Part shown: positions 1-64,000 of the stretch, piece after piece
Position numbering within the stretch: position 1 is the first letter of the stretch
Layout: each line of letters begins with the position of its first letter
Assembly: GCA_039030075.1 (NCBI GenBank)
Contig: JBCCEW010000002.1
Location: 62,001 to 126,000 of the forward strand
Source of the DNA: Myxococcota bacterium
GTDB taxonomy: Bacteria > Myxococcota_A > UBA9160 > SMWR01
DNA: 64,000 bases
Direction of reading: 5' to 3'
Notes under the pieces: model-generated
What the model was told of the DNA's origin: nothing
Database searches by the model: none
What the model saw: the letters and a program-made list of their open reading frames with translations, nothing else
Made by a program: the position numbers and the translations under genes

Positions 1-506
1 TTGCGCTTCGGCGACAGGGCTTCGCGGGCGCGTTGGGTCGCGCGCGTGGCGAGCGAGGTCTCCATGAGGATCTGCAGCTCGCGGTCGGCCGCCGCATCGA
101 GGGCTTCTACGAAGTCGCGCGCGTCGTCGCGCGGAGCCAGCCCCCAGCTCGACCATTCCTCGGCGGTATGGGTTCCCGCGCCGAGATCGACGCGCGCTTC
201 GCGATCACAGACCTGGACCGCGACCTCTTCCGCGACGAAGCGGCGCTGGTCGATCAGCGGAACGCCGAGCTCGCGCAGGCAGGATCCGAGCAGGCCGTTC
301 GGCTCGGCACCGACGAGGAGAAAGGGTTCCCGCAGCAGGTCGTTCGTGTTGCCGTCGGGTGTCTCTTCGAGTACGAGCACGCGGAGCCCGCGCTGACCGA
401 GACGCGCCGCGGCCACCAGCCCGGGGAGGGCGGTGCCGAGGACCACGACGTCCCAGCGGCGGACGCGAAAGACGTCCGCACTCGAGATCGCGGGGAGCGG
501 GGCCAT
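1..506 (-). CDS. FAD/NAD(P)-binding oxidoreductase, N-terminal fragment
   Basis: This reading frame runs off the left edge, so only about the first 168 residues are present and the C terminus is missing. It starts with an ATG that overlaps the purM stop (TGATG), so it is very likely co-transcribed with and translationally coupled to purM. Near residue 19 a Rossmann-type dinucleotide-binding segment reads VVVLGTALPGLVAAARLG, followed by the beta-strand end LRVLVLEE, as in flavoproteins of the amine-oxidase/phytoene-dehydrogenase type. The middle glycine of the GxGxxG motif is replaced (GTALPG). Nothing in the fragment identifies a substrate, so the exact family is open. It was found by reading the minus strand directly. 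Confidence 0.7.
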   Translation of the reverse strand, partial: MAPLPAISSADVFRVRRWDVVVLGTALPGLVAAARLGQRGLRVLVLEETPDGNTNDLLREPFLLVGAEPNGLLGSCLRELGVPLIDQRRFVAEEVAVQVCDREARVDLGAGTHTAEEWSSWGLAPRDDARDFVEALDAAADRELQILMETSLATRATQRAREALSPKR

Positions 507-1594
507 CAGTCGCCGGGCAGGGCGCCGTAGCGCAGCGGCTCGCCGTCGGGCTCTCGCGCTTCGATCGTTCCGATGCGGTACGCGCGCTCGCCGAGGGCGC
601 GGACGCGATCGAGGATGTCCTCGGACTCGGCGTCGGGGACGATCACCACCATCCCGATGCCGCAGTTGAAGACGCGCAGCATCTCGTCGGGATCGACTTC
701 GCCCTGGCGCTGCAGCCAGCCGAAGATCTCGGGGCGCGGCCAACTGTCCGGATCGATCAGGGCGCAGACGCCCTTCGGCAGCACCCTGGGAATGTTGCCG
801 GGGAAGCCGCCGCCGGTGATGTGGGCCATCCCCTTGACCGTGAAGTCGCGGACCAGGTTGAGGACCGTCTTCACGTAGATGCGGGTGGGCGAGAGCAGGG
901 CGCTCGCGAGGCTCGTGTTGAGCTCGGCGTTCTCGGCGCGCAGGTCGACCTTCCCGGCCTTCACCCCCTGGTCGACGATGCGGCGCACGAGGCTGTAGCC
1001 GTTGCTGTGACACCCGCCCGAGGCCAGCCCGAGGATGGTGTCGCCCTGGCTGATGCCCGAACCGTCGATCACGCGATCGCGTTCGACGACACCCACGCCG
1101 AAGCCGACGAGCTCGATGTCGGCATCGTCGTACACGCCGGGCATGGTGGCGGTCTCGCCGCCCAGCAGTGCGCAACCCGCGCGGCGGCAGCCCTCGGCGA
1201 TGCCGCGGAGCGCCTGCTTCGCGCGGTCGGTGTCGAGGCGCGACATCGCGACGTAGTCGAGGAAGACGAGCGGCTCGGCGCCCTGGACGATCAGGTCGTT
1301 CACGACCATCGCGACGCAGTCGATGCCGACCGTGTCGTAGCGGCCGAGCTCAGCGGCGAGCTTCAGCTTGGTGCCGACACCGTCGGCGCCCGCGACGAAG
1401 ATCGGGTTCTGGTAGCGCTCGGGAGCCTTGAACAGCCCGGCGAAGCCGCCGACGGACGAAAGGACCTCGGGCCGCAGCGTGGAGCGCGTGATGTCCCGGA
1501 TCTCGTCGACGAATCCCTCGTCGTGGTCGAGATCGACGCCCGACGCGGCGTAGGCCGGTGCGCTCCCCTGGGGTTCGTCGGGCGATCCACTCAC
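506..1594 (-). CDS. purM: Phosphoribosylformylglycinamidine cyclo-ligase (AIR synthetase)
   Basis: PurM makes aminoimidazole ribonucleotide from FGAM with ATP in cytosolic purine synthesis. The protein begins with the family's N-terminal segment (YAASGVDLDHDEGFVDEI) and shows the conserved GADGVGTKLKLA loop, the GGETATMPGVY segment and the glycine-rich MAHITGGGFPGNIPRVLP block in the usual order. A GTG at 1594 gives about 362 residues, close to the family length. A TTG at 1630 would add 12 residues, and neither start has a clear Shine-Dalgarno sequence, so the start is uncertain. The stop overlaps the next gene's ATG. The divergent glycosyltransferase gene begins about 115 bases away. The function call is secure. 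Confidence 0.95.
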   Translation of the reverse strand: MSGSPDEPQGSAPAYAASGVDLDHDEGFVDEIRDITRSTLRPEVLSSVGGFAGLFKAPERYQNPIFVAGADGVGTKLKLAAELGRYDTVGIDCVAMVVNDLIVQGAEPLVFLDYVAMSRLDTDRAKQALRGIAEGCRRAGCALLGGETATMPGVYDDADIELVGFGVGVVERDRVIDGSGISQGDTILGLASGGCHSNGYSLVRRIVDQGVKAGKVDLRAENAELNTSLASALLSPTRIYVKTVLNLVRDFTVKGMAHITGGGFPGNIPRVLPKGVCALIDPDSWPRPEIFGWLQRQGEVDPDEMLRVFNCGIGMVVIVPDAESEDILDRVRALGERAYRIGTIEAREPDGEPLRYGALPGD

Positions 1595-1711
1595 CCGGCG
1601 ATGGATAGGGGAGGCAGAGTCCGAGCGCAATCAGCGGGTTCGCGATCTCTCCCGACGGCCCGGGAGCCGGCCGCGCCCAGCGGCATGGAGGCCTGCTGCT
1701 ATGATTCGCCG

Positions 1712-2410
1712 GTGAAGCTCTCGGTGGTGATTCCAGCGCTCGATGAGGCGGAACGCATCGAGGCCACCATCCTCGGAGCCCTCGACTCGCCGGCGCCCAC
1801 GGCTCCGTCGACCGGCTCCGCGATCGAGGTCCTCGTCGTCGACGGTGGGAGTCAGGATCAGACGCGGCACCTCGCCGAAGCCGCGGGGGCCCGCGTGCTC
1901 GAGAGTGCGCCGGGACGGGCCCGTCAACTCGCAGCTGGCGCGGAGGCCAGCGGGGGAGAAGCCATCCTCTTTCTCCATGCGGATACGCGACTGCCCCGTG
2001 GCTGGTCCGCCGCGGTGCGGCGGGCGCTGGGCGATCCGGCCGTGGCGGGTGGCGCCTTCCACCTGGAGTTCGACGAGCGTTCGCCGACCATGCGCTGGAT
2101 CGAGGGCTTCGTCCGCGTGCGCATCGCGCTGTGGGGGCTCCCCTATGGGGACCAGGCGATCTTCCTGCGGCGCCGGGTGCTCGACGCGATCGGCGGGGTG
2201 CCCCAGGTGCCGCTGATGGAAGATCTCGATCTGGTTTCGCGGCTGAAGGAGCACGGTCGGCTGGTGATGCTGCGCGAGCGGGTCACGACCTCGGCGCGTC
2301 GCTACCGCGAGCAGGGCGTGGTCCGCACCCTGATCCGACATTGGGTGGCGCTGTCGGCCTGGCGCCTCGACATCGATCGCGCGCGGCTGGCTGATTGGAT
2401 GGGCCGATGA
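1712..2410 (+). CDS. Family 2 glycosyltransferase, TIGR04283-like
   Basis: This 232-residue GT-A glycosyltransferase opens directly with the nucleotide-sugar binding strand KLSVVIPALDEAERIEATI. It then shows VLVVDGGSQDQT and the FLHADTRLP segment, whose HAD is the family's metal-binding DxD equivalent. The later GLPYGDQAIFLRR and PLMEDLDLVSRLK motifs are typical of the TIGR04283 group, often called arsenosugar-type or radical-SAM/selenodomain-associated transferases. The GTG at 1712 was chosen because it sits right before the first strand; ATG 1685 in the same frame is the alternative. The stop overlaps the ATG of the following ABC exporter subunit (ATGA), suggesting one operon. The acceptor cannot be read from sequence. 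Confidence 0.85.
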   Translation: MKLSVVIPALDEAERIEATILGALDSPAPTAPSTGSAIEVLVVDGGSQDQTRHLAEAAGARVLESAPGRARQLAAGAEASGGEAILFLHADTRLPRGWSAAVRRALGDPAVAGGAFHLEFDERSPTMRWIEGFVRVRIALWGLPYGDQAIFLRRRVLDAIGGVPQVPLMEDLDLVSRLKEHGRLVMLRERVTTSARRYREQGVVRTLIRHWVALSAWRLDIDRARLADWMGR

Positions 2411-4230
2411 GCGCGAGCACGGTCGCTCCCGAGGCCGCTCAGGCCTCCGAGGGCGGAGCCCGCTCGGCACTGCGGCGGCTGGCCGGCTACGTCGGCCGGA
2501 ACCGCGGCCACTACGCCCTGTGGAGCGTCGTCACGCTCGGCTACGTCGCCGGTTTCGTCGCCGTCCCGATGCTGGTCGGCTGGTGCGTCGGCGCCGTCGT
2601 CGAGGGGCTCCCGGTCGAGGAAGTCGTGAGTCGCGTCGGCTGGCTCGCGGGCGTGACCTCGCTGCGCGCGATCCTGCGCTTCTACTCCCGGACCCTGGTC
2701 TTCGACGCCGCGCGCGAGATCGAATACGAGCTGCGCGACGACATCTTTGCCCACCTGCAGCGCCTGCCCCAGAGCTTCTACTTCCGCTGGCGCACGGGCG
2801 ACATCATGAGTCGCTGCGTCAACGACATCAACAACGTGCGCCTGTTCATGGGCGTCGGCCTGTTGAACCTGCTGCAGACGCCGATTCTCTACATCGCGGT
2901 GATCGGGGCGATGCTCACGATCAACCCGACCCTCGCGCTCCTGGTATTGGCGCCCTATCCGCTCTTCATCCTGGTGGCGCGTTGGCTCGGGCGTTCGATC
3001 CACCATTGGAGTCTGCTGACCCAGGAAGGGCTGGCCGACGCATCGAACCAGCTTCAGGAGACCATCTCGGGCATCGCCGTCGTGAAGGCCTACGCGATGG
3101 AGAAGCTCACGGCCCGTCGTTTCGAGGACACGAACCAGGAGCTCTACCGCCGCAACCTGCGACTCGTGCGCACGAACGCGGCCATGCCCGCGATCACCGG
3201 CATGCTGCCGGCGCTGGCGATGGGGCTGATCCTGTTGGTCGGCGGTCGCGACATCATGGCCGGGCGCATGGCGGTGCAGGACTTCTTCACCTTCGCCATG
3301 TACATCTACGAGCTCACCTTCCCGACCTTCATCATGGGGTGGGTGGTGGCGCTGGTGCAGCGCGGCGCGGCGTCGATGCAGCGCATCGACGAGCTGCTCT
3401 CCGAAGTCCCGGACATCGCCGATCACCCGGATGCCGAGCCCGTCGAGCGCCTGCGCGGCGACGTCACCTTCCGCGACCTCTCCTTTGCCTACCCGGGCGA
3501 CGGCGTGCGCGAACCCGCGCTGCGCGACATCGACCTCCACGTGCCCGCCGGCAGCACCCTCGGCGTCGTCGGGACCGTCGGCGCCGGGAAGAGCACGCTG
3601 GCGTCGCTGGTCCCGCGCCTGTTCGAGGTGGAAACCGGAGAGCTCCTGATCGACGGCGTCGACATCCAGCGGATCCCGCTCCACACCCTGCGGCGTCACA
3701 TCGCGATGGTTCCCCAGGAGTCCTTTCTGTTCTCGACGACCCTGGCCGAGAACATCGCGTTCGGGGAGCCCGACGCGACCCGGGAACAGATCGAGGAGGC
3801 CGCCAGGCGCGCACAGCTGGCGAAGGACGTCGCCGATCTGCCCCGCGGCTACGACACGATCGTGGGCGAGCGGGGCGTGATGCTGTCGGGCGGCCAGCGC
3901 CAGCGCACCGCCCTGGCGCGCGCGCTGCTGCTCGACCCGGCCATCCTCATCCTCGACGACACGCTCTCGGCCGTCGACGCCCAGACCGAGGCGGCGATCC
4001 AGGCCGAGCTCGATCGCGTCTTCGAGGGCCGAACGGTGATCGTCGTGTCGTCGCGCGTCAGCGCGGTGCGCAACGCCGAACAGATCGTGGTGCTCGACGA
4101 AGGGCGCATTCTCGAGCGCGGGACCCACGCCGAGCTGTTGTCGCGCGGCGGCTTGTACTCCCGTCTGGCGGCGGAACAAGACGATGAAGCTCCGGCCGAC
4201 ACGCCGGGGTTCGCGGAGCAGGCGTCGTGA
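2407..4230 (+). CDS. ABC exporter subunit with degenerate ATPase site (MdlA-like)
   Basis: This is an inner-membrane exporter half: an N-terminal six-helix type-1 ABC transmembrane domain (about residues 30-320) fused to a nucleotide-binding domain. The Walker A motif GTVGAGKST is near residue 389 and the signature LSGGQRQR near 493. The Walker B region reads ILILDDTLSAVD, so the catalytic glutamate is Asp (about 518). The H-loop position reads VVSSRVS, so the switch histidine is Ser (about 549). These substitutions mark the degenerate site of heterodimeric exporters. The ATG at 2407 overlaps the upstream stop; an in-frame ATG lies at 2395. The stop overlaps the GTG of the partner subunit. 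The exported substrate is unknown. Confidence 0.9.
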   Translation: MSASTVAPEAAQASEGGARSALRRLAGYVGRNRGHYALWSVVTLGYVAGFVAVPMLVGWCVGAVVEGLPVEEVVSRVGWLAGVTSLRAILRFYSRTLVFDAAREIEYELRDDIFAHLQRLPQSFYFRWRTGDIMSRCVNDINNVRLFMGVGLLNLLQTPILYIAVIGAMLTINPTLALLVLAPYPLFILVARWLGRSIHHWSLLTQEGLADASNQLQETISGIAVVKAYAMEKLTARRFEDTNQELYRRNLRLVRTNAAMPAITGMLPALAMGLILLVGGRDIMAGRMAVQDFFTFAMYIYELTFPTFIMGWVVALVQRGAASMQRIDELLSEVPDIADHPDAEPVERLRGDVTFRDLSFAYPGDGVREPALRDIDLHVPAGSTLGVVGTVGAGKSTLASLVPRLFEVETGELLIDGVDIQRIPLHTLRRHIAMVPQESFLFSTTLAENIAFGEPDATREQIEEAARRAQLAKDVADLPRGYDTIVGERGVMLSGGQRQRTALARALLLDPAILILDDTLSAVDAQTEAAIQAELDRVFEGRTVIVVSSRVSAVRNAEQIVVLDEGRILERGTHAELLSRGGLYSRLAAEQDDEAPADTPGFAEQAS

Positions 4231-6194
4231 GCGCACAGGCCCCGTCAACGCCGGAGCGGGCACCCGACGCCGGCCCCGACGACCGCCAGCGCGAAGCCCT
4301 CTTCGAAGAAGAGGCGCTCGGTCGCGCCTACGACACACGCCTGCTGCGCCGCCTGTGGGCCTACGTGGCGCCCTACTGGCGGCAGGTCGCGGTGACCGTG
4401 CTCTTCCTGTTCCCGCTGCTGCTCTTCGAATTGGCGCCGGCGTGGATCATCAAGACGGGCATCGACCAGGAGATCGTGCCGCGCGTCACGGGCGCGGCAC
4501 CGCTCGAGGCGAAACCCGGTGCCTTCGATTCCCTTCCCGGCTGGCTCCAGGATGCCGCGGCAGCGGCCGGGAATGTCCTGAGTGCCCCCGAGGGCCTCTC
4601 GCCGCTCCTTTGGCTGGCCATCCTCTACTTCCTGGTGATGGCGTCGTCGGCGCTGCTGATGTTCTTCGATCAGCTGGTGATGTCGTGGACGGGCCAGTCG
4701 GCGATGCGCGACCTGCGGCGCGAGGTGTTCGCCCACATCCAGAAGCTCCACCTCGGCTTCTTCGACACGATGCCCGTGGGACGGCTCGTCACCCGCGCGA
4801 CGAACGACGTCGAGAACGTCGCCGAGATGTTCTCCGCGGGTTTTGCCGCGCTGATCCGTGACGTCTTCAAGATGATCGGTCTGGCGACGGCGCTGTTCCT
4901 CGTCGATGCGCGGCTCGCGACCTTCACGTTCCTGATCGTGCCCGTCCTGGCCGTGGCGGCCTTCGTCTTCCGCTTGAAGGCGCGAAACGCCTTCCGGGCG
5001 GTGCGCGTCCGCATCGCGCGCATCAACGCCTACCTGCAAGAGAACGTCACCGGGATGAAGGTGGTCCAGCTCTTCACCCGCGAGAAGCGCAACTTCCGGG
5101 ACTTCGACGCGATGAACGCGGACCACCGCGACTCCTGGCTTCAGTCGATCCGGTACGACTCGGCGCTCTTCGCCGTCGTCGAATTCGCTTCCTACATCAC
5201 GATTGCCATCGTGATCTGGCAGGGCGCTGGCGTCGCCGCGGCCGGCACCTTCTACGTCTTCATCGACTGGATGCGCCGCTTCTTCATGCCGCTGCGCGAC
5301 CTGTCGGCGAAGTACTCGGTGATGCAGTCGTCGATGGCGAGCTGCGAGCGGATCTTCCAGCTGCTCGATACCGAGCCCCGCGTGCTCGACCGCGACGAGG
5401 TGGCAGCGGCCCCACGGCTCCCCGAGGCTCAGCGCGGGCTCGTCGAGTTCGACGGCGTCTGGTTCGCCTACCAGGGCGAGGACTGGGTGCTGCGCGACGT
5501 GAGCTTCCGCGTCGAGCCGGGGCAGCGCGCCGCCTTCGTGGGTGCGACCGGCGCCGGGAAGACCACCCTGATCAACCTGCTCACCCGGCTCTACGACGTG
5601 AACCGGGGCGAGATTCGCATCGACGGCGTCGACCTGCGCGAGTGGTCGCAGGAGGATCTGCGGCAGCGGGTGGCGATGGTGCTGCAGGACGTCTTCCTGT
5701 TCAGCGGCACCGTCGAGGAGAACATCGCGCTCGGTCGTCCAGAGATCGACACGGTGACGGTTCGCCGGGCGGCATCGGCAGTGCAGGCCGATCGCTTCAT
5801 CGAGCGCCTGCCCGAGGGCTACGCCACGGCCGTGCGCGAGCGCGGCACGAACTTCTCGGCGGGCCAGCGTCAGCTGCTCTCCTTCGCGCGGGCGCTGGCT
5901 CACGGGGCCGACGTGCTGGTGCTGGACGAGGCCACCAGCGCGATCGACACCGAGACCGAGGCCCTCGTCCAGGACGGCATCCACGTGCTGATGGAGCGGA
6001 AGACCGCGCTGGTCATCGCCCACCGCCTGTCGACGATCCAGGACGTCGACCGGATCTACGTCCTCGACAAGGGGCGGCTCGTCGAGTCGGGCCGCCACGA
6101 CGAGCTGCTTGCCCTCGGGGGGTACTACGAGCGCCTCTACCGGCTCCAATACGCGCCTCAGGAGGGCCCTCCGGCCGCCGCAGCCGGAGCCTGA
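4227..6194 (+). CDS. ABC exporter subunit with intact catalytic residues (MdlB-like)
   Basis: Partner of the preceding exporter half, starting with GTG inside its stop codon (GTGA). It has the same layout of six membrane helices followed by an ATPase domain. An insertion of about 40 residues lies between the first two helices (around residues 85-125). Walker A is GATGAGKTT (about 439). Walker B VLVLDEATSAID keeps the catalytic Glu (about 568), and the H-loop IAHRLST keeps His (about 599). The signature is altered to FSAGQRQ (about 543). With the upstream subunit this predicts one competent site (its Walker A/B/His plus the partner's LSGGQ) and one degenerate site. The C terminus is Ala/Pro-rich. 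Confidence 0.92.
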   Translation: MSAQAPSTPERAPDAGPDDRQREALFEEEALGRAYDTRLLRRLWAYVAPYWRQVAVTVLFLFPLLLFELAPAWIIKTGIDQEIVPRVTGAAPLEAKPGAFDSLPGWLQDAAAAAGNVLSAPEGLSPLLWLAILYFLVMASSALLMFFDQLVMSWTGQSAMRDLRREVFAHIQKLHLGFFDTMPVGRLVTRATNDVENVAEMFSAGFAALIRDVFKMIGLATALFLVDARLATFTFLIVPVLAVAAFVFRLKARNAFRAVRVRIARINAYLQENVTGMKVVQLFTREKRNFRDFDAMNADHRDSWLQSIRYDSALFAVVEFASYITIAIVIWQGAGVAAAGTFYVFIDWMRRFFMPLRDLSAKYSVMQSSMASCERIFQLLDTEPRVLDRDEVAAAPRLPEAQRGLVEFDGVWFAYQGEDWVLRDVSFRVEPGQRAAFVGATGAGKTTLINLLTRLYDVNRGEIRIDGVDLREWSQEDLRQRVAMVLQDVFLFSGTVEENIALGRPEIDTVTVRRAASAVQADRFIERLPEGYATAVRERGTNFSAGQRQLLSFARALAHGADVLVLDEATSAIDTETEALVQDGIHVLMERKTALVIAHRLSTIQDVDRIYVLDKGRLVESGRHDELLALGGYYERLYRLQYAPQEGPPAAAAGA

Positions 6195-6216
6195 TCCGCG
6201 TCTTCACCGACGGTGC

Positions 6217-6245
6217 TTGAGTCCCCGTCGGGGGGGTGTTACAAA
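6217..6245 (+). promoter_or_regulatory. Possible sigma-70-type promoter for smc
   Basis: TTGAGT at 6217-6222 and TACAAA at 6240-6245 are separated by 17 bases, which matches the spacing of a housekeeping promoter, with four of six consensus bases in each box. It lies in the gap between the ABC exporter operon and smc, about 130 bases before the GTG start. It is a comparatively AT-rich patch in a GC-rich gap. No transcript evidence is available, so this is only a candidate. Confidence 0.3.
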
Positions 6246-6375
6246 CTCGATACCTCCCCTCCGCCACCCATCTCCCCAAGATCGCCCGATCTCCACAAGT
6301 GCGTCCGCAAGACGTCGCTCGGCGTCCGGTCGCGTGTGGAGGATCCCGGCTCTCGGGGAACCAAGGCGAGGACAG

Positions 6376-9300
6376 GTGCGGCTCAAGTCCCTGGAACTTC
6401 ACGGGTTCAAGTCGTTCGTCGACAAGACCGTGCTCCAGTTCAAGCCCGGCATTACGGGCGTCGTCGGTCCCAACGGCTGCGGCAAGTCCAACGTCGTGGA
6501 TGCGATGCGCTGGGTCATGGGTGAGCAGGCCCCGCGACGCCTGCGTGGCAAGGGCATGGAGGACGTGATCTTCGCCGGCTCCGAGGGGCGCGCCCCTGTG
6601 GGGATGGCCGAGGTCACCCTGAGCTTCGACAACAGCCAGGGCACGGCGCCGCCTGCCTTCGCGGCCTACCAGGAAATCCAGATCACGCGTCGCCTGTTCC
6701 GCTCGGGCGACTCGGAATACCTGATGAACCGCACGCCCTGCCGCCTGCGCGACGTCCAGGACTTCTTCCGGGACACGGGCATCGGCACCAAGGGCTACAC
6801 GATCGTCGAGCAGGGAAAGATCGCCGAGATCGTCTCTCAGAAGGCCGAAGAGCGACGCCTGCTGATCGAGGAAGCCGCCGGCATCGGGAAGTACAAGGCC
6901 CGCCGGCGCGAGGCCGAGAGCAAGATTTCGTCGACCGAGCAGAACCTGCTGCGCGTGAACGACGTGCTCACCGAGATCAAGCGCCAGATCTCCTCGATCG
7001 AGCGCCAGGCCCGCAAGGCGGCGCGCTACAAGCGGCTGCGCGAGACCCTGCGCGTCCTCGAGCTGTCGCTCGCGTCCGACGACCGACGCGAACTCGTCAC
7101 CGCGATGGAGGAGGCCCAGGGCGGCCTCCAGCAGCGCCGCGACGCCGTGACCGCGTTCGAGACCCAGCTCGCCGAGCGCGAACTCGGCGTGCAGCAGAAG
7201 CGCCTCGAGCTCGGCGAGTGCGAGCAGGTGCTCACCCAGGGCAGCGAGTCGCTGCTGGCCCTGCGCGGCGAGATCAAGGAGTGCGAGGGCCAGATCGAGT
7301 ACGGCCGTCGTGAGCGCGAATCGCTGGCCGAACTGGTCGAGGCGCGTCGCACCGAGCTCTCCGAACTCGGCGAACAGCGCGCCACCCACGATCGGGAACT
7401 GGCCCAGCTCGACGCCGAGCTGGCCGCCGTCGAGCAGGCCGTCGAGTCCGGGGCCGCGTCGCTCGCCGAAGCCGAGGGATCGGTGCGCACGGCGCGCGGT
7501 GGGCAGCAGGAGTTGGAGCGCGAGCGAGAGACCGCGAATACCGCGCTCGTCGGCGTGCTGACCGCGATCGCGCGGGGCGAAGACCGGCTGGCCTACGTGG
7601 AAGACCGCACCGCCGAGCTCGAGTCGCGCCTGCGCAGCGCCGACGAGGTGCTCGAGGTGGGGCAGGGCGAAGCGTCGCGGGCCGACACCGAGCAGCACCG
7701 CCTCGAGGAAGGGCTGCGCAACCTGCTCGCCGAGCGCGACCGCATGATGGGTGCGGTCCGCAACGCCCTCGACACCCACGCGAAGGCCGTCGAGACCGAG
7801 CGTCAGACCGATGGCGCCCTGCGGACCCTGCGCGAGGAGAGCGAAGCGAAGCGCGCGCGCCTGACCTCGTTGCGTGAGGTGCTCGAGCGTGGCGACGACG
7901 TCGCGGCGGGCACGCGCCACCTGCTCGAGCGCGACGAAGGAACCCGCACCCGGTTGGGACTGCGCGGCCTGGTGCGTGACTTCCTCGAGGCCGATCGCGA
8001 GATCGAGCGTGCCGTCGAGGCCGCGCTCGCCGATCGCGCCGAGGCGGTGGTGGTCGACACGCCGACCGGCGCCCTGTCGGCCCTGGAGATGCTGCGCGAG
8101 AGCCGCGCGGGGCGCGCCGTGTTCGTGGCCCAGCGTGCGGCCGGTGCCGAGCCGGCCGGCTTCGTGCCGATGGGGACGGCGCTCCTCGATCAGGTGCGGC
8201 CGCGATCCGGCAGCGAAGACCTGGTGCGCGCTCTGCTCACCGGGGTGTACCTGGTGGACGATCTCGCCGAGCCGCTGCGCGTCTACGGCCAGGGCCGCAT
8301 CCCGGCCACCTTCGTCACCGCCGAGGGCGACCTGCTTGCACCCGACGGCGTGGTTCGCGGCGGTGCCGGAGGCGTCGGCGGACATCTCGCGCGCACGCGC
8401 GAAGTCCGCGAGCTCGACGCCGAGGTGACGCGCCTCGAGACCGACGTCGCGGCCGCGGCCAGCGCGCACCACGCGGCGCGAGAAGCGCTCGCCACCGCGA
8501 GCGACGAGCTCGAGAACCTGCGCAACCGGCACCACACCGCCGCTCTGGCCGTCGCCAATCACGAGAAGGATCTCGAGCGGACCCGCGAGCGGGTGAAGGC
8601 GATCGGCGAGGTCCAGGAGGGTCGGGTCAGTGAGCGCTCCGAGCTGCTCGCCGAACTCGAGTCGCTGCGCGACGAAGGCACGCGCCTCACGCGCACCCTC
8701 GAGGACACCCGCAACGATCGCGGTGAGCGCCAGCGCGCGCTGGATGCCCTGGCGCTGAAACTCGGATCGTCGGCCCGCGAGGTATCTCGCCTCGAAGGCG
8801 TCGCCACCGAGCGCCGCGTCGAACACAGTGGCCGCGCCGAACAGCGCGATCGGCTGCGCGGCTCCCGCGAGCGCACCCTCGCGTCGCTCACGGAAGCGCG
8901 CACCTGGATCCAGCGGCGCGAGACCGAGATCGGCGAAGCCGACGCGCGCCGCGAACAGCTCGCCACCACCATCGAAGCGGCCCGCGGCAAGCTCGAGGGA
9001 TCCCTGCAGCAAGAGGAGCGTGCCCGCGCCGGCCACGACGAGAAGCGCGAGGCCTTCGAGCGGGTGTCCGGCGAAGTCCAGGAGCTCGAAGAAACCGTGC
9101 GCGAGCTGCGTGCCGAGATCGCCCGGGAGCGCGAGGCGCTGTCTCAGGCCGAACTGGGCCTGCGCGAGAGCGAGCTCAAGCTGAGCCACCTGGACGAGTC
9201 GATCCAGGAAAAGTGGGGCGTGGCGCTCGCCACCTGGGAGCCGCCGGTGGCCGATCCGGAGCCCGAAGGCGAGGCGCCGACGGAGCCTACGAGCGAAGTG

Positions 9301-10080
9301 GCGCCGATGCCGGCGCCGGCCGATGCCACCGCGCCCGCCGAGGCGGCGAACCCGGAGGCCGGTGCCGAAGCCGAAGAGCCGTCCCCCGACGCGGCGAAGG
9401 ACGCGCGCGCGAACGCGTTGCTCGCCCAGGCGCCGGCGGCCGAGCGCCGGGAGAAGCTCACCGAAGTCCGGAAGAAGCTGCAGTCACTCGGCGAAGTGAA
9501 CCTGGGCGCGATCGAGGAACACGAAGAGCTGAACGAGCGCTTCCGCTTCCTTTCGGATCAGAAGACCGACCTCGAGAACACGCTCACCTCGCTGCGCGAC
9601 GCGATTGCGCGGATCAACCGCACCAGTCGACGTCGTTTCCGAGAGACCTTCGAGGCGATCAGCAAACGCTTCTCCGAGAACTTCCCGCGGCTCTTCCGCG
9701 GCGGGCGCGCGAGCCTCGCGCTCACCGACAGCGAGGACGTGCTCGAAGCGGGGATCGACATCATGGCGATGCCGCCGGGGAAGCGGCTCCAGAACGTGAA
9801 CCTGCTCTCGGGCGGCGAGAAGACGCTCACCGCGATCGCGCTGCTCGTCGCGGTCTTCCAGGTGCGTCCGTCGCCGTTCTTCCTGCTCGACGAGGTCGAT
9901 GCGGCGCTCGACGACGCGAATGTGGGCCGCTTCAACGAGATCGTCACCGAGCTCTCGGCCGACTCCCAGTTCGTCCTGATCACCCACAACAAGCGCACGA
10001 TCGAGGTGTCGGACGTGCTCTACGGGGTGACGATGGAACGCAAGGGCGTCTCGAAGCTCGTCGCCGTCGAGATGCACTGA
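6376..10080 (+). CDS. smc: Chromosome segregation ATPase SMC
   Basis: SMC is the ATPase core of condensin, which organises and segregates the chromosome. The N-terminal head has FKSFVDKT and Walker A GPNGCGKS (about residues 31-38). Long Arg/Glu-rich coiled coils follow, with a hinge around residues 525-665 that ends in the glycine-rich GGAGGVGG. The C-terminal head carries LSGGEKTLTAIALL (about 1145) and Walker B FFLLDEVDAALDD. The GTG at 6376 was chosen because the conserved N terminus starts there and a GAGG Shine-Dalgarno precedes it. At 1234 residues it is somewhat longer than typical bacterial SMC. The extra length is largely a Pro/Ala/Glu-rich stretch at about 956-1018, between the second coiled coil and the C-terminal head. 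Confidence 0.96.
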   Translation: MRLKSLELHGFKSFVDKTVLQFKPGITGVVGPNGCGKSNVVDAMRWVMGEQAPRRLRGKGMEDVIFAGSEGRAPVGMAEVTLSFDNSQGTAPPAFAAYQEIQITRRLFRSGDSEYLMNRTPCRLRDVQDFFRDTGIGTKGYTIVEQGKIAEIVSQKAEERRLLIEEAAGIGKYKARRREAESKISSTEQNLLRVNDVLTEIKRQISSIERQARKAARYKRLRETLRVLELSLASDDRRELVTAMEEAQGGLQQRRDAVTAFETQLAERELGVQQKRLELGECEQVLTQGSESLLALRGEIKECEGQIEYGRRERESLAELVEARRTELSELGEQRATHDRELAQLDAELAAVEQAVESGAASLAEAEGSVRTARGGQQELERERETANTALVGVLTAIARGEDRLAYVEDRTAELESRLRSADEVLEVGQGEASRADTEQHRLEEGLRNLLAERDRMMGAVRNALDTHAKAVETERQTDGALRTLREESEAKRARLTSLREVLERGDDVAAGTRHLLERDEGTRTRLGLRGLVRDFLEADREIERAVEAALADRAEAVVVDTPTGALSALEMLRESRAGRAVFVAQRAAGAEPAGFVPMGTALLDQVRPRSGSEDLVRALLTGVYLVDDLAEPLRVYGQGRIPATFVTAEGDLLAPDGVVRGGAGGVGGHLARTREVRELDAEVTRLETDVAAAASAHHAAREALATASDELENLRNRHHTAALAVANHEKDLERTRERVKAIGEVQEGRVSERSELLAELESLRDEGTRLTRTLEDTRNDRGERQRALDALALKLGSSAREVSRLEGVATERRVEHSGRAEQRDRLRGSRERTLASLTEARTWIQRRETEIGEADARREQLATTIEAARGKLEGSLQQEERARAGHDEKREAFERVSGEVQELEETVRELRAEIAREREALSQAELGLRESELKLSHLDESIQEKWGVALATWEPPVADPEPEGEAPTEPTSEVAPMPAPADATAPAEAANPEAGAEAEEPSPDAAKDARANALLAQAPAAERREKLTEVRKKLQSLGEVNLGAIEEHEELNERFRFLSDQKTDLENTLTSLRDAIARINRTSRRRFRETFEAISKRFSENFPRLFRGGRASLALTDSEDVLEAGIDIMAMPPGKRLQNVNLLSGGEKTLTAIALLVAVFQVRPSPFFLLDEVDAALDDANVGRFNEIVTELSADSQFVLITHNKRTIEVSDVLYGVTMERKGVSKLVAVEMH

Positions 10081-10095
10081 GCCCGCGCGAGCGGT

Positions 10096-11340
10096 TCAGG
10101 TCGTCTTGCCCATGCGCACCAGGCGCAGCAGGAAGGGCAGGCTCACGGCGACGCAGACGAGTTCCGAGACGCCGGCGACGCCGAAGGCCACCCGGTAGCC
10201 CTGGGCCCAGCCGGCGCTCGCCGCGACGCTCTCGCTCACCCAGCCGCCGACCAGCGGCCCGATGATGAAGCCCAGGGACCCGGCCGCGTTGAACGCGCCC
10301 ATCGACGTCGTGCGGACGGCCTCGGGCGTGGCGTCGGAGGTGATCAGCAGACTCGGTACGAACATCACCGCCGAGACGACGCCGAGGCCGAGCATCAAGA
10401 AGGGCAGAACGGGCGCCGGGCAGAAGCCGACCGCGATCGTGGCGACGCCGTAGATCGCGCTGCCGATTGCGATCATGCCGACGCGCGAGACGCGCTCGGA
10501 CAGCCGGCCGAAGGGGTAGGAGAGCAGGGCGAAGGGCAGCATGAAGAGCGCCATCTGCAGGCCGATCTGGGGTGGTGACAGCCCGTGGATGCGAGACAGG
10601 AACAAGGAGAAGGTCGTCGTATAGAAGCCGACGGTGAAGCGGTCGGCGAAGGCGAAGGCGAGGGGTGCCAGCAGCAGTCGGTGTTCCCGGATCGTGGCCA
10701 AGATTTCGCCGAGGCCCGGGCGTCGCTCGTCGCCCTGCACCTCGCGAAGCACGACCGCGGCGACGCACGCGGCCAACGCCACCAGCGCGCCCCCGACGTA
10801 GAGCGGGACCAGGGCATTCTCGGCGCCGATCACACCACCGAGGGGCGCGCCCAGCGCGACGCCGAGCGTGATTCCGCCGCCGACGAGGCCCATCACGCGA
10901 CCGCGCTGCTCCGCGTCGCGCGCGTTGCTCGCGAGCCCGAGCAGCAGGGAGAGGGCGATGATGTGGGTACATCCCTCGGCGAAGCGCAGCGCCAGGAAGA
11001 CCGGGAACGTGACGTCGAGGGTCAGCGCGAAGAAGAGCAGCGCGTCGAGCGCGAGCGCACTGACGATGAAGGGAACGCGCCGGCCGAAGCGATCGGCTGC
11101 CGCGCCTGCCAGGGGTGCCGCCAGGAACGCACCGATCATGTTGATCGACATGAACAGTGAGGTGAGGAACTCGGAGACCGCGAAGCGCTCCTGGACGAGG
11201 CCCCGCAACACGGTCACGGGCAGGGTGACCGGTACCAACATCAGCACCGCGAGGACTGCGAGCCACGCGATGCGCCGCCCTGCGTAGGGCGACGCGGCGG
11301 CGGTCGGCGAATGGGGTGGGGCGTCGGTGCGGACGGACAT
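10096..11340 (-). CDS. MFS transporter
   Basis: A 12-helix major facilitator superfamily permease of the inner membrane. The loop between helices 2 and 3 carries the family signature GAAADRFGRRVPF, and a weaker copy, PFGRLSERVSRVG, appears after the central loop. Helix 5 contains GGGITLGVALGAPLGG, resembling the drug/proton antiporter motif C, which points to efflux, but the substrate is not predictable. The ATG at 11340 (MSVRTDAPP) was preferred; upstream in-frame ATG and TTG codons would add only a short Arg-rich tail. The gene is convergent with smc (15-base gap) and divergent from ftsY. Confidence 0.88.
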   Translation of the reverse strand: MSVRTDAPPHSPTAAASPYAGRRIAWLAVLAVLMLVPVTLPVTVLRGLVQERFAVSEFLTSLFMSINMIGAFLAAPLAGAAADRFGRRVPFIVSALALDALLFFALTLDVTFPVFLALRFAEGCTHIIALSLLLGLASNARDAEQRGRVMGLVGGGITLGVALGAPLGGVIGAENALVPLYVGGALVALAACVAAVVLREVQGDERRPGLGEILATIREHRLLLAPLAFAFADRFTVGFYTTTFSLFLSRIHGLSPPQIGLQMALFMLPFALLSYPFGRLSERVSRVGMIAIGSAIYGVATIAVGFCPAPVLPFLMLGLGVVSAVMFVPSLLITSDATPEAVRTTSMGAFNAAGSLGFIIGPLVGGWVSESVAASAGWAQGYRVAFGVAGVSELVCVAVSLPFLLRLVRMGKTT

Positions 11341-11384
11341 GCACAGGCCTCGGACGCCGCGGAGCATAGGCAATCGGGAATGGT

Positions 11385-12677
11385 ATGTTCCGCGCCCTCA
11401 TGGAAGCCTTCCTCGACGCGTTCAGCTCCTGGGCCCTCGCGCACCCGATCGGTGTGATCGGTGTCGGCGCCGTGGTGCCCCTCCTGGTATGGGGGCTCGG
11501 CAGCCTCTTCGGCTCCCAGGAGGGCTGGGGCGAAGGCGTCTACGATGACGCCGCGTCACCGGCACCGCCCGCGACCCGCGCTCCGGTCGTCGAGGCCGAG
11601 GGCCAGCCCGCGGTCGCACCCGAGCCCGTCGCAGCGCCGGTCGAGAGTGCACCCGAGCCGGTCGCTGCGCCCGAGCCCACGCCCGCACCGGTTCCCGAGC
11701 CCGAGCCCGCACCGGTTCCCGAGCCCGAGCCCCAACCGACTCCCGAACCAGAACCGGTGGTGGCGCCGGAGCCGCCGCCTCCCGCGCGGCTGCGCGATCG
11801 GCTGCGGCGCACCAGCGATGCGCTCGTCGGCGGGCTCGGGAAGATCCTCGGTGGAGGCAGCGTCGACGACGATCTGCTCGACCAGCTCGAGCAACTGCTC
11901 TTCGACGCCGACCTCGGCGTGCAGACCGCCGATGAGCTCCTCGAGCGCGTGCGTCGCGAAGGGCGGGGGGGGGACGCTTCGGCGGTGCGCGGAATCCTGC
12001 GCGAGGCGATCGCCGAGAAGCTGCGCCGGGTCCAGGGGGACCCGGGTCTCACGGTCGGTGCCCAGCCCCACGTGATTCTCGTGCTCGGCGTGAACGGCTC
12101 GGGGAAGACGACCACGATCGGCAAGCTCGCCGCGCGCTACGCGGGCGCCGGCCACAGCGTGCTGCTCGGTGCGGGCGATACCTTCCGCGCCGCGGCGATC
12201 GAGCAGCTGCAGGTCTGGGGCGAGCGTGTGGGATGTGAAGTGATCGCCGGCACGCCGGGGGGAGACCCGTCCGCGGTGGCCTTCGACACGGTGAAGGCCG
12301 CGGTGGCCCGCAAGGTCGACGTCGCGATCATCGACACGGCCGGACGGCTCCAGACGAAGAAGCCCCTGATGGAGCAGCTGGCGAAACTCACGCGCGTGAT
12401 CGGTCGTGATCTCGAGGGGGCGCCCCACGAGACGCTGCTGGTGCTCGATTCGAACACGGGCCAGAACGCGATCAGCCAGGCGAAGCTCTTCACCGAAGTG
12501 GCTCCGGTCACCGGACTCGTGCTCACGAAGCTCGACGGCACGGCACGCGGCGGGGTGATCGTCGGCCTCGCGGACGCCTTCGCGATTCCCGTTCGCTACG
12601 TCGGCGTGGGCGAGGGCGTCGAGGACTTGCGCGACTTCGACTCGGAAGAGTTCGTCGACGCGCTCTTCGATGCGTAG
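11385..12677 (+). CDS. ftsY: Signal recognition particle receptor FtsY
   Basis: FtsY docks ribosome-SRP complexes at the membrane for co-translational insertion. This protein has an N-terminal hydrophobic helix (about residues 17-43), a Pro/Glu/Ala-rich linker (about 60-130), then the SRP GTPase NG domain. GTPase motifs are GVNGSGKTTTIGKLA (G1), DTFRAAA, DTAGR (G3) and TKLDGTARGG (G4/G5 region). The hydrophobic N terminus plus PEP-repeat linker differs from the acidic A domain of E. coli FtsY and suggests direct membrane anchoring. The linker contains two perfect 24-bp repeats. The SRP RNA partner is encoded at about 44.8 kb. Confidence 0.96.
   Translation: MFRALMEAFLDAFSSWALAHPIGVIGVGAVVPLLVWGLGSLFGSQEGWGEGVYDDAASPAPPATRAPVVEAEGQPAVAPEPVAAPVESAPEPVAAPEPTPAPVPEPEPAPVPEPEPQPTPEPEPVVAPEPPPPARLRDRLRRTSDALVGGLGKILGGGSVDDDLLDQLEQLLFDADLGVQTADELLERVRREGRGGDASAVRGILREAIAEKLRRVQGDPGLTVGAQPHVILVLGVNGSGKTTTIGKLAARYAGAGHSVLLGAGDTFRAAAIEQLQVWGERVGCEVIAGTPGGDPSAVAFDTVKAAVARKVDVAIIDTAGRLQTKKPLMEQLAKLTRVIGRDLEGAPHETLLVLDSNTGQNAISQAKLFTEVAPVTGLVLTKLDGTARGGVIVGLADAFAIPVRYVGVGEGVEDLRDFDSEEFVDALFDA
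11681..11728 (+). repeat. Two perfect tandem 24-bp repeats inside ftsY
   Basis: Positions 11681-11704 and 11705-11728 are identical 24-base units that keep the reading frame and encode an eight-residue Pro/Glu unit (APVPEPEP type) in the FtsY linker. Shorter degenerate PEP units flank them on both sides. Such repeats can expand or contract by slippage, changing linker length without a frameshift. Confidence 0.9.
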
Positions 12678-12701
12678 GACTGCGACGCCTCGGCGCTGCG
12701 A

Positions 12702-13658
12702 CTACTTGATCGCGAGCGGGTTGATCGGTGAGCCCACCGCACCGGTGATCGGCAGCGGCGGGGCCGAGAACAGGAACGCGTAGCGTCCGTCCTCGGCGCA
12801 GGCCTGGGCCACCCGTTCGAGCTGGAAGATCTCGCCCAGGAGCAGCCCCATGTCGCGCAGGGCGATCATGTGCAGCGGCATGAAGCAGTCGGGCGTCTCA
12901 TGGGGAATCACCTCGACGCAGTAGGTGTCGGTCGCGACCGCGGCGACCTGACGCTCGTGGAGCCAGCGCGCGCAGCGCATCGAAAGCCCGGGCGTGTCGC
13001 CGCCGCAGTAGCCCTCCCACGAGCCCGCTTCGAGGCAGCGCATCATCTGGCCGGTCCGTACCAACAGGATGTCGCCGGTCTCGACGGTCACCCCCGACGC
13101 CTCGGCGCATGCGTCGAGCTCCTCGGGCAGGATCGCGGTGCCCGGCTCGAGCCAGGGCACGTCCTGGTGGCGCGGCAGGTCGAGCAGCACGCCGCGCCCC
13201 ACGACGCCGTCCGCGAACTGCTGGATCGCGTTCTTCGCCGCGCCACGGCTCGTGACCTCGCTGGCGGCATAGCCGTTGTAGAGCTTGCCGTCGTAGGAGA
13301 CGTGGGCGAGAGCATCCCACTGGGTGCCGCATTGGAGCGGCATGATCACGGCGTCGTCGGCGTAGCGGAAGCCGCCGGGGATGCGGTCCTGGGCGCCGGC
13401 CAGGGCGTCGCCACCGTCCGAGAGCATGTAGTGGATCGGGTTGTGGCGGGGGCCGCGACCGGTCTGGGGACCCCGCTGGTCGAAGGGGAGGGCACACGAG
13501 AACACCTCGCCGCTGCGCGGCAGGTGGGTCGCCGCGAGCACGCGATCGGGCGTGATGAAGTTGAGCGTGCCGCGCTGATCGTCCTCGCCCCAGCGTCCCC
13601 AGTTCGAGAACTGGCGACCCCAGTCGCGGACGGTGGTCGCATCGAGGGGCGCGGCCAC
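12702..13658 (-). CDS. Cyclase-family (kynurenine formamidase-like) metal hydrolase
   Basis: About 318 residues matching the cyclase/kynurenine formamidase fold (PF04199). Supporting segments are the N-terminal WGRWGEDDQRGTLNFITP, the central metal-site region MPLQCGTQWDALAHVSYDG, and VETGDILLVRTG. The classical metal motif is HxGTHxDxPxH; here the two N-terminal histidines are replaced (CGTQWDALAH) while Asp and the last His remain. This variant also occurs in a large uncharacterised branch of the family. The GTG at 13658 was chosen because it lies just after the kdsB stop; the open frame upstream is kdsB antisense. The substrate is unknown. It ends 24 bases from the ftsY stop (convergent). 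Confidence 0.8.
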   Translation of the reverse strand: MAAPLDATTVRDWGRQFSNWGRWGEDDQRGTLNFITPDRVLAATHLPRSGEVFSCALPFDQRGPQTGRGPRHNPIHYMLSDGGDALAGAQDRIPGGFRYADDAVIMPLQCGTQWDALAHVSYDGKLYNGYAASEVTSRGAAKNAIQQFADGVVGRGVLLDLPRHQDVPWLEPGTAILPEELDACAEASGVTVETGDILLVRTGQMMRCLEAGSWEGYCGGDTPGLSMRCARWLHERQVAAVATDTYCVEVIPHETPDCFMPLHMIALRDMGLLLGEIFQLERVAQACAEDGRYAFLFSAPPLPITGAVGSPINPLAIK

Positions 13659-13683
13659 TAGCCGTCTACCGCCGTTTTCGCGG

Positions 13684-14415
13684 TCACGGCGCCTCCGCCA
13701 GTCGCGCTTCGACCCGCGGGACGTCCTCGGGGACGTCGACGGCCACGCTCTCCCAGCCTTCGACCACAGCGCACTGGATGGCGTGACCGTTCTCCAGCGC
13801 GCGCAGCTGCTCGAGCCCTTCGGCACGCTCGGCCGGCGTAGGTGGAAGGTCGGCGTACGCCAGCAGGAAATCGCGTCGATACGCGTAGAGCCCGACGTGC
13901 TGCCAGAGTGTCGGGTCGGGCTGGCCCGCGCGCACGTGGGGGATCGCGTTGCGACTGAAGTAGAGCGCGCGTCCCTGGCCGTCGAGCACCACCTTCACCC
14001 GGTTGGGATCGTCTCGGAAGGCCGGGTCGAGCGCGTGCACCACCGTCGCCATCGGGGCGTCCGGGGCGCGCTCCAAGGCCTCGACGGCGGCGTCGATCAC
14101 GAAGCCCTCGATCAGCGGCTCGTCGCCCTGCACGTTGATGACGAGGTCCGTCTCCAGCTGCCGCGCCACCTCGGCGATGCGGTCGGTGCCGCTCGGGTGG
14201 TCGTCGCGGGTCATCACCACGTCGGCCCCGAAGGCGCGGCACGCGTCGGCGATGCGGGCATCGTCGGTCGCGATCACCACGCGCGAGAGGCGCTTCGCCG
14301 TGCGGGCCCCTTCCCAGACGCGCTGGATCATCGGGCGGCCGGCGATCGGGGCCAGGGGCTTGCCCGGGAAGCGGGAGGCGCCGTAGCGCGACGGAATCAC
14401 GCCCACCGCTTGCAT
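13684..14415 (-). CDS. kdsB: 3-deoxy-manno-octulosonate cytidylyltransferase
   Basis: KdsB activates Kdo as CMP-Kdo for lipopolysaccharide inner core assembly in the cytosol, so its presence supports a Gram-negative envelope. The 243-residue protein has the nucleotide-binding start GVIPSRYGASRFPGKPLAPI, then RVVIATDDARIAD, MTRDDHPSGTDRIAEVA and NVQGDEPLI, all characteristic of the family. Length is normal. Its ATG lies across a CATG palindrome from a plus-strand ATG, so kdsB and the ParA-like gene diverge from a gap of about 40 bases. The cyclase-family gene follows 25 bases downstream. Confidence 0.96.
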   Translation of the reverse strand: MQAVGVIPSRYGASRFPGKPLAPIAGRPMIQRVWEGARTAKRLSRVVIATDDARIADACRAFGADVVMTRDDHPSGTDRIAEVARQLETDLVINVQGDEPLIEGFVIDAAVEALERAPDAPMATVVHALDPAFRDDPNRVKVVLDGQGRALYFSRNAIPHVRAGQPDPTLWQHVGLYAYRRDFLLAYADLPPTPAERAEGLEQLRALENGHAIQCAVVEGWESVAVDVPEDVPRVEARLAEAP

Positions 14416-14452
14416 GACGCCATGCTACCCGAAGGGTACCTTCCCCGCAGAC

Positions 14453-15391
14453 ATGGCCCCCTCCCCCCGCGGCCCCGTCGTCACCGTCTCGTCGAACAAG
14501 GGCGGGGTGGGCAAGACGACCCTGGCCACCAACCTCGCGATCTACGCGCGCGCGCTGAACGAAGACCTGCCCGTGCTGCTCGTCGGACTCGACGACCAGG
14601 GCACGATCGATCGCATGTTCGGCCTGCGACCGCCCCAACCGGGGGACGGGAACCTGAAGCATGGGTGGGCCGAGCGCAGCTTGCGCAGCACCCTGCAGCT
14701 CGGGCAGTACGGCGTGCACTTCGTGCCTTCGCCGCCGGACCTGTCGATGCTCAAGGTGCGTGCCGGTGACGACAAGACCCTGGCTCGCATCCTCGAGCAG
14801 ACCGCCTGGCCCGGGCTCGTGATTCTCGACACCAAGAGCGACCTCGAAGCCCTCACCCAGAACGCCTACCAGGCGGCCGATCGGATCCTGGTCCCGATCG
14901 CCGATTGGGCGTCCCTCGAAGAGGCCGCGAAGATCTTCCGGCTGCTCGAGCGGATCGGCGTCGGCGCCGATCGCGCTCGGGTCGTGTTCACGCTGGTCGA
15001 TCGTCGCAGCCGCGTCGGCGGGACCGACGGCGGCACGCTCTTCCGAAGGCTCTGCGACGAAGTCCTGCGCCGGGGGTGGCGCTACTGCAAGACGCCGCTC
15101 TCGCGCAGCCCGCGGGTCGAGAGCCTGAATTCGGCGGGCAGCAAACCGCTCTCGATCCTGCACCACGCGAAGGGCACCGCGGTCCACGGGCAGCTCCGCG
15201 AGGTGACCAGCGAGGTGCTGGCCGATCTGGGCCTCGCGGATCGGCTGGATCTCGCACCCGACGAGGTGAGAGGCACGCCCGACGGGGGAGGGGGCGGATC
15301 CGAGGACGAACTCTGGGGAGCCGACCCCGAACGCGCTACCCGTCCCGCCGCGGCGGGGACGTCCCGCTGGGTCGCACCCTGGCGCCGCTGA
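14453..15391 (+). CDS. ParA/MinD-family P-loop ATPase
   Basis: A 312-residue deviant-Walker ATPase. The N terminus is VVTVSSNKGGVGKTTLATNLA (deviant Walker A KGGVGKTT), followed by LLVGLDDQGTIDRMFG in the switch I position and VILDTKSDLEALTQNAYQAAD as Walker B/switch II. Family members position plasmids, chromosomes, chemoreceptors or other cargo by dynamic ATP-dependent binding. No ParB, MinE or other partner is adjacent, so the cargo is unknown. The C-terminal 40 residues are Gly/Asp-rich and probably disordered. ATG 14453 was chosen; in-frame ATG 14414 would add 13 residues and overlap the kdsB start. Confidence 0.82.
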   Translation: MAPSPRGPVVTVSSNKGGVGKTTLATNLAIYARALNEDLPVLLVGLDDQGTIDRMFGLRPPQPGDGNLKHGWAERSLRSTLQLGQYGVHFVPSPPDLSMLKVRAGDDKTLARILEQTAWPGLVILDTKSDLEALTQNAYQAADRILVPIADWASLEEAAKIFRLLERIGVGADRARVVFTLVDRRSRVGGTDGGTLFRRLCDEVLRRGWRYCKTPLSRSPRVESLNSAGSKPLSILHHAKGTAVHGQLREVTSEVLADLGLADRLDLAPDEVRGTPDGGGGGSEDELWGADPERATRPAAAGTSRWVAPWRR

Positions 15392-15473
15392 CCGGAGCTT
15401 CGACGGCGGCCCCGCAACGCACCTTCCCCTTCTCCCCATCCCAGTCTCGTGGGGCCAATCTCGTGGAGGATCG

Positions 15474-16703
15474 ATGAGCACGTTCGGAATCGCAGTGGGT
15501 GGGGGCCCGGCACCCGGGATCAACGGCGTGATCGGCGCCGCGGCGACGCGCGCGCTGCGACTCGGCCATCGGGTGCTCGGCATCATGGACGGTTTCTCAC
15601 ACGTGATGGAAGGCGACACGAGCCACGTCCGCGATCTGTCGCTGGGCGACGTCGCGCGCATCCATCTCGAGGGTGGCTCGATCCTGCACACGTCACGCGC
15701 GAACCCGACGAAGCAGCAGGCGCACCTCGACGCGGTGGTGAAGTCGCTGGACACGCTGGGTATCGACCACCTGATCACGATCGGCGGCGACGACACCGCG
15801 TCTTCGTCGAACCGGGTGGCCGAGGCGGCCCAGGGGCGTATCAAGGTCGTCCATGTGCCGAAGACGATCGACAACGACCTGCCGCTACCCGACGGCGTAC
15901 CGACCTTCGGCTTCGAGACGGCCCGCGAGCACGGCACGACGGTGGTCGAGCGCATCGCGATGGACATGAACACCACGAACCGCTGGTTCTTCATCGTGAT
16001 GATGGGCCGCTCGGCGGGCCACCTGGCCCTCGGTGCGGGGAAGGCGGCGGGCGCGCCGATCACCCTGATCCCGGAAGAGTTTCCGAACGCTCCGATCGCG
16101 ATCGACGACGTGGTGCGCACGCTCGAGGGCGCGATCGTGAAGCGGCTCGCCTCCGGGCGGCCGGACGGCGTCGCGATCATCGCGGAGGGCGTCGCGTCGG
16201 CGATGGACCCGGCCGACCCGCTGCTCGCAGGCGTGCCCCGCGACGAGCACGGCCACATTCGACTCGCCGAGGTTCCGCTGGCGCGCGTGCTGCGAACCGC
16301 CGTCGCCGACTCCCTCGCCGCGCGCGGCGTGAAGGTGACGATCGGCGAGAAGGACGTGGGCTACGAGCTGCGCTGCGGCTACCCGACGGCCTTCGATCGC
16401 GACTACACCCGCGATCTCGGGGTGGGCGCCGTGGACACGCTGCTCGCCGGCAACTCGGCCGTGCTCATTACCCGGCAGGCCGGGAAGATCGTGCCGGTGC
16501 CGTTCCAGAGCATCATCGATCCGGCCACCAACAAGTCGCGTGTGCGGGGCGTCGACATCCAGTCCGATTCCTACCAGAACGCCCTCGCGCTCCAGGAACG
16601 GGTCACCGCCGACGATCTGGCCGATCCCACCACCCTCGCCGCCATCGCCGCCGCCGGCGGGCTGACGCCGGACGAGGCGAAGGAACGCTACAAGCCGCTG
16701 TGA
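15474..16703 (+). CDS. pfp: 6-phosphofructokinase, predicted pyrophosphate-dependent
   Basis: A 409-residue PFK that phosphorylates fructose 6-phosphate in glycolysis. The nucleotide/PPi loop reads GGGPAPGINGVIGAAA. The next motif is TIGGDDTASSSNRVAE, with Asp where ATP-PFKs have Gly (GGDG). The catalytic segment reads PKTIDNDLPLP, with Lys before TIDND. In known PFKs the Asp/Lys pair correlates with pyrophosphate as phosphoryl donor, and the reaction is then reversible. MGRSAGHLAL binds fructose 6-phosphate. The ATG follows a good GGAGG Shine-Dalgarno. PPi dependence is inferred from family residues. Confidence 0.9.
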   Translation: MSTFGIAVGGGPAPGINGVIGAAATRALRLGHRVLGIMDGFSHVMEGDTSHVRDLSLGDVARIHLEGGSILHTSRANPTKQQAHLDAVVKSLDTLGIDHLITIGGDDTASSSNRVAEAAQGRIKVVHVPKTIDNDLPLPDGVPTFGFETAREHGTTVVERIAMDMNTTNRWFFIVMMGRSAGHLALGAGKAAGAPITLIPEEFPNAPIAIDDVVRTLEGAIVKRLASGRPDGVAIIAEGVASAMDPADPLLAGVPRDEHGHIRLAEVPLARVLRTAVADSLAARGVKVTIGEKDVGYELRCGYPTAFDRDYTRDLGVGAVDTLLAGNSAVLITRQAGKIVPVPFQSIIDPATNKSRVRGVDIQSDSYQNALALQERVTADDLADPTTLAAIAAAGGLTPDEAKERYKPL

Positions 16704-16728
16704 TTCGATTCGGCCCGGCGCGACGCGC

Positions 16729-18027
16729 GTGAGCGCGCCGACGCCTCCCGCTCGTCGCAACCCGATCTGGATTCCGCCCTTCCTGGGTCGGGTGCCGGCA
16801 GAGGTGAACGACGCCCAGCTGCGGATTCTCGGCGCGGTCGCCTTCGCGATCTACTTCGAGAACTACGACCAGGCGATGCTCACCCAGGCGATCAAACAGA
16901 TCGCCGCGAGCTTCGCGCTGGCCGAGGCCGAGATCGGCAACCTGTTGGGCTGGGTGCGGCTCGGCGCCGTACCGGCGATCCTGCTGTTGCCGCTCGCGGA
17001 TCGCTTCGGGCGCCGCCGGATGTTCCTGCTCTCGGTGTTCGGCATGAGCGCCGCGACCACGCTCTCGGCCTTCGCACCGGACGCGACGGTCTTCGTGGCG
17101 TTCCAGATGTTCTCACGGCTCTGCATGGTGATCGGAGCGGCCACCGCCTACGTGATCGTGGCCGAGGAGCTGCACGCGGAGCACCGGGGCTGGGGCATCG
17201 GCATTCTCGGGGCGCTCGGCGCTTTCGGCGTGGGTCTGTCGGCGCTCATCTTTGCGGCGATCGACGTGCTGCCCTTCGGCTGGCGCGCGATGTACCTGGT
17301 CGGCGTCGTGCCGCTCCTGGTGTTGCCGATCCTGCGCCGCAACGTCCCGGAGACCGCGCGCTTCGGGGCCGAGGCCGAAGCCGCCGCCCAGAGCGCGTGG
17401 TGGCGGCCGCTCTACGACCTGGTGCGCGTCTTCCCGGGGCGCGCTGCGGCAATCGCGGTGATCGGCGGCAGCTCGGTGGGCGCCATCGCGGCGGCGTACA
17501 ACTACTCGGCCTACTTCGTCCAACAGGATCACGGCTGGGCGCCCGGGCAGTACTCGGCGATGCTGCTCGTCGCCGGGGTCATCGGCGTGCTGGGTCACCC
17601 GATCGCCGGTCGCCTCGCCGATCGATTCGGCCGACGGCCCATCGGCTGCCTGTTCTTCGCGGCGTTCCCGGCGCTGGCCATCGGGTTCTACGTGGTTCCG
17701 TCGGTCTGGTTGCCCGCGCTCTGGATCCCGATGTCGTTCAGCATGATGGGCGGTCTGACGATCGCGCGGGCCCTGGCGACCGAGCTGTTTCCGACCGCCT
17801 TCCGCGGGACGTCGTCGGGGCTCCTGCAACTCGTCGACACGTTGGGATCGGCGGCCGCCCTGTTCCTGGTGTCCGCGCTCACCGAGCGCTTTGGCGGCGC
17901 CATTCCGGCGGTGCGCGCCGTGGTCTGGGTGTCGCTGCTGGCGGCCGTGGTCGTGTGGATGGTGCCCGAAACGAGTCGCCGCGAACTCGAACAGATCAGC
18001 GGCGACGAGCCGCCGAAGTCTGGTTGA
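16729..18027 (+). CDS. MFS transporter, sugar/metabolite-symporter type
   Basis: A 432-residue MFS permease starting with GTG 25 bases after pfp. The signature loop after helix 2 reads PLADRFGRRRMFLLS, and its counterpart after helix 8 is GRLADRFGRRPIG. The N terminus (IYFENYDQAMLTQAIKQIA) and the motif PILRRNVPETARF resemble the sugar-porter/aromatic-acid or sialate-type symporter branch. This suggests uptake of an organic substrate, but which one cannot be told. Position in the same run as pfp and the downstream transporters suggests co-transcription. Confidence 0.88.
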   Translation: MSAPTPPARRNPIWIPPFLGRVPAEVNDAQLRILGAVAFAIYFENYDQAMLTQAIKQIAASFALAEAEIGNLLGWVRLGAVPAILLLPLADRFGRRRMFLLSVFGMSAATTLSAFAPDATVFVAFQMFSRLCMVIGAATAYVIVAEELHAEHRGWGIGILGALGAFGVGLSALIFAAIDVLPFGWRAMYLVGVVPLLVLPILRRNVPETARFGAEAEAAAQSAWWRPLYDLVRVFPGRAAAIAVIGGSSVGAIAAAYNYSAYFVQQDHGWAPGQYSAMLLVAGVIGVLGHPIAGRLADRFGRRPIGCLFFAAFPALAIGFYVVPSVWLPALWIPMSFSMMGGLTIARALATELFPTAFRGTSSGLLQLVDTLGSAAALFLVSALTERFGGAIPAVRAVVWVSLLAAVVVWMVPETSRRELEQISGDEPPKSG

Positions 18028-18083
18028 CTTCACTCCCCCGGTGTGCGAGACCGCTCTCCGGGGGGTGAGCTTCTTCTCCTCCT

Positions 18084-19328
18084 GTGAAGAAGAGATGCTC
18101 CGTGCAGGAAGTGACTCGACCCGAGGGGGGCGAGAAGAGTCTCGAGCGCCAGATCCGCGCCTTCCACTGGATTCGGATGCTGGCCGAGTTGCCCCACCGC
18201 AAGGCGGGTAGCGCCGGGGAGCGCGAGGCCGGCGAGCGCGTCGAAGCCTGGCTGCGAGACCTCGGCCTCGAAGAGATCGAGCGCCCCAAGGCGCCGTCAC
18301 GGCCACATCCGGGTTGGAACCTGGCGCTGCACCTGGGGCTCGCGGCCCTCGGCAGCTGGCTCGGCGGATGGTCCGGGCTGGCGCTCGTCGCGGCGGCCAC
18401 TCTCTCGCTGTGGCGGGAGACACGCACCGGGCGGCCGGGGCTGTCGCGTTGGATCCCGCGTCGCGCGACCCACAACGTGGTGGCGCGCGTCGGCGCCGAC
18501 CGCCCGAGGCGGCGCGTGGTCTTGACCGCAACACTCGACGCGCCGACCCCGGGGCGTCTGTTCGAACGCCGTTTCGGAAGTCGACTCGACCCGAGCGTCG
18601 GCGCGGCCCGGTCGGCGGTCGTGCCGATCGCGCTGCTGGCCGTCACCAGCGCGGTGGCCGCATCCGCGGCGCTCGGGGCCGACGGCGGGGCGATTGCGGT
18701 CGCGCGGTTCCTGGTGGGTGGACTGTGCGCGATCGGCAGCCTCGGCGGTCTCGAGTGGGCGCGCGCCGCCAGCACACCCGGTGCAGCCGACAACGCCGCT
18801 GGCATCGCCGCCATGCTCACGGCGACCGAACAGCTCGCGGCCCAGCTGCCTCCCGATGTCGAGTTGTGGTGTGCGGCGGCGGGCGCGAGTCAGGTCGGGA
18901 GCGCGGGGGCCCAGGCGCTGCTCGCCGCTCACCCCGAGTGGCTGTCGGATCGCACGGCCTTCGTGCACTTCGAGGGGCTGGGCGCGGGGGAGCTGCACTG
19001 GGTGCAGAGCGAGGGCGGGTTCGAGGCGGTCGCCTATCCGCCGATGCTCACCGAGCTCGCACGCCGGGTCAGCGCGAGTGATGCGTACGGCGTCGTGAAG
19101 CCTGGAACGCTCTCCACCGACACCGACGGGCAGGTGTTCGCGCGGGCGGGAGCGCAGGTGCTGACGCTCACGACCCTCCTGCCCGCGATCGATCCGGCGA
19201 GGCCGCGCGAGCGCGACGACCTGCCGGAGCACGTCGACACCGAGCTGGTGGTGCGCGCGGCCGACTTCGGCTGCTGCGTCGTCTCGGCCTATCTGCGCGG
19301 CGATGCGGAGCCCCTCGCCTACGTCTGA
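18084..19328 (+). CDS. M28 peptidase-like membrane protein, catalytic residues lost
   Basis: The order of segments follows M28 aminopeptidases: an N-terminal HRKAGSAGEREAGERVEAWL helix, a strand RRRVVLTATLDAP, the metal-loop block GAADNAAGIAAML, and ALLAAHPEWLSDRT. The HxD metal motif reads TLD (His lost). The tandem Glu region reads AAGASQVGS (both Glu lost), and the late SDH-type His region reads STDTDGQ. Only the bridging Asp in AADN is clearly kept, so it is probably not a working peptidase. Hydrophobic segments at about residues 75-105 and 170-225 make it membrane-embedded. The GTG start at 18084 is tentative; later GTGs at 18102 and 18111 are possible. It overlaps the next gene by 26 bases. 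Confidence 0.65.
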   Translation: MKKRCSVQEVTRPEGGEKSLERQIRAFHWIRMLAELPHRKAGSAGEREAGERVEAWLRDLGLEEIERPKAPSRPHPGWNLALHLGLAALGSWLGGWSGLALVAAATLSLWRETRTGRPGLSRWIPRRATHNVVARVGADRPRRRVVLTATLDAPTPGRLFERRFGSRLDPSVGAARSAVVPIALLAVTSAVAASAALGADGGAIAVARFLVGGLCAIGSLGGLEWARAASTPGAADNAAGIAAMLTATEQLAAQLPPDVELWCAAAGASQVGSAGAQALLAAHPEWLSDRTAFVHFEGLGAGELHWVQSEGGFEAVAYPPMLTELARRVSASDAYGVVKPGTLSTDTDGQVFARAGAQVLTLTTLLPAIDPARPRERDDLPEHVDTELVVRAADFGCCVVSAYLRGDAEPLAYV

Positions 19329-20733
19329 GGGCGACGCGTCTCCGGTTCGCGTCCCGACCGGGGTGCTCCCGGCGCCGGAGGCAGCACCGCTGCCCGAAGC
19401 GCCGCCGCTGCGGCGCATGCTCGGGCCGAGCATCGTCCTGGTCGGACTCTCGATCGGCAGCGGCGAGTTCGTGCTCTGGCCCCGGCTCACCGCCGAGTGG
19501 GGGTTCGTGCTCTTCTGGGCGTGCTGGGTCGGCGTGACGCTCCAGTTCTTTCTCAACATGGAGATCGAGCGTTGGACCCTGGCCACCGGCGAGAGCGCGG
19601 TGATCGGGTTCGTGCGTCTGCACCGGGCGCTCGCGCCGGTCTTCTTCGTCTGCGCGACGGTTCCCTGGGTGTGGCCCGGCTGGGCCACCGGCGCGGCCAC
19701 CCTCGTCTCGTGGGAGTTCGGGGGCAGCGTCCCCTGGATGGCGGCTGCCAGCCTGGTGCTGTGCGGGGTGGTCCTGTCCGTCGGTCCGGTCGTGTACCGC
19801 ACCGTCGAGACGATCCAGCTGGTGCTGGTCGGGATCATCGCCGTGGCCGCCGTGGTGCTCGCGCTGGCCGTCGTCGAGGGGTCCCACGTGGCAGCGCTCG
19901 CCGACGGCGCCTGGCGGGTCGGGACCGTCCCCGACGGCGTGCACTGGCCGATGCTCCTCGGGGCGCTGGCCTTCGCCGGGGTCGGGGGCACGGGCAACCT
20001 CACCCAGTCCAACTACGTGAAGGACAAGGGCTACGGCATGGGCGCCTACATCGGGCGCATCACCAGCCCGCTCACCGGCCGCGACGAGGCGACCGGGGTG
20101 GTGGGCCGCGTCATCGGCGGCAGCGACGAGGATTTCGCGCGCTGGCGGGTGTGGTGGCGCCGTACGAACCTCGAGCACTTCTGCTCCTTCTACGTGCTCG
20201 CGCTGGGTACGCTCGCGCTCTTCTGTCTGCTCGCCGCGGCGCTCCTCGAGCCGGGCGCGCCGGTGGGCGCCGAGTTCGACTTCCTGGACGCCGAGGCGAG
20301 CGCGATCGGTGAGCGCTTCGGCGAGGCCGGCCGCCTCGGCTTCCTGTTCCTCGGTGTCGCCGTGCTCTTCTCGACCGAGCTGGCGCTGCTCGACTCGGTG
20401 GCCCGGGTGTCGTCGGACGTGCTGGCCTTCTGGCTCGAAAGACGGGTCGCGGCGTCGCGGCTCTACTTCGCAGCGGTCTGGACCCTGATCGCCTTCGGGA
20501 TCTTCGTGCTCATCCTCGGCTTCGATCAGCCTCTCACGCTGATCGTGCTCTCGGCCGCGCTCAACGGCATCGTGATGTTCGTGTACTCGGGGCTGCTCTT
20601 GGTTCTCAACACCACGAGCCTACGCCCGCCGCTGCGTCCTTCGCCGCTGCGGATCGGGGCGCTCGTCCTGACCTTCCTCTTCTTCGGCTACTTCAGCGTC
20701 GTGACGCTGGTGGATCGCCTCGGCGGCTCATGA
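19303..20733 (+). CDS. Nramp-like transporter lacking the canonical metal motif
   Basis: A 476-residue protein with about 11 membrane helices. The first helix reads LGPSIVLVGLSIGSGEFVLWP, which aligns with Nramp helix 1 but has GSGE where metal-transporting Nramps have DPGN. The helix 6 region reads AFAGVGGTGNLTQSNYVKDKG, without the MPH motif. These differences place it in the divergent Nramp-related branch whose substrate is not established. The ATG at 19303 overlaps the upstream gene by 26 bases, and the stop overlaps the AtoE-like ATG (ATGA), so the three genes appear translationally coupled. The first 35 residues are Pro/Ala-rich. Confidence 0.75.
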   Translation: MRSPSPTSEGDASPVRVPTGVLPAPEAAPLPEAPPLRRMLGPSIVLVGLSIGSGEFVLWPRLTAEWGFVLFWACWVGVTLQFFLNMEIERWTLATGESAVIGFVRLHRALAPVFFVCATVPWVWPGWATGAATLVSWEFGGSVPWMAAASLVLCGVVLSVGPVVYRTVETIQLVLVGIIAVAAVVLALAVVEGSHVAALADGAWRVGTVPDGVHWPMLLGALAFAGVGGTGNLTQSNYVKDKGYGMGAYIGRITSPLTGRDEATGVVGRVIGGSDEDFARWRVWWRRTNLEHFCSFYVLALGTLALFCLLAAALLEPGAPVGAEFDFLDAEASAIGERFGEAGRLGFLFLGVAVLFSTELALLDSVARVSSDVLAFWLERRVAASRLYFAAVWTLIAFGIFVLILGFDQPLTLIVLSAALNGIVMFVYSGLLLVLNTTSLRPPLRPSPLRIGALVLTFLFFGYFSVVTLVDRLGGS

Positions 20734-22109
20734 TCGACCTGCTGCGCAAAACCGGCGCCGCGCTCTCGCGGTTCACCGAGCGCTGGGTGCCCGATTCGTG
20801 GGTGATCTGCATGCTGCTCACGGTGGTCGCCTTCGCTCTGGCGATCGGCGGCGCCGGAGTGGGCGTCGAGGCGTCGGTGCTCGCCTGGGGCGACGGCGTC
20901 TGGGTCCTCCTGACCCTTGCCATGCAGTTCACGCTCGCGATGGTGGCGGCGCATGCCTGCGTCACGTCGCGTCCCGTGTTCGCGCTCCTCGATCGCCTGG
21001 CGGCGCTGCCCGATCCCGAGCGTCCGGCCCAGGCGGTGCTCCTCGCGGGCGTCTTCTCGCTCGTCACGGGCTACCTCAACTGGGCGCTCTGCCTGGTGTC
21101 GTGCGCGCTCTTCGTGCCCTTCATTGCGCGACGCAACCCGAACACCGACATCCGCGTGCTGATCGCCGGCGCGTACCTGGGGCTCGGAACCGTCTGGCAT
21201 GGCGGGCTGTCGGGCTCGGCTCCGCTGATCCTGGCCACGCCGGGCAACCCGCTGCTCGAGCCGAGCCGCGGCGCCGCGGTGGTCGATCGCTTGTACCCCG
21301 TGACCGAGACGCTCTTCGCGCCGTTCAACCTCGCGTTCCTGGTGGTGATCGGTCTCACCGGGCTCGTCGTGGCGGTGCTGCTGCACCCGCGCGAAGGCGC
21401 CGTCACGCTCTCGCCGGCGCAGGTCGATGCGATCCTGCCGGCGCCGCCCGAAGAGCCGCCCGCCCCGACGACCCCCGCCGAACGCCTCGAGTCGTTCCGC
21501 GGCTGGGTGTGGCTCGCCGCGCTGCTGCTCGCGTACCCGCTCGGCTACGCCATCTGGAAGCACGGCTTCGGCACCTCGTGGACGATCAACGCGTACAACG
21601 CCGTGTTCCTGGTCGCCGCGCTGCTCCTCCACGGCCGGCCGGTCTCCTTCCTGCGGGCCTGCCGCCAGGGCGTCGACGCCGCCTGGGGCATCATCATCCA
21701 GTTCCCGTTCTACGCCGGGATCTTCGGTCTGATGCAGAACACCGAGCTCGGTACCTGGATCGGCGATCTCTTCGCGACCTTCGGCTCGGAAGGCAGCTAC
21801 CCGTTCATCGTCTACGTCTACTCGGGTCTGATGAACCTCTTCGTGCCCTCGGCGGGTTCGAAGTGGTTGATCGAGGCGCCGTACCTCATCCCGGCCGGCG
21901 TCGAACTCGATGTGTCCGTCGTGACCGTGCTGCTCGCCTACGCCTACGGCGACTCCACGACGAACCTGATCCAGCCCTTCTTCGCGATCCCGATCCTCTC
22001 GGTGACGCGACTGCGCTTCGGCGACGTGGTCGGGTACACGTTCCTGATCGCGCTGGCCTGCTTCGCGGTCGCGACGCTGGCCATGCTCTGGATCCCGCCG
22101 CGGCTCTAG
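20730..22109 (+). CDS. atoE: AtoE-type short-chain fatty acid transporter
   Basis: A 459-residue permease of the AtoE family, which takes up short-chain fatty acids such as acetoacetate or butyrate. Family landmarks are the N-terminal FTERWVPDSWVICMLLT, GYLNWALCLVSC, TVWHGGLSGSAPL with a conserved His, the GIFGLMQNTELGTWI segment, FVPSAGSKWLIEAPYL, and YGDSTTNLIQPFF near the C terminus. It begins inside the stop of the Nramp-like gene. Its TAG stop shares the palindrome CTAG with the stop of the convergent amidohydrolase. No ato catabolic genes are adjacent, so the native substrate is inferred from family only. Confidence 0.9.
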   Translation: MIDLLRKTGAALSRFTERWVPDSWVICMLLTVVAFALAIGGAGVGVEASVLAWGDGVWVLLTLAMQFTLAMVAAHACVTSRPVFALLDRLAALPDPERPAQAVLLAGVFSLVTGYLNWALCLVSCALFVPFIARRNPNTDIRVLIAGAYLGLGTVWHGGLSGSAPLILATPGNPLLEPSRGAAVVDRLYPVTETLFAPFNLAFLVVIGLTGLVVAVLLHPREGAVTLSPAQVDAILPAPPEEPPAPTTPAERLESFRGWVWLAALLLAYPLGYAIWKHGFGTSWTINAYNAVFLVAALLLHGRPVSFLRACRQGVDAAWGIIIQFPFYAGIFGLMQNTELGTWIGDLFATFGSEGSYPFIVYVYSGLMNLFVPSAGSKWLIEAPYLIPAGVELDVSVVTVLLAYAYGDSTTNLIQPFFAIPILSVTRLRFGDVVGYTFLIALACFAVATLAMLWIPPRL

Positions 22110-23533
22110 GCGAGTTCCCTCGCGACCGCGCTCTCGACGGCGGTACCGGCGAAGAAGTCCGGGTTCGTGGCGGTGAAGAGCGACGCCGCGTTCGAGAAGG
22201 TGAAGCGGCGGAAGTCCTCGGGGCTCATGTTCCCGTCGTCGACGGCCTCGTGGGCTTCGAGCAGCACGCAGCGCATGTCGGGCACGTCCCAGTGTCCGAT
22301 GTCCGAGCTGAAGATCGCCTGCAGGCGCGCGCCGAGCGGGTTCGTCTTGGTGTCGAAGGCGAGTGCGTTCATCGGGTCGTCGGCCTCGCAGCCGAAGTAG
22401 AACTGGTCGGCGAAGACGCGGCGGACGTCTTCGGGCTTCTCGATGGCCGCGTGTCGGAACTCGTCGAGGGTCGCCGGGTCTTCCTCGGGGTCGGAGAGGA
22501 CGGCGAGCCCCTCGCCCAGGCGGTCGAGATGGCGGCGGAAGGCCTCGGGCGCGTGCTTCTCGAAGAGCGCCTTCATCTCCCCGCGGTCGATGCGCGACGG
22601 GTCGAGTCCGCCGAGCGCGTGGGCGCCGCGCTTCTCGAAGTGGCCGAGCATGTCCGAGTAGAGGTTCGCGCCCCAGGCCGCGCCCCCTTCGAGGAAGGCG
22701 AAGGGAAGGGTGGGGAAGCGATGGGGCACCCCCGCCAGGAACAGGGACCGACAGGTGGTCTCGCCGGCCACGGCGAAGTTGCCCAGGTGGTTGAAGACAT
22801 AGCTCGTGAGCGACGCGCGGCTCGGCCAGCCCATGCCACTGGAGTGGAAGGTAGGGGAGATCCCGAGGTCGAGGCAGCGCTGCCAGACCGCGTCGTAGGC
22901 GTCGGGTTCGTCCGGGCCGAAACTGTCGATCCAGCGGGCCACGCGCGATTCGTTCTTCCCGGGCAGCGGCCGGTGGACGTGGCCTTCGAGCACGGCGGCC
23001 CGCAGGCCCAGGCCGTGGGCGTACTCGAGCTCCTCCACCGCCTCTTCGGGCGTATGCATCGGAATGACCGCGACGGGAGCGAGTCGCTCGCGATGGGACG
23101 CGAAGGCGTCGGCGTAGTAGTGGTTGAACGCGCGACACACCGCGCGACGCGCATCCGCATCTTCGATCGCCGTGATCATCAGTCCGAGGGTCGGATACAC
23201 CAGCGCAAAGTCGATGCCGAGCTCGGGCAGGCGCTCGTCGAGCAGGCTCGGCAGCATGCTGGTCGCGCGGTCGAGGGTGTTCTCGGCGGGAAGGGCCCAC
23301 CAGCTCATGCGGTACATGCCGAGCGCGCGCCGCGTCTCGAGGTCGAGCGTGCGCGCCAACTTCGGCGCCGCGAGGAAGCCATCGATGACCTCCGCTGCCG
23401 ACTCCCCTCCGAGGCGCACGATCTGCTCGCGCACGGCGGGCATGAACTCGATGATGTGGCCGTCCCCATCGATGATGGGGTGATCCAGGCCGGCGCGGAT
23501 GCGCTCGAGGGCGCGCGGGTCGAACGTGGTCAT
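22106..23533 (-). CDS. Amidohydrolase-family (PF04909) metal-dependent hydrolase
   Basis: A 475-residue TIM-barrel amidohydrolase. The N terminus carries the metal motif as IIDGDGHIIEFMP (DxDxH form). Later landmarks are the barrel strand DFALVYPTLGLM, the RAFNHYYADAF helix typical of the amidohydrolase_2/decarboxylase branch, PTFHSSGMGWPS (metal-site His) and FSSDIGHWDVPDM with the catalytic-type Asp. Members are hydrolases or decarboxylases of aromatic and other substrates; many from environmental bacteria are uncharacterised. ATG 23533 fits the family N terminus. It is convergent with atoE and shares its stop palindrome. Confidence 0.85.
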   Translation of the reverse strand: MTTFDPRALERIRAGLDHPIIDGDGHIIEFMPAVREQIVRLGGESAAEVIDGFLAAPKLARTLDLETRRALGMYRMSWWALPAENTLDRATSMLPSLLDERLPELGIDFALVYPTLGLMITAIEDADARRAVCRAFNHYYADAFASHRERLAPVAVIPMHTPEEAVEELEYAHGLGLRAAVLEGHVHRPLPGKNESRVARWIDSFGPDEPDAYDAVWQRCLDLGISPTFHSSGMGWPSRASLTSYVFNHLGNFAVAGETTCRSLFLAGVPHRFPTLPFAFLEGGAAWGANLYSDMLGHFEKRGAHALGGLDPSRIDRGEMKALFEKHAPEAFRRHLDRLGEGLAVLSDPEEDPATLDEFRHAAIEKPEDVRRVFADQFYFGCEADDPMNALAFDTKTNPLGARLQAIFSSDIGHWDVPDMRCVLLEAHEAVDDGNMSPEDFRRFTFSNAASLFTATNPDFFAGTAVESAVARELA

Positions 23534-23600
23534 GGCTTCCTCCCCGGCCAGTCTACTCCTGGACGGGGTGGGAACGGGAAGCCTTGGGCGGCCCGCCGGA

Positions 23601-24233
23601 CTAGAGGCGGATGCGCGGGCGGGAGCGCCGACCGTTGAGGCTGTGGAGTGCCGCGCCCATCACCATCCCGACGGTCAGGATGCCGGCCCCTGTGATCCAC
23701 TCGGGCCAGCGCGCGCCAGCCTTCAGCTCGAGGTTCTCGCGCGTGAGGGTCTCGATCTCGGCGCGTTGGCCGGCGTCGGTGCCCGCCAGCTCGGCGTTGG
23801 TCGTCTCGAGCTCCTTCACGCGCTCGGTCAGGCCCGTGAACTGGGAGCGAAACTCGGCCGTCTCGGATTCGGACTTCGCGAGACGCAGCCCGGCAGTGGG
23901 CTCTTCCTGGAGGAAGCCCTCGGGTATCCAGCCCTCGCCGAGTTCCTTCACCCGCACCTTGGTCCAGCCGTTGCGCGACGGCGCGAGCACGGTGACCTCG
24001 TCTCCCGAGGTGACGACGCCCTTGATCCGGAACTGGGTACCCGCCCCGCTGCGCAGGTTGAGCCGCAGCTCGTCCTTGACCCACGCCTGCTGGGCCGTTG
24101 CCGGCGCCGCGAAGAGCAAACCGATTCCCACGGCGATCCACAGAAGGGTGGAAAGGTGGAAGGGGTGGGTGACCCGTGCGGGGTGCGCCCCCTCTTGGGT
24201 TGCCACTTCCCGACCCTGGGCTCGCTGCCGCAT
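23601..24233 (-). CDS. Signal-peptide SH3-domain protein with coiled coil and C-terminal anchor
   Basis: Layout: a signal peptide ending APATAQQ (h-region LLWIAVGIGLLFA), a bacterial SH3 domain (LRLNLRSGAGTQFRIKG, GWTKVRVKELGEGWIPEGFL), a coiled coil (about residues 125-175, Glu/Leu heptads), a C-terminal membrane helix (ITGAGILTVGMVMGAAL) and a basic tail. This resembles YgiM/TIGR04211 proteins, periplasmic SH3 proteins anchored at the inner membrane. The SH3 domain suggests peptidoglycan or protein binding. ATG 24233 is chosen (AAGGGGG about 12 bases upstream); GTG 24206 also gives a signal peptide. It lies just downstream of tRNA-Asn on the same strand. Confidence 0.78.
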   Translation of the reverse strand: MRQRAQGREVATQEGAHPARVTHPFHLSTLLWIAVGIGLLFAAPATAQQAWVKDELRLNLRSGAGTQFRIKGVVTSGDEVTVLAPSRNGWTKVRVKELGEGWIPEGFLQEEPTAGLRLAKSESETAEFRSQFTGLTERVKELETTNAELAGTDAGQRAEIETLTRENLELKAGARWPEWITGAGILTVGMVMGAALHSLNGRRSRPRIRL

Positions 24234-24337
24234 TCGTCTCGACCCCCTTGCATCGGCGAGGCGCCGGGGAGTCGCACACGTTCCGCGCACAGCCGAAACG
24301 CCCCACCCCCGCGTTCGCTCATCGCGTGCCGTCAGCA

Positions 24338-24413
24338 TGGCTCCCCGGGTAGGACTCGAACCTACGACCCAGCGGTTAACAGCCGCTTGCTCTGCCAGCT
24401 GAGCTACCGGGGA
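24338..24413 (-). tRNA. tRNA-Asn (GTT)
   Basis: Read on the minus strand, the 7-bp acceptor stem TCCCCGG pairs with CCGGGGA. The D arm is AGCTCAGCTGGCAGAGC, the anticodon loop CTGTTAA gives GTT, and the T arm is GTAGGTTCGAGTCCTAC. A discriminator G and an encoded CCA (24340-24338) complete a 76-base gene. Its first ten bases overlap the 3' end of the Fn3 lipoprotein gene. Confidence 0.97.
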
Positions 24414-25780
24414 ATGCTGTCGGGCGGGGGGATTCTAGAGGCTGGGGGCGGGATTTCAACGAACGGCGCGCCCGGCTCGGGCACCGTGACCTCCACCGGC
24501 CGAGACGGCGGGGCGGACTCCCCATCCTCCCTCTCCAGCACGATCACGTACCGGTAGTGGCGTCCTGGGACGACCTCTCGGTCCAGGTGCTCGGAATCGC
24601 GGGTGGTCGCCGTCTCCTCTCCCCAAGGCCAGCTCGACCGCTCGATGCGGGCCCGGACGAACCCTTCGGCGGGTCGCGGATTCCACTGGAGCCGCACGCC
24701 GCCGGCACTGGCCGTGGCCAGCCATTCGTAGCCGAGGGATTCGGCGATCACGGGCTCCGAGGGGCGGCTCTCCAGGCCGTCCTGATCCACGGCCACCAGG
24801 GCGTAGGCGACGGTCTCTCCGGCACCGACCTCGGTGTCCAGGGCCTCCGTGGTCTGGGCTCCGACCGAGATCACGGGCTCGGGGCCTTCCTCGCCGCGCC
24901 AGCGGAGCAAGCGATAGAGCAGCAGGTCGCTCTCGACGTTCGGCTGCCAGCGCAGCGCGATCGTGCCCAGGCGCCGCTCGACGATCTCCAGACCCACGGG
25001 CGGCAGGGGCTCGGGTTTCGTGACCGCGCGGAGCACTTCGCTGGGCAGCCCGGTCTGGCCACCCAGGTTGCGGGACGACACGCGGTAGTAGAGGACGCGC
25101 AGGTTGCCGAGACCGGTGTCGAGCAGGTGGGTGTTGTGCCGTCCGTCGAGCTCGGTCACCAGCTGGAAGGGCCCATCGGGGCGCGGGCTGCGCTCGACCC
25201 GGTAACCCGACACGACGGGATCGTTGGAGGCCTCCCACACGAGGGGGATGGAGCGGGGTTGCCGGCTGTAGGCCCGCAGGTCGGTGGGCGGGGCCGGGAG
25301 CTCGGCCGTGGTGCCGACGGCGATCTCCGAGGCACGGGCGGCCACGCGCCCATCGTGGGCGTAGGAGCGGAGTCGGTAGTAGCGCGCGATGCCGTCGCCG
25401 AGCGGGCGGTCGGCTTCGCCTCGGTCGACCCAGGCCAAGACGCCGCGGTCGGTCAGGATCTCGCGCAGCAGGAAGGGACCGTCGGGGGCGTCGCTGCTCT
25501 CGACCAGATAGCCCGCGACATCCGGGCGCAGGACCGGGTCCCAGCGCAGCGGGATCTCCCGGTACTGGCCGCTCGTGCCGACGACGCTGCCCGGCGGCGG
25601 CAGATCGGCGGGGGGCTGGTAGAGCAGGGTGGGAGGCGGGTCCTCGAGCGACTCCTCGTCCTCCCAGCCGAACCAAGCGCCTGGGTCCCAAGAGAACGCT
25701 TCGGTGTCGAGGACCGGCGTCGCGCACCCCACCACGGCCAGGCACAGGAGCCCGGCGAATCCGCGCAGCCCGCCGCGCAC
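24404..25780 (-). CDS. Lipoprotein with fibronectin type III-like domains
   Basis: The GTG at 25780 overlaps the TAG stop of the TPR lipoprotein (TAGTG) and starts a signal with the lipobox LAVVGC, giving a 458-residue lipoprotein precursor. After a Trp/Pro-rich linker come about four Fn3-like repeats, each with a pattern such as IPLRWDPVLRPDVAGYLVE, IPLVWEASNDPVVSGYRVE, IALRWQPNVESDLLLYRLL and VRLQWNPRPAEGFVRARIE. These end in the YYRLRS or YALVAVD strands of the beta-sandwich. Such proteins mediate binding at the cell surface or periplasm. Its stop codon lies inside tRNA-Asn. It is the last gene of a coupled set with the cyclase and TPR protein. Confidence 0.82.
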   Translation of the reverse strand: MRGGLRGFAGLLCLAVVGCATPVLDTEAFSWDPGAWFGWEDEESLEDPPPTLLYQPPADLPPPGSVVGTSGQYREIPLRWDPVLRPDVAGYLVESSDAPDGPFLLREILTDRGVLAWVDRGEADRPLGDGIARYYRLRSYAHDGRVAARASEIAVGTTAELPAPPTDLRAYSRQPRSIPLVWEASNDPVVSGYRVERSPRPDGPFQLVTELDGRHNTHLLDTGLGNLRVLYYRVSSRNLGGQTGLPSEVLRAVTKPEPLPPVGLEIVERRLGTIALRWQPNVESDLLLYRLLRWRGEEGPEPVISVGAQTTEALDTEVGAGETVAYALVAVDQDGLESRPSEPVIAESLGYEWLATASAGGVRLQWNPRPAEGFVRARIERSSWPWGEETATTRDSEHLDREVVPGRHYRYVIVLEREDGESAPPSRPVEVTVPEPGAPFVEIPPPASRIPPPDSIPR

Positions 25781-26499
25781 TAACTGCCTGCTTCGGGTTG
25801 GGCCCGAATCCGTTCGAGGTTCGCGAGCTGGTCCTCGGCGCGCGCGATGTAGGCCTGGATGCGCTCGTTGCGCGGGTCCATCACCAGCGCGCGGCGCCAC
25901 AGGTCGAGCGCGGTCTCGAGCTCCTCGTCGCGGAACGCCAGGCGGCCGGCTTCGACCAGCGATTCGACCTGGGCCGCCTGGGTATCGCCGATGCGCTCAC
26001 GACGCCGTCGGCGGTCTTCCGCGATGTCGGCGCGCAGCTGGCGCTGCTCGCTGAGGTAGCTCGTCTCGAAGGGGTCGAGCTTGCGCAGCCGCTCGAGCGT
26101 GGCCCGTGCATTGCCCAGGTCGCCTCGGCCGCGCACCTGGCGGAAGGTCTCGAGGAGGGCCGTGCGCTGTCGCTCGACTTCGCGCGCCAGCCCTTGCACG
26201 TGGGCGAGGGTGGCGGTGTCGTCGGGTCGCAGCGCAAGCGCGAGTCGGTAGTCGAGCAGTGCTTCGGCGAGACGTCCCTCCGCTTCGAGCGTGCGCGCAC
26301 GTTCGAGGTAGCCGTCGGTGAGCTCGGTGCGTTCGGCCTCGACGGCTGCGATGCGGTCCGCGAATGCGACCGGATCGGTGGTCCGCCAATGATCGAGCGC
26401 GCCCGCGAGGTCACCTTCGCGGACCATGCGTTCCCCGATGTCCGGGGGCGACGCGCAGGCGAGCGTCGATAGCAGGCAACCCCACGCCAGTCGCTTCAT
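25780..26499 (-). CDS. TPR-like lipoprotein
   Basis: A 239-residue lipoprotein. The N terminus MKRLAWGCLLSTLACASPP has a signal peptide with a lipobox at LAC. The rest is helical repeats of the TPR type, e.g. EAEGRLAEALLDYRLALALRPDD and EELETALDLWRRALVMDPRN, separated by coiled-coil-like Arg/Glu-rich helices. TPR lipoproteins usually scaffold protein complexes at a membrane. Its ATG overlaps the stop of the adenylate cyclase gene (ATGA), and its own stop overlaps the Fn3 lipoprotein start. The open frame upstream of 26499 is cyclase antisense-frame sequence and was excluded. Confidence 0.83.
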   Translation of the reverse strand: MKRLAWGCLLSTLACASPPDIGERMVREGDLAGALDHWRTTDPVAFADRIAAVEAERTELTDGYLERARTLEAEGRLAEALLDYRLALALRPDDTATLAHVQGLAREVERQRTALLETFRQVRGRGDLGNARATLERLRKLDPFETSYLSEQRQLRADIAEDRRRRRERIGDTQAAQVESLVEAGRLAFRDEELETALDLWRRALVMDPRNERIQAYIARAEDQLANLERIRAQPEAGS

Positions 26500-27941
26500 G
26501 CGCGCGCGACCCGGCTCTCGGTGCCGGTGCTGCGCAAGGGAGTCAGCTCGACCGAGTAGACGTGCACCGGCTCTTCGCGCCCCGAGAGCTGGCGCTCGCC
26601 TTCGAACCGCAGGCGGGCGGCGCCGCGCACGGCGCGCTGAACGGCCTCGGACACCAGGATCTCTCCGGGGCGGGCCAGCTTTTCCAGGCGGTGGGCGACG
26701 TTCACGGCGTCGCCGATGGCGGTGAAGTCGGTGCGGCGGTCGGAGCCGATGTTGCCGACGACCACGCTGCCCGAGTGGATCCCGATGCCGATCGACATCG
26801 GCACCCGGGCGTCGTCGGGCGTGGCGGCGAGCTGAAGGTTGCGGCGCTCGACCGCCCGCGCGATCTCGATCGCCGCGGTCACCGCCCGCAGCGAGTGGTC
26901 GGCCTGGGGGACGGGCGCGCCGAAATACGCCATCACCGAGTCGCCGATGAACTTGTCGATGGTGCCGCCGGCGCCCAGGATGATGTCCGAGATCAGCTGG
27001 AAGCACTCGTTCAGGAGGCCGACGACCTGGTGGGCCGCCATGCCTTCCGAGAGGCGCGTGAACTGGCGGATGTCGACGAAGAGGATCGTGACGTCGCGCT
27101 CGGTGCCGGCCTTCTTCTGGTCGGCGTCGCTCTGCAGCAGCTGGTCGAGGACGTAGTCGTCGACGTAGCGACCGAAGGCCTGCTGGATCTTCTGCTTCTG
27201 CTCGAGCGAGTCGCCCATCTCGTTGAAGGCGCGCGTCAGCTCCCCGACCTCGTCGCGCGAAGTCGGCGGGACGCGCACCGTGACGTCACCGGCGGCGAGT
27301 CGTTCGACGCCGACGCGGAGTCGACGCAGGGGCCCGACCAGCAGCGCGACGAAGCCCGTGCCGGCGAGCACGCCGACGACGACCACCACCACCGCGACCG
27401 CCGCGAGCTGTTGGGTGTTGCTGGCGACGACGGGGTCCACGAGCACCTGCAGGTCGAACTCGACCTGCGCCTCGCCGATCCGGACGTCGCTGTAGAGCAC
27501 GGGCGCCGCCACCGAAAGGCGTCGCCCACTGCGCCCGATCGCCATGAGTTCGCCGGCGGCCAGGTCCGTCGCGCGGGGTTCGCCCGGTGAGCCGCGCTCG
27601 GCGGGGTCGCGCGAGGCGACGACCGAGCCGTCGCGGCCCAGCAGCCGGACTGCGATCACGCCTTCGCTGTCCGAGACCTCCTGGATCAGTCGTTCCAGGG
27701 ACAACTCGGGGTCGAAGTCACCGCCTCCGGTGTCGAGCAGGGGCTCCTTCGCGGCGCCGGCGAGGCTCGACGCCAACGCCCGTCCCCGCTTCTCGACCTC
27801 GGCTTCGAGCGCTTGGCGTTCGTGTTGCGTCGCCAGGACCGCGAGCCCGACACAGGCCGTCACCAGCAGCGCAACGACCAGAGCACTGAACTTGACCTGT
27901 AGCGATCGCAAGAGGGGGCCTCTGCGGTGGCGGGGGTTCAC
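26496..27941 (-). CDS. Membrane class III adenylate cyclase with HAMP domain
   Basis: A 481-residue sensor cyclase. It has a transmembrane helix at about 17-37, an extracytoplasmic domain (about 38-178), a second helix (about 180-205), a HAMP linker (PLRRLRVGVERLAAGD through DEVGELTRAFNEMGDSL), then the cyclase catalytic domain. Metal-binding Asp residues lie in LFVDIRQFT and KFIGDSVMAYFG. The adenine-selecting Lys is in DKFIGD and the Asp in RTDFTAIGD, so it should make cAMP rather than cGMP. GDAVNVAHRLE supplies the transition-state Asn and Arg. The GTG at 27941 gives a short basic N terminus before helix 1. It lies 83 bases after greA and overlaps the TPR lipoprotein start. Confidence 0.9.
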   Translation of the reverse strand: MNPRHRRGPLLRSLQVKFSALVVALLVTACVGLAVLATQHERQALEAEVEKRGRALASSLAGAAKEPLLDTGGGDFDPELSLERLIQEVSDSEGVIAVRLLGRDGSVVASRDPAERGSPGEPRATDLAAGELMAIGRSGRRLSVAAPVLYSDVRIGEAQVEFDLQVLVDPVVASNTQQLAAVAVVVVVVGVLAGTGFVALLVGPLRRLRVGVERLAAGDVTVRVPPTSRDEVGELTRAFNEMGDSLEQKQKIQQAFGRYVDDYVLDQLLQSDADQKKAGTERDVTILFVDIRQFTRLSEGMAAHQVVGLLNECFQLISDIILGAGGTIDKFIGDSVMAYFGAPVPQADHSLRAVTAAIEIARAVERRNLQLAATPDDARVPMSIGIGIHSGSVVVGNIGSDRRTDFTAIGDAVNVAHRLEKLARPGEILVSEAVQRAVRGAARLRFEGERQLSGREEPVHVYSVELTPLRSTGTESRVARA

Positions 27942-28024
27942 CGCGCAATCGAATAGGGCCGCCGCCTTCCCGCGGGATGATATCCGAGGTGCTGGGTCGG
28001 GGTCGACCGGCCCAGGGAGCCGCT

Positions 28025-28510
28025 TCAGTCGATCGGCTCGAAGCGGATGTCCCGCACCTCGAACTCGCGGGTCCCCTTGGGTACACGCACCGTCACCGCG
28101 TCGTCGATGCCCTTGCCCAGCAGGGCGCGGGCGATCGGCGAAGCGATCGAGAGCTTGCCGATCGAGATGTCGGACTCGTCCTCGCCGACGAGGGTGTATT
28201 TCACCTCTTCGTCGGTCTCGACGTCGAGGAGGGTCACCGTCACCCCGAAACGGACCGCGTCGGGCGGCGGGCCGCTCATGTCGATCACCTGGGCCCGGGC
28301 GAGCTTGTCCTCGAGCATCAGGATGCGCCCCTCGATGTGGCTCTGGCGCTCCTTCGCGGCATGGAACTCGGCGTTCTCGGAGATGTCGCCATGGGCCCGA
28401 GCGACCTCGATCTCCTTGACGATCGTCGGGCGCTGCACCGTCTTGAGGTCCTGGAGATCGGCCTCGAGCTTCGCGTAGCCCTGGGGCGTCATCGGGACGC
28501 GGTCGGACAT
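28025..28510 (-). CDS. greA: Transcription elongation factor GreA
   Basis: GreA rescues backtracked RNA polymerase by stimulating transcript cleavage. The 161-residue protein has the N-terminal coiled coil (MTPQGYAKLEADLQDLK) with the functional tip HGDISENAEFHAAKERQ. The C-terminal FKBP-like domain has VTVTLLDVETDEEVKYTLVG and SPIARALLGKGIDDAVTV. The ATG at 28510 is preceded by a strong GGAGGAG Shine-Dalgarno. It is the first gene of a minus-strand run that continues with the adenylate cyclase after 83 bases. Confidence 0.96.
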   Translation of the reverse strand: MSDRVPMTPQGYAKLEADLQDLKTVQRPTIVKEIEVARAHGDISENAEFHAAKERQSHIEGRILMLEDKLARAQVIDMSGPPPDAVRFGVTVTLLDVETDEEVKYTLVGEDESDISIGKLSIASPIARALLGKGIDDAVTVRVPKGTREFEVRDIRFEPID

Positions 28511-28857
28511 GGCTCCTCCAGATGCGGCGGGCCGATTCCGGCACGCGGCGCGCGGACCCCTCGGGCTGGGCGGTCCTTGGGGCAGCCGCGATCCGCGCAG
28601 CGGGCCGCCGGCGCGAGGCCAAGGCCCACCTGGCAGGCGGATCGGCCTACACTGGCCCCAAAACGACTCCGACGCCCAGGGAGGGCGCCGACTTCGGGAG
28701 GCTACCGAGCACCCGGAGGCTGTCAACGCGCCTTTCGCCCCCGGTCACGGCCGAGAGTGTCTGGAAAATCGATGGAAAACCCCTTCGAGCTGCGGATTCG
28801 TCGCGGGCCGACCCGGGCCGGCTGGCCGGCTCCTCTGCCCCGGCGGGCAGGCGCGTC
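28511..28857 (+). other. Divergent intergenic region, no gene seen
   Basis: About 350 bases between the divergent greA and CPBP-protease genes. The plus frame is open back to 28522, but that stretch is Arg/Pro-rich, lacks a ribosome site and resembles no protein, so it is treated as non-coding. It must contain the promoters for both flanking genes. No confident -35/-10 pair or terminator could be picked by eye. Confidence 0.4.
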
Positions 28858-29466
28858 ATGAGCGAAGTCGCAGACCGGGCGCCGTCCGACCGCATCCCCT
28901 GGATCCCCTGGGCGATCGCCTTCTACGGGCTGCTCGGAGCGGCAGCGCTCCTGTGGAACGGCTGGTCGGGGCGCCCCTGGGCCTTCGCCGACCGGCTCGC
29001 CGAAGCCCGCGGGGTGGCCTGGGGCAGCGATCTCGCCCTGGGGCTCTGCGCCGCGGGTGCGGTGATCGTGGCGTCCAACCTGTGGACCCAGCACACCGAG
29101 GGGGGCCGACGACTGGCCCACGAGCTCGGGCAGCTGCTGGGGCCGCTGCGCTGGCGCGACTGTCTGGTCTTGGCGGCGCTCAGTGGCTTCGCCGAGGAGG
29201 CGTTCTTTCGCGGGGCGGTGCAGCCGCGGGTCGGTTGGATCCTGGCGACGCTGCTGTTCGCCGCCGCCCATTTCGTGCCCGGGCGCTCCCTCGGCCTGTG
29301 GTCGGTCTTCGCGCTGCTCGCCGGTGGGCTGCTCGGCGCCCTGTTCGTAGCCACGGGCAACCTGCTGGCGCCGATCGTGGCCCACGCCGCGATCAATGCC
29401 GTGAACCTGCGGATGATCAGTACGCGCTTCGGTGGCGGGTTCGAGGACGATCCGGCGCCGGAGTAG
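28858..29466 (+). CDS. CPBP-family intramembrane metalloprotease
   Basis: A 202-residue membrane protein of the CPBP (Abi/CAAX protease-like) family. Conserved motif 1 reads GFAEEAFFRGAVQP (EExxxR type), motif 2 is LFAAAHFVPGRS with the conserved His, and the last helix has NLLAPIVAHAAINAVN with the third His/Asn motif. The family cleaves within membranes and includes CAAX prenyl proteases and bacteriocin-immunity proteins; the bacterial role here is unknown. The ATG at 28858 gives a short polar N terminus before helix 1. It ends one base before the RidA stop (convergent). Confidence 0.85.
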   Translation: MSEVADRAPSDRIPWIPWAIAFYGLLGAAALLWNGWSGRPWAFADRLAEARGVAWGSDLALGLCAAGAVIVASNLWTQHTEGGRRLAHELGQLLGPLRWRDCLVLAALSGFAEEAFFRGAVQPRVGWILATLLFAAAHFVPGRSLGLWSVFALLAGGLLGALFVATGNLLAPIVAHAAINAVNLRMISTRFGGGFEDDPAPE

Positions 29467-29847
29467 TCAGCGCACCCGCGCGATCGCGTCGATTTCGACC
29501 TCGACACCGAGGGGCAGCGCGGCCACCTGCACGGTCGCCCGCGCGGGCGCCGGTTCCGACGCGAAGTGCTTGGCGTAGACCGCGTTCACCCGGGCGAAGA
29601 GCGCGAGGTCGGTCACGTAGACCGTGGTTTTCACGACGTGGGCGAAGTCCGAGCCGGCGGCTTCGAGCACCGCCGCCAGGTTGGCGAGCACCTGCTCGGT
29701 CTGGGCCTCGATCTCCCCTTCGACCTTCTCACCCGTCGCCGGGTCGAGCGGGATCTGCCCCGATGCGTAGACCCAGCCGTCCTGGATGACGGCCTGGCTG
29801 TAGGGGCCGACCGGCGCCGGGGCCCGGTCGCTGCGCACTTCCTGCAA
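29467..29847 (-). CDS. ridA: RidA-family enamine/imine deaminase
   Basis: RidA hydrolyses reactive 2-aminoacrylate-type intermediates made by PLP enzymes. The 126-residue protein has GPYSQAVIQDGWVYASGQIP, a NLAAVLEAAGSDFAHVVKTTVYV segment, the family Arg in PARATVQVAALPLG, and the final VEIDAIA strand. A TTG at 29847 is the likely start because GGGGAG lies seven bases upstream; GTG 29838 would remove three residues. It sits 19 bases after the small acidic protein on the same strand. Confidence 0.93.
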   Translation of the reverse strand: MQEVRSDRAPAPVGPYSQAVIQDGWVYASGQIPLDPATGEKVEGEIEAQTEQVLANLAAVLEAAGSDFAHVVKTTVYVTDLALFARVNAVYAKHFASEPAPARATVQVAALPLGVEVEIDAIARVR

Positions 29848-29866
29848 CGTGGGGCTCCCCTGCGAG

Positions 29867-30202
29867 CTAGGCGTCGTAGTCTTCGGGGTCGACGATCAGG
29901 CGGTCTTCGAGGACGCGCAGCAGGTAGCCGAGGAGCAGCAGGTTCGGAAGGCGCTTCTCCGTCGCGGCATCGATGGGAAGGCCTTCGGCGAAGTCCGTCG
30001 CGTAGCGCCCGAAGAACTCGAGCGTGTCGACGGGAACGTTCTTGTCGACGAGCTCGTTCAGCTCTTCGAGCGAAAGCTCGTTCAACACCTCGACGAGTTC
30101 CCACGCGAGCTCTTCGCGGGTGAGCTCGCCTTCTTCTTCATTTTCCTCGAGGCCGTCGAAGAAGGCGGGGTCGAAGCGGATCGGGTTTCGCGGGTCGTTC
30201 AT
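29867..30202 (-). CDS. Small acidic protein of unknown function
   Basis: A 111-residue protein that I do not recognise. It starts MNDPRNPIRFDPAFFDG and is strongly acidic in the first half, with a run of Glu around residue 20 and helices such as LAWELVEVLNELSLEELNELVD. It ends LLLLGYLLRVLEDRLIVDPEDYDA. There is no signal peptide or membrane helix, so it is probably cytosolic and helical. It lies upstream of ridA on the same strand with 19 bases between them, suggesting co-transcription. A candidate promoter is about 140 bases upstream of its ATG. Confidence 0.65.
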   Translation of the reverse strand: MNDPRNPIRFDPAFFDGLEENEEEGELTREELAWELVEVLNELSLEELNELVDKNVPVDTLEFFGRYATDFAEGLPIDAATEKRLPNLLLLGYLLRVLEDRLIVDPEDYDA

Positions 30203-30528
30203 GTGGCGTCTCGCGGAGCCGCAGCGCGGCGAAGAACCCGACAGCCCGCGGGTCGCTCCACGTCGAAAGGTTCCGGGTGGGGGCGGTGTCTCCGACGGCG
30301 CTTCCTGCGCGCAACGGCCTGACTCCGCGAATTCGCCGAGCATCGTGACAGCGGCGTAGTGGCGTGTCAATGCACGCCTCCGTCGCCATGGCAGTCGATG
30401 CCGGTCTCCACTCCCGCGACTTCACTCGCGAATTCGGGGCGGCTACCGCGGGAGTTGCCGGTGCGCTGCGGGCCCACGGGTGCGCGCGCTACGACACGAG
30501 ATCGGCCGTTTCGTGCGGGGCGAACGCG
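30203..30528 (-). other. Intergenic region with a candidate promoter
   Basis: About 326 bases between the small acidic protein gene and the downstream end of the bifunctional nuclease gene, both minus strand. No protein-like frame was found on either strand. The only recognisable element is the candidate promoter at 30342-30370. Two short GCGAATTCG stretches occur (near 30327 and 30428), but no clear hairpin terminator follows the nuclease gene. Confidence 0.35.
30342..30370 (-). promoter_or_regulatory. Possible sigma-70-type promoter for the small acidic protein/ridA
   Basis: On the minus strand a perfect TTGACA (30370-30365) is followed after 17 bases by CACGAT (30347-30342), a weak -10 with three of six matches. 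It points toward the acidic protein gene about 140 bases downstream. The perfect -35 at correct spacing makes it worth recording, but it is unproven. Confidence 0.3.
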
Positions 30529-30945
30529 CTAGATCGCTTCCGCGCTGTCGTTCTCGCCTTCGCCGCCGCCCTCGGCGAAGAGGTGTTCGCGCACGTAGAT
30601 CGGCGCGCCGGTGCGCAGTGCGATGGCGATGGCATCGCTCGGACGGGCGTCGATGTCGACGGGGCCGTCGCTGCGTCGCAGTGTGAGCGTGGCGTAGTAG
30701 GTGCCCGATCGGAGTTCGGTGACCGCGACGCGTTCGACTTCCCCCGAGAGTCCCTCGATCAAGCTCTGGGCGAGGTCGTGACTGTTCGGACGCGGCGCCT
30801 CGTGCTCGGCCATGTGCACACCGATCGAATGCGCCTCGGCGCTCCCGATCCAGATCGGCAGCCAGCGTTCGCCCGCGAGCTCTTCGAGCACGACGACCGG
30901 ACTCGAGTTGGCGTCGAGCCCGACGTGTTCGACCCGCACGCGCAC
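30529..30945 (-). CDS. Bifunctional nuclease (BFN/DUF151) domain protein
   Basis: A 138-residue BFN-family domain: [62 protein letters not shown] and [22 protein letters not shown] are all family blocks. The last contains the conserved [11 protein letters not shown]-type motif. Members have RNase/DNase activity in plants and a related domain in bacteria. The earliest canonical start is the GTG at 30945. However, the same frame continues upstream for about 39 codons without a canonical start and encodes a convincing lipoprotein signal (see 30946-31062), so the true protein may be an exported lipoprotein. Confidence 0.82.
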
Positions 30946-31062
30946 GTCGTCGTGGTGGGAGGAGGCGTCGACGTGGTCGCACGCGACGCCGAAGAGCAGC
31001 GCCAGACACGCAATGCCGAGCAGCGTGCGCGCCTGCGTCGTCGAGGGGGTGGGGCGGGCGAT
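30946..31062 (-). other. Apparent lipoprotein signal upstream of the nuclease, no canonical start codon
   Basis: In frame with the nuclease, codons from 31062 encode a basic/polar n-region ([11 protein letters not shown]), a hydrophobic stretch [15 protein letters not shown] ending in a lipobox Cys, then [11 protein letters not shown] and the nuclease. No ATG, GTG or TTG occurs between the PEP-CTERM stop (TGA, 31068-31066) and the GTG at 30945. An ATC at 31062 has GGAG seven bases upstream, ideal Shine-Dalgarno spacing. Either a rare ATC start is used, the sequence carries an error, or the signal is a relic. Confidence 0.5.
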
Positions 31063-31065
31063 GGG

Positions 31066-31620
31066 TCAGCTCCGGCGGCGGCGCGCGGCGAGGGAGAGGA
31101 GGCCGAAGGCCAGGAGAGACGCGGTGCCTGGTTCCGGGACGATCGTCGCGCTCGCCGATTGGTTCGCCGCCCCGAAGAAGGCGTCGCCGTCGACCGTCGA
31201 GATGTTCAGGTCCCCGACCGCATCGAAGATCAACGTCACGATGGCCTGCCGGGGGCCCCCGTCCTCGGGCGGCGGGCTTCCCAGGTTGGGCGAGATCTGG
31301 TCGACCACGCGGCACACGGTGGACGTGATGCAGGTGCCCTGGTTGGCACCCACGGACCAGTTCGCCGTTCCCCCGAACGAGGTCAGCTGGGGCGTCGACA
31401 CGATCTGGATGTTCGACACCGGGCCGGTGATCAGGAGATCGACGAGGGCCGTACTCGCCGTCGCTCCCCCGGAGTCGAGATCGACGGCAATCGTGACGAT
31501 CTCGCCGGTGTTGTAGGTCGCCTTGTCCGTCGAGATGGCGATCGTCGCCGCCATCGCCGGCGACGTCATGCAGACGGCCAGGCCCATTCCGCAGAGCAAG
31601 ATCCACGTGCGCGGAAGCAT
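31066..31620 (-). CDS. PEP-CTERM exported protein
   Basis: A 184-residue precursor with a signal peptide (h-region [12 protein letters not shown], cleavage near PAMAA), a beta-rich cohesin/Big-like middle domain ([20 protein letters not shown]) and a C-terminal PEP-CTERM sorting tail. The tail is [19 protein letters not shown] followed by RRRRS. PEP-CTERM proteins are cut by an exosortase at the inner membrane and delivered to the surface or matrix; no exosortase is in this window. Two Cys (CITSTVC) could form a disulfide. ATG 31620 is preceded by GGGAGG. It is directly upstream of the nuclease in the same frame. Confidence 0.9.
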
Positions 31621-31813
31621 AGGAACCCTCCCAGGGGCCCCTTCCCAGAGCACGCCGTCAGCATACCCCAAGCGTGGGGGGCTTTGCGCCCGTTCCCGCT
31701 TCGCCCCCCGCGCAAGCCCCCGAACGGTCACGGCATCCGGACCTTCCGGGACGCCCGACGGGGGTCGAGTATGCTGAGCGCCCGCGCGGCGACGCGCCCG
31801 GAGGAGAGCGGAG

Positions 31814-33271
31814 ATGGCGACCGACTATCAGATCGTGGATGCGGGGGATGTCGCGCGCTGGGACGAGACTGCCGACGTCGTCGTCGTCGGCATGGGAGCG
31901 GCCGGCTCGACTGCGTCGATCACCGCGCGGGAGGCTGGCGCCGAGGTGCTGGTCCTCGATCGGGCGAGCGGGCCCGGCGGCACCACGCTCAACGCGGCGG
32001 GCCATCTCTATCTGGGCGGCGGGACCCGCGTGCAGCGCGCCGTCGGCGTCGAGGACAGCGTCGAGGACATGTTCCAGTACCTGTTGTCGGTGACGCCCGA
32101 GCCCGACGAGGCGAAGATCCGCCTCTACTGCGAAGAGAGCGTGGCCCACTTCGATTGGCTGGTGGAGCGCGGCGTGCCCTTCAACGACACGATCCACAAG
32201 CAGAAGACCGTCGTGCAGTTCACCGACGAGTGTCTGATCGAGTCGGGGAACGAGGCCGCCTGGCCGTTCCGCGAGAAGGCGAAGCCCAGCATCCGCGGCC
32301 ACAAGGTGGCGATGCCCGGCGAGGCGGGTGGCGGCAAGCTGATCGAGAAGCTGGTGGCCCACGCGGAAGGCCTCGGCGTGCGGATCGCCTACGACCACGG
32401 CGTCACCGCCCTGGTGCGCGACGGCGCGCGCATCGTCGGCGTCCGCGCCAAGAGCTTCGACGGCGAGAAACACGTACGCGCGCGGCAGGCGGTCGTGCTG
32501 GCCGCCGGCCAGTTCGGCATGAACGAAGAGCTCATCAAGGAGCACTGCCGGCTGCTCGGCGACGACCGCATCACGAAGCAGGGCAGCACCTTCGACGACG
32601 GCGCGGGTCACCTGCTGGGCGAGGCGGCCGGAGGCGTACTCGACCACATGGACGGCGCGCTGATCACCACGCCCTTCTACCCGCCCGAGCAGAACCTGTT
32701 CGGGATCATGGTGAACCAGCACGGCAAGCGCTTCATCAACGAGGACGTCTACCACTCGAAATCGTCGATCGCGTGCCTCGACCAGCCCGAGGGCATCGTC
32801 TACCTGATCGGCGACGGCTCCTTCCTCGAGCGTCCGCTGTTCCGCTGGCAGGACTTCGTCGATGCGTGGGAGACGATCGAAGAGATGGAGAAGGACCTCG
32901 GCATACCCGAGGGCGTGCTGCAGAAGACGATCGCCGACTACAACGAGTACGCGCGCAGCGGCGACGACCGCGAGTTCCACAAGGCGGCGAAGTGGATGAA
33001 GCCGATCGAGACGGCGCCCTTCGCGGCCCTCGACCTCCGCATCGGTCACGCCCAGTACGCGGGCTTCCCGCTCGGCGGACTGCGCGTGTCGATCGACGCC
33101 GAGGTGCTGCGCGAGGACGGCAGTGCGATCGAGGGGCTCTTCGCCGCCGGCGGGTGTGCGTCGAACATCGCCCAGGACGGGGCCGGCTATTCGAGCGGGA
33201 CCTGCATCGGCGAGGCGACCTTCTTCGGCCGCCGGGCCGGCGTGAAGGCGGCGTCGCTCGCGAAGGTCTGA
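31814..33271 (+). CDS. FAD-dependent oxidoreductase, fumarate reductase/ketosteroid dehydrogenase type
   Basis: A 485-residue flavoprotein. The FAD-binding Rossmann motif is [22 protein letters not shown] (GxGxxG) with [19 protein letters not shown] for the second FAD contact. The substrate-domain block [20 protein letters not shown] resembles the fumarate reductase/3-ketosteroid-1-dehydrogenase family, and the C terminus has [23 protein letters not shown]. Likely chemistry is dehydrogenation or reduction next to a carbonyl. No signal peptide or heme domain is present, so it is cytosolic. It is divergent from the PEP-CTERM gene with 193 bases between, in which I see nothing definite. Confidence 0.85.
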
Positions 33272-33327
33272 GCCGGCCGGGCTGCGATCGTCCGCCGCGG
33301 ATCCCGTGCCGGGGCGGGCTGCCGGAG

Positions 33328-33404
<77 letters not shown>

Positions 33405-33466
33405 AGACTCCGGAAACGGCGAGTATGACGGGTCGCGAAGGGCCCGCAAGCGGCCCCGCGACGGGC

Positions 33467-34132
33467 CTAGTTCGGAGCCGGCGCCTCGGCCGCCCGGCGC
33501 AGCGCGGCGATCGCTTCGCCGCGATCCGGGGCGCCGAAGACGGCGGTCCCCGCGACGAACACGTCCGCGCCGGCCTGGGCGGCGCGCCCGATGGTCTCGG
33601 GACCGATGCCGCCGTCGACCTCGAGGTCGACCGACAGCTTTCGCTCGTCGATCCAGCCACGCAGGGTGGCGATCTTGTCGAGCATCGAGGCGATGAACTT
33701 CTGGCCGCCGAAGCCCGGGTTCACCGTCATCACGAGCACCTGGTCGAGATCGCCGAGCACCGGCTCGACAGCGCTTGCCGGCGTCGACGGGTTGAGGACC
33801 GCACACGCGCGCGCCCCCGCTTCGCGGATCTGGGCAAGGCTGCGGTGGAGGTGCGGACAGGTCTCGACGTGGACGCCGACCGTGTGGGCGCCGGCGCGCA
33901 CGAAGTCCTCCACGTAGCGCTCGGGCTCGACGATCATCAGGTGGACGTCGAGGGGCAGATCGGTGCTGCGCTTCACCGCTTCGACGATGAACGGGCCGAT
34001 CGTGATGTTCGGGACGAAGCGCCCGTCCATGACATCGACGTGGACCCAGTCGGCCCCGCCGGCCTCGATGCTCGCGATCTCCTCGCCCAGCCGCGCGAAG
34101 TCTGCGGCCAGGATCGACGGTGCAATCTTCAC
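33467..34132 (-). CDS. rpe: Ribulose-phosphate 3-epimerase
   Basis: A 221-residue TIM-barrel enzyme that interconverts ribulose 5-phosphate and xylulose 5-phosphate in the pentose phosphate/Calvin pathways. Family landmarks in order are [37 protein letters not shown] (metal His/Asp), [15 protein letters not shown] (metal His), [16 protein letters not shown] and [13 protein letters not shown] (catalytic Asp and phosphate loop). It is the last protein gene of the priA-def-fmt-rsmB-rpe cluster, 43 bases after rsmB. Confidence 0.97.
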
Positions 34133-34175
34133 GTCGACGTTCCCCCCAAATCGAATTTGCTTGCGGTGTGCTGGC

Positions 34176-35603
34176 TCAGCCGCGGCGCTCGAGGCGGACG
34201 GCGAAGAAACCGTCCGTGTCGTGACGGTGCGGCCAACACCGCAGGAACCCGTCCGAGTCCACCAGCGCGCGGACCTCGTCCGGTGCCGCCAGCGACGGCG
34301 CGATCGCGAACTCGGTCGCCTCGCGCAGGAACGCTTCGATCACGCCCTCGTTCTCCTCGGGCAGCACCGTGCAGGTACTGTAGACGAGCGCTCCCTCCGG
34401 ACCCACTGCGCGTGCGGCCTGTCGCAGCAACGCGAGCTGGACGTCGGCCAATCGCGCGGGATCGCCCGACCGGACCCGCCAGCGCGCATCCGGGTTGCGA
34501 CGGAGCGTCCCGAGCCCGGAGCAGGGGGCGTCGACCAGGACGCGCGCGAAGCCGCCCTCGGGCTTGAGCTCGCCGAGCTCGCGCGTCGCGTCGTGCTGTA
34601 CGAATTCGAGACGGCCGAGTTGCAGACGTCGTGCCGCCCGTCGGACCAGGTCGAGGCGGCGGGGATGGCGATCGAGGGCCAGGACCCGGCCGCTCTTCCC
34701 GACGCGCTCGGCGATGGCTGTGGCCTTGCCGCCGGGCGCCGCGCAGGTGTCGAGCACCTGCTCGCCGGGCTGGGGATCGAGCAGACCCACCACCAGCTGT
34801 GAGGCCTCGTCCTGGACGGTGAAGCGACCTGCCAGGAAGCTCGGCAGAGAGGAAGCATTGCCGCGCCGACCCAGCACCACGCCGTAGCGGGCGAAGTGAC
34901 AGGGTCGCGCGTCGGGGAAGGGGTCGCGCAGCTCCTCGATCAGCTCAGCCGCGTCGCCCTGGTGCGGATTCACCCGCACCGTGAGGGGCGGCAGCTCGGT
35001 GCTCGCGGCAGCCAGAGCGGCGGCTTCTTCGGGGCCGAACTGTTCCAGCCACCGGGCAGCGACCCAGCGAGGCAGGCTCTGGGTGTGCATCAGGTGACCG
35101 AGCGGATCGTTCTCCAGCGCGGGCAGCGCTTCGTCGCCATGCTTCGCGGCGAGCTTCCGCAGCACCGCGTTCACCAGGCCCGTGGCGCGCTCGGCACCCG
35201 CGGCACGCGTGCACGCGACGGTTTCGTCGACGGCCGCGCTGTTGGGCACCCGCTCGTGGAACACGATCTGATAGGCGCCCAGGCGGAGCGCCGTGGCGAC
35301 CACACCTTCGACGCGTTCGAGGGGGCGATCGAGGAAGCGACCCAGCAGGAAGTCGAGACGACCACGCCAGCGCAGCGTGCCGTACACGAGTTCGGTGACG
35401 AAGGCGCGATCCGCGACGGAGAGCTCGCTGCGGGCGAGCTGGCTGTGCAGGAGCACGTCGGCGTAGGCGCCCGCCCGCTGCACGCGTTCCAGGATCCGCA
35501 GCGCGACGAGCCGCGCCCGCGTCGGGGCGTGGTGGCCTCGGGGGTTCTCGCGCGCAGGTCGTCCGCGTCGGGGGCGTCGCCGGGGGGCGGGCTTCGACGT
35601 CAC
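34176..35603 (-). CDS. rsmB: 16S rRNA (cytosine-967 C5) methyltransferase RsmB
   Basis: A 475-residue protein with an N-terminal NusB-like domain (about 30-170: RILERVQRAGAYADVLL, VNAVLRKL) fused to a SAM methyltransferase. Motifs include CAAPGGKATAIAERVG for SAM, LVDAPCSGLGTLRRNPDARW with one active Cys, and LVYSTCTVLPEENEGV with the catalytic Cys of the TCT motif. It methylates C967 of 16S rRNA during ribosome assembly. The GTG at 35603 starts an Arg-rich tail; open sequence further upstream belongs to the antisense frame of fmt. Its place behind fmt and def is the common bacterial arrangement. Confidence 0.95.
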   Translation of the reverse strand: MTSKPAPRRRPRRGRPARENPRGHHAPTRARLVALRILERVQRAGAYADVLLHSQLARSELSVADRAFVTELVYGTLRWRGRLDFLLGRFLDRPLERVEGVVATALRLGAYQIVFHERVPNSAAVDETVACTRAAGAERATGLVNAVLRKLAAKHGDEALPALENDPLGHLMHTQSLPRWVAARWLEQFGPEEAAALAAASTELPPLTVRVNPHQGDAAELIEELRDPFPDARPCHFARYGVVLGRRGNASSLPSFLAGRFTVQDEASQLVVGLLDPQPGEQVLDTCAAPGGKATAIAERVGKSGRVLALDRHPRRLDLVRRAARRLQLGRLEFVQHDATRELGELKPEGGFARVLVDAPCSGLGTLRRNPDARWRVRSGDPARLADVQLALLRQAARAVGPEGALVYSTCTVLPEENEGVIEAFLREATEFAIAPSLAAPDEVRALVDSDGFLRCWPHRHDTDGFFAVRLERRG

Positions 35604-35691
35604 CGGGGCGTCACCGGTGCTGGCCGTTGGGAGGGGAGGGCGCGCATCGCGGCAGTCTAGCCCGCGCTCCGTCGGAAACCGGCCGACGCGT

Positions 35692-36639
35692 CTACCCGGT
35701 CGGACGGCCGCGCAGGACGGTCCCGTCTTCGATGGCCCGGCCCCGCAGAAAAGCGTCCGTGTGCAGCGGCTTTCCCCCGGCCCGTTGCAGGCGCTCGAGA
35801 CGCAGTGCGCCGTTGCCCGTGGCCACGCGCAGGACGTCGCCCTCGCGCTGGATGCGGCCGGGCGGACCCGGCAGCGCTGCGTCTTCGGGCACCGCGGCCA
35901 GGATGCGCAGGGGTGTCTCGTCGAGCCAGCAGCGCGCCCCGGGGGTCGGTGCGAGCGCCCAGATCCGGCGCGCCAACGCGCTCGCCGGCTCGTCCCAGGG
36001 GAGATCCTGGTCTTCGCTGCCGAGCTTCGGCGCTTCGGTGGCGAGGCCCGCGTCCTGCTCTTCCCACTGGTCCCGACCCGCGGCGATCCGCTCGAGCGCG
36101 GCGGCGATCGCGTCCGCCGCGAGCACCGAGAGCCGCTCGGTGAGTTCACCGCCCGTGTCGCCCGGTGCGATCGGCGTGCGCACGACGCTCTCGACGGCGC
36201 CGGCGTCCATCTCGCGCTCGACGCGCATCACCGAGATGCCGGTCTCGGCGTCGCCCGCGAGGATGGCGCGATGGATCGGAGCGGCGCCCCGGTGGCGCGG
36301 CAAGAGGCTCGCGTGGGCGTTGATCAGGTAGCCGCGGCTCGGGAGCTCGCGGATGCGCTTCGGGAGGAACTGGCCGAACGCCACGACGATGCCGAGGTCG
36401 GGCTCGGTAGCGCGCAGCGCGTCGGCCACGTCGGGTTCGCCGACGCGTTCCGGCCGCAGCAGGGGCAGCTCGCGCGCCAGGGCTTCCGCCGAGACCGGCG
36501 AGGGGTGGAGCTTTCGGCCGCGGCCCTTCGGGCGGTTCGGCTGGCTCACCACCGTGACCACCTGGTGGTCGGGGTGCTCGGCAAGGCGCACGAGGGTCGG
36601 AACCGCGAAGTCCGGCGTCCCGAAGAAGAGCAGTCTCAT
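35692..36639 (-). CDS. fmt: Methionyl-tRNA formyltransferase
   Basis: Fmt formylates initiator Met-tRNA using 10-formyl-THF. The 315-residue protein starts MRLLFFGTPDFAVPTLVRL and carries the catalytic block YLINAHASLLPRHRGAAPIH (Asn, His). It also has TGISVMRVEREMDAG with the catalytic Asp region, and a C-terminal OB-like domain starting near WALAPTPGARC. It is 27 bases downstream of def and 88 bases before rsmB. A second, distinct formyltransferase-fold protein is at 56.0 kb. Confidence 0.96.
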   Translation of the reverse strand: MRLLFFGTPDFAVPTLVRLAEHPDHQVVTVVSQPNRPKGRGRKLHPSPVSAEALARELPLLRPERVGEPDVADALRATEPDLGIVVAFGQFLPKRIRELPSRGYLINAHASLLPRHRGAAPIHRAILAGDAETGISVMRVEREMDAGAVESVVRTPIAPGDTGGELTERLSVLAADAIAAALERIAAGRDQWEEQDAGLATEAPKLGSEDQDLPWDEPASALARRIWALAPTPGARCWLDETPLRILAAVPEDAALPGPPGRIQREGDVLRVATGNGALRLERLQRAGGKPLHTDAFLRGRAIEDGTVLRGRPTG

Positions 36640-36666
36640 GGGGTCCGCACCCCGCGGCGACGCGGG

Positions 36667-37206
36667 CTAGCTCGCTTCTTCGGGAAGCTCTTCGCCGTCG
36701 CGCTTCATCTGCTTCTTGCGCTTGAGGACGTAGCGCGAGCGCTTGAGGCGACTGATGCGGTCGATGAAGAGCACGCCGTCGAGGTGGTCGATCTCGTGCT
36801 GGAAGCACACGGCCTGGAGGCCTTCGGCCCGGATCTCGAGTTCCTTGCCGTCGAGGTCCTGAGCGCGCAGCAGGATCTGCTCGGCGCGCTCCACCTCGGC
36901 CTCGAAGTCCGGCACGGAGAGGCATCCCTCGTTCCAGAGGACCTTGCCCTCGGGTTCGGAGAGCTCGGGATTGACCAGGATCAGCGGGCTCCGCTCCGAC
37001 TCCTCGTCCGTCCACTCCGTGTCGACCACGACCAGGCGGACGGCTTCACCCACCTGGGGCGCGGCGAGGCCGATGCCGGGCTCGTCGTACATCACTTCGC
37101 ACATGTCACGGGCCAACTCGCGCAGCTCGTCGGTGATCGTCTCGATCGGCTGCGAGACCTGGCGCAGGCGTTTGTCGGGAAACTTGAGGACGGGTCGAAG
37201 GGCCAT
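36667..37206 (-). CDS. def: Peptide deformylase
   Basis: A 179-residue deformylase that removes the N-formyl group from nascent proteins. All three metal-site motifs are intact: PGIGLAAPQVG, NEGCLSVPD and CFQHEIDHLDGVLF. The C terminus is a basic tail (RSRYVLKRKKQMKR) followed by an acidic end. ATG 37206 (MALRPVLKFPDKRL) matches the family start; the open sequence upstream is the gap before priA. It is immediately followed by fmt, its functional partner. Confidence 0.97.
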   Translation of the reverse strand: MALRPVLKFPDKRLRQVSQPIETITDELRELARDMCEVMYDEPGIGLAAPQVGEAVRLVVVDTEWTDEESERSPLILVNPELSEPEGKVLWNEGCLSVPDFEAEVERAEQILLRAQDLDGKELEIRAEGLQAVCFQHEIDHLDGVLFIDRISRLKRSRYVLKRKKQMKRDGEELPEEAS

Positions 37207-37288
37207 GGCGACGTGTGGCGGGAAGGCGCGCGTCACACTGGTGCGTGCAGCCGCGTCGAAACCCCCGCGGCGCCGAACATACCCGAAT

Positions 37289-39718
37289 TCAGAGCATGCT
37301 CCAGGGACGCACGTCCACCGCGGCCTGGATGCCATCCTTCAGTCGCGTCGATGCATCGCGCGCCAGCAGGGCGGCCGCTCGTACCTCCGCGTCTTCGCCC
37401 TTCAGCAGAATCTGCCAGCGATAGCGACCGCGCAGGCGCGGTAGCGGCGCGGGCGCCGGGCCCAGCACGTCGCAGCCCGGGACCTCGCGGCGCAGCCGTT
37501 CGGAGAGCTGCTGGGCCTGGGCCGTGGTGTCCACCAGCGACTCGCCGTGCAGCAGCACGTGGGCCAGGCGGCCGACCGGCGGGAAGCCGAGCGAGGTGCG
37601 GTGCGCCAGCTCCTGGGCGTAGAACTTCTCGTAGTCGTGCTCGCGCACCGGGGCGACGGCGTAGTGGTTGGGAACGAAGGTCTGGAGGATGACGCGGCCC
37701 GGTGCGCGATCGCGGCCGGCCCGGCCCGCCACCTGGGTCAGCAGCTGGAAGGTGCGCTCCGCCGCGCGGAAGTCGGGCAGATGCAGGCCGACATCCGCGG
37801 CGACCACGCCGACCAGTCGGACGCCCGGGAAGTCGTGCCCCTTCGCGACCATCTGGGTGCCGATCAAGACGTCGATCGCTTCCGCCCGCAGGTCGTGCAG
37901 GATGCGCTCGGTCGCACCCCGGCGCTGGGCGATGTCGCGATCGAGCCGCGCGATGCGGGCGTGCGGGAACAGGGTGCGCACCTCTTCTTCCAGCCGTTCG
38001 GTGCCCAGACCGAGGAGCGCCGTGTCGGGCGTGCCGCAGCCGCCGCAGCGCTCGGGCGGCGGCCGCTGGTGGTCGCAGTAGTGGCAGCGCAGGGCGCCCT
38101 CGCTGGCGTGGTAGACGAGGGCGACGTCGCAGTCTTCGCAGCGCTCGGCGTGGCCGCAGTCGAAGCAGAAGATGCGCGTCGAGAAACCGCGCCGGTTGAG
38201 GAAGAGAATGGACTGGCCGCCCTGGGCCAGGGTCTCGTTCAAGGCGGCGCGCAGGCGCCGCGACAGGATCACCTTCCGACCGCGCGGCGCTTGCGCTTTC
38301 TCATCGGCGAGATCCACCAGTTCCACCGAGGGGAGCGGCCGCCCACCGATGCGGTGGGCGAGCACCAGCCGCTGGATCTCGCCGCGTTCGGCGGCGTAGC
38401 GGGTCTCGAGCGCCGGGGTGGCCGAGCCCAGGATGACCGGGCAACCCGCCGCAGCCGCCCGTCGCTGGGCCAGCTCGCGCGCGTGGTACCGGAAGCCTTC
38501 GTCGTTCTTGTAGGCGCCGTCGTGCTCCTCATCGAGGACGATCACCCCCAACCGCTCCAGGGGAGCGAAGAGCGCCGAGCGCGCTCCCACGGCGATCGGC
38601 GTGTCTCCCCCCCGCAGGCGCTGCCACTGCTCCACTCGCTCGCCCGGGCGCAGGCCGCTGTGGAGCACCGCGAGTCGGTCGCCGAAGCGCGAGCGGAGTC
38701 GCGCCAGGATCTGATGGGTGAGCGTGATCTCCGGAACGAGCACGAGGGCCTGGCGCCCGGTTTCCAGCGCGGTCGCCACCGCCCGGAGGTAGACCTCGGT
38801 CTTGCCGCTGCCCGTCACGCCGTGGAGCAGGAACGAGGTGGGCGCGCGGTCGCGGATGGCCGCTTCGATCGGCTGCAGGGCGCGCGCCTGGTCGGCCGTG
38901 AGCTCGACCTGGGCGGCGTCCTCGAGCGGAGTTCCGAGCACGTCGCGGGGGGTGTCGCGCTCGTCGGTCACGACGAATCCGCGCTCCACCAGCGCGCGCA
39001 GCGGGGCGGCCGGCAGCGTCCGGGTCGGGAGCGGCGATTCCTCGGCCAGCCGTTCGAGGGTCTCGAGCTGTCGGGGCGCGCGTCCGAGCTGGGCGCGCAT
39101 CGCCGCAAGATCGGCGCCGGGCGTGATGGCGGCGATGCGTTCGCGCGCCACGCGGGCGGTCGGGCCCCGTTCGATCTCCTGAGAGCGCACCCAGCCGTCG
39201 CGCGAGAGCGCATCCAGGGTTGGGACGGTCTGTGCGCCTCCCTGGGCGCGCAGCTGGGCGGCGGTGCGCGGAGCCCGCGCCAACGCCTCGAGGATCGCGC
39301 GCACCGCACCGCGCGCGGCGCCACTCTCCGCCGCGTGCCGGCCGCGTGGCGTCAGTGCGTAGCCCTTGCGGATCACGGGTGCGGAGCCCGCGGGCAACGC
39401 GGTCGCCAACGCGATGCCGATCGGACACAACACGTCGTCCGCCGTATCGCGCAACACCGTGAGCAGGGCGGGCGACAGCACGGGTGCGGAGTCGACCACG
39501 GCCTCGATGGGCCGCAACCTGCCCTCGAAGTGCGGAGCGCTTGCGCGTTCGACGACGACGCCGACGAGTGCGCGACCTCCGAAGCGGACACGAACTCGCA
39601 TGCCCGGTTCGATTTTCGCTGCAATGGTCGCCGGGATGGTGTACTCGAAGAGTTCGTCCACCGGCACCGGCAGCGCCACACGCGCAACGCGGCTGGCAGC
39701 GAACAGGTCTTCGGGCAT
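37289..39718 (-). CDS. priA: Primosomal replication restart helicase PriA
   Basis: An 809-residue superfamily 2 helicase that reloads the replisome at stalled forks. It has an N-terminal 3'-binding domain (VALPVPVDELFEYTIP), a winged-helix region, Walker A GVTGSGKTEVYLR, the DEEHD box and GSATPALETR. Two zinc knuckles are formed by CFDCGHAERCEDCDVALVYH and LRCHYCDHQRPPPERCGGCG. The later helicase motif GTQMVAKGHDFPGVRLVG is present. ATG 39718 follows an in-frame GTG at 39721; either could be used. It starts the priA-def-fmt-rsmB-rpe run and is divergent from the spermidine-synthase-like gene. Confidence 0.97.
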   Translation of the reverse strand: MPEDLFAASRVARVALPVPVDELFEYTIPATIAAKIEPGMRVRVRFGGRALVGVVVERASAPHFEGRLRPIEAVVDSAPVLSPALLTVLRDTADDVLCPIGIALATALPAGSAPVIRKGYALTPRGRHAAESGAARGAVRAILEALARAPRTAAQLRAQGGAQTVPTLDALSRDGWVRSQEIERGPTARVARERIAAITPGADLAAMRAQLGRAPRQLETLERLAEESPLPTRTLPAAPLRALVERGFVVTDERDTPRDVLGTPLEDAAQVELTADQARALQPIEAAIRDRAPTSFLLHGVTGSGKTEVYLRAVATALETGRQALVLVPEITLTHQILARLRSRFGDRLAVLHSGLRPGERVEQWQRLRGGDTPIAVGARSALFAPLERLGVIVLDEEHDGAYKNDEGFRYHARELAQRRAAAAGCPVILGSATPALETRYAAERGEIQRLVLAHRIGGRPLPSVELVDLADEKAQAPRGRKVILSRRLRAALNETLAQGGQSILFLNRRGFSTRIFCFDCGHAERCEDCDVALVYHASEGALRCHYCDHQRPPPERCGGCGTPDTALLGLGTERLEEEVRTLFPHARIARLDRDIAQRRGATERILHDLRAEAIDVLIGTQMVAKGHDFPGVRLVGVVAADVGLHLPDFRAAERTFQLLTQVAGRAGRDRAPGRVILQTFVPNHYAVAPVREHDYEKFYAQELAHRTSLGFPPVGRLAHVLLHGESLVDTTAQAQQLSERLRREVPGCDVLGPAPAPLPRLRGRYRWQILLKGEDAEVRAAALLARDASTRLKDGIQAAVDVRPWSML

Positions 39719-39786
39719 CACCGGATTGTATGCGTCGCCACGTCGGTGGCGAGTGGGTGCGCGCAGCGGCGCGTCGTGAGAGGGTC

Positions 39787-40497
39787 ATGAGAACGTCGGC
39801 GGGGTCGTTCGGGACGGGTCGGGTGTCGGTGCAGCGGCGGCGGGGATCCCTGTCGCTGCGCGTCGACGGGACCTACGCGTCCTCCTATCAGCCGGGCAGC
39901 GCCCTGACCGGGTCCGTCTGGGATGCGCTCGCGGCGCCCCTGGCCTGGTTGCCCCGGGACCGGCGTCGCTCGGTGCTGATCCTCGGCCTGGGCGGCGGCA
40001 GCGCGGCCCGGCTAGCCCGGGAGCTCGCGCCCAAGGCGCGCATCGTCGGAGTCGAGGCCAGCGGAGAGGTGATCAAGGCCGCGCGCCGCTGGTTCGAGCT
40101 CGACGCGCTCGACGTCCAGGTGGTCCACGGCTGCGCCCGCCAGTACCTGCGGCGCTGTCGCGCCCGCTTCGATCTGGTGATCGAAGACGTCTTCGTCGGG
40201 CGGGGGCGTTCCGTCCACAAGCCCGACTGGCTGCCCGACCCGGGCCTGGTGGCGGCCTCGCGCCGCGTGAATCCAGGGGGCCTGCTGGTGAGTAACTCGA
40301 TCGACGAGACCGCCGAGGTCGCGGCCACCGTGCGCTCGCTCTACCCGTCGAGCGTGCGCATCGCCGTCGAGGACTACGACAACACCATCCTCGTCGGGGG
40401 GCCGGGTCCCTTGGACGCGCGGGGCCTGCGCATGGCCACGGCGGCGCACCCGCTGCTGCGGCAGACGCTGCCGAAGCTGCGCTTTCGCCGCGGCTAG
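39787..40497 (+). CDS. Spermidine synthase-like methyltransferase-fold protein
   Basis: A 236-residue Rossmann protein with the SAM/dcSAM-binding motif VLILGLGGGSAARLARELAP, the acidic strand end RIVGVEAS and DLVIEDVFVG, where spermidine synthases have a catalytic Asp. It lacks the full N-terminal beta-strand domain of SpeE, so it belongs to the short SpeE-like group whose reaction is generally unknown. The ATG at 39787 gives a short basic N terminus; earlier in-frame sequence overlaps priA antisense. It is divergent from priA (68 bases) and convergent with mglA (59 bases). Confidence 0.78.
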   Translation: MRTSAGSFGTGRVSVQRRRGSLSLRVDGTYASSYQPGSALTGSVWDALAAPLAWLPRDRRRSVLILGLGGGSAARLARELAPKARIVGVEASGEVIKAARRWFELDALDVQVVHGCARQYLRRCRARFDLVIEDVFVGRGRSVHKPDWLPDPGLVAASRRVNPGGLLVSNSIDETAEVAATVRSLYPSSVRIAVEDYDNTILVGGPGPLDARGLRMATAAHPLLRQTLPKLRFRRG

Positions 40498-40556
40498 CGC
40501 GGTTTCGGGGCGACGGGAGAAGGTGGATCCGGCGGGAGACGGGGCCGAAGCCGCGT

Positions 40557-41147
40557 CTAGCCGCTCATCTGCTTGATGTCGCGCAGCACGCTGCGCGCCA
40601 CCGCCTTCAGCGTCTCGAAGACGCCCGAGCCCGTCGTCGCGCTGGCCTCGAACTCGGGCAGCCCGCGCGTGTTGAGCAGGGCCCGCATCTCCTCGACGGG
40701 CGCGGCGTTCGGCAGGTCGCGCTTGTTGTACTGGATGACGCAGGGCGTGTCCTCGAGGCTGGTTCCCTGCTCGGCGAGGTTCACCCGCAGGTTCTCGAGG
40801 CTCTCGACGTTCGCTTCCATCCGCTCGATCTGGCTGTCGGCGACGAACACCACGCCGTCGACGCCCTTCAGGATGAGCTTTCGGCTGGCGTCGTAGAAGA
40901 CCTGCCCGGGCACCGTGTAGAGGTGGAAGCGGGTCTTGAATCCGCGGATCTCGCCCAGGGCCAGCGGCAGGAAGTCGAAGAAGAGCGTGCGCTCGGTCTC
41001 CGTGGCCAGGGAGATCATCTTCCCCTTCAGATCGGGGTTCGTCTTGGTGTAGATCCACTGCAGGTTGGTCGTCTTCCCGCAGAGGCCGGGACCGTAGTAG
41101 ACGATCTTGCAGTTGATCTCGCGCGACGAGTAATTGATGAAGGACAT
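40557..41147 (-). CDS. mglA: MglA-family Ras-like GTPase
   Basis: A 196-residue small GTPase closely resembling Myxococcus MglA. It starts [19 protein letters not shown], has the P-loop [10 protein letters not shown], the [17 protein letters not shown] switch region, the [10 protein letters not shown] strand and the QYNKRDLP guanine-binding motif. MglA sets cell polarity and drives gliding or type IV pili motility in myxobacteria; other bacteria use homologues for polar localisation. It lies 51 bases downstream of its likely GTPase-activating partner mglB on the same strand. No motility genes are otherwise seen in the window. Confidence 0.92.
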
Positions 41148-41198
41148 AACGTGGGGTTCAGCTCGCGACAGCGTTGGGAGCGGCGGGGGGAGGAACGC

Positions 41199-41684
41199 TC
41201 ACGAAAAAAGATTGTCGATATCGTCGTCCGTGATCTCGGAGAAGGGAGTCGCCCCTTTGGCCGCCTCCTGCTCCGAGCGCTTCTGGATCTCTTCGAAGAC
41301 CTTCGCGAGCTCCGCGCCGGCTTTCTTCACGCGCAGACGCACGAGACCCAGAGAGCTGCGGTCGTCGAAGATCACGACCAGGATGATGCGCTGGGAAACC
41401 AGCGTGATGTGCAGGTTGTCGCGCTGACCCTGGTGGAAGTGGACCGGGAAGTCCTCTTCGCCCACGAGCTTCGCGAGACCGCCGGTCGCCGCGATGCAGC
41501 CCGCCGTGAGCGAGGCCAGGCTGGTGGTGTCGATGCCGCGCATCTCGCCGGCTTCGCCGATCAGCTGGCCGTTGCGATCCACCACGAAGACGCCCTTCGC
41601 GTTGGCGTCGCGCACGAGTTTCTGCACGATCGCCAGAATCCGGCGAAAGTCTTCGTCGTACATCACGAGCTGTGCGTCGTGCAT
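41199..41684 (-). CDS. mglB: MglB-like Roadblock/LC7 protein
   Basis: A 161-residue Roadblock/LC7 domain protein: MYDEDFRRILAIVQKLVRDAN, GVFVVDRNGQLIGEAGE, TSLASLTAGCIAATGGLAKL and HITLVSQRIILVVIFDD follow the fold. A C-terminal extension ends in an acidic tail (EITDDDIDNLFS). MglB dimers stimulate MglA GTP hydrolysis and position it at the cell pole. ATG 41684 was chosen with GAGG nine bases upstream; an earlier start would add 23 Arg-rich residues. It is directly upstream of mglA. The short inverted-repeat element lies about 170 bases upstream. Confidence 0.88.
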   Translation of the reverse strand: MHDAQLVMYDEDFRRILAIVQKLVRDANAKGVFVVDRNGQLIGEAGEMRGIDTTSLASLTAGCIAATGGLAKLVGEEDFPVHFHQGQRDNLHITLVSQRIILVVIFDDRSSLGLVRLRVKKAGAELAKVFEEIQKRSEQEAAKGATPFSEITDDDIDNLFS

Positions 41685-41850
41685 TCGCAAATGCCTCGGT
41701 AACCGCCTGGGATCAAAGCGTTTTACCTGTGAGCAGGGTAACGCTCGCTCCACTCCGGTGGCAACTCGCCACGAGTCCCGTCTCGGCTCCCCGCAGGTCC
41801 ATCTTGAGCCCCCAAATGCCCACCCGCACCCGCAGAAAGCGCGGCTGGGC

Positions 41851-42014
41851 TAGAGGGCACCTCATCAACCCCTCGGTCGCCAGGCGCCCGCCTTCGACCC
41901 GATCTCATCGTTGCGAAATCTCGCCGTAGCGACGGCTATGCCTGCGATTTCGTGCCTCGATCTCGGGCCGAATTCGGGCCCCTGACTCGGTCGGGGTTCA
42001 TGAGGTGCCCTCTA
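41851..42014. mobile_element. 164-bp MITE-like element with 22-bp terminal inverted repeats
   Basis: Positions 41851-41872 (beginning TAGAGGGCACC) and 41993-42014 are inverted copies of a 22-base sequence differing at one base. The interior (41885-about 41990) is one copy of a hairpin repeat also found at 60163-60268. The right terminal repeat contains the TAG stop codon of recR (42014-42012). No coding frame, transposase or clear target duplication is visible. The structure fits a miniature inverted-repeat element or a large mRNA hairpin after recR. It sits between recR and mglB, both minus strand. Confidence 0.6.
41885..41990 (+). repeat. Dispersed hairpin repeat, copy A
   Basis: This stretch aligns without gaps to 60163-60268 at roughly three quarters identity (counted by eye). 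Fully conserved blocks include CGCCCG, TTCGAC, CGATCTC, CGTTGCGAAA and CTCGCCGTAGC. It folds into an imperfect hairpin: CGAAATC pairs with GATTTCG, and GTAGC pairs with GCTAT around a small loop. Confidence 0.65.
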
Positions 42015-42608
42015 AAGCGGCCGTCGGTTCTCGATCGACATCCCGACGGTCACATGATCCGCATACTCGAGGTCGCCGCCCAGGGGCATGCCGAACGCGA
42101 TGCGCGACAGCCGGACCCCGGTGGGGCGCAGCGCCTCGATCAGATAGTGGGCCGTCGCGTCACCCTCGGCGTTCGGGTTCGTCGCGAGCAGCACTTCCTC
42201 GATGTCACCGGCCTCGATGCGCTTCAGGAGCTCGGCGATCCGCAGCTCGTCGGGGCCGACGCCGTCGATCGGCGCGAATGCGCCGCCGAGCACGTGGTAG
42301 CGGCCTCGGAAGCGGCCGCTCCGCTCGACGGCGGCGAGGTCGGCGGGCTCCTCCACCACGCACAGCAGGGTGGTCTCGCGGCGCGGGTCGCGGCAGATCT
42401 CGCAGGGCGAGTCGTCCGTGAGGTCGAAGCAGTGCTCGCAGAGGACGATGTCCTGCTGGAGTCGCGCGATCGCCTCGGCCAGCTCGCGCACACTCGCCTC
42501 GGGGGCACCCAGCAGGTAGAAGGCCAGGCGGGTGGCGCTCTTCTCGCCGATGCCGGGCAGTCGTTTCAGGCTCGCCACCAGGCGATCGATCGGCGGGGCG
42601 CTACGCAT
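42012..42608 (-). CDS. recR: Recombination mediator RecR
   Basis: A 198-residue recombination mediator that works with RecF/RecO in gap repair. It has the N-terminal helix-hairpin-helix (LKRLPGIGEKSATRLAFYLL), the four-Cys zinc finger CEHCFDLTDDSPCEICRD and the TOPRIM core (LLCVVEEPADLAAVERSG, YHVLGGAFAPIDGVGPDEL). It ends SIENRRPL, with its stop inside the terminal inverted repeat of the adjacent element. It is the third gene of the dnaX-ybaB-recR set, 27 bases after ybaB. Confidence 0.96.
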   Translation of the reverse strand: MRSAPPIDRLVASLKRLPGIGEKSATRLAFYLLGAPEASVRELAEAIARLQQDIVLCEHCFDLTDDSPCEICRDPRRETTLLCVVEEPADLAAVERSGRFRGRYHVLGGAFAPIDGVGPDELRIAELLKRIEAGDIEEVLLATNPNAEGDATAHYLIEALRPTGVRLSRIAFGMPLGGDLEYADHVTVGMSIENRRPL

Positions 42609-42635
42609 GCGCGCCGCGCCCCCTCTGGGCCGCGG

Positions 42636-42956
42636 TCATCCGGCGCCCCCGAGCCCCGGGATCGACAGTCCCATCGAGGCCTTCTGCATCTCTTCCTGGA
42701 CCAGGCGCTGGGCATTCGTCAGCGCCGCGTTGACCGCAGCGGCCGTCAGGTCCTGGAGCATCTCGCGGTCACCGCCGGCGACGAGGGACGGTTCGATCTC
42801 GACCGAAAGCACCCGCAGTGCGCCCGAGACCTCCACCTTCACCATGCCACCGCCCGCTGTCCCCTCGATGCGCCGGGTGGCCAGCTCGCGTTGCAGCTCC
42901 TGGAGCTTCGCCTGGGCCTCCTGGGCCCGGGCCATCAGGTCGCCAAGGTCGGCCAT
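42636..42956 (-). CDS. ybaB: YbaB/EbfC-family nucleoid-associated protein
   Basis: A 106-residue DNA-binding protein: MADLGDLMARAQEAQAKLQEL forms the N-terminal helix, then GTAGGGMVKVEVSGALRVLSVEIEPSL is the family beta core, and the C-terminal helix contains AAAVNAALTNAQRLVQEEMQK. Its ATG overlaps the dnaX stop (TGATG), the standard dnaX-ybaB-recR arrangement. It binds DNA as a dimer and may bend or coat the nucleoid. Confidence 0.95.
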   Translation of the reverse strand: MADLGDLMARAQEAQAKLQELQRELATRRIEGTAGGGMVKVEVSGALRVLSVEIEPSLVAGGDREMLQDLTAAAVNAALTNAQRLVQEEMQKASMGLSIPGLGGAG

Positions 42957-44662
42957 CAGCGGCCTCCGCCGATGGGTCGGATCTCGACGATGTCGGCGCC
43001 GAGGATGTCGAGGGCGCGACCGACGGCCGGGTCGTTCAGCGCGTCCTGACGGCGCTGGCGCGCGGCTTCGGCGTGTTCGGCTTCCGCGGTGGGCGTTGTC
43101 GCGCCGTCGGGACGCGGGTCGGCTTCGACCACTTCGACGTGGGTCTCGCGATCGAAGAAGCGCGTGGCCACCGCGTCGAGGTCGGCCTGCTTCTCGCGCA
43201 GCCGCCGCGCCGCGAAACCCGGCGGCAGCGAAACGCGCAGACGGTCGTCGCTCTTCTCGACGAGCTCGGCGCCTTCGAGCGCGGCGTAGATGCCGGGCTC
43301 GCCTTCGCGCGCGAACTGGCGCAGTCGATCCATCACCGTCCCCGGCCGCGTCGCAGCCGGGGACGCCGGGGCGTGTCCGTTCTGTTCGGCCGGCTTGCCG
43401 CGCGCCGGGCTCTTGCCGCCGCGGCCGCGTGGCGCGGCGCCGCCCCCGCCGCCGGTACTGCTGCGTGCCGGTCCGGTGCCGCCCGACGCCGGCGGCGGAG
43501 TGCCGTTGCCGCCGCCCGCGAGGCGCCGTTCGAGGGCCTCGAGCTTCGCGATCAAGCGTCCGATCTCGTCGGCCTCGGGCTGGGTCGCCAGACGCACCAC
43601 CGCGAGCTCGAGCACGGCCAGGGGCTGGGGCGCCCAGGCGAGATCCTCTTGCTCCTTCACCAGCGCCCGGAACATCCGCCGCAGGCGGGTGCTCGAGGTC
43701 CGCTCGGCGAGCTCCTTCAGCTCGGCGATCTCCTCGTCGCTGGCTTCGATCAGCTCGGGCTGATCCGGCGCGATCGCCAGCACGACCAGGTCGCGCAGCA
43801 GCTGCAGCAGGCTCTCGGACAGTCGTTTCGCGTCGAGCCCGCCTTCGCCGGCTTCGTGGCAGGCGGCGAGCGCGGCGGCAGCGTCACCCTCGATGCAGGC
43901 GGCCGCGATTCGGAGCAGCACGCGCCGATCGACGAGGTCGAGCACCTCGGCGACCTGGGCGTCGCTGATCTTGTTGCCGCCGAAGGCGATCACCTGGTCG
44001 AGCAGGGTCTGGGCGTCGCGCATCGAGCCGTCGGCTTCGCGCGCGACGGCGAGCAGGCTGGTCGCCGAGATCTTCACCTTCTCGGCCTTGGCGATTTCGC
44101 CCAGGCGCTCGACGATCTCGGTCGCCGCGATGCGCCGCAGGTCGTAGCGCTGACAGCGCGACACCACCGTGAACGGGATCTTCTCGGGGTTGGTCGTGGC
44201 GAACACGAAGAGGCTGCGCGGCGGCGGCTCTTCCAGGGTCTTGAGCAGCGCGTTGAAGGCCGCGCCCGACAGCATGTGCACCTCGTCGACGACGAAGATG
44301 CGGTGCTTCCCCGGGGCCGCCGCGTAGCGGACGGCGTTGATCAGCTCGCGGACGTCGTCGACGCTGGTGCGGCTCGCGGCGTCGACTTCCTGGACGTCGG
44401 TCGAGGTACCGCCGGTGATCTCCCGGCACGGATCGCATTCACCGCAGGGCGTGTCCGTCGGCCCTTTGTCGCAGTTCAGACAGCGGGCGAGGATCCGCGC
44501 GAGGGTGGTCTTGCCGACGCCGCGCGGTCCCGTCAGCAGGATGGCGTGGGGGACCCGATCGCTGCGGAGCGCGTTGCGCAGCGGCGTCGTGACGTGCGCC
44601 TGGCCGCTGACGTCGTCGAAGCTCTGGGGTCGCCACTTCCGGGCGAGGACCTGATAGGACAT
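42956..44662 (-). CDS. dnaX: DNA polymerase III subunit gamma/tau
   Basis: A 568-residue clamp-loader ATPase. It has the N terminus SYQVLARKWRPQSFDDVSGQ, Walker A GPRGVGKTTLARI, the zinc module CLNCDKGPTDTPCGECDPC, Walker B VDEVHMLS, sensor 1 FVFATTNPEKIP, and SRCQRYDLRRI with the SRC motif. Residues about 370-450 are a Gly/Pro/Arg-rich low-complexity linker, then a small C-terminal domain. ATG 44662 is followed upstream by the SRP RNA gene on the same strand, a common bacterial order. It heads the dnaX-ybaB-recR operon. Confidence 0.96.
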   Translation of the reverse strand: MSYQVLARKWRPQSFDDVSGQAHVTTPLRNALRSDRVPHAILLTGPRGVGKTTLARILARCLNCDKGPTDTPCGECDPCREITGGTSTDVQEVDAASRTSVDDVRELINAVRYAAAPGKHRIFVVDEVHMLSGAAFNALLKTLEEPPPRSLFVFATTNPEKIPFTVVSRCQRYDLRRIAATEIVERLGEIAKAEKVKISATSLLAVAREADGSMRDAQTLLDQVIAFGGNKISDAQVAEVLDLVDRRVLLRIAAACIEGDAAAALAACHEAGEGGLDAKRLSESLLQLLRDLVVLAIAPDQPELIEASDEEIAELKELAERTSSTRLRRMFRALVKEQEDLAWAPQPLAVLELAVVRLATQPEADEIGRLIAKLEALERRLAGGGNGTPPPASGGTGPARSSTGGGGGAAPRGRGGKSPARGKPAEQNGHAPASPAATRPGTVMDRLRQFAREGEPGIYAALEGAELVEKSDDRLRVSLPPGFAARRLREKQADLDAVATRFFDRETHVEVVEADPRPDGATTPTAEAEHAEAARQRRQDALNDPAVGRALDILGADIVEIRPIGGGR

Positions 44663-44722
44663 GGGGGGACCGCCTGTCGGGACGCGAGCGCAGCCCGCGC
44701 CGCGGACCTTCGGGCCGCACCT

Positions 44723-44849
<127 letters not shown>

Positions 44850-44925
44850 AGGCGAAGCGGACCGAACGTAACGCGGAGGGGGGCGGCCGCGCGAGGGTCC
44901 CCGCACGAGAGGGGTGCGCAGGCCG

Positions 44926-45330
44926 CTAACGGCCGAAGAGCGCCGCCGCCAGTTCGGTCAGGGTGGTCGGCAGGCCGTTCGCGGGGCCTTCCCCCCTCCG
45001 CGGTGTCGTGGCTTCGCTCTCGAGCCAGGAGCGCAGGAGGCCGAGCAGAACGGCGTAGAGCACCCCGAGGCCGGGCCTCACCAGGGTCTCGGGGATGCCC
45101 CCTTCCTGGGCGACCCGACGCAGATCGGCTTCCGGGACCGCGGCGGCGAGCGACCGGGCCGGGTCGACGTCGTTCCAACAGATCCCCGCCCGCTCCAGAT
45201 GCTCGGTCAGGCAGGTGAGTGCCGGTGGCAGGAACTGGCGGGCCTGAGGCTGGGAGAAGCCCGCGTCGACGAGCGGGGCGACCAGCGACTCGCGGTGCTC
45301 GTTGAGGATGTACTGGAGAAAGTGGATCAA
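44926..45330 (-). CDS. Conserved-looking small protein of unknown function
   Basis: A 134-residue protein I cannot assign. It starts at a TTG (45330) with GGGGAAG about nine bases upstream: MIHFLQYILNEHRESLVAPLVDAGF. It continues with SQPQARQFLPPALTCLTEHLERAG and a hydrophobic helix LGVLYAVLLGLLRSWL near residue 95. It has no signal peptide. Codon use and the coherent helical pattern argue that it is real. A strong hairpin terminator just upstream separates it from the channel gene, so it needs its own promoter. An in-frame GTG at 45390 would fall inside that hairpin and was rejected as a start. Confidence 0.6.
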   Translation of the reverse strand: MIHFLQYILNEHRESLVAPLVDAGFSQPQARQFLPPALTCLTEHLERAGICWNDVDPARSLAAAVPEADLRRVAQEGGIPETLVRPGLGVLYAVLLGLLRSWLESEATTPRRGEGPANGLPTTLTELAAALFGR

Positions 45331-45360
45331 CGACGCGCTTCCCCATCCTGGCGCGGTCCA

Positions 45361-45399
45361 AGAGAAAGGCGCGGACGTGTCCGGGAGCACGTCCGCGCC
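45361..45399 (-). terminator. Rho-independent terminator after the channel gene
   Basis: Positions 45399-45388 and 45379-45368 form a perfect 12-bp GC-rich stem (GGCGCGGACGTG with its complement) around an 8-base loop. On the minus strand this is followed by TTTCTCTT. It lies 12 bases after the stop of the mechanosensitive-channel-like gene, so it ends that transcript. Confidence 0.85.
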
Positions 45400-45410
45400 A
45401 CCACGGCGGC

Positions 45411-46871
45411 TCAGTCCCGGCGGAGCTGGCTCAGCCAATGCTCCATCTGGCGCCCGGCGGCTTCGCGGCCGCCCAGCCCGAACGAGAGGGCGACGGCGAC
45501 GGCTACGGCGCCCAGCGTCAACCCGAAGGCGAGGTTCACGATGTCGTCGGCGAGGCCCATCGCGCGCAGACCCATCGCGACCACGATGCCGAGGATCGCG
45601 AAGCGGGCCACGCCGGCCATCGCCGGTGCGCCGTCGCCTCCCACGCGGACCACCGCGTCGCGGGCCTGGTTCGAGATCCAGAAGCCGACCGCGATGATCA
45701 CCAGGCCGAGGAGCACCTGCGCGCCGAACTCGATGAGCACGCTCACCAGCTCGGCGACCTGGTCGAAGCCGAGCCGGCCAGCGGCTTCGACCACCGCGAA
45801 GAGCATCACGAAGAAGATCACGAGGCGACCGACGCCCTCGGACGGCCGCACGCTGTCCGGAACCACGGGCGCGAGCCCGAGGCGCTCGGGCAGCGCATCG
45901 AAGCCGACGCCGCCGAGCAGGTTCGTCGTGAGATCGGCGACGAAGCGCGACACCACGTAGGCCACGCCCAGGATCACGCCGGCGCCGAAGACGCGGGGAA
46001 TGGCGTCCATGAACGCGGCCAGCATCTCGCGGGCGGGTCCCGAGATCGATTCGATGGCGAGCGTGTCGAGCGCGGCGATCAGGGCGGGGACGAACACGAA
46101 CACGTACACGACCAGACCGGCCAGGCCCGAGAGCGTGGTGTTCCCCGACAGACCGGCGCGTGCGCCCCAACCGTCGACACCCGTCGCCGAGAGCAGGTTG
46201 GTCACGAGGTCGCGCAGGATGCGCGCCACGAACCAACCGATCGCGCCGATGATCCCGGCGCCGAGCACGCTGGGCAGCATGGCCAGGATCTGGTCCACCA
46301 TCGACCGGACCGGATCGAGCAGGCCTTCCATCTCGAGCGCGCCGAGCACGGCGGGCAGGAAGAGCAGCAGGATCAGCCAGTAGAGCACGTGGCCCAGGCT
46401 CTGGCTGACCGGGGCCATGTCGGCCTGGCGGGAGAGCTTCTCGTCGAGGGAGGTGGCGGCGAGGGCCTGGGTGGCGACGCTGCGCGCGAGCGCAGCGATC
46501 ACCCAGCCCACCAGCAGCAAGACGCCGCCGGCCAGCAGCCGGGGCGCGTAGACGAAGAACTGGTCGACGAGGGTCTGCAGCGACCCCGACACCAGCTCGA
46601 GTTTGAGCGCATTGAAGAACGCGATCAGCGTGACGACGAGCACGCCGTAGTAGCTGACCTGGGAGGCGCCGCGCTCGACGTCGAGGGCGTTGCCGGTCGC
46701 GCTCTGCACGCGCTCGTTCAGGCCGACGGCGCCGAGGGCGCGACGCAGACCCGCGCGCAAGACGAGGGCGACGAACCAACCGACCAGCAGGATGGCGATC
46801 GCGCCGAGCAGGCTGGGCAACGTTTCGCCGAGCCGACCCTGCAGCGTTTCGAGCAGGTTCGAGATGTCCAT
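45411..46871 (-). CDS. Mechanosensitive channel-like protein with conserved TM-helix repeats
   Basis: A 486-residue membrane protein built from about four repeats of a hydrophobic helix pair. Examples are LPSLLGAIAILLVGWFVALVLRAGLRRAL, YAPRLLAGGVLLLVGWVIAALARSV, LPSVLGAGIIGAIGWFVARIL and IPRVFGAGVILGVAYVVSRFV. These match the conserved TM helix (PF05552) found in MscS-related proteins from many bacteria. The large cytoplasmic MscS vestibule domain is absent. The ATG at 46871 is preceded by AAGGAG. It probably acts in the inner membrane, perhaps as a small-conductance channel or scaffold. The terminator at 45361-45399 follows it. Confidence 0.82.
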   Translation of the reverse strand: MDISNLLETLQGRLGETLPSLLGAIAILLVGWFVALVLRAGLRRALGAVGLNERVQSATGNALDVERGASQVSYYGVLVVTLIAFFNALKLELVSGSLQTLVDQFFVYAPRLLAGGVLLLVGWVIAALARSVATQALAATSLDEKLSRQADMAPVSQSLGHVLYWLILLLFLPAVLGALEMEGLLDPVRSMVDQILAMLPSVLGAGIIGAIGWFVARILRDLVTNLLSATGVDGWGARAGLSGNTTLSGLAGLVVYVFVFVPALIAALDTLAIESISGPAREMLAAFMDAIPRVFGAGVILGVAYVVSRFVADLTTNLLGGVGFDALPERLGLAPVVPDSVRPSEGVGRLVIFFVMLFAVVEAAGRLGFDQVAELVSVLIEFGAQVLLGLVIIAVGFWISNQARDAVVRVGGDGAPAMAGVARFAILGIVVAMGLRAMGLADDIVNLAFGLTLGAVAVAVALSFGLGGREAAGRQMEHWLSQLRRD

Positions 46872-47037
46872 GGGGGCTCCTTCACGGGGAAGCCGAGCGG
46901 CGGCTCCCAACCCCTCAATGCGACGACCCCGAAAAGCGTCACCGCTCCATTGGAAACCTGGCCCCAGGGGGGCGGCGGCAATGGACGCCGGGCCTGCGTC
47001 GGGAACGGGTCGAACCAGCCTCTGGAACGTGCGCCGC

Positions 47038-47060
47038 GACGGTCGCGCGATGCGACCGTC
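47038..47060 (-). terminator. Hairpin after the membrane protein gene
   Basis: A perfect 9-bp inverted repeat (GACGGTCGC / GCGACCGTC) with a 5-base loop lies five bases after the minus-strand stop at 47066. There is no T-run after it, so it may stabilise the transcript end or be a Rho-aided terminator. Confidence 0.4.
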
Positions 47061-47065
47061 CCGAA

Positions 47066-47827
47066 TCAGCCCGCGCTCGCGACCGCCGAGGCGGGAGCGG
47101 GCTGCCCCTGCTCGAGCCAGCGGCGATAAGCCGCCGGCGGCAGGAACGCCAGGTACAGCGAAACCGTACACAGGAAGCCGTTGGCGGCGATCCAGAGCTG
47201 CATGCCCGGGTCGGTGTAGGCCGCGCCGCCGAGCCAGGTGCTGACCGCCGGGCCGCCCAGGCTGAGGAAGGAGAAGATCATCACACCGGCCCACAGCAGG
47301 AAGCGGTTGGCCACGACCGGATCGGCGAGGCCGAGGGCGGTGCGTCGGCGCAACATGGCGCAGTAGCGGAGCGCTTCTGCGGCGCTCCAGAGGTAGCAGG
47401 CGAGGGCGCTGACCCGGATCGCCTGCCAGGCCCAGCTGCGCTCGAGCTCCCCGATCGGGCTCGACGCGTTCAGGTAGAGCTGGACTTGGGAGAGAGCACC
47501 GACGGCGAGTGCGAGCATCCCGAGCGCGGTGACGCCGGCGGCGAGCGGCGAGCCCGCGCGAAACACCCGACGCGTGAACTCCCACGTGCAGAACCAACCC
47601 AAGGCCATCACGACGACGGCCAGCGCCGCGAGTGTGCGCGCGATGTTCGGGACGGCACCCGCGGCAATCAGCAGGCCGTAGCCGACGCCCACGATCAAGA
47701 AGAGTCCGGAGCCGAGCAGGGCCTCGGGCAGGGCGCGGGTCTTGGAGGCGAGCAGCACGAGACGCAGCCCGACCCCCGCCCCGACAGCGATGAAGAGCAG
47801 GGTGGCCAGCCCGGCGAGCGCTTCCAC
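47066..47827 (-). CDS. Multi-pass membrane protein of unknown function
   Basis: A 253-residue protein with about seven hydrophobic segments (e.g. LATLLFIAVGAGVGLRLVLL, IARTLAALAVVVMALGWF, VTALGMLALAVGALSQ, LWIAANGFLCTVSLYLAFLP). It has short polar loops and a soluble C terminus rich in Ala/Pro. I do not recognise the family. The GTG start at 47827 overlaps the TAG stop of the upstream gene (TAGTG), so the two are translationally coupled and may work together. Confidence 0.65.
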   Translation of the reverse strand: MEALAGLATLLFIAVGAGVGLRLVLLASKTRALPEALLGSGLFLIVGVGYGLLIAAGAVPNIARTLAALAVVVMALGWFCTWEFTRRVFRAGSPLAAGVTALGMLALAVGALSQVQLYLNASSPIGELERSWAWQAIRVSALACYLWSAAEALRYCAMLRRRTALGLADPVVANRFLLWAGVMIFSFLSLGGPAVSTWLGGAAYTDPGMQLWIAANGFLCTVSLYLAFLPPAAYRRWLEQGQPAPASAVASAG

Positions 47828-48141
47828 TAGCCTGCGCTCCGGCCACCCAGGCGTGCGAACACGGCTTCGGGGCCTTCCGGGGTCTCGGCATCCCTCAAGC
47901 CGGCGAGCTCGCCCGCGAGGCGCTGGCACAGGACGTCCGGGTTCGCGACGCCGCGGGCCCGCAGCTCGTCTGCCAACAGCTTCTCCACGGCGACCGCCAT
48001 CTCGCGCGGACTCACCGTGCGCGGCTCGAGGCCGGCCTTCTTCAGGAGCAATCGCACGGTGCCCCGCGCCGCCAACCGATCGAACTCGGTCTCGGCTTCC
48101 AGACAATGGCTTGCGTGGTCGAATGCGGCGGACTCGGCCAT
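47827..48141 (-). CDS. Small cytosolic protein of unknown function
   Basis: A 104-residue protein: MAESAAFDHASHCLEAETEFDRL, then LLLKKAGLEPRTVSPREMAVAVEKLLADELRARGV and a helical C terminus. It is mostly alpha-helical and charged, with two Cys but no clear metal motif. The ATG at 48141 has GGAGGA about 13 bases upstream. Its stop overlaps the start of the membrane protein gene, suggesting a two-gene operon. Function unknown. Confidence 0.6.
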   Translation of the reverse strand: MAESAAFDHASHCLEAETEFDRLAARGTVRLLLKKAGLEPRTVSPREMAVAVEKLLADELRARGVANPDVLCQRLAGELAGLRDAETPEGPEAVFARLGGRSAG

Positions 48142-48271
48142 GGGCCTGGGCGATTCCTCCCAGGAATAACATCGTCCGAACACTGGACCCGCCTGAGCAC
48201 ATGGGTCGTGGCGGCGCTCCGCGTGCCACCAGAGAGCGTCAGGGCGGCACGCCACGCCAGATCCCGGCGGT

Positions 48272-49075
48272 TCAGTCCGGACGGGCCCCGACGTGCGGGT
48301 TCACCGAGAAGCCGAGCGCCTGGTACATGCGGTAGCCGATGATGTCGCGCAGGGCGGGCGGCAGCTTGCGCGCGACCTCCGGCGGCGTGTCGAGGTACTG
48401 GTTCTCTTCCTGGCGCAGCCAGCCGCAGGAGTAGGTGAGGATCACGCCGGTGCGCCAGTCGCTCGAGACGTTGGCGCCCGCGCCGTGGAGCGTCCCGCCC
48501 AACCAGAACAGGACCGAGCCGGCCGGCATCTCGGCCGCCACCACTTCGTCTTCGGTGGCCTTGCGCGATTCGGGCCAGCGGTGGCTGCCGGGCACCAGGA
48601 GGGTGCCGCCGTTGTCCGCCCGGAAGTCGCTGATGGCCCACATGCTGGCGACGATCAGGTTGGGGCGCGGGGGCGGAAAGAAGGTGAACGAGTCTTCCTC
48701 GCGGTGCAGGATCTGGCGACGCGCGCCGGGCCCGACTTCGAGGGCCGCGGTCACGTGGAGCTGGTAGCCGAACTCACTGTTCGGTGTCAGGAACCGATCG
48801 CAGAGCGCCGTGCTGTGCGGGTGCAATACGAGCTCGCCCACAGTCGGGGACTGGGTCACGAGGGCCGTGATGCGCCGCGTCTTTCCCGGATAGAACTGGG
48901 TGGGATCCTCGTCGTTGCCCACCGCCGCGTTGGCGAGCGGATCGGCCAACTCGCTTCGGACCCGCTCGCGCATCGCCGTGTCGACGAGTCCGGTGATGAC
49001 CACACAGCCGGCCTCGCCGAGTGCGTGGGCGACCTCTTCGACCTTGGCGTCAGCCGGGAAGCTCGGAATGGACAT
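48272..49075 (-). CDS. Phytanoyl-CoA dioxygenase (PhyH)-family oxygenase
   Basis: A 267-residue Fe(II)/2-oxoglutarate-type oxygenase. The double-stranded beta-helix carries the metal motif HREED (His and acidic ligand) in RQILHREEDSFTFF and the distal His in LGGTLHGAGANVSSDWRTG, whose Arg likely binds 2-oxoglutarate. TLLVPGSHRWP is typical of the family. Members hydroxylate diverse small molecules, so the substrate is unknown. The ATG at 49075 follows a close GGAGGT. The 130 bases to the next minus-strand gene (48141) show no feature I can name. Confidence 0.86.
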   Translation of the reverse strand: MSIPSFPADAKVEEVAHALGEAGCVVITGLVDTAMRERVRSELADPLANAAVGNDEDPTQFYPGKTRRITALVTQSPTVGELVLHPHSTALCDRFLTPNSEFGYQLHVTAALEVGPGARRQILHREEDSFTFFPPPRPNLIVASMWAISDFRADNGGTLLVPGSHRWPESRKATEDEVVAAEMPAGSVLFWLGGTLHGAGANVSSDWRTGVILTYSCGWLRQEENQYLDTPPEVARKLPPALRDIIGYRMYQALGFSVNPHVGARPD

Positions 49076-49288
49076 GCGCACCTCCAGTCTGGCGTTGCCG
49101 CGGACCCGCGAAATCAGAGGACTCCCGGGCCAACCGTGGCCTCGAGCCGCTGACAGCCAGGTCGGCGGAAGGCTCTCGCGGCGACGCCACGATTTCCCGC
49201 CGCGCGTCCTGGCGACGGTGATAGTCTGCCAGAAGCGACTACATCACTGGGTGGCGTCCCTCTCCCCTCGTGTTGGTGGTAGGGTGCG

Positions 49289-50074
49289 ATGCCTCTCGAT
49301 TCGCTCGGGGTTCTCGTGCCGACTCAGCTCGTGGTCTTCGCGCCGATCGTTGCCCTGCTGGTGGTGCCTGCCGCGCAAGCGGCCATGGTGACGCTGAACC
49401 CGGGCACGGCAACCAGCGTCGTCGAGGCGCGCGCCGGGAACGATCGGACCTTCATCACGGTGCCCGAGGCGCCAACCGCCGTGCCGGGTTCCGGGACGCT
49501 GATGTCATCGGAAGGGACGGGAACCCGCGAGGCCTCGAGTGACGTCGAATACTCCCTGACCGATTCGGGCTTCACGACGTCCTTCGAGTTCGTCCTCCCG
49601 GATCGCCGGTCGGCCTCCACGGCGCTGTTCCAGGACACCTACTTCTCGGTATCCGAGGATCAGTCGTATCGGTTCTCTGGGACGTTCGATTCCGCCCACT
49701 CCGAGCCGGGACGGACCACGCTGGACATCGTGCTCTACGACATCACCACGGGGACGACGCTCTTCCGCAATCAGCAGCGAAGCCTCTCGACGCAGAACGC
49801 CTCTTTCGTCGTCGGCGGACAGGATGCCGACTGGGTCAACGTGCTGGGAGGGAGACTGTCGGGTTTCGTCCTGGCAGGACACGAGTATCAGCTGACGCAG
49901 ATCGCCTTCGTGAACAACCCACCGCTCGCTTCGACGTCCGCCACGGCTTCGGGGGCGTTCTCGATCGCATTCTCCGCGGTGCCCGAGCCGACCACCGCGC
50001 TGCTGCTCGGTTTCGGGTTGGCCTTCCTGGGGCTGAGGAAAGAGGCCGACCGGATGCCGGCGGTCCATCGATAG
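49289..50074 (+). CDS. PEP-CTERM exported protein
   Basis: A 261-residue precursor with an N-terminal hydrophobic signal (LVVFAPIVALLVVPAAQAA), a Thr/Ser-rich beta domain (e.g. TTLDIVLYDITTGTTLF), and a C-terminal sorting tail AVPEPTTALLLGFGLAFLGL followed by a basic end. This is the exosortase-recognised PEP-CTERM design, so it is likely cell-surface or matrix located. The ATG at 49289 is supported by position only. It precedes another exported protein by 34 bases, and the two are probably co-transcribed. In the about 210 bases upstream (49076-49288) I see no further gene. Confidence 0.85.
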   Translation: MPLDSLGVLVPTQLVVFAPIVALLVVPAAQAAMVTLNPGTATSVVEARAGNDRTFITVPEAPTAVPGSGTLMSSEGTGTREASSDVEYSLTDSGFTTSFEFVLPDRRSASTALFQDTYFSVSEDQSYRFSGTFDSAHSEPGRTTLDIVLYDITTGTTLFRNQQRSLSTQNASFVVGGQDADWVNVLGGRLSGFVLAGHEYQLTQIAFVNNPPLASTSATASGAFSIAFSAVPEPTTALLLGFGLAFLGLRKEADRMPAVHR

Positions 50075-50108
50075 AAACCCATCACCAAAGAAGGTTGGTA
50101 CCCAAACC

Positions 50109-50675
50109 ATGCTACTGAGAAGACTCTTCACCGCGTCGTTGGCCGTGTTACTTCCTTTTTCGGCCTCGGCTGTCGTGCACAACGGGACCATCACAGGCGA
50201 TGAAGCGCAGGCCACCACTTGTTCGGTGGGGAGCACTTCGGAGATTCGGGGCACCGTCACCTACGACGATGTCACGGGACTCTTCAGCTGGAACTACAAC
50301 TACGGTGACAACGCGCCCATCTTCGACGACGGTCTTCTCTTTGGCGGGGCGTCGGAGACCGTTTCTCACTTCCACCGTCAGGCGACCCCGGGGGTACCCG
50401 GCAGCGTGACCGTGGGCACCACGCCGCCCATCGGCTCGCCCAACTCGGGCTCGACGACGATCACCGCCGGGCAAGGCGCGGACCTTCTCGCGGAGCTCTG
50501 GTACCTGAATGTCCACTCGGCGATCTGTGCCGGGGGCGAACTGCGGGGTCAGGTGTTGTTCGCCGCCACGGCACCCGTTCCGAGCGCTTCGATGCTGACT
50601 CTCGGATTCGCCTCGCTGGCGATTCTCGGCGCGGCGCTGGGGCTCCATCGTCGACCGCGACGTTCGGAGAGGTGA
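50109..50675 (+). CDS. CHRD-domain exported protein with sorting-like C terminus
   Basis: A 188-residue precursor. It has a signal peptide (LFTASLAVLLPFSASA), then a CHRD domain with the family pattern VTYDDVTGLFSWNYNYG, a mid-domain His in SHFHRQATPG, and LWYLNVHSAICAGGELRGQV at the end. The C terminus APVPSASMLTLGFASLAILGAAL plus a basic tail resembles a variant PEP-CTERM signal (VPxA rather than VPEP). CHRD proteins occur on bacterial surfaces with unclear roles. It is 34 bases after the PEP-CTERM gene. Confidence 0.83.
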   Translation: MLLRRLFTASLAVLLPFSASAVVHNGTITGDEAQATTCSVGSTSEIRGTVTYDDVTGLFSWNYNYGDNAPIFDDGLLFGGASETVSHFHRQATPGVPGSVTVGTTPPIGSPNSGSTTITAGQGADLLAELWYLNVHSAICAGGELRGQVLFAATAPVPSASMLTLGFASLAILGAALGLHRRPRRSER

Positions 50676-50691
50676 GTCCTTCCATCGCGAA

Positions 50692-50718
50692 CGGGCACTG
50701 GCACGGCTGAAGTGCCCG
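50692..50718. terminator. Hairpin between the CHRD gene and tRNA-Ser
   Basis: CGGGCACT (50692-50699) and AGTGCCCG (50711-50718) form a perfect 8-bp stem with an 11-base loop. It lies 17 bases after the plus-strand CHRD stop and 41 bases after the minus-strand tRNA-Ser, so it could serve both. No T-run is present. Confidence 0.4.
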
Positions 50719-50759
50719 GACATGACGCGCGCCGAGGCCAACGAACTCCGCGAGGGGGT

Positions 50760-50851
<92 letters not shown>

Positions 50852-50913
50852 GCATGGGCGGGGAGCGCAGCTTACCGCATCTTGGCCCGGCTCCACGGGG
50901 GGCGGGACGTCTG

Positions 50914-53900
50914 TCAGCCCAGCTCCCCCGCTCGGATCCCCAGCCGCCGCGCCATCCGCCGCGTGTCGACGTCGGGCGACAGGCCCTCGGCGGCCAGGGC
51001 GTCGACGCCCCGCGCCAGGCTGGCCCGCGCCGCCGAGCGATCGCCCTGGCGCATATAGAGGATGGCCTGGGTGCGGTGCCCTTCTTCGCAGAGCGGGTCC
51101 ACGGCGAGAGCGCGCTCGGTCCAATGGAGCGAGCGGCGGAAGTCCGAGCGCCCGAGACACAGCGCCGCAGCCCGGAGCGCCGCCTGCAGGAACCGCGACC
51201 GCAGCCGGGTGCGCTCGCCGCCCGCGTTCGGGACCTCCTCGCCCTCGATCAGGAAGTCGCCCCGATAGCGCGCCAGCGCCGACTCGAGGCAGAGCAGGGC
51301 CCCGGCCGGGTCGCCCAGCTCGTCCTTCTTCCGCGCTTCCTCGAGGTCGCGTTCGAAGAGATCGACGTCGAGTTCGAGGCCGTCACCCGTCACCAGCTGG
51401 ATGTCCGCGCCCTGTGCGCGTAGGAAGAAGGCGGGTTCGCCCGCCGCACGTTCGGGTTCGAGGGCTCGGCTCAGGTGGTTCAGGTTGACCCGCAGATTGT
51501 TCTGGGCGGCCGACGCATCGAGGTCGGGCCACACCCGGTCGGCCAACACTTCGCGGCGCGCGGTGCGCTCGAGGGCGAGATGGTGCAGCAGCGCGCGGAC
51601 CCGGCCGCGTCGCAGCGCCGGGTCTTCCGAGACGATCCCATCGCGCACGACCTCGAGCTCTCCCAGTACGCGCAGCTCGAGCTGGCCGTCGGGTCGCGCC
51701 GGCACGCTCTTGCGCAGCTGTTCTGCCGCGCGCGCGAGGCCGGCATGCGGCGAAGCGGCGAGTTCGCGTAGCTGGCGGCGCGCGCGGGGCGCCAGGCGTG
51801 CCGCGATCCGCTCCGCACCCCCGTTGCCCTCGCCGGCCGCGACCAGCGCCAGCTCGAACACGATCGAAGGCACCAGGAACGCCGTGAACGCCGGCGAGCC
51901 GCTCCAGTCGAGGGCGGCTGCTGCCGACGCATCTCCGTCTTCGCGGTGGGCGACCAGCGCGAGCGCCGCGCGAATCCCTTCCTGGTAGCAGGGCCCGACG
52001 CTCCAGTCGGCAATCTGAGCCCGCGCGTCCGGGGACACGAGCGCTGCGAGGGCCGCGCCACGCTGGGTGTGCCGGTGCACCATCGACGCGACGGGCAGCG
52101 CCGCGAAATTCGCTTCGATCACGGACTGCGCTTCGGCTTCGCGGCCGTCCGCCACCGCCAGGGTCATCTGCGCCGTGGCGTAGGCCGCTTCGGCGCGCAT
52201 GCCGAGATCGCGTTCCATCAACGCGCCGGCCGTGTCGAGGTGCTGCTCGGCCGCCGCCCGACGACCGCGAATCGCGTTGTAGAAGGCCAGCACCGAGCAG
52301 AAGATCGCCGTGTTGTGGGCGTGGCGCCGAGCGGCCGGCGGCAGGCCGGCATCCAAGGCCTCGAGTTCGGGCGTCTCGAGGAGGCCACACAGGCCGCGCG
52401 CTTCGAAGCGGCTCGCCATCATCGACGCGACGTTCATGCGGTTGGCGACCGGGAGCCCCCGATCGATCTCCTCGAGCGCCAGCTGCGGGTGCCCCGAATC
52501 GAGGTAGTTGATCGCGAGGCCCGCATAGTCGTAGCCGCGAAGCTCCCCCGGCAGCGAGCGCGCGGCCAGGATCTCCTGGTTGGCCCGGTCGGGCTGACAG
52601 GCGAGCGTGTAGCCCGAGGCGCGCACGACGCGCGCCTGGAGCTTGGCGTCGGGAGAGTCCAGAGCCTCGGCCATGTCGGCCAACCGGAAGGACGTCTCGG
52701 GGTCGGCCCGCCAGAAGGCGACGTTCGACAATCCCTCCATGGCCACGAGTTCGAAGCGCTCGTCTCCGTTCTCGTGGAACTCGGAGCGCGCCGCCTCGAA
52801 GAAGGGTTCGGCGGCGACCGGGTCGGCGTGCATCCGGCACAGGCCCTGGGCGAGCTTTCCGAGTGGCGACTCGCGGACCGTCTTGGGCAGGGCTTCGATG
52901 ATCGCGTCGAGGGCGTAGGGCGGGGCATCCATCCAGCCGTCGAAGGTGAGCGGCTCGAGGACCGCGTCGAGCTCGGCCTCGCGCCCATGGGCGAGACACA
53001 GCGACACGGCTTCCCGGTAGTCGCCTCGCTCGGTGAGGAAGCGGCGCGCCATCGCGAAATCGTCGTCGCTCCAAGCCGGCTCGAGTTCCGCGAGGCACGG
53101 TCGCCACAGCGCATGCAGGCGGGCCGCGTCGCCCTCGTACTGGGTGAGTGGCAGGTCGGCGAGGAGCTGCGCGGGTGAACGCGAGCTGCCCGTGAAAGCG
53201 TGGATGCGATCCGCGTCGATCCAGTCGAGCGACGCGAGTCGTGCGAGGTCGCGCTTTCGCCCGACGTCGAGGGGCGCGAGGATTTCTTCGCGCAAGTAGT
53301 CGTCGATGCGGCGGGCCATGCCGCCGGTGGCCAGCTCGAGCACGGCGGGCCAGTTCGGAAGCGCGCCGGGCGCCGGCTCCTTCGCGCGCAGCGTAAAGAA
53401 GGCGCTGCGCTCGTCTTCGACGAAAGCCATCTCGCTCTCGTCGATCACGCACGCGTCGCCCGAGGCCAGCAGACGCGTGATCGGGAACGGCAGCTCGCGC
53501 CGACTCGCGAGCACCAGGTGCCCGTTGTCGGGCAATGCCGCGACGAGCTTCGCGAGCACGCCCGCGGAGTCCCCGCCAGGTTCGAGATGGTGCACGTCGT
53601 CGAGGAAGAGGGCGACGTCGCGCGGGCTGGTGCGCCAGATGGCGTCGCAGACGATCTGGACCGGGTCGCCGTCCTGACTCTCGGCGCCGACGGCTCCGCG
53701 CAAACCGGCGGCGAACCCGGCGAGCAGGTGGTCGTCGGGCCCGCACGACAGCCAGACGTCCAGACCGACGGGTTCCTCGAGGTTCTCCTCGATGGCCTGG
53801 GCCAGCAGGGTCGTCTTCCCGAAGCCGGCCCCCGCCTGGACGAAGGTCACCCGGCGCTCGAAGCGTCCGTCGAGGATCTCGAGCAGGCGCGGTCGCGCGA

Positions 53901-53952
53901 TCAGGTCGCGGGAAGCGCGTTTCGGCGGTGCGTGGCGAAAGGGGACGGGCAT
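50914..53952 (-). CDS. Large STAND ATPase transcriptional regulator with BTAD domain
   Basis: A 1012-residue MalT-like regulator. The N-terminal ATPase has Walker A QAGAGFGKTT (residues about 39-48) and Walker B VALFLDDVHHL (about 113-123), typical of STAND switches. The middle (about 300-720) is helical repeats for signal or protein binding. The C terminus has an OmpR/SARP-type winged helix (ELRVLGELEVVRDG, REVLADRVWPDLDASAAQNNLRVNLNHL) then a BTAD domain (LDVDLFERDLEEARKKDELGD to SLHWTERALAVDPLCEEGH). This SARP-like end binds DNA and activates transcription. Targets are unknown; the neighbouring exported-protein genes are candidates only by position. Confidence 0.85.
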   Translation of the reverse strand: MPVPFRHAPPKRASRDLIARPRLLEILDGRFERRVTFVQAGAGFGKTTLLAQAIEENLEEPVGLDVWLSCGPDDHLLAGFAAGLRGAVGAESQDGDPVQIVCDAIWRTSPRDVALFLDDVHHLEPGGDSAGVLAKLVAALPDNGHLVLASRRELPFPITRLLASGDACVIDESEMAFVEDERSAFFTLRAKEPAPGALPNWPAVLELATGGMARRIDDYLREEILAPLDVGRKRDLARLASLDWIDADRIHAFTGSSRSPAQLLADLPLTQYEGDAARLHALWRPCLAELEPAWSDDDFAMARRFLTERGDYREAVSLCLAHGREAELDAVLEPLTFDGWMDAPPYALDAIIEALPKTVRESPLGKLAQGLCRMHADPVAAEPFFEAARSEFHENGDERFELVAMEGLSNVAFWRADPETSFRLADMAEALDSPDAKLQARVVRASGYTLACQPDRANQEILAARSLPGELRGYDYAGLAINYLDSGHPQLALEEIDRGLPVANRMNVASMMASRFEARGLCGLLETPELEALDAGLPPAARRHAHNTAIFCSVLAFYNAIRGRRAAAEQHLDTAGALMERDLGMRAEAAYATAQMTLAVADGREAEAQSVIEANFAALPVASMVHRHTQRGAALAALVSPDARAQIADWSVGPCYQEGIRAALALVAHREDGDASAAAALDWSGSPAFTAFLVPSIVFELALVAAGEGNGGAERIAARLAPRARRQLRELAASPHAGLARAAEQLRKSVPARPDGQLELRVLGELEVVRDGIVSEDPALRRGRVRALLHHLALERTARREVLADRVWPDLDASAAQNNLRVNLNHLSRALEPERAAGEPAFFLRAQGADIQLVTGDGLELDVDLFERDLEEARKKDELGDPAGALLCLESALARYRGDFLIEGEEVPNAGGERTRLRSRFLQAALRAAALCLGRSDFRRSLHWTERALAVDPLCEEGHRTQAILYMRQGDRSAARASLARGVDALAAEGLSPDVDTRRMARRLGIRAGELG

Positions 53953-54082
53953 GGGATCGGTCGCGGTGGTCGCAGCCCGTGACGCCTATGCGTCGGCCCA
54001 GGCTACACCGAAACCGACCCCCAGTCACTTTGTTTGGGGTCCTGCGCCCCACGGAGCCTTCGGGGCCGCCCGCGCCGACGCC

Positions 54083-54877
54083 TCAGACCCAGAGCGCCAG
54101 CACGGCCATGATCGCCACCCCGGCACCCACCCAGACCCACTTCGCGAGGCGGTCCGATGCCGGATGCGCCTCTTCTCGGAGGATGTCGAGGGTGGCGACA
54201 TACACGAAGGTACCGGCGGCGAGGGCCAGGAAACTGGCCTCGGCACCGAGGCGCAGCGGGCCATCCAGGCCCGAGGAGAAACCGGTCCCCACGGCGATCC
54301 CGATCGGGGTCGCGAGGGCGAAGCTCCAGAGCAGCCACCAGGCGCGTCGTTGCGAGAGCCCGCTCCTCGCCAGGCTCACGCCCAGTGCGAAGCCCGCCAC
54401 CGACTTGTGGGCCAGGATCGCGCCAAACAGCACCAGCGCGCGCGACAGCTCGGCCTGGGCACCGAGCGCAAGGCCGGCCAGGAACGAATGGATCCCCAGG
54501 GCCAGCAGGATCGCGTAGGCCGTGCGACGGCCGCCGATGGCTTCGCGTCCCGCGAAGCGCTCGGTGGACGGAGCGTGGATCGCGTGGTGGGCCGCCTCCG
54601 GCGGCAACACGTGCTCGACCCACCACATTCCGAGCACCGCGAGCGCGGCGAGGGCGTAGCCGATCGGGTAGCCCCAGCCGAGGGCCGCCCAGGCTTCGTT
54701 CGCGTCGGGCAACAGGTGCAACAACCCGGCACCCAGGAAGACCCCGGCGGCGAAGGCGTTGCCCCAGGCCAGACCGCGTCCTCCGCGGGCCCGCTGTCGC
54801 TGGCGCAGCGGCCAGGCGCCTCCCAGCACGCCGGCGACGAGCACCGCGAGGAGCAAGACGGTCTTGATTTCCAGCAT
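54083..54877 (-). CDS. ZIP-family metal transporter
   Basis: A 264-residue eight-helix ZIP transporter, expected to import Zn or Fe across the inner membrane. The metal-binding helix 4 reads LALGIHSFLAGLALGAQ and helix 5 LFGAILAHKSVAGFALGV, both with the conserved His and the small-residue pattern. The first helix block GNAFAAGVFLGAGLLHLLPD has the family His/Asp. The helix 3-4 loop is His-rich but short (HHAIHAPSTERF). It is divergent from infA across 226 bases in which no other gene is seen. Confidence 0.9.
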   Translation of the reverse strand: MLEIKTVLLLAVLVAGVLGGAWPLRQRQRARGGRGLAWGNAFAAGVFLGAGLLHLLPDANEAWAALGWGYPIGYALAALAVLGMWWVEHVLPPEAAHHAIHAPSTERFAGREAIGGRRTAYAILLALGIHSFLAGLALGAQAELSRALVLFGAILAHKSVAGFALGVSLARSGLSQRRAWWLLWSFALATPIGIAVGTGFSSGLDGPLRLGAEASFLALAAGTFVYVATLDILREEAHPASDRLAKWVWVGAGVAIMAVLALWV

Positions 54878-55103
54878 GGTGCCGGCGCGTACGATACCCG
54901 CCGGTGGGCGTGCCGCCCGTGCCCGGACCGCGGAGACTGGCCAGCGCAGCGGAGGAGTGGCTACCCTGCGCCGGTCCGAAAACGGGTGTACGCGTGAATG
55001 CGAACCCCGGGCTTTCCGTCCCAGGGCCGCAAACGCAGCGTTCGCCGGATCGAACGGTCAACCGACACCCGACGGACGACGCCAGGACAGACAAGGAGCC
55101 CAT

Positions 55104-55343
55104 TTGGCGCGCGACGATCTCATTCAGGCGACCGGCACGGTCGAGAAGATTCTCGGCGGGGGTCGCTATCAGATCACCCTCGAATCCGGGCAGGCGGTGA
55201 CCGCCCAGCTTTCGGGGCGCATGCGACGGTTCCGCATTCGTGTGATTCCCGGTGACCGCGTTCAGGTCGGGCTGTCGCCCTACGATCCGACCCACGGGTT
55301 CATCACGTTCCGTCTGCGCGAGGGCCAGAACCCGCCGAGCTGA
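55104..55343 (+). CDS. infA: Translation initiation factor IF-1
   Basis: A 79-residue OB-fold protein that occupies the ribosomal A site during initiation. ARDDLIQATGTVEKILGGGRYQITLESGQ and the RMRRFRIRVIPGDRVQVGLSPYD core match IF-1. The start is TTG at 55104 with AGGAG five bases upstream, which makes this a TTG-started core gene. Any earlier in-frame start would add unrelated Arg-rich sequence. Usually infA sits by ribosomal protein genes; here it is followed after three bases by an acyltransferase gene. Confidence 0.93.
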   Translation: MARDDLIQATGTVEKILGGGRYQITLESGQAVTAQLSGRMRRFRIRVIPGDRVQVGLSPYDPTHGFITFRLREGQNPPS

Positions 55344-55346
55344 CGC

Positions 55347-55991
55347 ATGGGCCTTGCCGCCACGCGGCTGCGCGCCATCCAAGCCTACGACCGGGCGCGA
55401 CTTGCCTGGTTGCAGCGACGCAACCCCGGTCTCCAGGTTGCCCCGACGGCCAGTACGAACCTGGCCTGTGCGCGCTTCCTGCTCGAGCCCGGGGCGCGCG
55501 TGATCCTCCACGAGGGCATCGCCGCGGATCGCACGCCCGGCGGGTTGATCGTGATCGCCGGCCGCGACGCGACCATCGAGATCGGGCCCGGCACCTGGCT
55601 GCGCGGCGAGACCGACCCCGTCCGGCTGGTGGCCTTCGAAGGGGCCGAGATCCGCACCGGCCCCGATTGCTTCCTGAACGGCTGCCACCTGAGCGCGAAG
55701 CGCCGTGTCACCCTGGGACGCCGCAGCTGGGTCGGGCTCGGGACGCGGGTCTTCGATTCGGATCAGCACGATGCCGACGCCGAGCGGCTCGAAGAGAGGG
55801 CTCCCGTTTCGATCGGCGACTTCAGCTGGGTCGCCGCCGACGTGACGGTGTTGAAGGGGGTGTCGATCGGGCGCCACTGCATCATCGGCACCCGCTCCCT
55901 CGTGACGCGCGACGTCCCCGATCACCGCCTGGCCTTCGGCTTCCCCGCCGAGGTGCGCGGCGAGGTGGGCGACCGCAGCCAGGCCCGCTAG
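55347..55991 (+). CDS. Left-handed beta-helix acyltransferase
   Basis: A 214-residue hexapeptide-repeat protein. Repeats such as ATIEIGPGTWLRG, RVTLGRRSWVGLGTRVFDSDQHDAD, VSIGDFSWVAADVTVLKGVSIG and RHCIIGTRSLVTRDVP follow the trimeric LbetaH fold of acetyl/acyltransferases. The His in SDQHD is the likely catalytic residue, as in the maltose/serine acetyltransferase group. The acceptor (often a sugar in cell-surface glycan) is unknown. It starts three bases after infA. Confidence 0.85.
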   Translation: MGLAATRLRAIQAYDRARLAWLQRRNPGLQVAPTASTNLACARFLLEPGARVILHEGIAADRTPGGLIVIAGRDATIEIGPGTWLRGETDPVRLVAFEGAEIRTGPDCFLNGCHLSAKRRVTLGRRSWVGLGTRVFDSDQHDADAERLEERAPVSIGDFSWVAADVTVLKGVSIGRHCIIGTRSLVTRDVPDHRLAFGFPAEVRGEVGDRSQAR

Positions 55992-56026
55992 CCCGCGACC
56001 CCGCGGAGCCGGTAGGCTTCGCCTCC

Positions 56027-56947
56027 ATGGGTTTGCGACTCGCACTCTTCGGACAGGCGCCCTTCGGACGCGACACGCTCTCGCGACTCGAGAGCGATGG
56101 ACACGACATCGCGGCGGTCTATGCGCCGCCCGAGGGCAAGCGTCCCGACCCGCTGGCGGCCCTCGCGGAAGAGAAGGGTCTGCCGCTCTTCCGCCACAAG
56201 CGCTTCCGGCGCAAGGGCGAGGCCATTCCCGAGCTCGTCGAGGAGCACGCGAAGCTCGCGGTCGACCTCAACGTGCTGGCCTTCGTGACGGTGATCCTGC
56301 CGCCCGAGATCGTCGACGCCCCGCCGAAGGGGTCCCTGTGTTTCCACCCCTCGCTGCTCCCCGCGTTCCGCGGCGGCAACGCGCTCGCCTGGCAGATCAT
56401 GCTGGGCGCGAGCGAGGCCGGTGTCTCCGTCTTCCAGCCCGACGCCGGCGTGGATACCGGGCCGATCGTCGTGCAGAAGGGCCCCGTCCCGATCCAGCCG
56501 ACCCACACGTCGGCCAGCCTCTATTTCGACGAGCTGTATCCGCTCGGCATCGAGGCGATCGCCGAGGCGGTGGCCGCGGTGGCCGACGGCAGCGCCGAGT
56601 ACCGGGTTCAGCCCGAGGCCGGGGCGAGCCACCAGGGCCTGGTAGACGATGCCACGGCGCGTCTCGACTGGGCGAAGCCCGCCGCCGAGCTCGACCGCTG
56701 GGTGCGCGGCTGTGACCCGCAGCCCGGGGCCTGGGCCGAGCGGGGCGACGCCGTCGTGCGCTGCTACGACGGCCAGCTCGTGGCGGAAGAACCCGGAGCT
56801 CCCGCTGGTGAGGTCGTGCGCCTCGAGGACGGCGCTGCCTTCGTGGCGGCGAGCGGGGGCGTGCTGCGGATCGGCCGGGTCCGGGTGGCGGACGGGCCGA
56901 AGCAGCCCGCCGCAGAGGCCCTGAGCGTGGGAGACCGCCTCCGCTAG
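56027..56947 (+). CDS. Formyltransferase-fold protein like the 10-formyl-THF hydrolase domain
   Basis: A 306-residue protein of the formyltransferase fold with a C-terminal OB-like domain. It resembles the N-terminal hydrolase half of 10-formyltetrahydrofolate dehydrogenase (ALDH1L) more than Fmt. Shared features are RLALFGQAPFGRDTLSRL, KRFRRKGEAIPELVEEHAKL, FHPSLLPAFRGGNALAW (catalytic His region), VSVFQPDAGVDTGPIVVQK (catalytic Asp), ASHQGLVDDATARLDWAKP and WVRGCDPQPGAWAE. The ALDH and carrier domains are absent. It may release formate from 10-formyl-THF or transfer a formyl group. True fmt is at 35.7-36.6 kb. Start ATG 56027. Confidence 0.8.
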   Translation: MGLRLALFGQAPFGRDTLSRLESDGHDIAAVYAPPEGKRPDPLAALAEEKGLPLFRHKRFRRKGEAIPELVEEHAKLAVDLNVLAFVTVILPPEIVDAPPKGSLCFHPSLLPAFRGGNALAWQIMLGASEAGVSVFQPDAGVDTGPIVVQKGPVPIQPTHTSASLYFDELYPLGIEAIAEAVAAVADGSAEYRVQPEAGASHQGLVDDATARLDWAKPAAELDRWVRGCDPQPGAWAERGDAVVRCYDGQLVAEEPGAPAGEVVRLEDGAAFVAASGGVLRIGRVRVADGPKQPAAEALSVGDRLR

Positions 56948-57319
56948 CGGCGTCTACGGATAGGAACCGCGTAGGCGACCCGAACCAGATTCCCGCGGGG
57001 ATTTCGGGGTGCCCGAGGCGCCGCGGAGCGGGGGGCTTCAGCAACCCCTGACGGGTGTGCGCCTCTCTTGAAAAAGCCCTTGTCGGCTCTAAACTTCCGC
57101 GCTTCGACGTCCGAATGTGAGGCCCGACCCCACCGGCAGCAGCCGAAACTCGGTTCGCCTCGCGATTCCGGACTTTGATTCCCCACATAGAGAGCGAGAT
57201 CGGTCATCCACGAAGTGGACCCCACGGGCCCGCCACGGCGCAGTTTCATCGCCGTGGAGCGGGCGAAGTTTTACCCGCACCCGCGGCGGAAGAGCGCGGA
57301 ATCCAACTGAGGCGAAGCC
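56948..57319 (+). other. Promoter and long leader of fusA
   Basis: A 372-base gap with no protein-like frame. It includes the candidate promoter at 57068-57095 and then about 220 bases of probable untranslated leader before the fusA ATG, whose nearby upstream sequence is ACTGAGGCGAAGCC (a GAGG Shine-Dalgarno). The leader could hold a regulatory structure, but I could not identify a known riboswitch or attenuator. Confidence 0.4.
57068..57095 (+). promoter_or_regulatory. Candidate sigma-70-type promoter for fusA
   Basis: TTGAAA (57068-57073) and TAAACT (57090-57095) are separated by 16 bases in an AT-richer patch. Four or more bases of each box match the consensus. The position upstream of a highly expressed translation factor supports it, but no transcript data exist. 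Confidence 0.45.
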
Positions 57320-59407
<2,088 letters not shown>

Positions 59408-59435
59408 CCCCGGACCGAATCGCTGACCCCATAGC

Positions 59436-59453
59436 GCGCCGGGTTCCCGGCGC
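59436..59453 (+). terminator. Compact hairpin after fusA
   Basis: GCGCCGGG and CCCGGCGC (59436-59443 / 59446-59453) form an 18-base palindrome that can fold into a tight GC stem about 30 bases after the fusA stop. The next gene starts 18 bases later. No T-run follows, so it may attenuate rather than fully end transcription. Confidence 0.35.
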
Positions 59454-59471
59454 CTGCTGGAGGGACCCCCT

Positions 59472-60161
59472 TTGAAGCGACGATTCCTCAACGCCCGCAG
59501 CCCGCTCCGGCTCCTCGAGAAGGGCCTGCACGGTGGGCTCGGTGCCGGCAACCTCGGCGTCGTCCTCGCCGGCCACGGAGTGGGCAAGACCTCCTTCCTG
59601 GTCGGCGTGGCGGTCGACGAGTTGCTTCGTGAGGGGCGCGTGCTGCACGTGTCCTGCTCCCACCCGGTCACCCACGTCCGGGCCCACTACGACACGGTCT
59701 TCGACGAGCTGGCCCACTCGAAGAACCTCGAGAACGAGGGGCTGATCCACGGCGAGATCGATCGCCAGCGATCGGTGCGGGTGTATCCGCCGAACAGCTT
59801 GACGCCGGCGAAGCTGCGCGACGCCGTGAAGGTCGAGCGCGAGAGCGGCGGGGCGCCGAGCCTGCTCGTGATCGAAGGGCTGGAGCTGGCGCACCTGACG
59901 CGCGCCGATCTCGAGGACCTGCGCAGCCTCGCCGAAGAGCTCGAGGCCGAGATCTGGCTCGAGTCGACCAGCGATGCCGAGCGCGAAGTGACCCTGCCGG
60001 CGCCCGTGAAGGAAGTCGAGGATCTGCTGAGTGTGATCCTGGCGCTCGAGCCCGGTGATGACACGGTGCGGTTGCGGGCACTGAAGGACCACGACAATCC
60101 GGATCTGTCGGATCTGCACGTGGCGCTCGATCCTCGGACGTTGTTGCTCGTCCGCGACTAG
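59472..60161 (+). CDS. RecA/KaiC-like P-loop protein of unknown function
   Basis: A 229-residue protein with a P-loop LAGHGVGKTSFLVGVAVDELL early in the sequence, a LLVIEGLELAHL Walker B-like strand around residue 136, and VILALEPGDDTVRLRALKDHDNP near the end. These suggest the RecA/RadA/KaiC superfamily fold, but no specific family is recognised. It starts with TTG at 59472, ten bases after GGAGG, and lies 64 bases after fusA on the same strand, with a hairpin between. A translation-linked role is possible only by position. Confidence 0.65.
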   Translation: MKRRFLNARSPLRLLEKGLHGGLGAGNLGVVLAGHGVGKTSFLVGVAVDELLREGRVLHVSCSHPVTHVRAHYDTVFDELAHSKNLENEGLIHGEIDRQRSVRVYPPNSLTPAKLRDAVKVERESGGAPSLLVIEGLELAHLTRADLEDLRSLAEELEAEIWLESTSDAEREVTLPAPVKEVEDLLSVILALEPGDDTVRLRALKDHDNPDLSDLHVALDPRTLLLVRD

Positions 60162-60162
60162 A

Positions 60163-60268
60163 CGCCCGTCTTCGACGCGATCTCTGCGTTGCGAAAGCTC
60201 GCCGTAGCTAGAGCTGCGGCTTCGCTTCCGCGCCTTGATCTCGACCCGAATCCAGGCCTCTGGTCGTG
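60163..60268 (+). repeat. Dispersed hairpin repeat, copy B
   Basis: An ungapped match to 41885-41990 (about three quarters identical by eye). The central hairpin GCCGTAGCT / AGCTGCGGC has nine pairs with one G-U and a two-base closing loop. Outer arm bases differ from copy A but keep pairing (AAAT/ATTT in A, AAGC/GCTT in B), i.e. compensatory change. It lies in the convergent gap between the P-loop gene and the TerB gene and has no flanking 22-bp repeats. Confidence 0.65.
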
Positions 60269-60295
60269 GAGGATCCGCGTCCGCGCCCAAGCGGT

Positions 60296-60814
60296 TCAGG
60301 TCTGGAATTCGGCGAGCTTGTCGCGGTACTGGCTGCGCAAGGAGTTGGACTCGGCCCGGGTGAAGCCGAGCTCCTCGCCGATCTTCACGATCTCGGCGCT
60401 CTCTTCGCTGCTGATCGTGCCGTCGGCGGCCGCGACCGCGTAGAGACACTGCAGGAGGTCGCCGCGCTGCTCGCGCGAGGCAATCTGGCGGAACTGACGG
60501 GTCACGACGTAGTCCTGGGTGCCACCGAGATGCATGGCCTGGCTCTGGGCGATCTGCACGACGAGCGCAGCCTCGGCGGCCGAGAGGTTGGCGATGCGCT
60601 GCACCGTCTCTTCCATCGCCTCGGTCTCCGACTCCTCGATGCGGAGGTCGGCATTGGCGATCCGCGCGAGCACGTAGGCGAATGCGGCCAGGTACTTCGC
60701 CTGTTCGGGGTCGAGGCGCTCGAGCTGGCTGGCGATACGGCGCACGGTGTCGCTCTCGCGTTCGTCCCGCCGCTCGCGGGAGCCACCGATGCCGAGGAAA
60801 CGCAACAGGCCCAT
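60296..60814 (-). CDS. TerB-domain (tellurite resistance-like) protein
   Basis: A 172-residue helical protein of the TerB/DjlA-like group: AKYLAAFAYVLARIANADLRIEESETEAM and LLQCLYAVAAADGTISSEESAEIVKIGEELG each contain the acidic A-D-x-x-I-x-x-x-E repeat typical of the domain, probably metal binding. Members work in stress responses, often membrane associated. There is no signal peptide. The ATG at 60814 has GGAAGGGAA five bases upstream. It is divergent from the ECF sigma gene (55 bases). Confidence 0.85.
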   Translation of the reverse strand: MGLLRFLGIGGSRERRDERESDTVRRIASQLERLDPEQAKYLAAFAYVLARIANADLRIEESETEAMEETVQRIANLSAAEAALVVQIAQSQAMHLGGTQDYVVTRQFRQIASREQRGDLLQCLYAVAAADGTISSEESAEIVKIGEELGFTRAESNSLRSQYRDKLAEFQT

Positions 60815-60869
60815 TCGAATTCCCTTCCGCCTACCATTCTAGGGGAGCTTTGGTTAGCGTCGCGCCTGA

Positions 60870-61478
60870 ATGAGCGATGGGGCTGCATCTACGACGGACG
60901 ACCTCGCGCTGATCGAGCGTCTGCGGACGGGTGACGACGCCGCCTACGAGGAGATGATTCGTCTGCATGGCGGTCGGATGCTGGCCGTCGCGCGGCGTTT
61001 CCTGCGCGTCGAAGAGGACGCCCGCGATGCCGTGCAGGAGGCCTTCGTGTCGGCGTTCAAGTCGATCGATCGCTTCCAGGGCCAGGCCCGGCTCTCGACC
61101 TGGCTCCACCGGATCGTCGTGAATGCCTGCCTGATGCGGCTGCGCACGCGACGGCGGAAGCCCGAGCAGTCGATCGAGGATCTCCTGCCGGGCTACCTCG
61201 AGGACGGCCACCTGGAGCGGCCCGCCTCGCCCTGGCGCCCGGAGACGGCGGATCCGGCCGAGCGCAGCGAGCTGCGGAAGCTGGTGCTCGAGAGCATTCA
61301 GCAGCTCCCCGAGGGCTACCGTAACGTCCTGATGCTCCGCGACATCGAAGACCTCGATACCGAGGAGACCGCAGAGCAGATGGGAATCAGCCCGGGAGCC
61401 GTCAAGACCCGCCTCCACCGCGCACGCCAGGCGCTGCGCGAGCTGCTCGAGCCCCATCTGCGCGAGGCCGTGGCGTGA
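60870..61478 (+). CDS. ECF RNA polymerase sigma factor, RpoE-like
   Basis: A 202-residue group 4 sigma factor. Region 2 reads YEEMIRLHGGRMLAVARRFLR, then DARDAVQEAFVSAFKSIDRFQGQARLSTWLHRIVVNACLM for -10 recognition and melting. Region 4 is LPEGYRNVLMLRDIEDLDTEETAEQMGISPGAVKTRLHRARQ. Its stop overlaps the GTG of the zinc-finger anti-sigma, the standard ECF pair, so it is probably held inactive until a stress signal. Start ATG 60870. Confidence 0.95.
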   Translation: MSDGAASTTDDLALIERLRTGDDAAYEEMIRLHGGRMLAVARRFLRVEEDARDAVQEAFVSAFKSIDRFQGQARLSTWLHRIVVNACLMRLRTRRRKPEQSIEDLLPGYLEDGHLERPASPWRPETADPAERSELRKLVLESIQQLPEGYRNVLMLRDIEDLDTEETAEQMGISPGAVKTRLHRARQALRELLEPHLREAVA

Positions 61479-61711
61479 ACTGTCGCGAGTTCGTCGAGTT
61501 CCTGATGGAGTACCTGGACGGCGGTCTCAACGACGCCGAGCGGTCGGTATTCGAAGGCCACATCGACGCGTGTCCCCAGTGCGTCAACTACCTCGACAGC
61601 TACCGTGAGACGGTGCGACTCGGTCAGACCGTATGCGAGTCCGAGGACCAGGTGCCCGATAGCGTCCCGGACGATCTGGTGCGGGCGATCCTGGCCGCCC
61701 GCAACGCCTGA
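61475..61711 (+). CDS. Zinc-finger anti-sigma factor (ZAS type)
   Basis: A 78-residue protein beginning MNCREFVEFLMEYLDGGL with the ZAS motif HIDACPQC (His29-x3-Cys33-x2-Cys36) plus Cys3, as in RsrA/ChrR-type anti-sigmas. There is no membrane helix, so it is likely a soluble, redox- or zinc-responsive inhibitor of the adjacent sigma factor. GTG 61475 overlaps the sigma stop (GTGA), ensuring coupled synthesis. It is convergent with gdhA. Confidence 0.92.
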   Translation: MNCREFVEFLMEYLDGGLNDAERSVFEGHIDACPQCVNYLDSYRETVRLGQTVCESEDQVPDSVPDDLVRAILAARNA

Positions 61712-61732
61712 TCCCAGCGTCGGCCCGGCGCC

Positions 61733-63022
61733 TCAGGCGCCGCCCGAGAACCAGGCCTGGGTGCCCTGGCTCTCGATGGCCTCGCCGATGCGACGCAGCG
61801 CCGCGGTGTAGGCCGCCGCGCGCAGGGAGCCGCCGCTTTCTTCGCGAATCGACCACATCGTGTCGAAGGCCCGCGAGAGAACCTCTTCGAGGCGTGTGCG
61901 CACCTGCTCGAGGGTCCACGGGTAGCCCTCGCGGTTCTGCACCCACTCGAAGTAGCTGACGGTGACGCCGCCGGCGTTCGTGAGTACGTCGGGGAGCACG
62001 GGAATGCCGGCATCCTGCAGGAGGGCGTCGGCGCTGCCCTCGACCGGGCCGTTCGCGACCTCGGCGATCAGCTTTGCGCGGATGCGGCCCGCGTTCTCGG
62101 TGGTGATGACGCCCTCGAGGGCGGCCGGGATCAGCAGGTCGACTTCGAGCTCGAGGAGCTCCGCGTTGCTGATCTGCTGGTGGTCCACCAACTCACAGAC
62201 CGAACCTTCGCAGTACACGCCCTGGAGCTTCCGCGTCTCCTGCTTGTTGTGGTAGAGGCTCTCGACGTCGAAGCCGTCCTTCGCGTAGATGCCGCCCTTC
62301 GAATCGCTGACGGCGATGATCTTGTAGCCGGTCTGCTGCAGCAGTCGCGCGACGTGGTAGCCCGCGTTGCCGAGGCCCTGGACGGCGACCGTGGTCTCGC
62401 CCGGCACCAGGCCGACGCGCTTCGCGTACTCCTGGATCACGATGAAGGCGCCGCGGCCGGTGGCTTCGTCGCGCCCCAGGCTCCCGCCCAGGGCGATCGG
62501 CTTGCCGGTGATCACGCCGGGGTGTCGTTCGCGCTTGATGATCGCGTACTCGTCGGCCATCCAGCCCATGATCCGCGCGTTCGTGTAGACGTCGGGGGCG
62601 GGGATGTCGGTGGCAGGCCCGACGAAGTCGGCCATCGCCCGCATGTAGGCGCGCGACAGGCGCTCGAGCTCGAGGCGCGACAGCTCCTTCGGGTTGACGA
62701 TCACGCCGCCCTTGCCGCCGCCGTAGGGGATGCCGACGACGGCGCATTTGATCGCCATCCACAGGGCCAGAGCCTGGACCTCGGCGAGGGTGACGCCCGG
62801 GTGGTAGCGGATGCCCCCCTTGGTGGGGCCGAGCGCGTCGTTGTAACGGCAGCGGTAGGCCTGGAAGTGGCGCGTCGAGCCGTCGTCCATGCGCACCGGC
62901 AGATCGGCCGAGAGCACCGCCTTCGGTTGCCGCAAGGCATCGACAACTTCGGGGGCTACGCCGGCTTCCTCGGCGATCCGCTCGACGCGGGCCACCGCAT
63001 CCTGAAAGACATCGGTTTCCAT
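61733..63022 (-). CDS. gdhA: Glutamate dehydrogenase (Glu/Leu/Phe/Val family)
   Basis: A 429-residue dehydrogenase that links 2-oxoglutarate/ammonia and glutamate. It has the substrate-domain YRCRYNDALGPTKGGIRYHP (Lys), PYGGGKGGVIVNPKEL with the catalytic Lys, PDVYTNARIMGWMADEY, and the NAD(P) Rossmann VAVQGLGNAGYHVARLL. The C-terminal LTNAGGVTVSYFEWVQN is the family end block. ATG 63022 follows GAGAGG; an in-frame upstream extension overlaps the next gene and was not used. It lies 23 bases after the disulfide oxidoreductase gene on the same strand. Confidence 0.95.
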   Translation of the reverse strand: METDVFQDAVARVERIAEEAGVAPEVVDALRQPKAVLSADLPVRMDDGSTRHFQAYRCRYNDALGPTKGGIRYHPGVTLAEVQALALWMAIKCAVVGIPYGGGKGGVIVNPKELSRLELERLSRAYMRAMADFVGPATDIPAPDVYTNARIMGWMADEYAIIKRERHPGVITGKPIALGGSLGRDEATGRGAFIVIQEYAKRVGLVPGETTVAVQGLGNAGYHVARLLQQTGYKIIAVSDSKGGIYAKDGFDVESLYHNKQETRKLQGVYCEGSVCELVDHQQISNAELLELEVDLLIPAALEGVITTENAGRIRAKLIAEVANGPVEGSADALLQDAGIPVLPDVLTNAGGVTVSYFEWVQNREGYPWTLEQVRTRLEEVLSRAFDTMWSIREESGGSLRAAAYTAALRRIGEAIESQGTQAWFSGGA

Positions 63023-63045
63023 CACGGTCCTCTCGCTCTCGGCTA

Positions 63046-64000
63046 CTAGCGCTGGAAGGCCATCCAGCGCGAAAGCCACTTCACGACGGTCGGGGTCGCG
63101 CGCTGACGGGTGTAGAGACCGGCGGCGCGCTTGATGCCCTCGGCCTGGGTCGGGTAGGGGTGGATCACTTCCAGGATCTTCCCGAGCCCGAGCTTGCCGA
63201 CGATCGCGAGGGTGATCTCGCTGATCATCTCACCCGCGTGCGAGGCCACGATCGTGGCGCCCAGGATCTGATCGCTGCCCTTCTTCGTGTGGATCTTCAC
63301 GAAGCCCTCGTCCTCACCGTCGGCGACGGCGCGGTTCACCTGCGACAGGGGGACGTGGAAGGTGTCGACCTCGATCCCCTTCGCCCGGGCGTCCTGCTCG
63401 TACATGCCGACGTGGGCGATCTCCGGGTCGGTGTAGGTGGCCCAGGGCATCACCAGGCTCGACAGCTTCTTCGTGCGGAAGAAGAGGGCGTTCTGGACGA
63501 CGATCTTTGCCGCCGCGTCGGCCGCGTGGGTGAACTTCCAGTTCATGCAGATGTCGCCGGCCGCGTAGATGCGCGGGTTCGTCGTCTGCAGGTAGTCGTT
63601 CACATGGACTCCGCGCCGTGCGTCGTACTCGACGCCGACCTCTTCGAGGCCGAGCCCGTCGACGTTCGGAGCGCGCCCGACGCCGAGCAGCAGCTCGTCG
63701 ACGACCACCCTGTCCTCGGTGCCGTCGGCCTTGGCGAAGTGAACGATCTTCTCGTCGCCCTGGCGCTCGACCCGCAGGATCTTGGCGTTCGCGGCGAGCC
63801 GGATCCCCTCGTCGAGGAACTGTTGCTCGACGATCTTCGCGGCGTCGGCGTCCTCGCGCGGGAGGATGTGGTCGTCGGCGTGGATCACCGTGACTTCCGA
63901 GCCGAGGCGACCGAAGGCCTGGGCCATCTCGCAGCCGATCGGGCCGGCGCCGATCACGCCGAAGCGGCGCGGGCGCTCGGTCAGGTTGAAGATCGTCTCG
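63046..64000 (-). CDS. Pyridine nucleotide-disulfide oxidoreductase (MerA/Lpd-like), C-terminal part
   Basis: This frame enters from the right edge, so the N terminus (including the FAD site and any CxxxxC) is outside the window. The visible part has the NAD-binding GVIGAGPIGCEMAQAFGRLGSEVTVI, TNPRIYAAGDICMNWKFTHAA (second FAD contact), MPWATYTDPEIAHVG and the interface motif IHPYPTQAEGIKRAAG near the C terminus. HPYPTQAE is the MerA-like version of the lipoamide dehydrogenase HxHPTxxE motif. It is probably a FAD-dependent disulfide or mercuric-type reductase. Substrate unclear without the N terminus. It ends 23 bases before gdhA. Confidence 0.85.
   Translation of the reverse strand, partial: ETIFNLTERPRRFGVIGAGPIGCEMAQAFGRLGSEVTVIHADDHILPREDADAAKIVEQQFLDEGIRLAANAKILRVERQGDEKIVHFAKADGTEDRVVVDELLLGVGRAPNVDGLGLEEVGVEYDARRGVHVNDYLQTTNPRIYAAGDICMNWKFTHAADAAAKIVVQNALFFRTKKLSSLVMPWATYTDPEIAHVGMYEQDARAKGIEVDTFHVPLSQVNRAVADGEDEGFVKIHTKKGSDQILGATIVASHAGEMISEITLAIVGKLGLGKILEVIHPYPTQAEGIKRAAGLYTRQRATPTVVKWLSRWMAFQR

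Follow-up and report, generated by a model that had tools for sequence, protein, structure and literature searches.

A 64,000-nt stretch of a Myxococcota genome (assembly GCA_039030075.1, contig JBCCEW010000002.1, positions 62,001-126,000; hereafter the window) carries recR and, downstream of it, a gene that we take to be mglB-like (roadblock). The gap between them holds a 164-bp palindrome that runs into the recR stop codon, which raises the question of whether it is a mobile element that landed at the end of a gene or a hairpin that belongs to the recR transcript. An earlier note, made from the sequence alone, favored a miniature inverted-repeat element. The comparisons described here lead to the same kind of element: the segment at 41851-42014 is very probably a non-autonomous miniature transposon (MITE) with IS5-type ends, inserted at the TA of the recR stop codon.

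Structure of the palindrome

Compared directly, the outer 22-bp arms (41851-41872, TAGAGGGCACCTCATCAACCCC; reverse complement of 41993-42014, TAGAGGGCACCTCATGAACCCC) differ by the single mismatch that the earlier note had given. The outermost TA on each side is a target duplicate, and the true inverted repeats begin at the G at 41853 and 42012. Folded as the recR strand, the entire 164 bp forms a single imperfect hairpin with a minimum free energy of -110 kcal/mol (z = -10.2), a stability that none of the shuffled sequences matched. The list of open reading frames shows no gene-like frame within 41851-42014, and the segment is thus short (164 bp), non-coding, and bounded by terminal inverted repeats of 20-22 bp with one mismatch, as is usual for MITEs. 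Copy B, at 60.2 kb, matches the core (88 bits, E = 1.5e-18) and lacks the outer ends, again as first read.

Table 1. Coordinates of the features in the window.
Feature	Position	Strand	Basis
Probable MITE including both TA target duplicates, between recR and the mglB-like gene	41851-42014		Palindrome, homologous full copies, empty site in relatives
Left TA target duplicate	41851-41852		Copy alignment: flanks beyond TA variable
Right TA target duplicate, which is the TA of the recR TAG stop (- strand)	42013-42014		Copy alignment, empty site in relatives
Left terminal inverted repeat GAGGGCACCTCATCAACCCC, type A ends	41853-41872	+	
Right terminal inverted repeat GAGGGCACCTCATGAACCCC	41993-42012	-	
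Core and inner arms	41874-41990	+	Covariance model R1, 136.8 bits
Inner hairpin core, common to elements with unrelated ends	41906-41959	+	
Copy B, core element without outer ends, also at a TAG stop codon	60159-60262	+	Empty sites in genomes G002 and G008
recR, 198 aa	42012-42608	-	Open reading frame; orthologs in relatives end at homologous codon
recR stop TAG, interrupted by the insertion (TA from the host, G from the element)	42012-42014	-	Letters, open reading frame, relatives
mglB-like (roadblock) gene, presumed, downstream of recR	41199-41684	-	Open reading frame; start region alignable in relatives

The recR stop codon and its empty site

The letters CTA at 42012-42014 are the TAG of recR on the minus strand. 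Among 20 genomes chosen for comparison of the recR-mglB gap, RecR was found in 19, and in every relative with both genes adjacent and readable the gap is short and free of the element; the comparison was uninformative for G002, where the contig ends too early, and for G073, where recR has another neighbor. The recR gene of the same-genus relative G001 ends in CTC TGA and that of the window in CTT TAG, at the homologous position. Removal of the element and one TA in silico leaves CTT TAG CCC, with the homologous last codon of recR, and so the MITE landed within an existing recR TAG. The earlier note had proposed a search of this gap for an empty site and a target duplication, and both were found; the identical structure in all relatives, which it named as evidence against mobility, is not what the gap shows. 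Relatives also show empty sites for L007 (G010) and copy B (G002, G008). With RecR proteins 65-87% identical, an element missing from relatives may in principle have been lost there instead.

In the proposed course of events, a transposase supplied in trans would have recognized the ~20-bp inverted ends (GARGSCAYCTCAT..., as in IS5-family elements with DUF4096 and DDE domains), and insertion at the TA of the recR stop (target TTAG/CTAA) would have duplicated TA. Each end of the element starts with G, which together with TA makes up TAG on either side; the length of RecR is unchanged by the insertion, the leading G of the element having restored the codon. TAG has been regenerated in this way at the stop codons of many genes. 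The claim that the element supplies the recR stop codon holds for the G of that codon, whereas the TA is the host's, an existing TAG having been split and regenerated.

Copies in the genome and its relatives

The genome of origin, G000 (5.76 Mb, in an assembly 95% complete), contains seven full copies at 84-100% identity, namely the window's own and six at 84-90%, in addition to one copy whose outer ends have diverged (L008) and to copies of the core alone, among them copy B. The copies look old because they are only 84-90% alike to that of the window. When aligned, they have their ends in common, and all similarity stops beyond the flanking TA, as it should in dispersed copies of one element. 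The same element occurs in 28 of 98 genomes, its own included, in a patchy distribution scattered through the order and class; the same-genus relative G001 gave no match at the search threshold used on the 98 genomes. With paired copies genome-wide, TA duplicates, empty sites, and end-matched autonomous elements elsewhere (see below), the initial reading as a miniature inverted-repeat element is well founded.

Target site and stop codons

From the fetched loci, 106 distinct elements were assembled, of which 75 have TA at both ends and 72 have C outside on the left and G outside on the right, the rest being mostly YTAR. The G just inside the left TA is constant in 23 aligned copies. Since the outside bases vary, largely within YTAR, and the internal G is fixed, the duplicated target is TA, within YTAR and usually CTAG, and not CTAG itself.

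CTAG is scarce in the window (20 observed vs 62 expected), and 13 of these 20 sites lie at stop codons of coding-like frames, so no special targeting is needed for the stop-codon preference seen there. Gene calls rested on a simple rule of open frame and GC3, which makes the following stop-codon fractions approximate: of the 100 elements with sufficient flank, 58 end in a coding stop codon on at least one side, compared with 113 of 332 other CTAG sites (p = 2e-5), and 11 do so on both sides, compared with 3 of the 332 other sites in the fetched flanks (p = 1e-5). These 11 elements separate two convergent genes that formerly shared one CTAG. The excess is partly expected, as selection removes insertions inside genes, and the ~58% of copies ending in a stop codon are explained by the scarcity of CTAG and its clustering at stops. 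A CTAG target combined with a leading G that restores TAG provides a simple route to harmless insertion, and for that reason such elements look like suppliers of stop codons. Relative to the abutting gene, 19 elements are in sense and 18 in antisense orientation, without bias.

Type A ends and the probable partner transposase

The end type of the window's element, designated type A (TAGARGCCATCTCATAAACC), is found in inverted pairs spaced 50 to 276 bp, around interiors that are different or deleted, the internal-deletion forms measuring 50-54 bp. It was found in 27 stretches of a species-level genome collection, several in other phyla; MITEs with type A ends and unrelated interiors (L188, L190, L197, L212, L213) come from Acidobacteria, Myxococcales, and Verrucomicrobia. 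Two elements of autonomous size have type A ends and both lie in CTAG, one of 916 bp in Polyangium fumosum (L211) and one of 859 bp in Acidobacteriaceae ZG23-2 (L201). The Polyangium element encodes an IS5-family transposase in two frames (NF033580, 120 and 140 bits; PF13340, DUF4096; PF01609, DDE_Tnp_1), and the IS5-family reading of the acidobacterial element was made by eye only. Through these two elements, the ends of the MITE match those of autonomous IS5-family elements; the left end in the window differs from the autonomous left end at 4 of 20 bases, the homology being established via other copies of the family.

Searches of G000 found no match to an IS5-type (NF033580) transposase, the expected cognate in the same genome, and none to IS630 (NF033545) or IS1182 transposases, because of which the copies in G000 look stranded. 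Of the paired ends and the transposase that the earlier note had proposed to look for, pairs were found in the own genome and the transposase in Polyangium. Judging from these relatives, an IS5-type transposase probably moved this very copy, and its source has presumably been lost from the genome since. Among other candidates, type A end pairs around an open reading frame in G051 were rejected as only nested or solo ends, and no clear type A ends accompany the IS5-type remnants in G006 and G078.

Alternative origins

A conserved hairpin in the 3′-UTR of recR, with a regulatory role as terminator or mRNA stabilizer and no mobility, would account for the very stable fold and for compensatory changes in 13 of 15 core pairs, yet it is highly improbable here. 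Its absence from the orthologous gap in relatives refutes conservation at recR, and the same element occurs at unrelated genes. The element has no U-tract terminator, and no intrinsic terminator was found at it; an Rfam search with the element returned only matches far below gathering scores, none of them credible, and the core is absent from Rfam. The lack of bias between sense and antisense copies speaks against a strand-specific RNA role. An effect on the mRNA after insertion is possible.

Mobilization by an IS630/Tc1-mariner transposase, which would also duplicate TA in CTAG, is unlikely for the element in the window. TA duplication in CTAG is given as the IS630 target in PMC2170065, which cites Tenzen and Ohtsubo 1991, IS630 elements exist in relatives, one of them in a CTAG at the edge of a MITE copy, and elements designated type C, with GTGTCCTG ends like those of the IS630 in G005, contain the same inner core. 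A match of ends to an IS630 element is true only of these type C elements, whereas the type A ends of the window's MITE (GARGSCATCTCAT) match IS5-family elements, the G005 IS630 ends being GTGTCCTGTCCC, and its own genome has no detected NF033545 transposase. The IS630 beside a MITE copy in G005 was considered as an autonomous partner and rejected, being a distinct element that shares the CTAG with the MITE but has different ends. At this locus (L052/L074; G005:C293, 15218-16540), the very CTAG that borders a type A MITE copy is occupied by the ~1.15-kb IS630, showing that two element families use the same target.

The hairpin core as a separate module

The ends are what usually defines a MITE, and its interior may vary; in this family, the interior is conserved and the ends vary. 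A covariance model of the core gives about twenty matches in G000, a figure that in part counts both strands of a single palindrome, and the core is present in 12 of 12 genomes tested and in 19 of 113 sampled over the phylum. The common inner hairpin, a core of ~53 bp (TGCGTTGCGAAAYCTCGCCGTAGC-loop-GCTATGGCTGCGATTTCGCGCCTTG), lies inside TA-bounded elements with differing ends. Type A ends are IS5-like, type B ends (GCAGCCCGTTGAAAAA and variants) bound 1.4-kb elements in G071 and G003 whose transposases are IS1182/IS5_4-like, type C ends are those of an IS630 in G005, and further end types surround the core in distant families of the phylum. In G005, elements of types A, B, and C share 88-94% identity in their cores, with ends agreeing at ~30-45%, near chance for these bases. 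The earlier suggestion that core and terminal repeats are separable modules can therefore be extended to a core found within IS5-, IS1182-like-, IS630-type, and other ends. Inside the autonomous elements described above, the core was not found. In G000, at least five copies (L277, L278, L279, L282, L283) have type B (IS1182-like) ends around a related core. In G051, near-identical elements of type B2 lie at many contig ends (L260-L265), which suggests a recent amplification that broke the assembly.

Among 57 distinct cores, the double changes in 13 of 15 pairs amount to 58 double-change cells, compared with 12 in shuffles and 14-18 with slid pairing. The core has thus kept its structure, which fits selection but fits arm-to-arm correction during replication as well. 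On a tree of the cores, end type changes ten times, a soft number given the weak resolution of 54 columns, and type A elements of G073 sit among type B elements of the same genus.

Two readings of this pattern were weighed. The core may be a transposase-agnostic module, repeatedly repackaged between IS5, IS1182-like, IS630, and other ends and retained for some action of the hairpin itself, which might render insertions harmless, help transposition, or bind a host factor; this reading is tentative, at close to an even chance. If the core is selected, it offers a handle on why some miniature elements persist. A passive history, in which the ends of one ancestral MITE drifted to match whichever transposase was present while template switching between the arms kept the palindrome, is plausible and falls somewhat short of an even chance. 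It fits the loose alignability of type A and B ends (TAGMRGCC...AAACC), the concerted change of the two arms, and the clustering of end type on the core tree, and it is at odds with type C ends that cannot be aligned with type A although the cores agree at 47 of 50 positions in the same genome, with the ten changes of end type on that weakly resolved tree, and with the further end types elsewhere in the phylum.

Relation to known elements

The MITE itself is of a known kind; what is unusual about it is that the core is conserved and the ends around it are exchangeable. No description of this core turned up in the literature searched, which does not prove that none exists. Correia/NEMIS, RUP, and ERIC elements are likewise hairpin MITEs of 100-200 bp at gene edges and duplicate TA, with other ends and in other hosts. 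We know of no report of one core common to several transposase families among them. BOX and REP/BIME repeats are also modular and palindromic, but lack DDE-type ends with a TA duplicate, and size, ends, and TA duplicate point elsewhere than to a REP/REPIN identity (GTAG/CGTC tag, RAYT).

The closest parallels are with IS5-type elements. MITEPsy1 of Pseudomonas syringae is an IS5-type MITE with a preference for CTAG; it is non-coding, ~100 nt long, has IS5-like inverted repeats, and inserts at CTAG or YTAA (PMC3189936). It differs in its end sequence and in a reported 4-nt duplicate, compared with TA here, and the element in the window has the shared hairpin core. In Polyangium, type A ends flank a transposase of the NF033580/DUF4096 type, and in an acidobacterium they flank an element of IS size; the CTAG target of this element family matches that cited for IS5 in PMC10379815; unlike IS5-family insertion sequences, the element in the window has no transposase gene and is a full-length palindrome in place of an open reading frame.

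Other occurrences of the core

Two short core elements lie side by side in G000 with CTAG at the joint (L280; G000:C11:82018-82235). In G149, a core element adjoins an apparent tRNA 3′ end (L338; G149:C304) and, unlike the others, has T runs outside both of its own inverted ends. Phages gave no match. Two weak matches to the core model, left out of the evidence, occur in intergenic plasmid DNA of Cupriavidus (L301, NZ_CP017753.1) and Shewanella ANA-3 (L300, NC_008573.1); the hairpin may have distant relatives there, in other proteobacteria.
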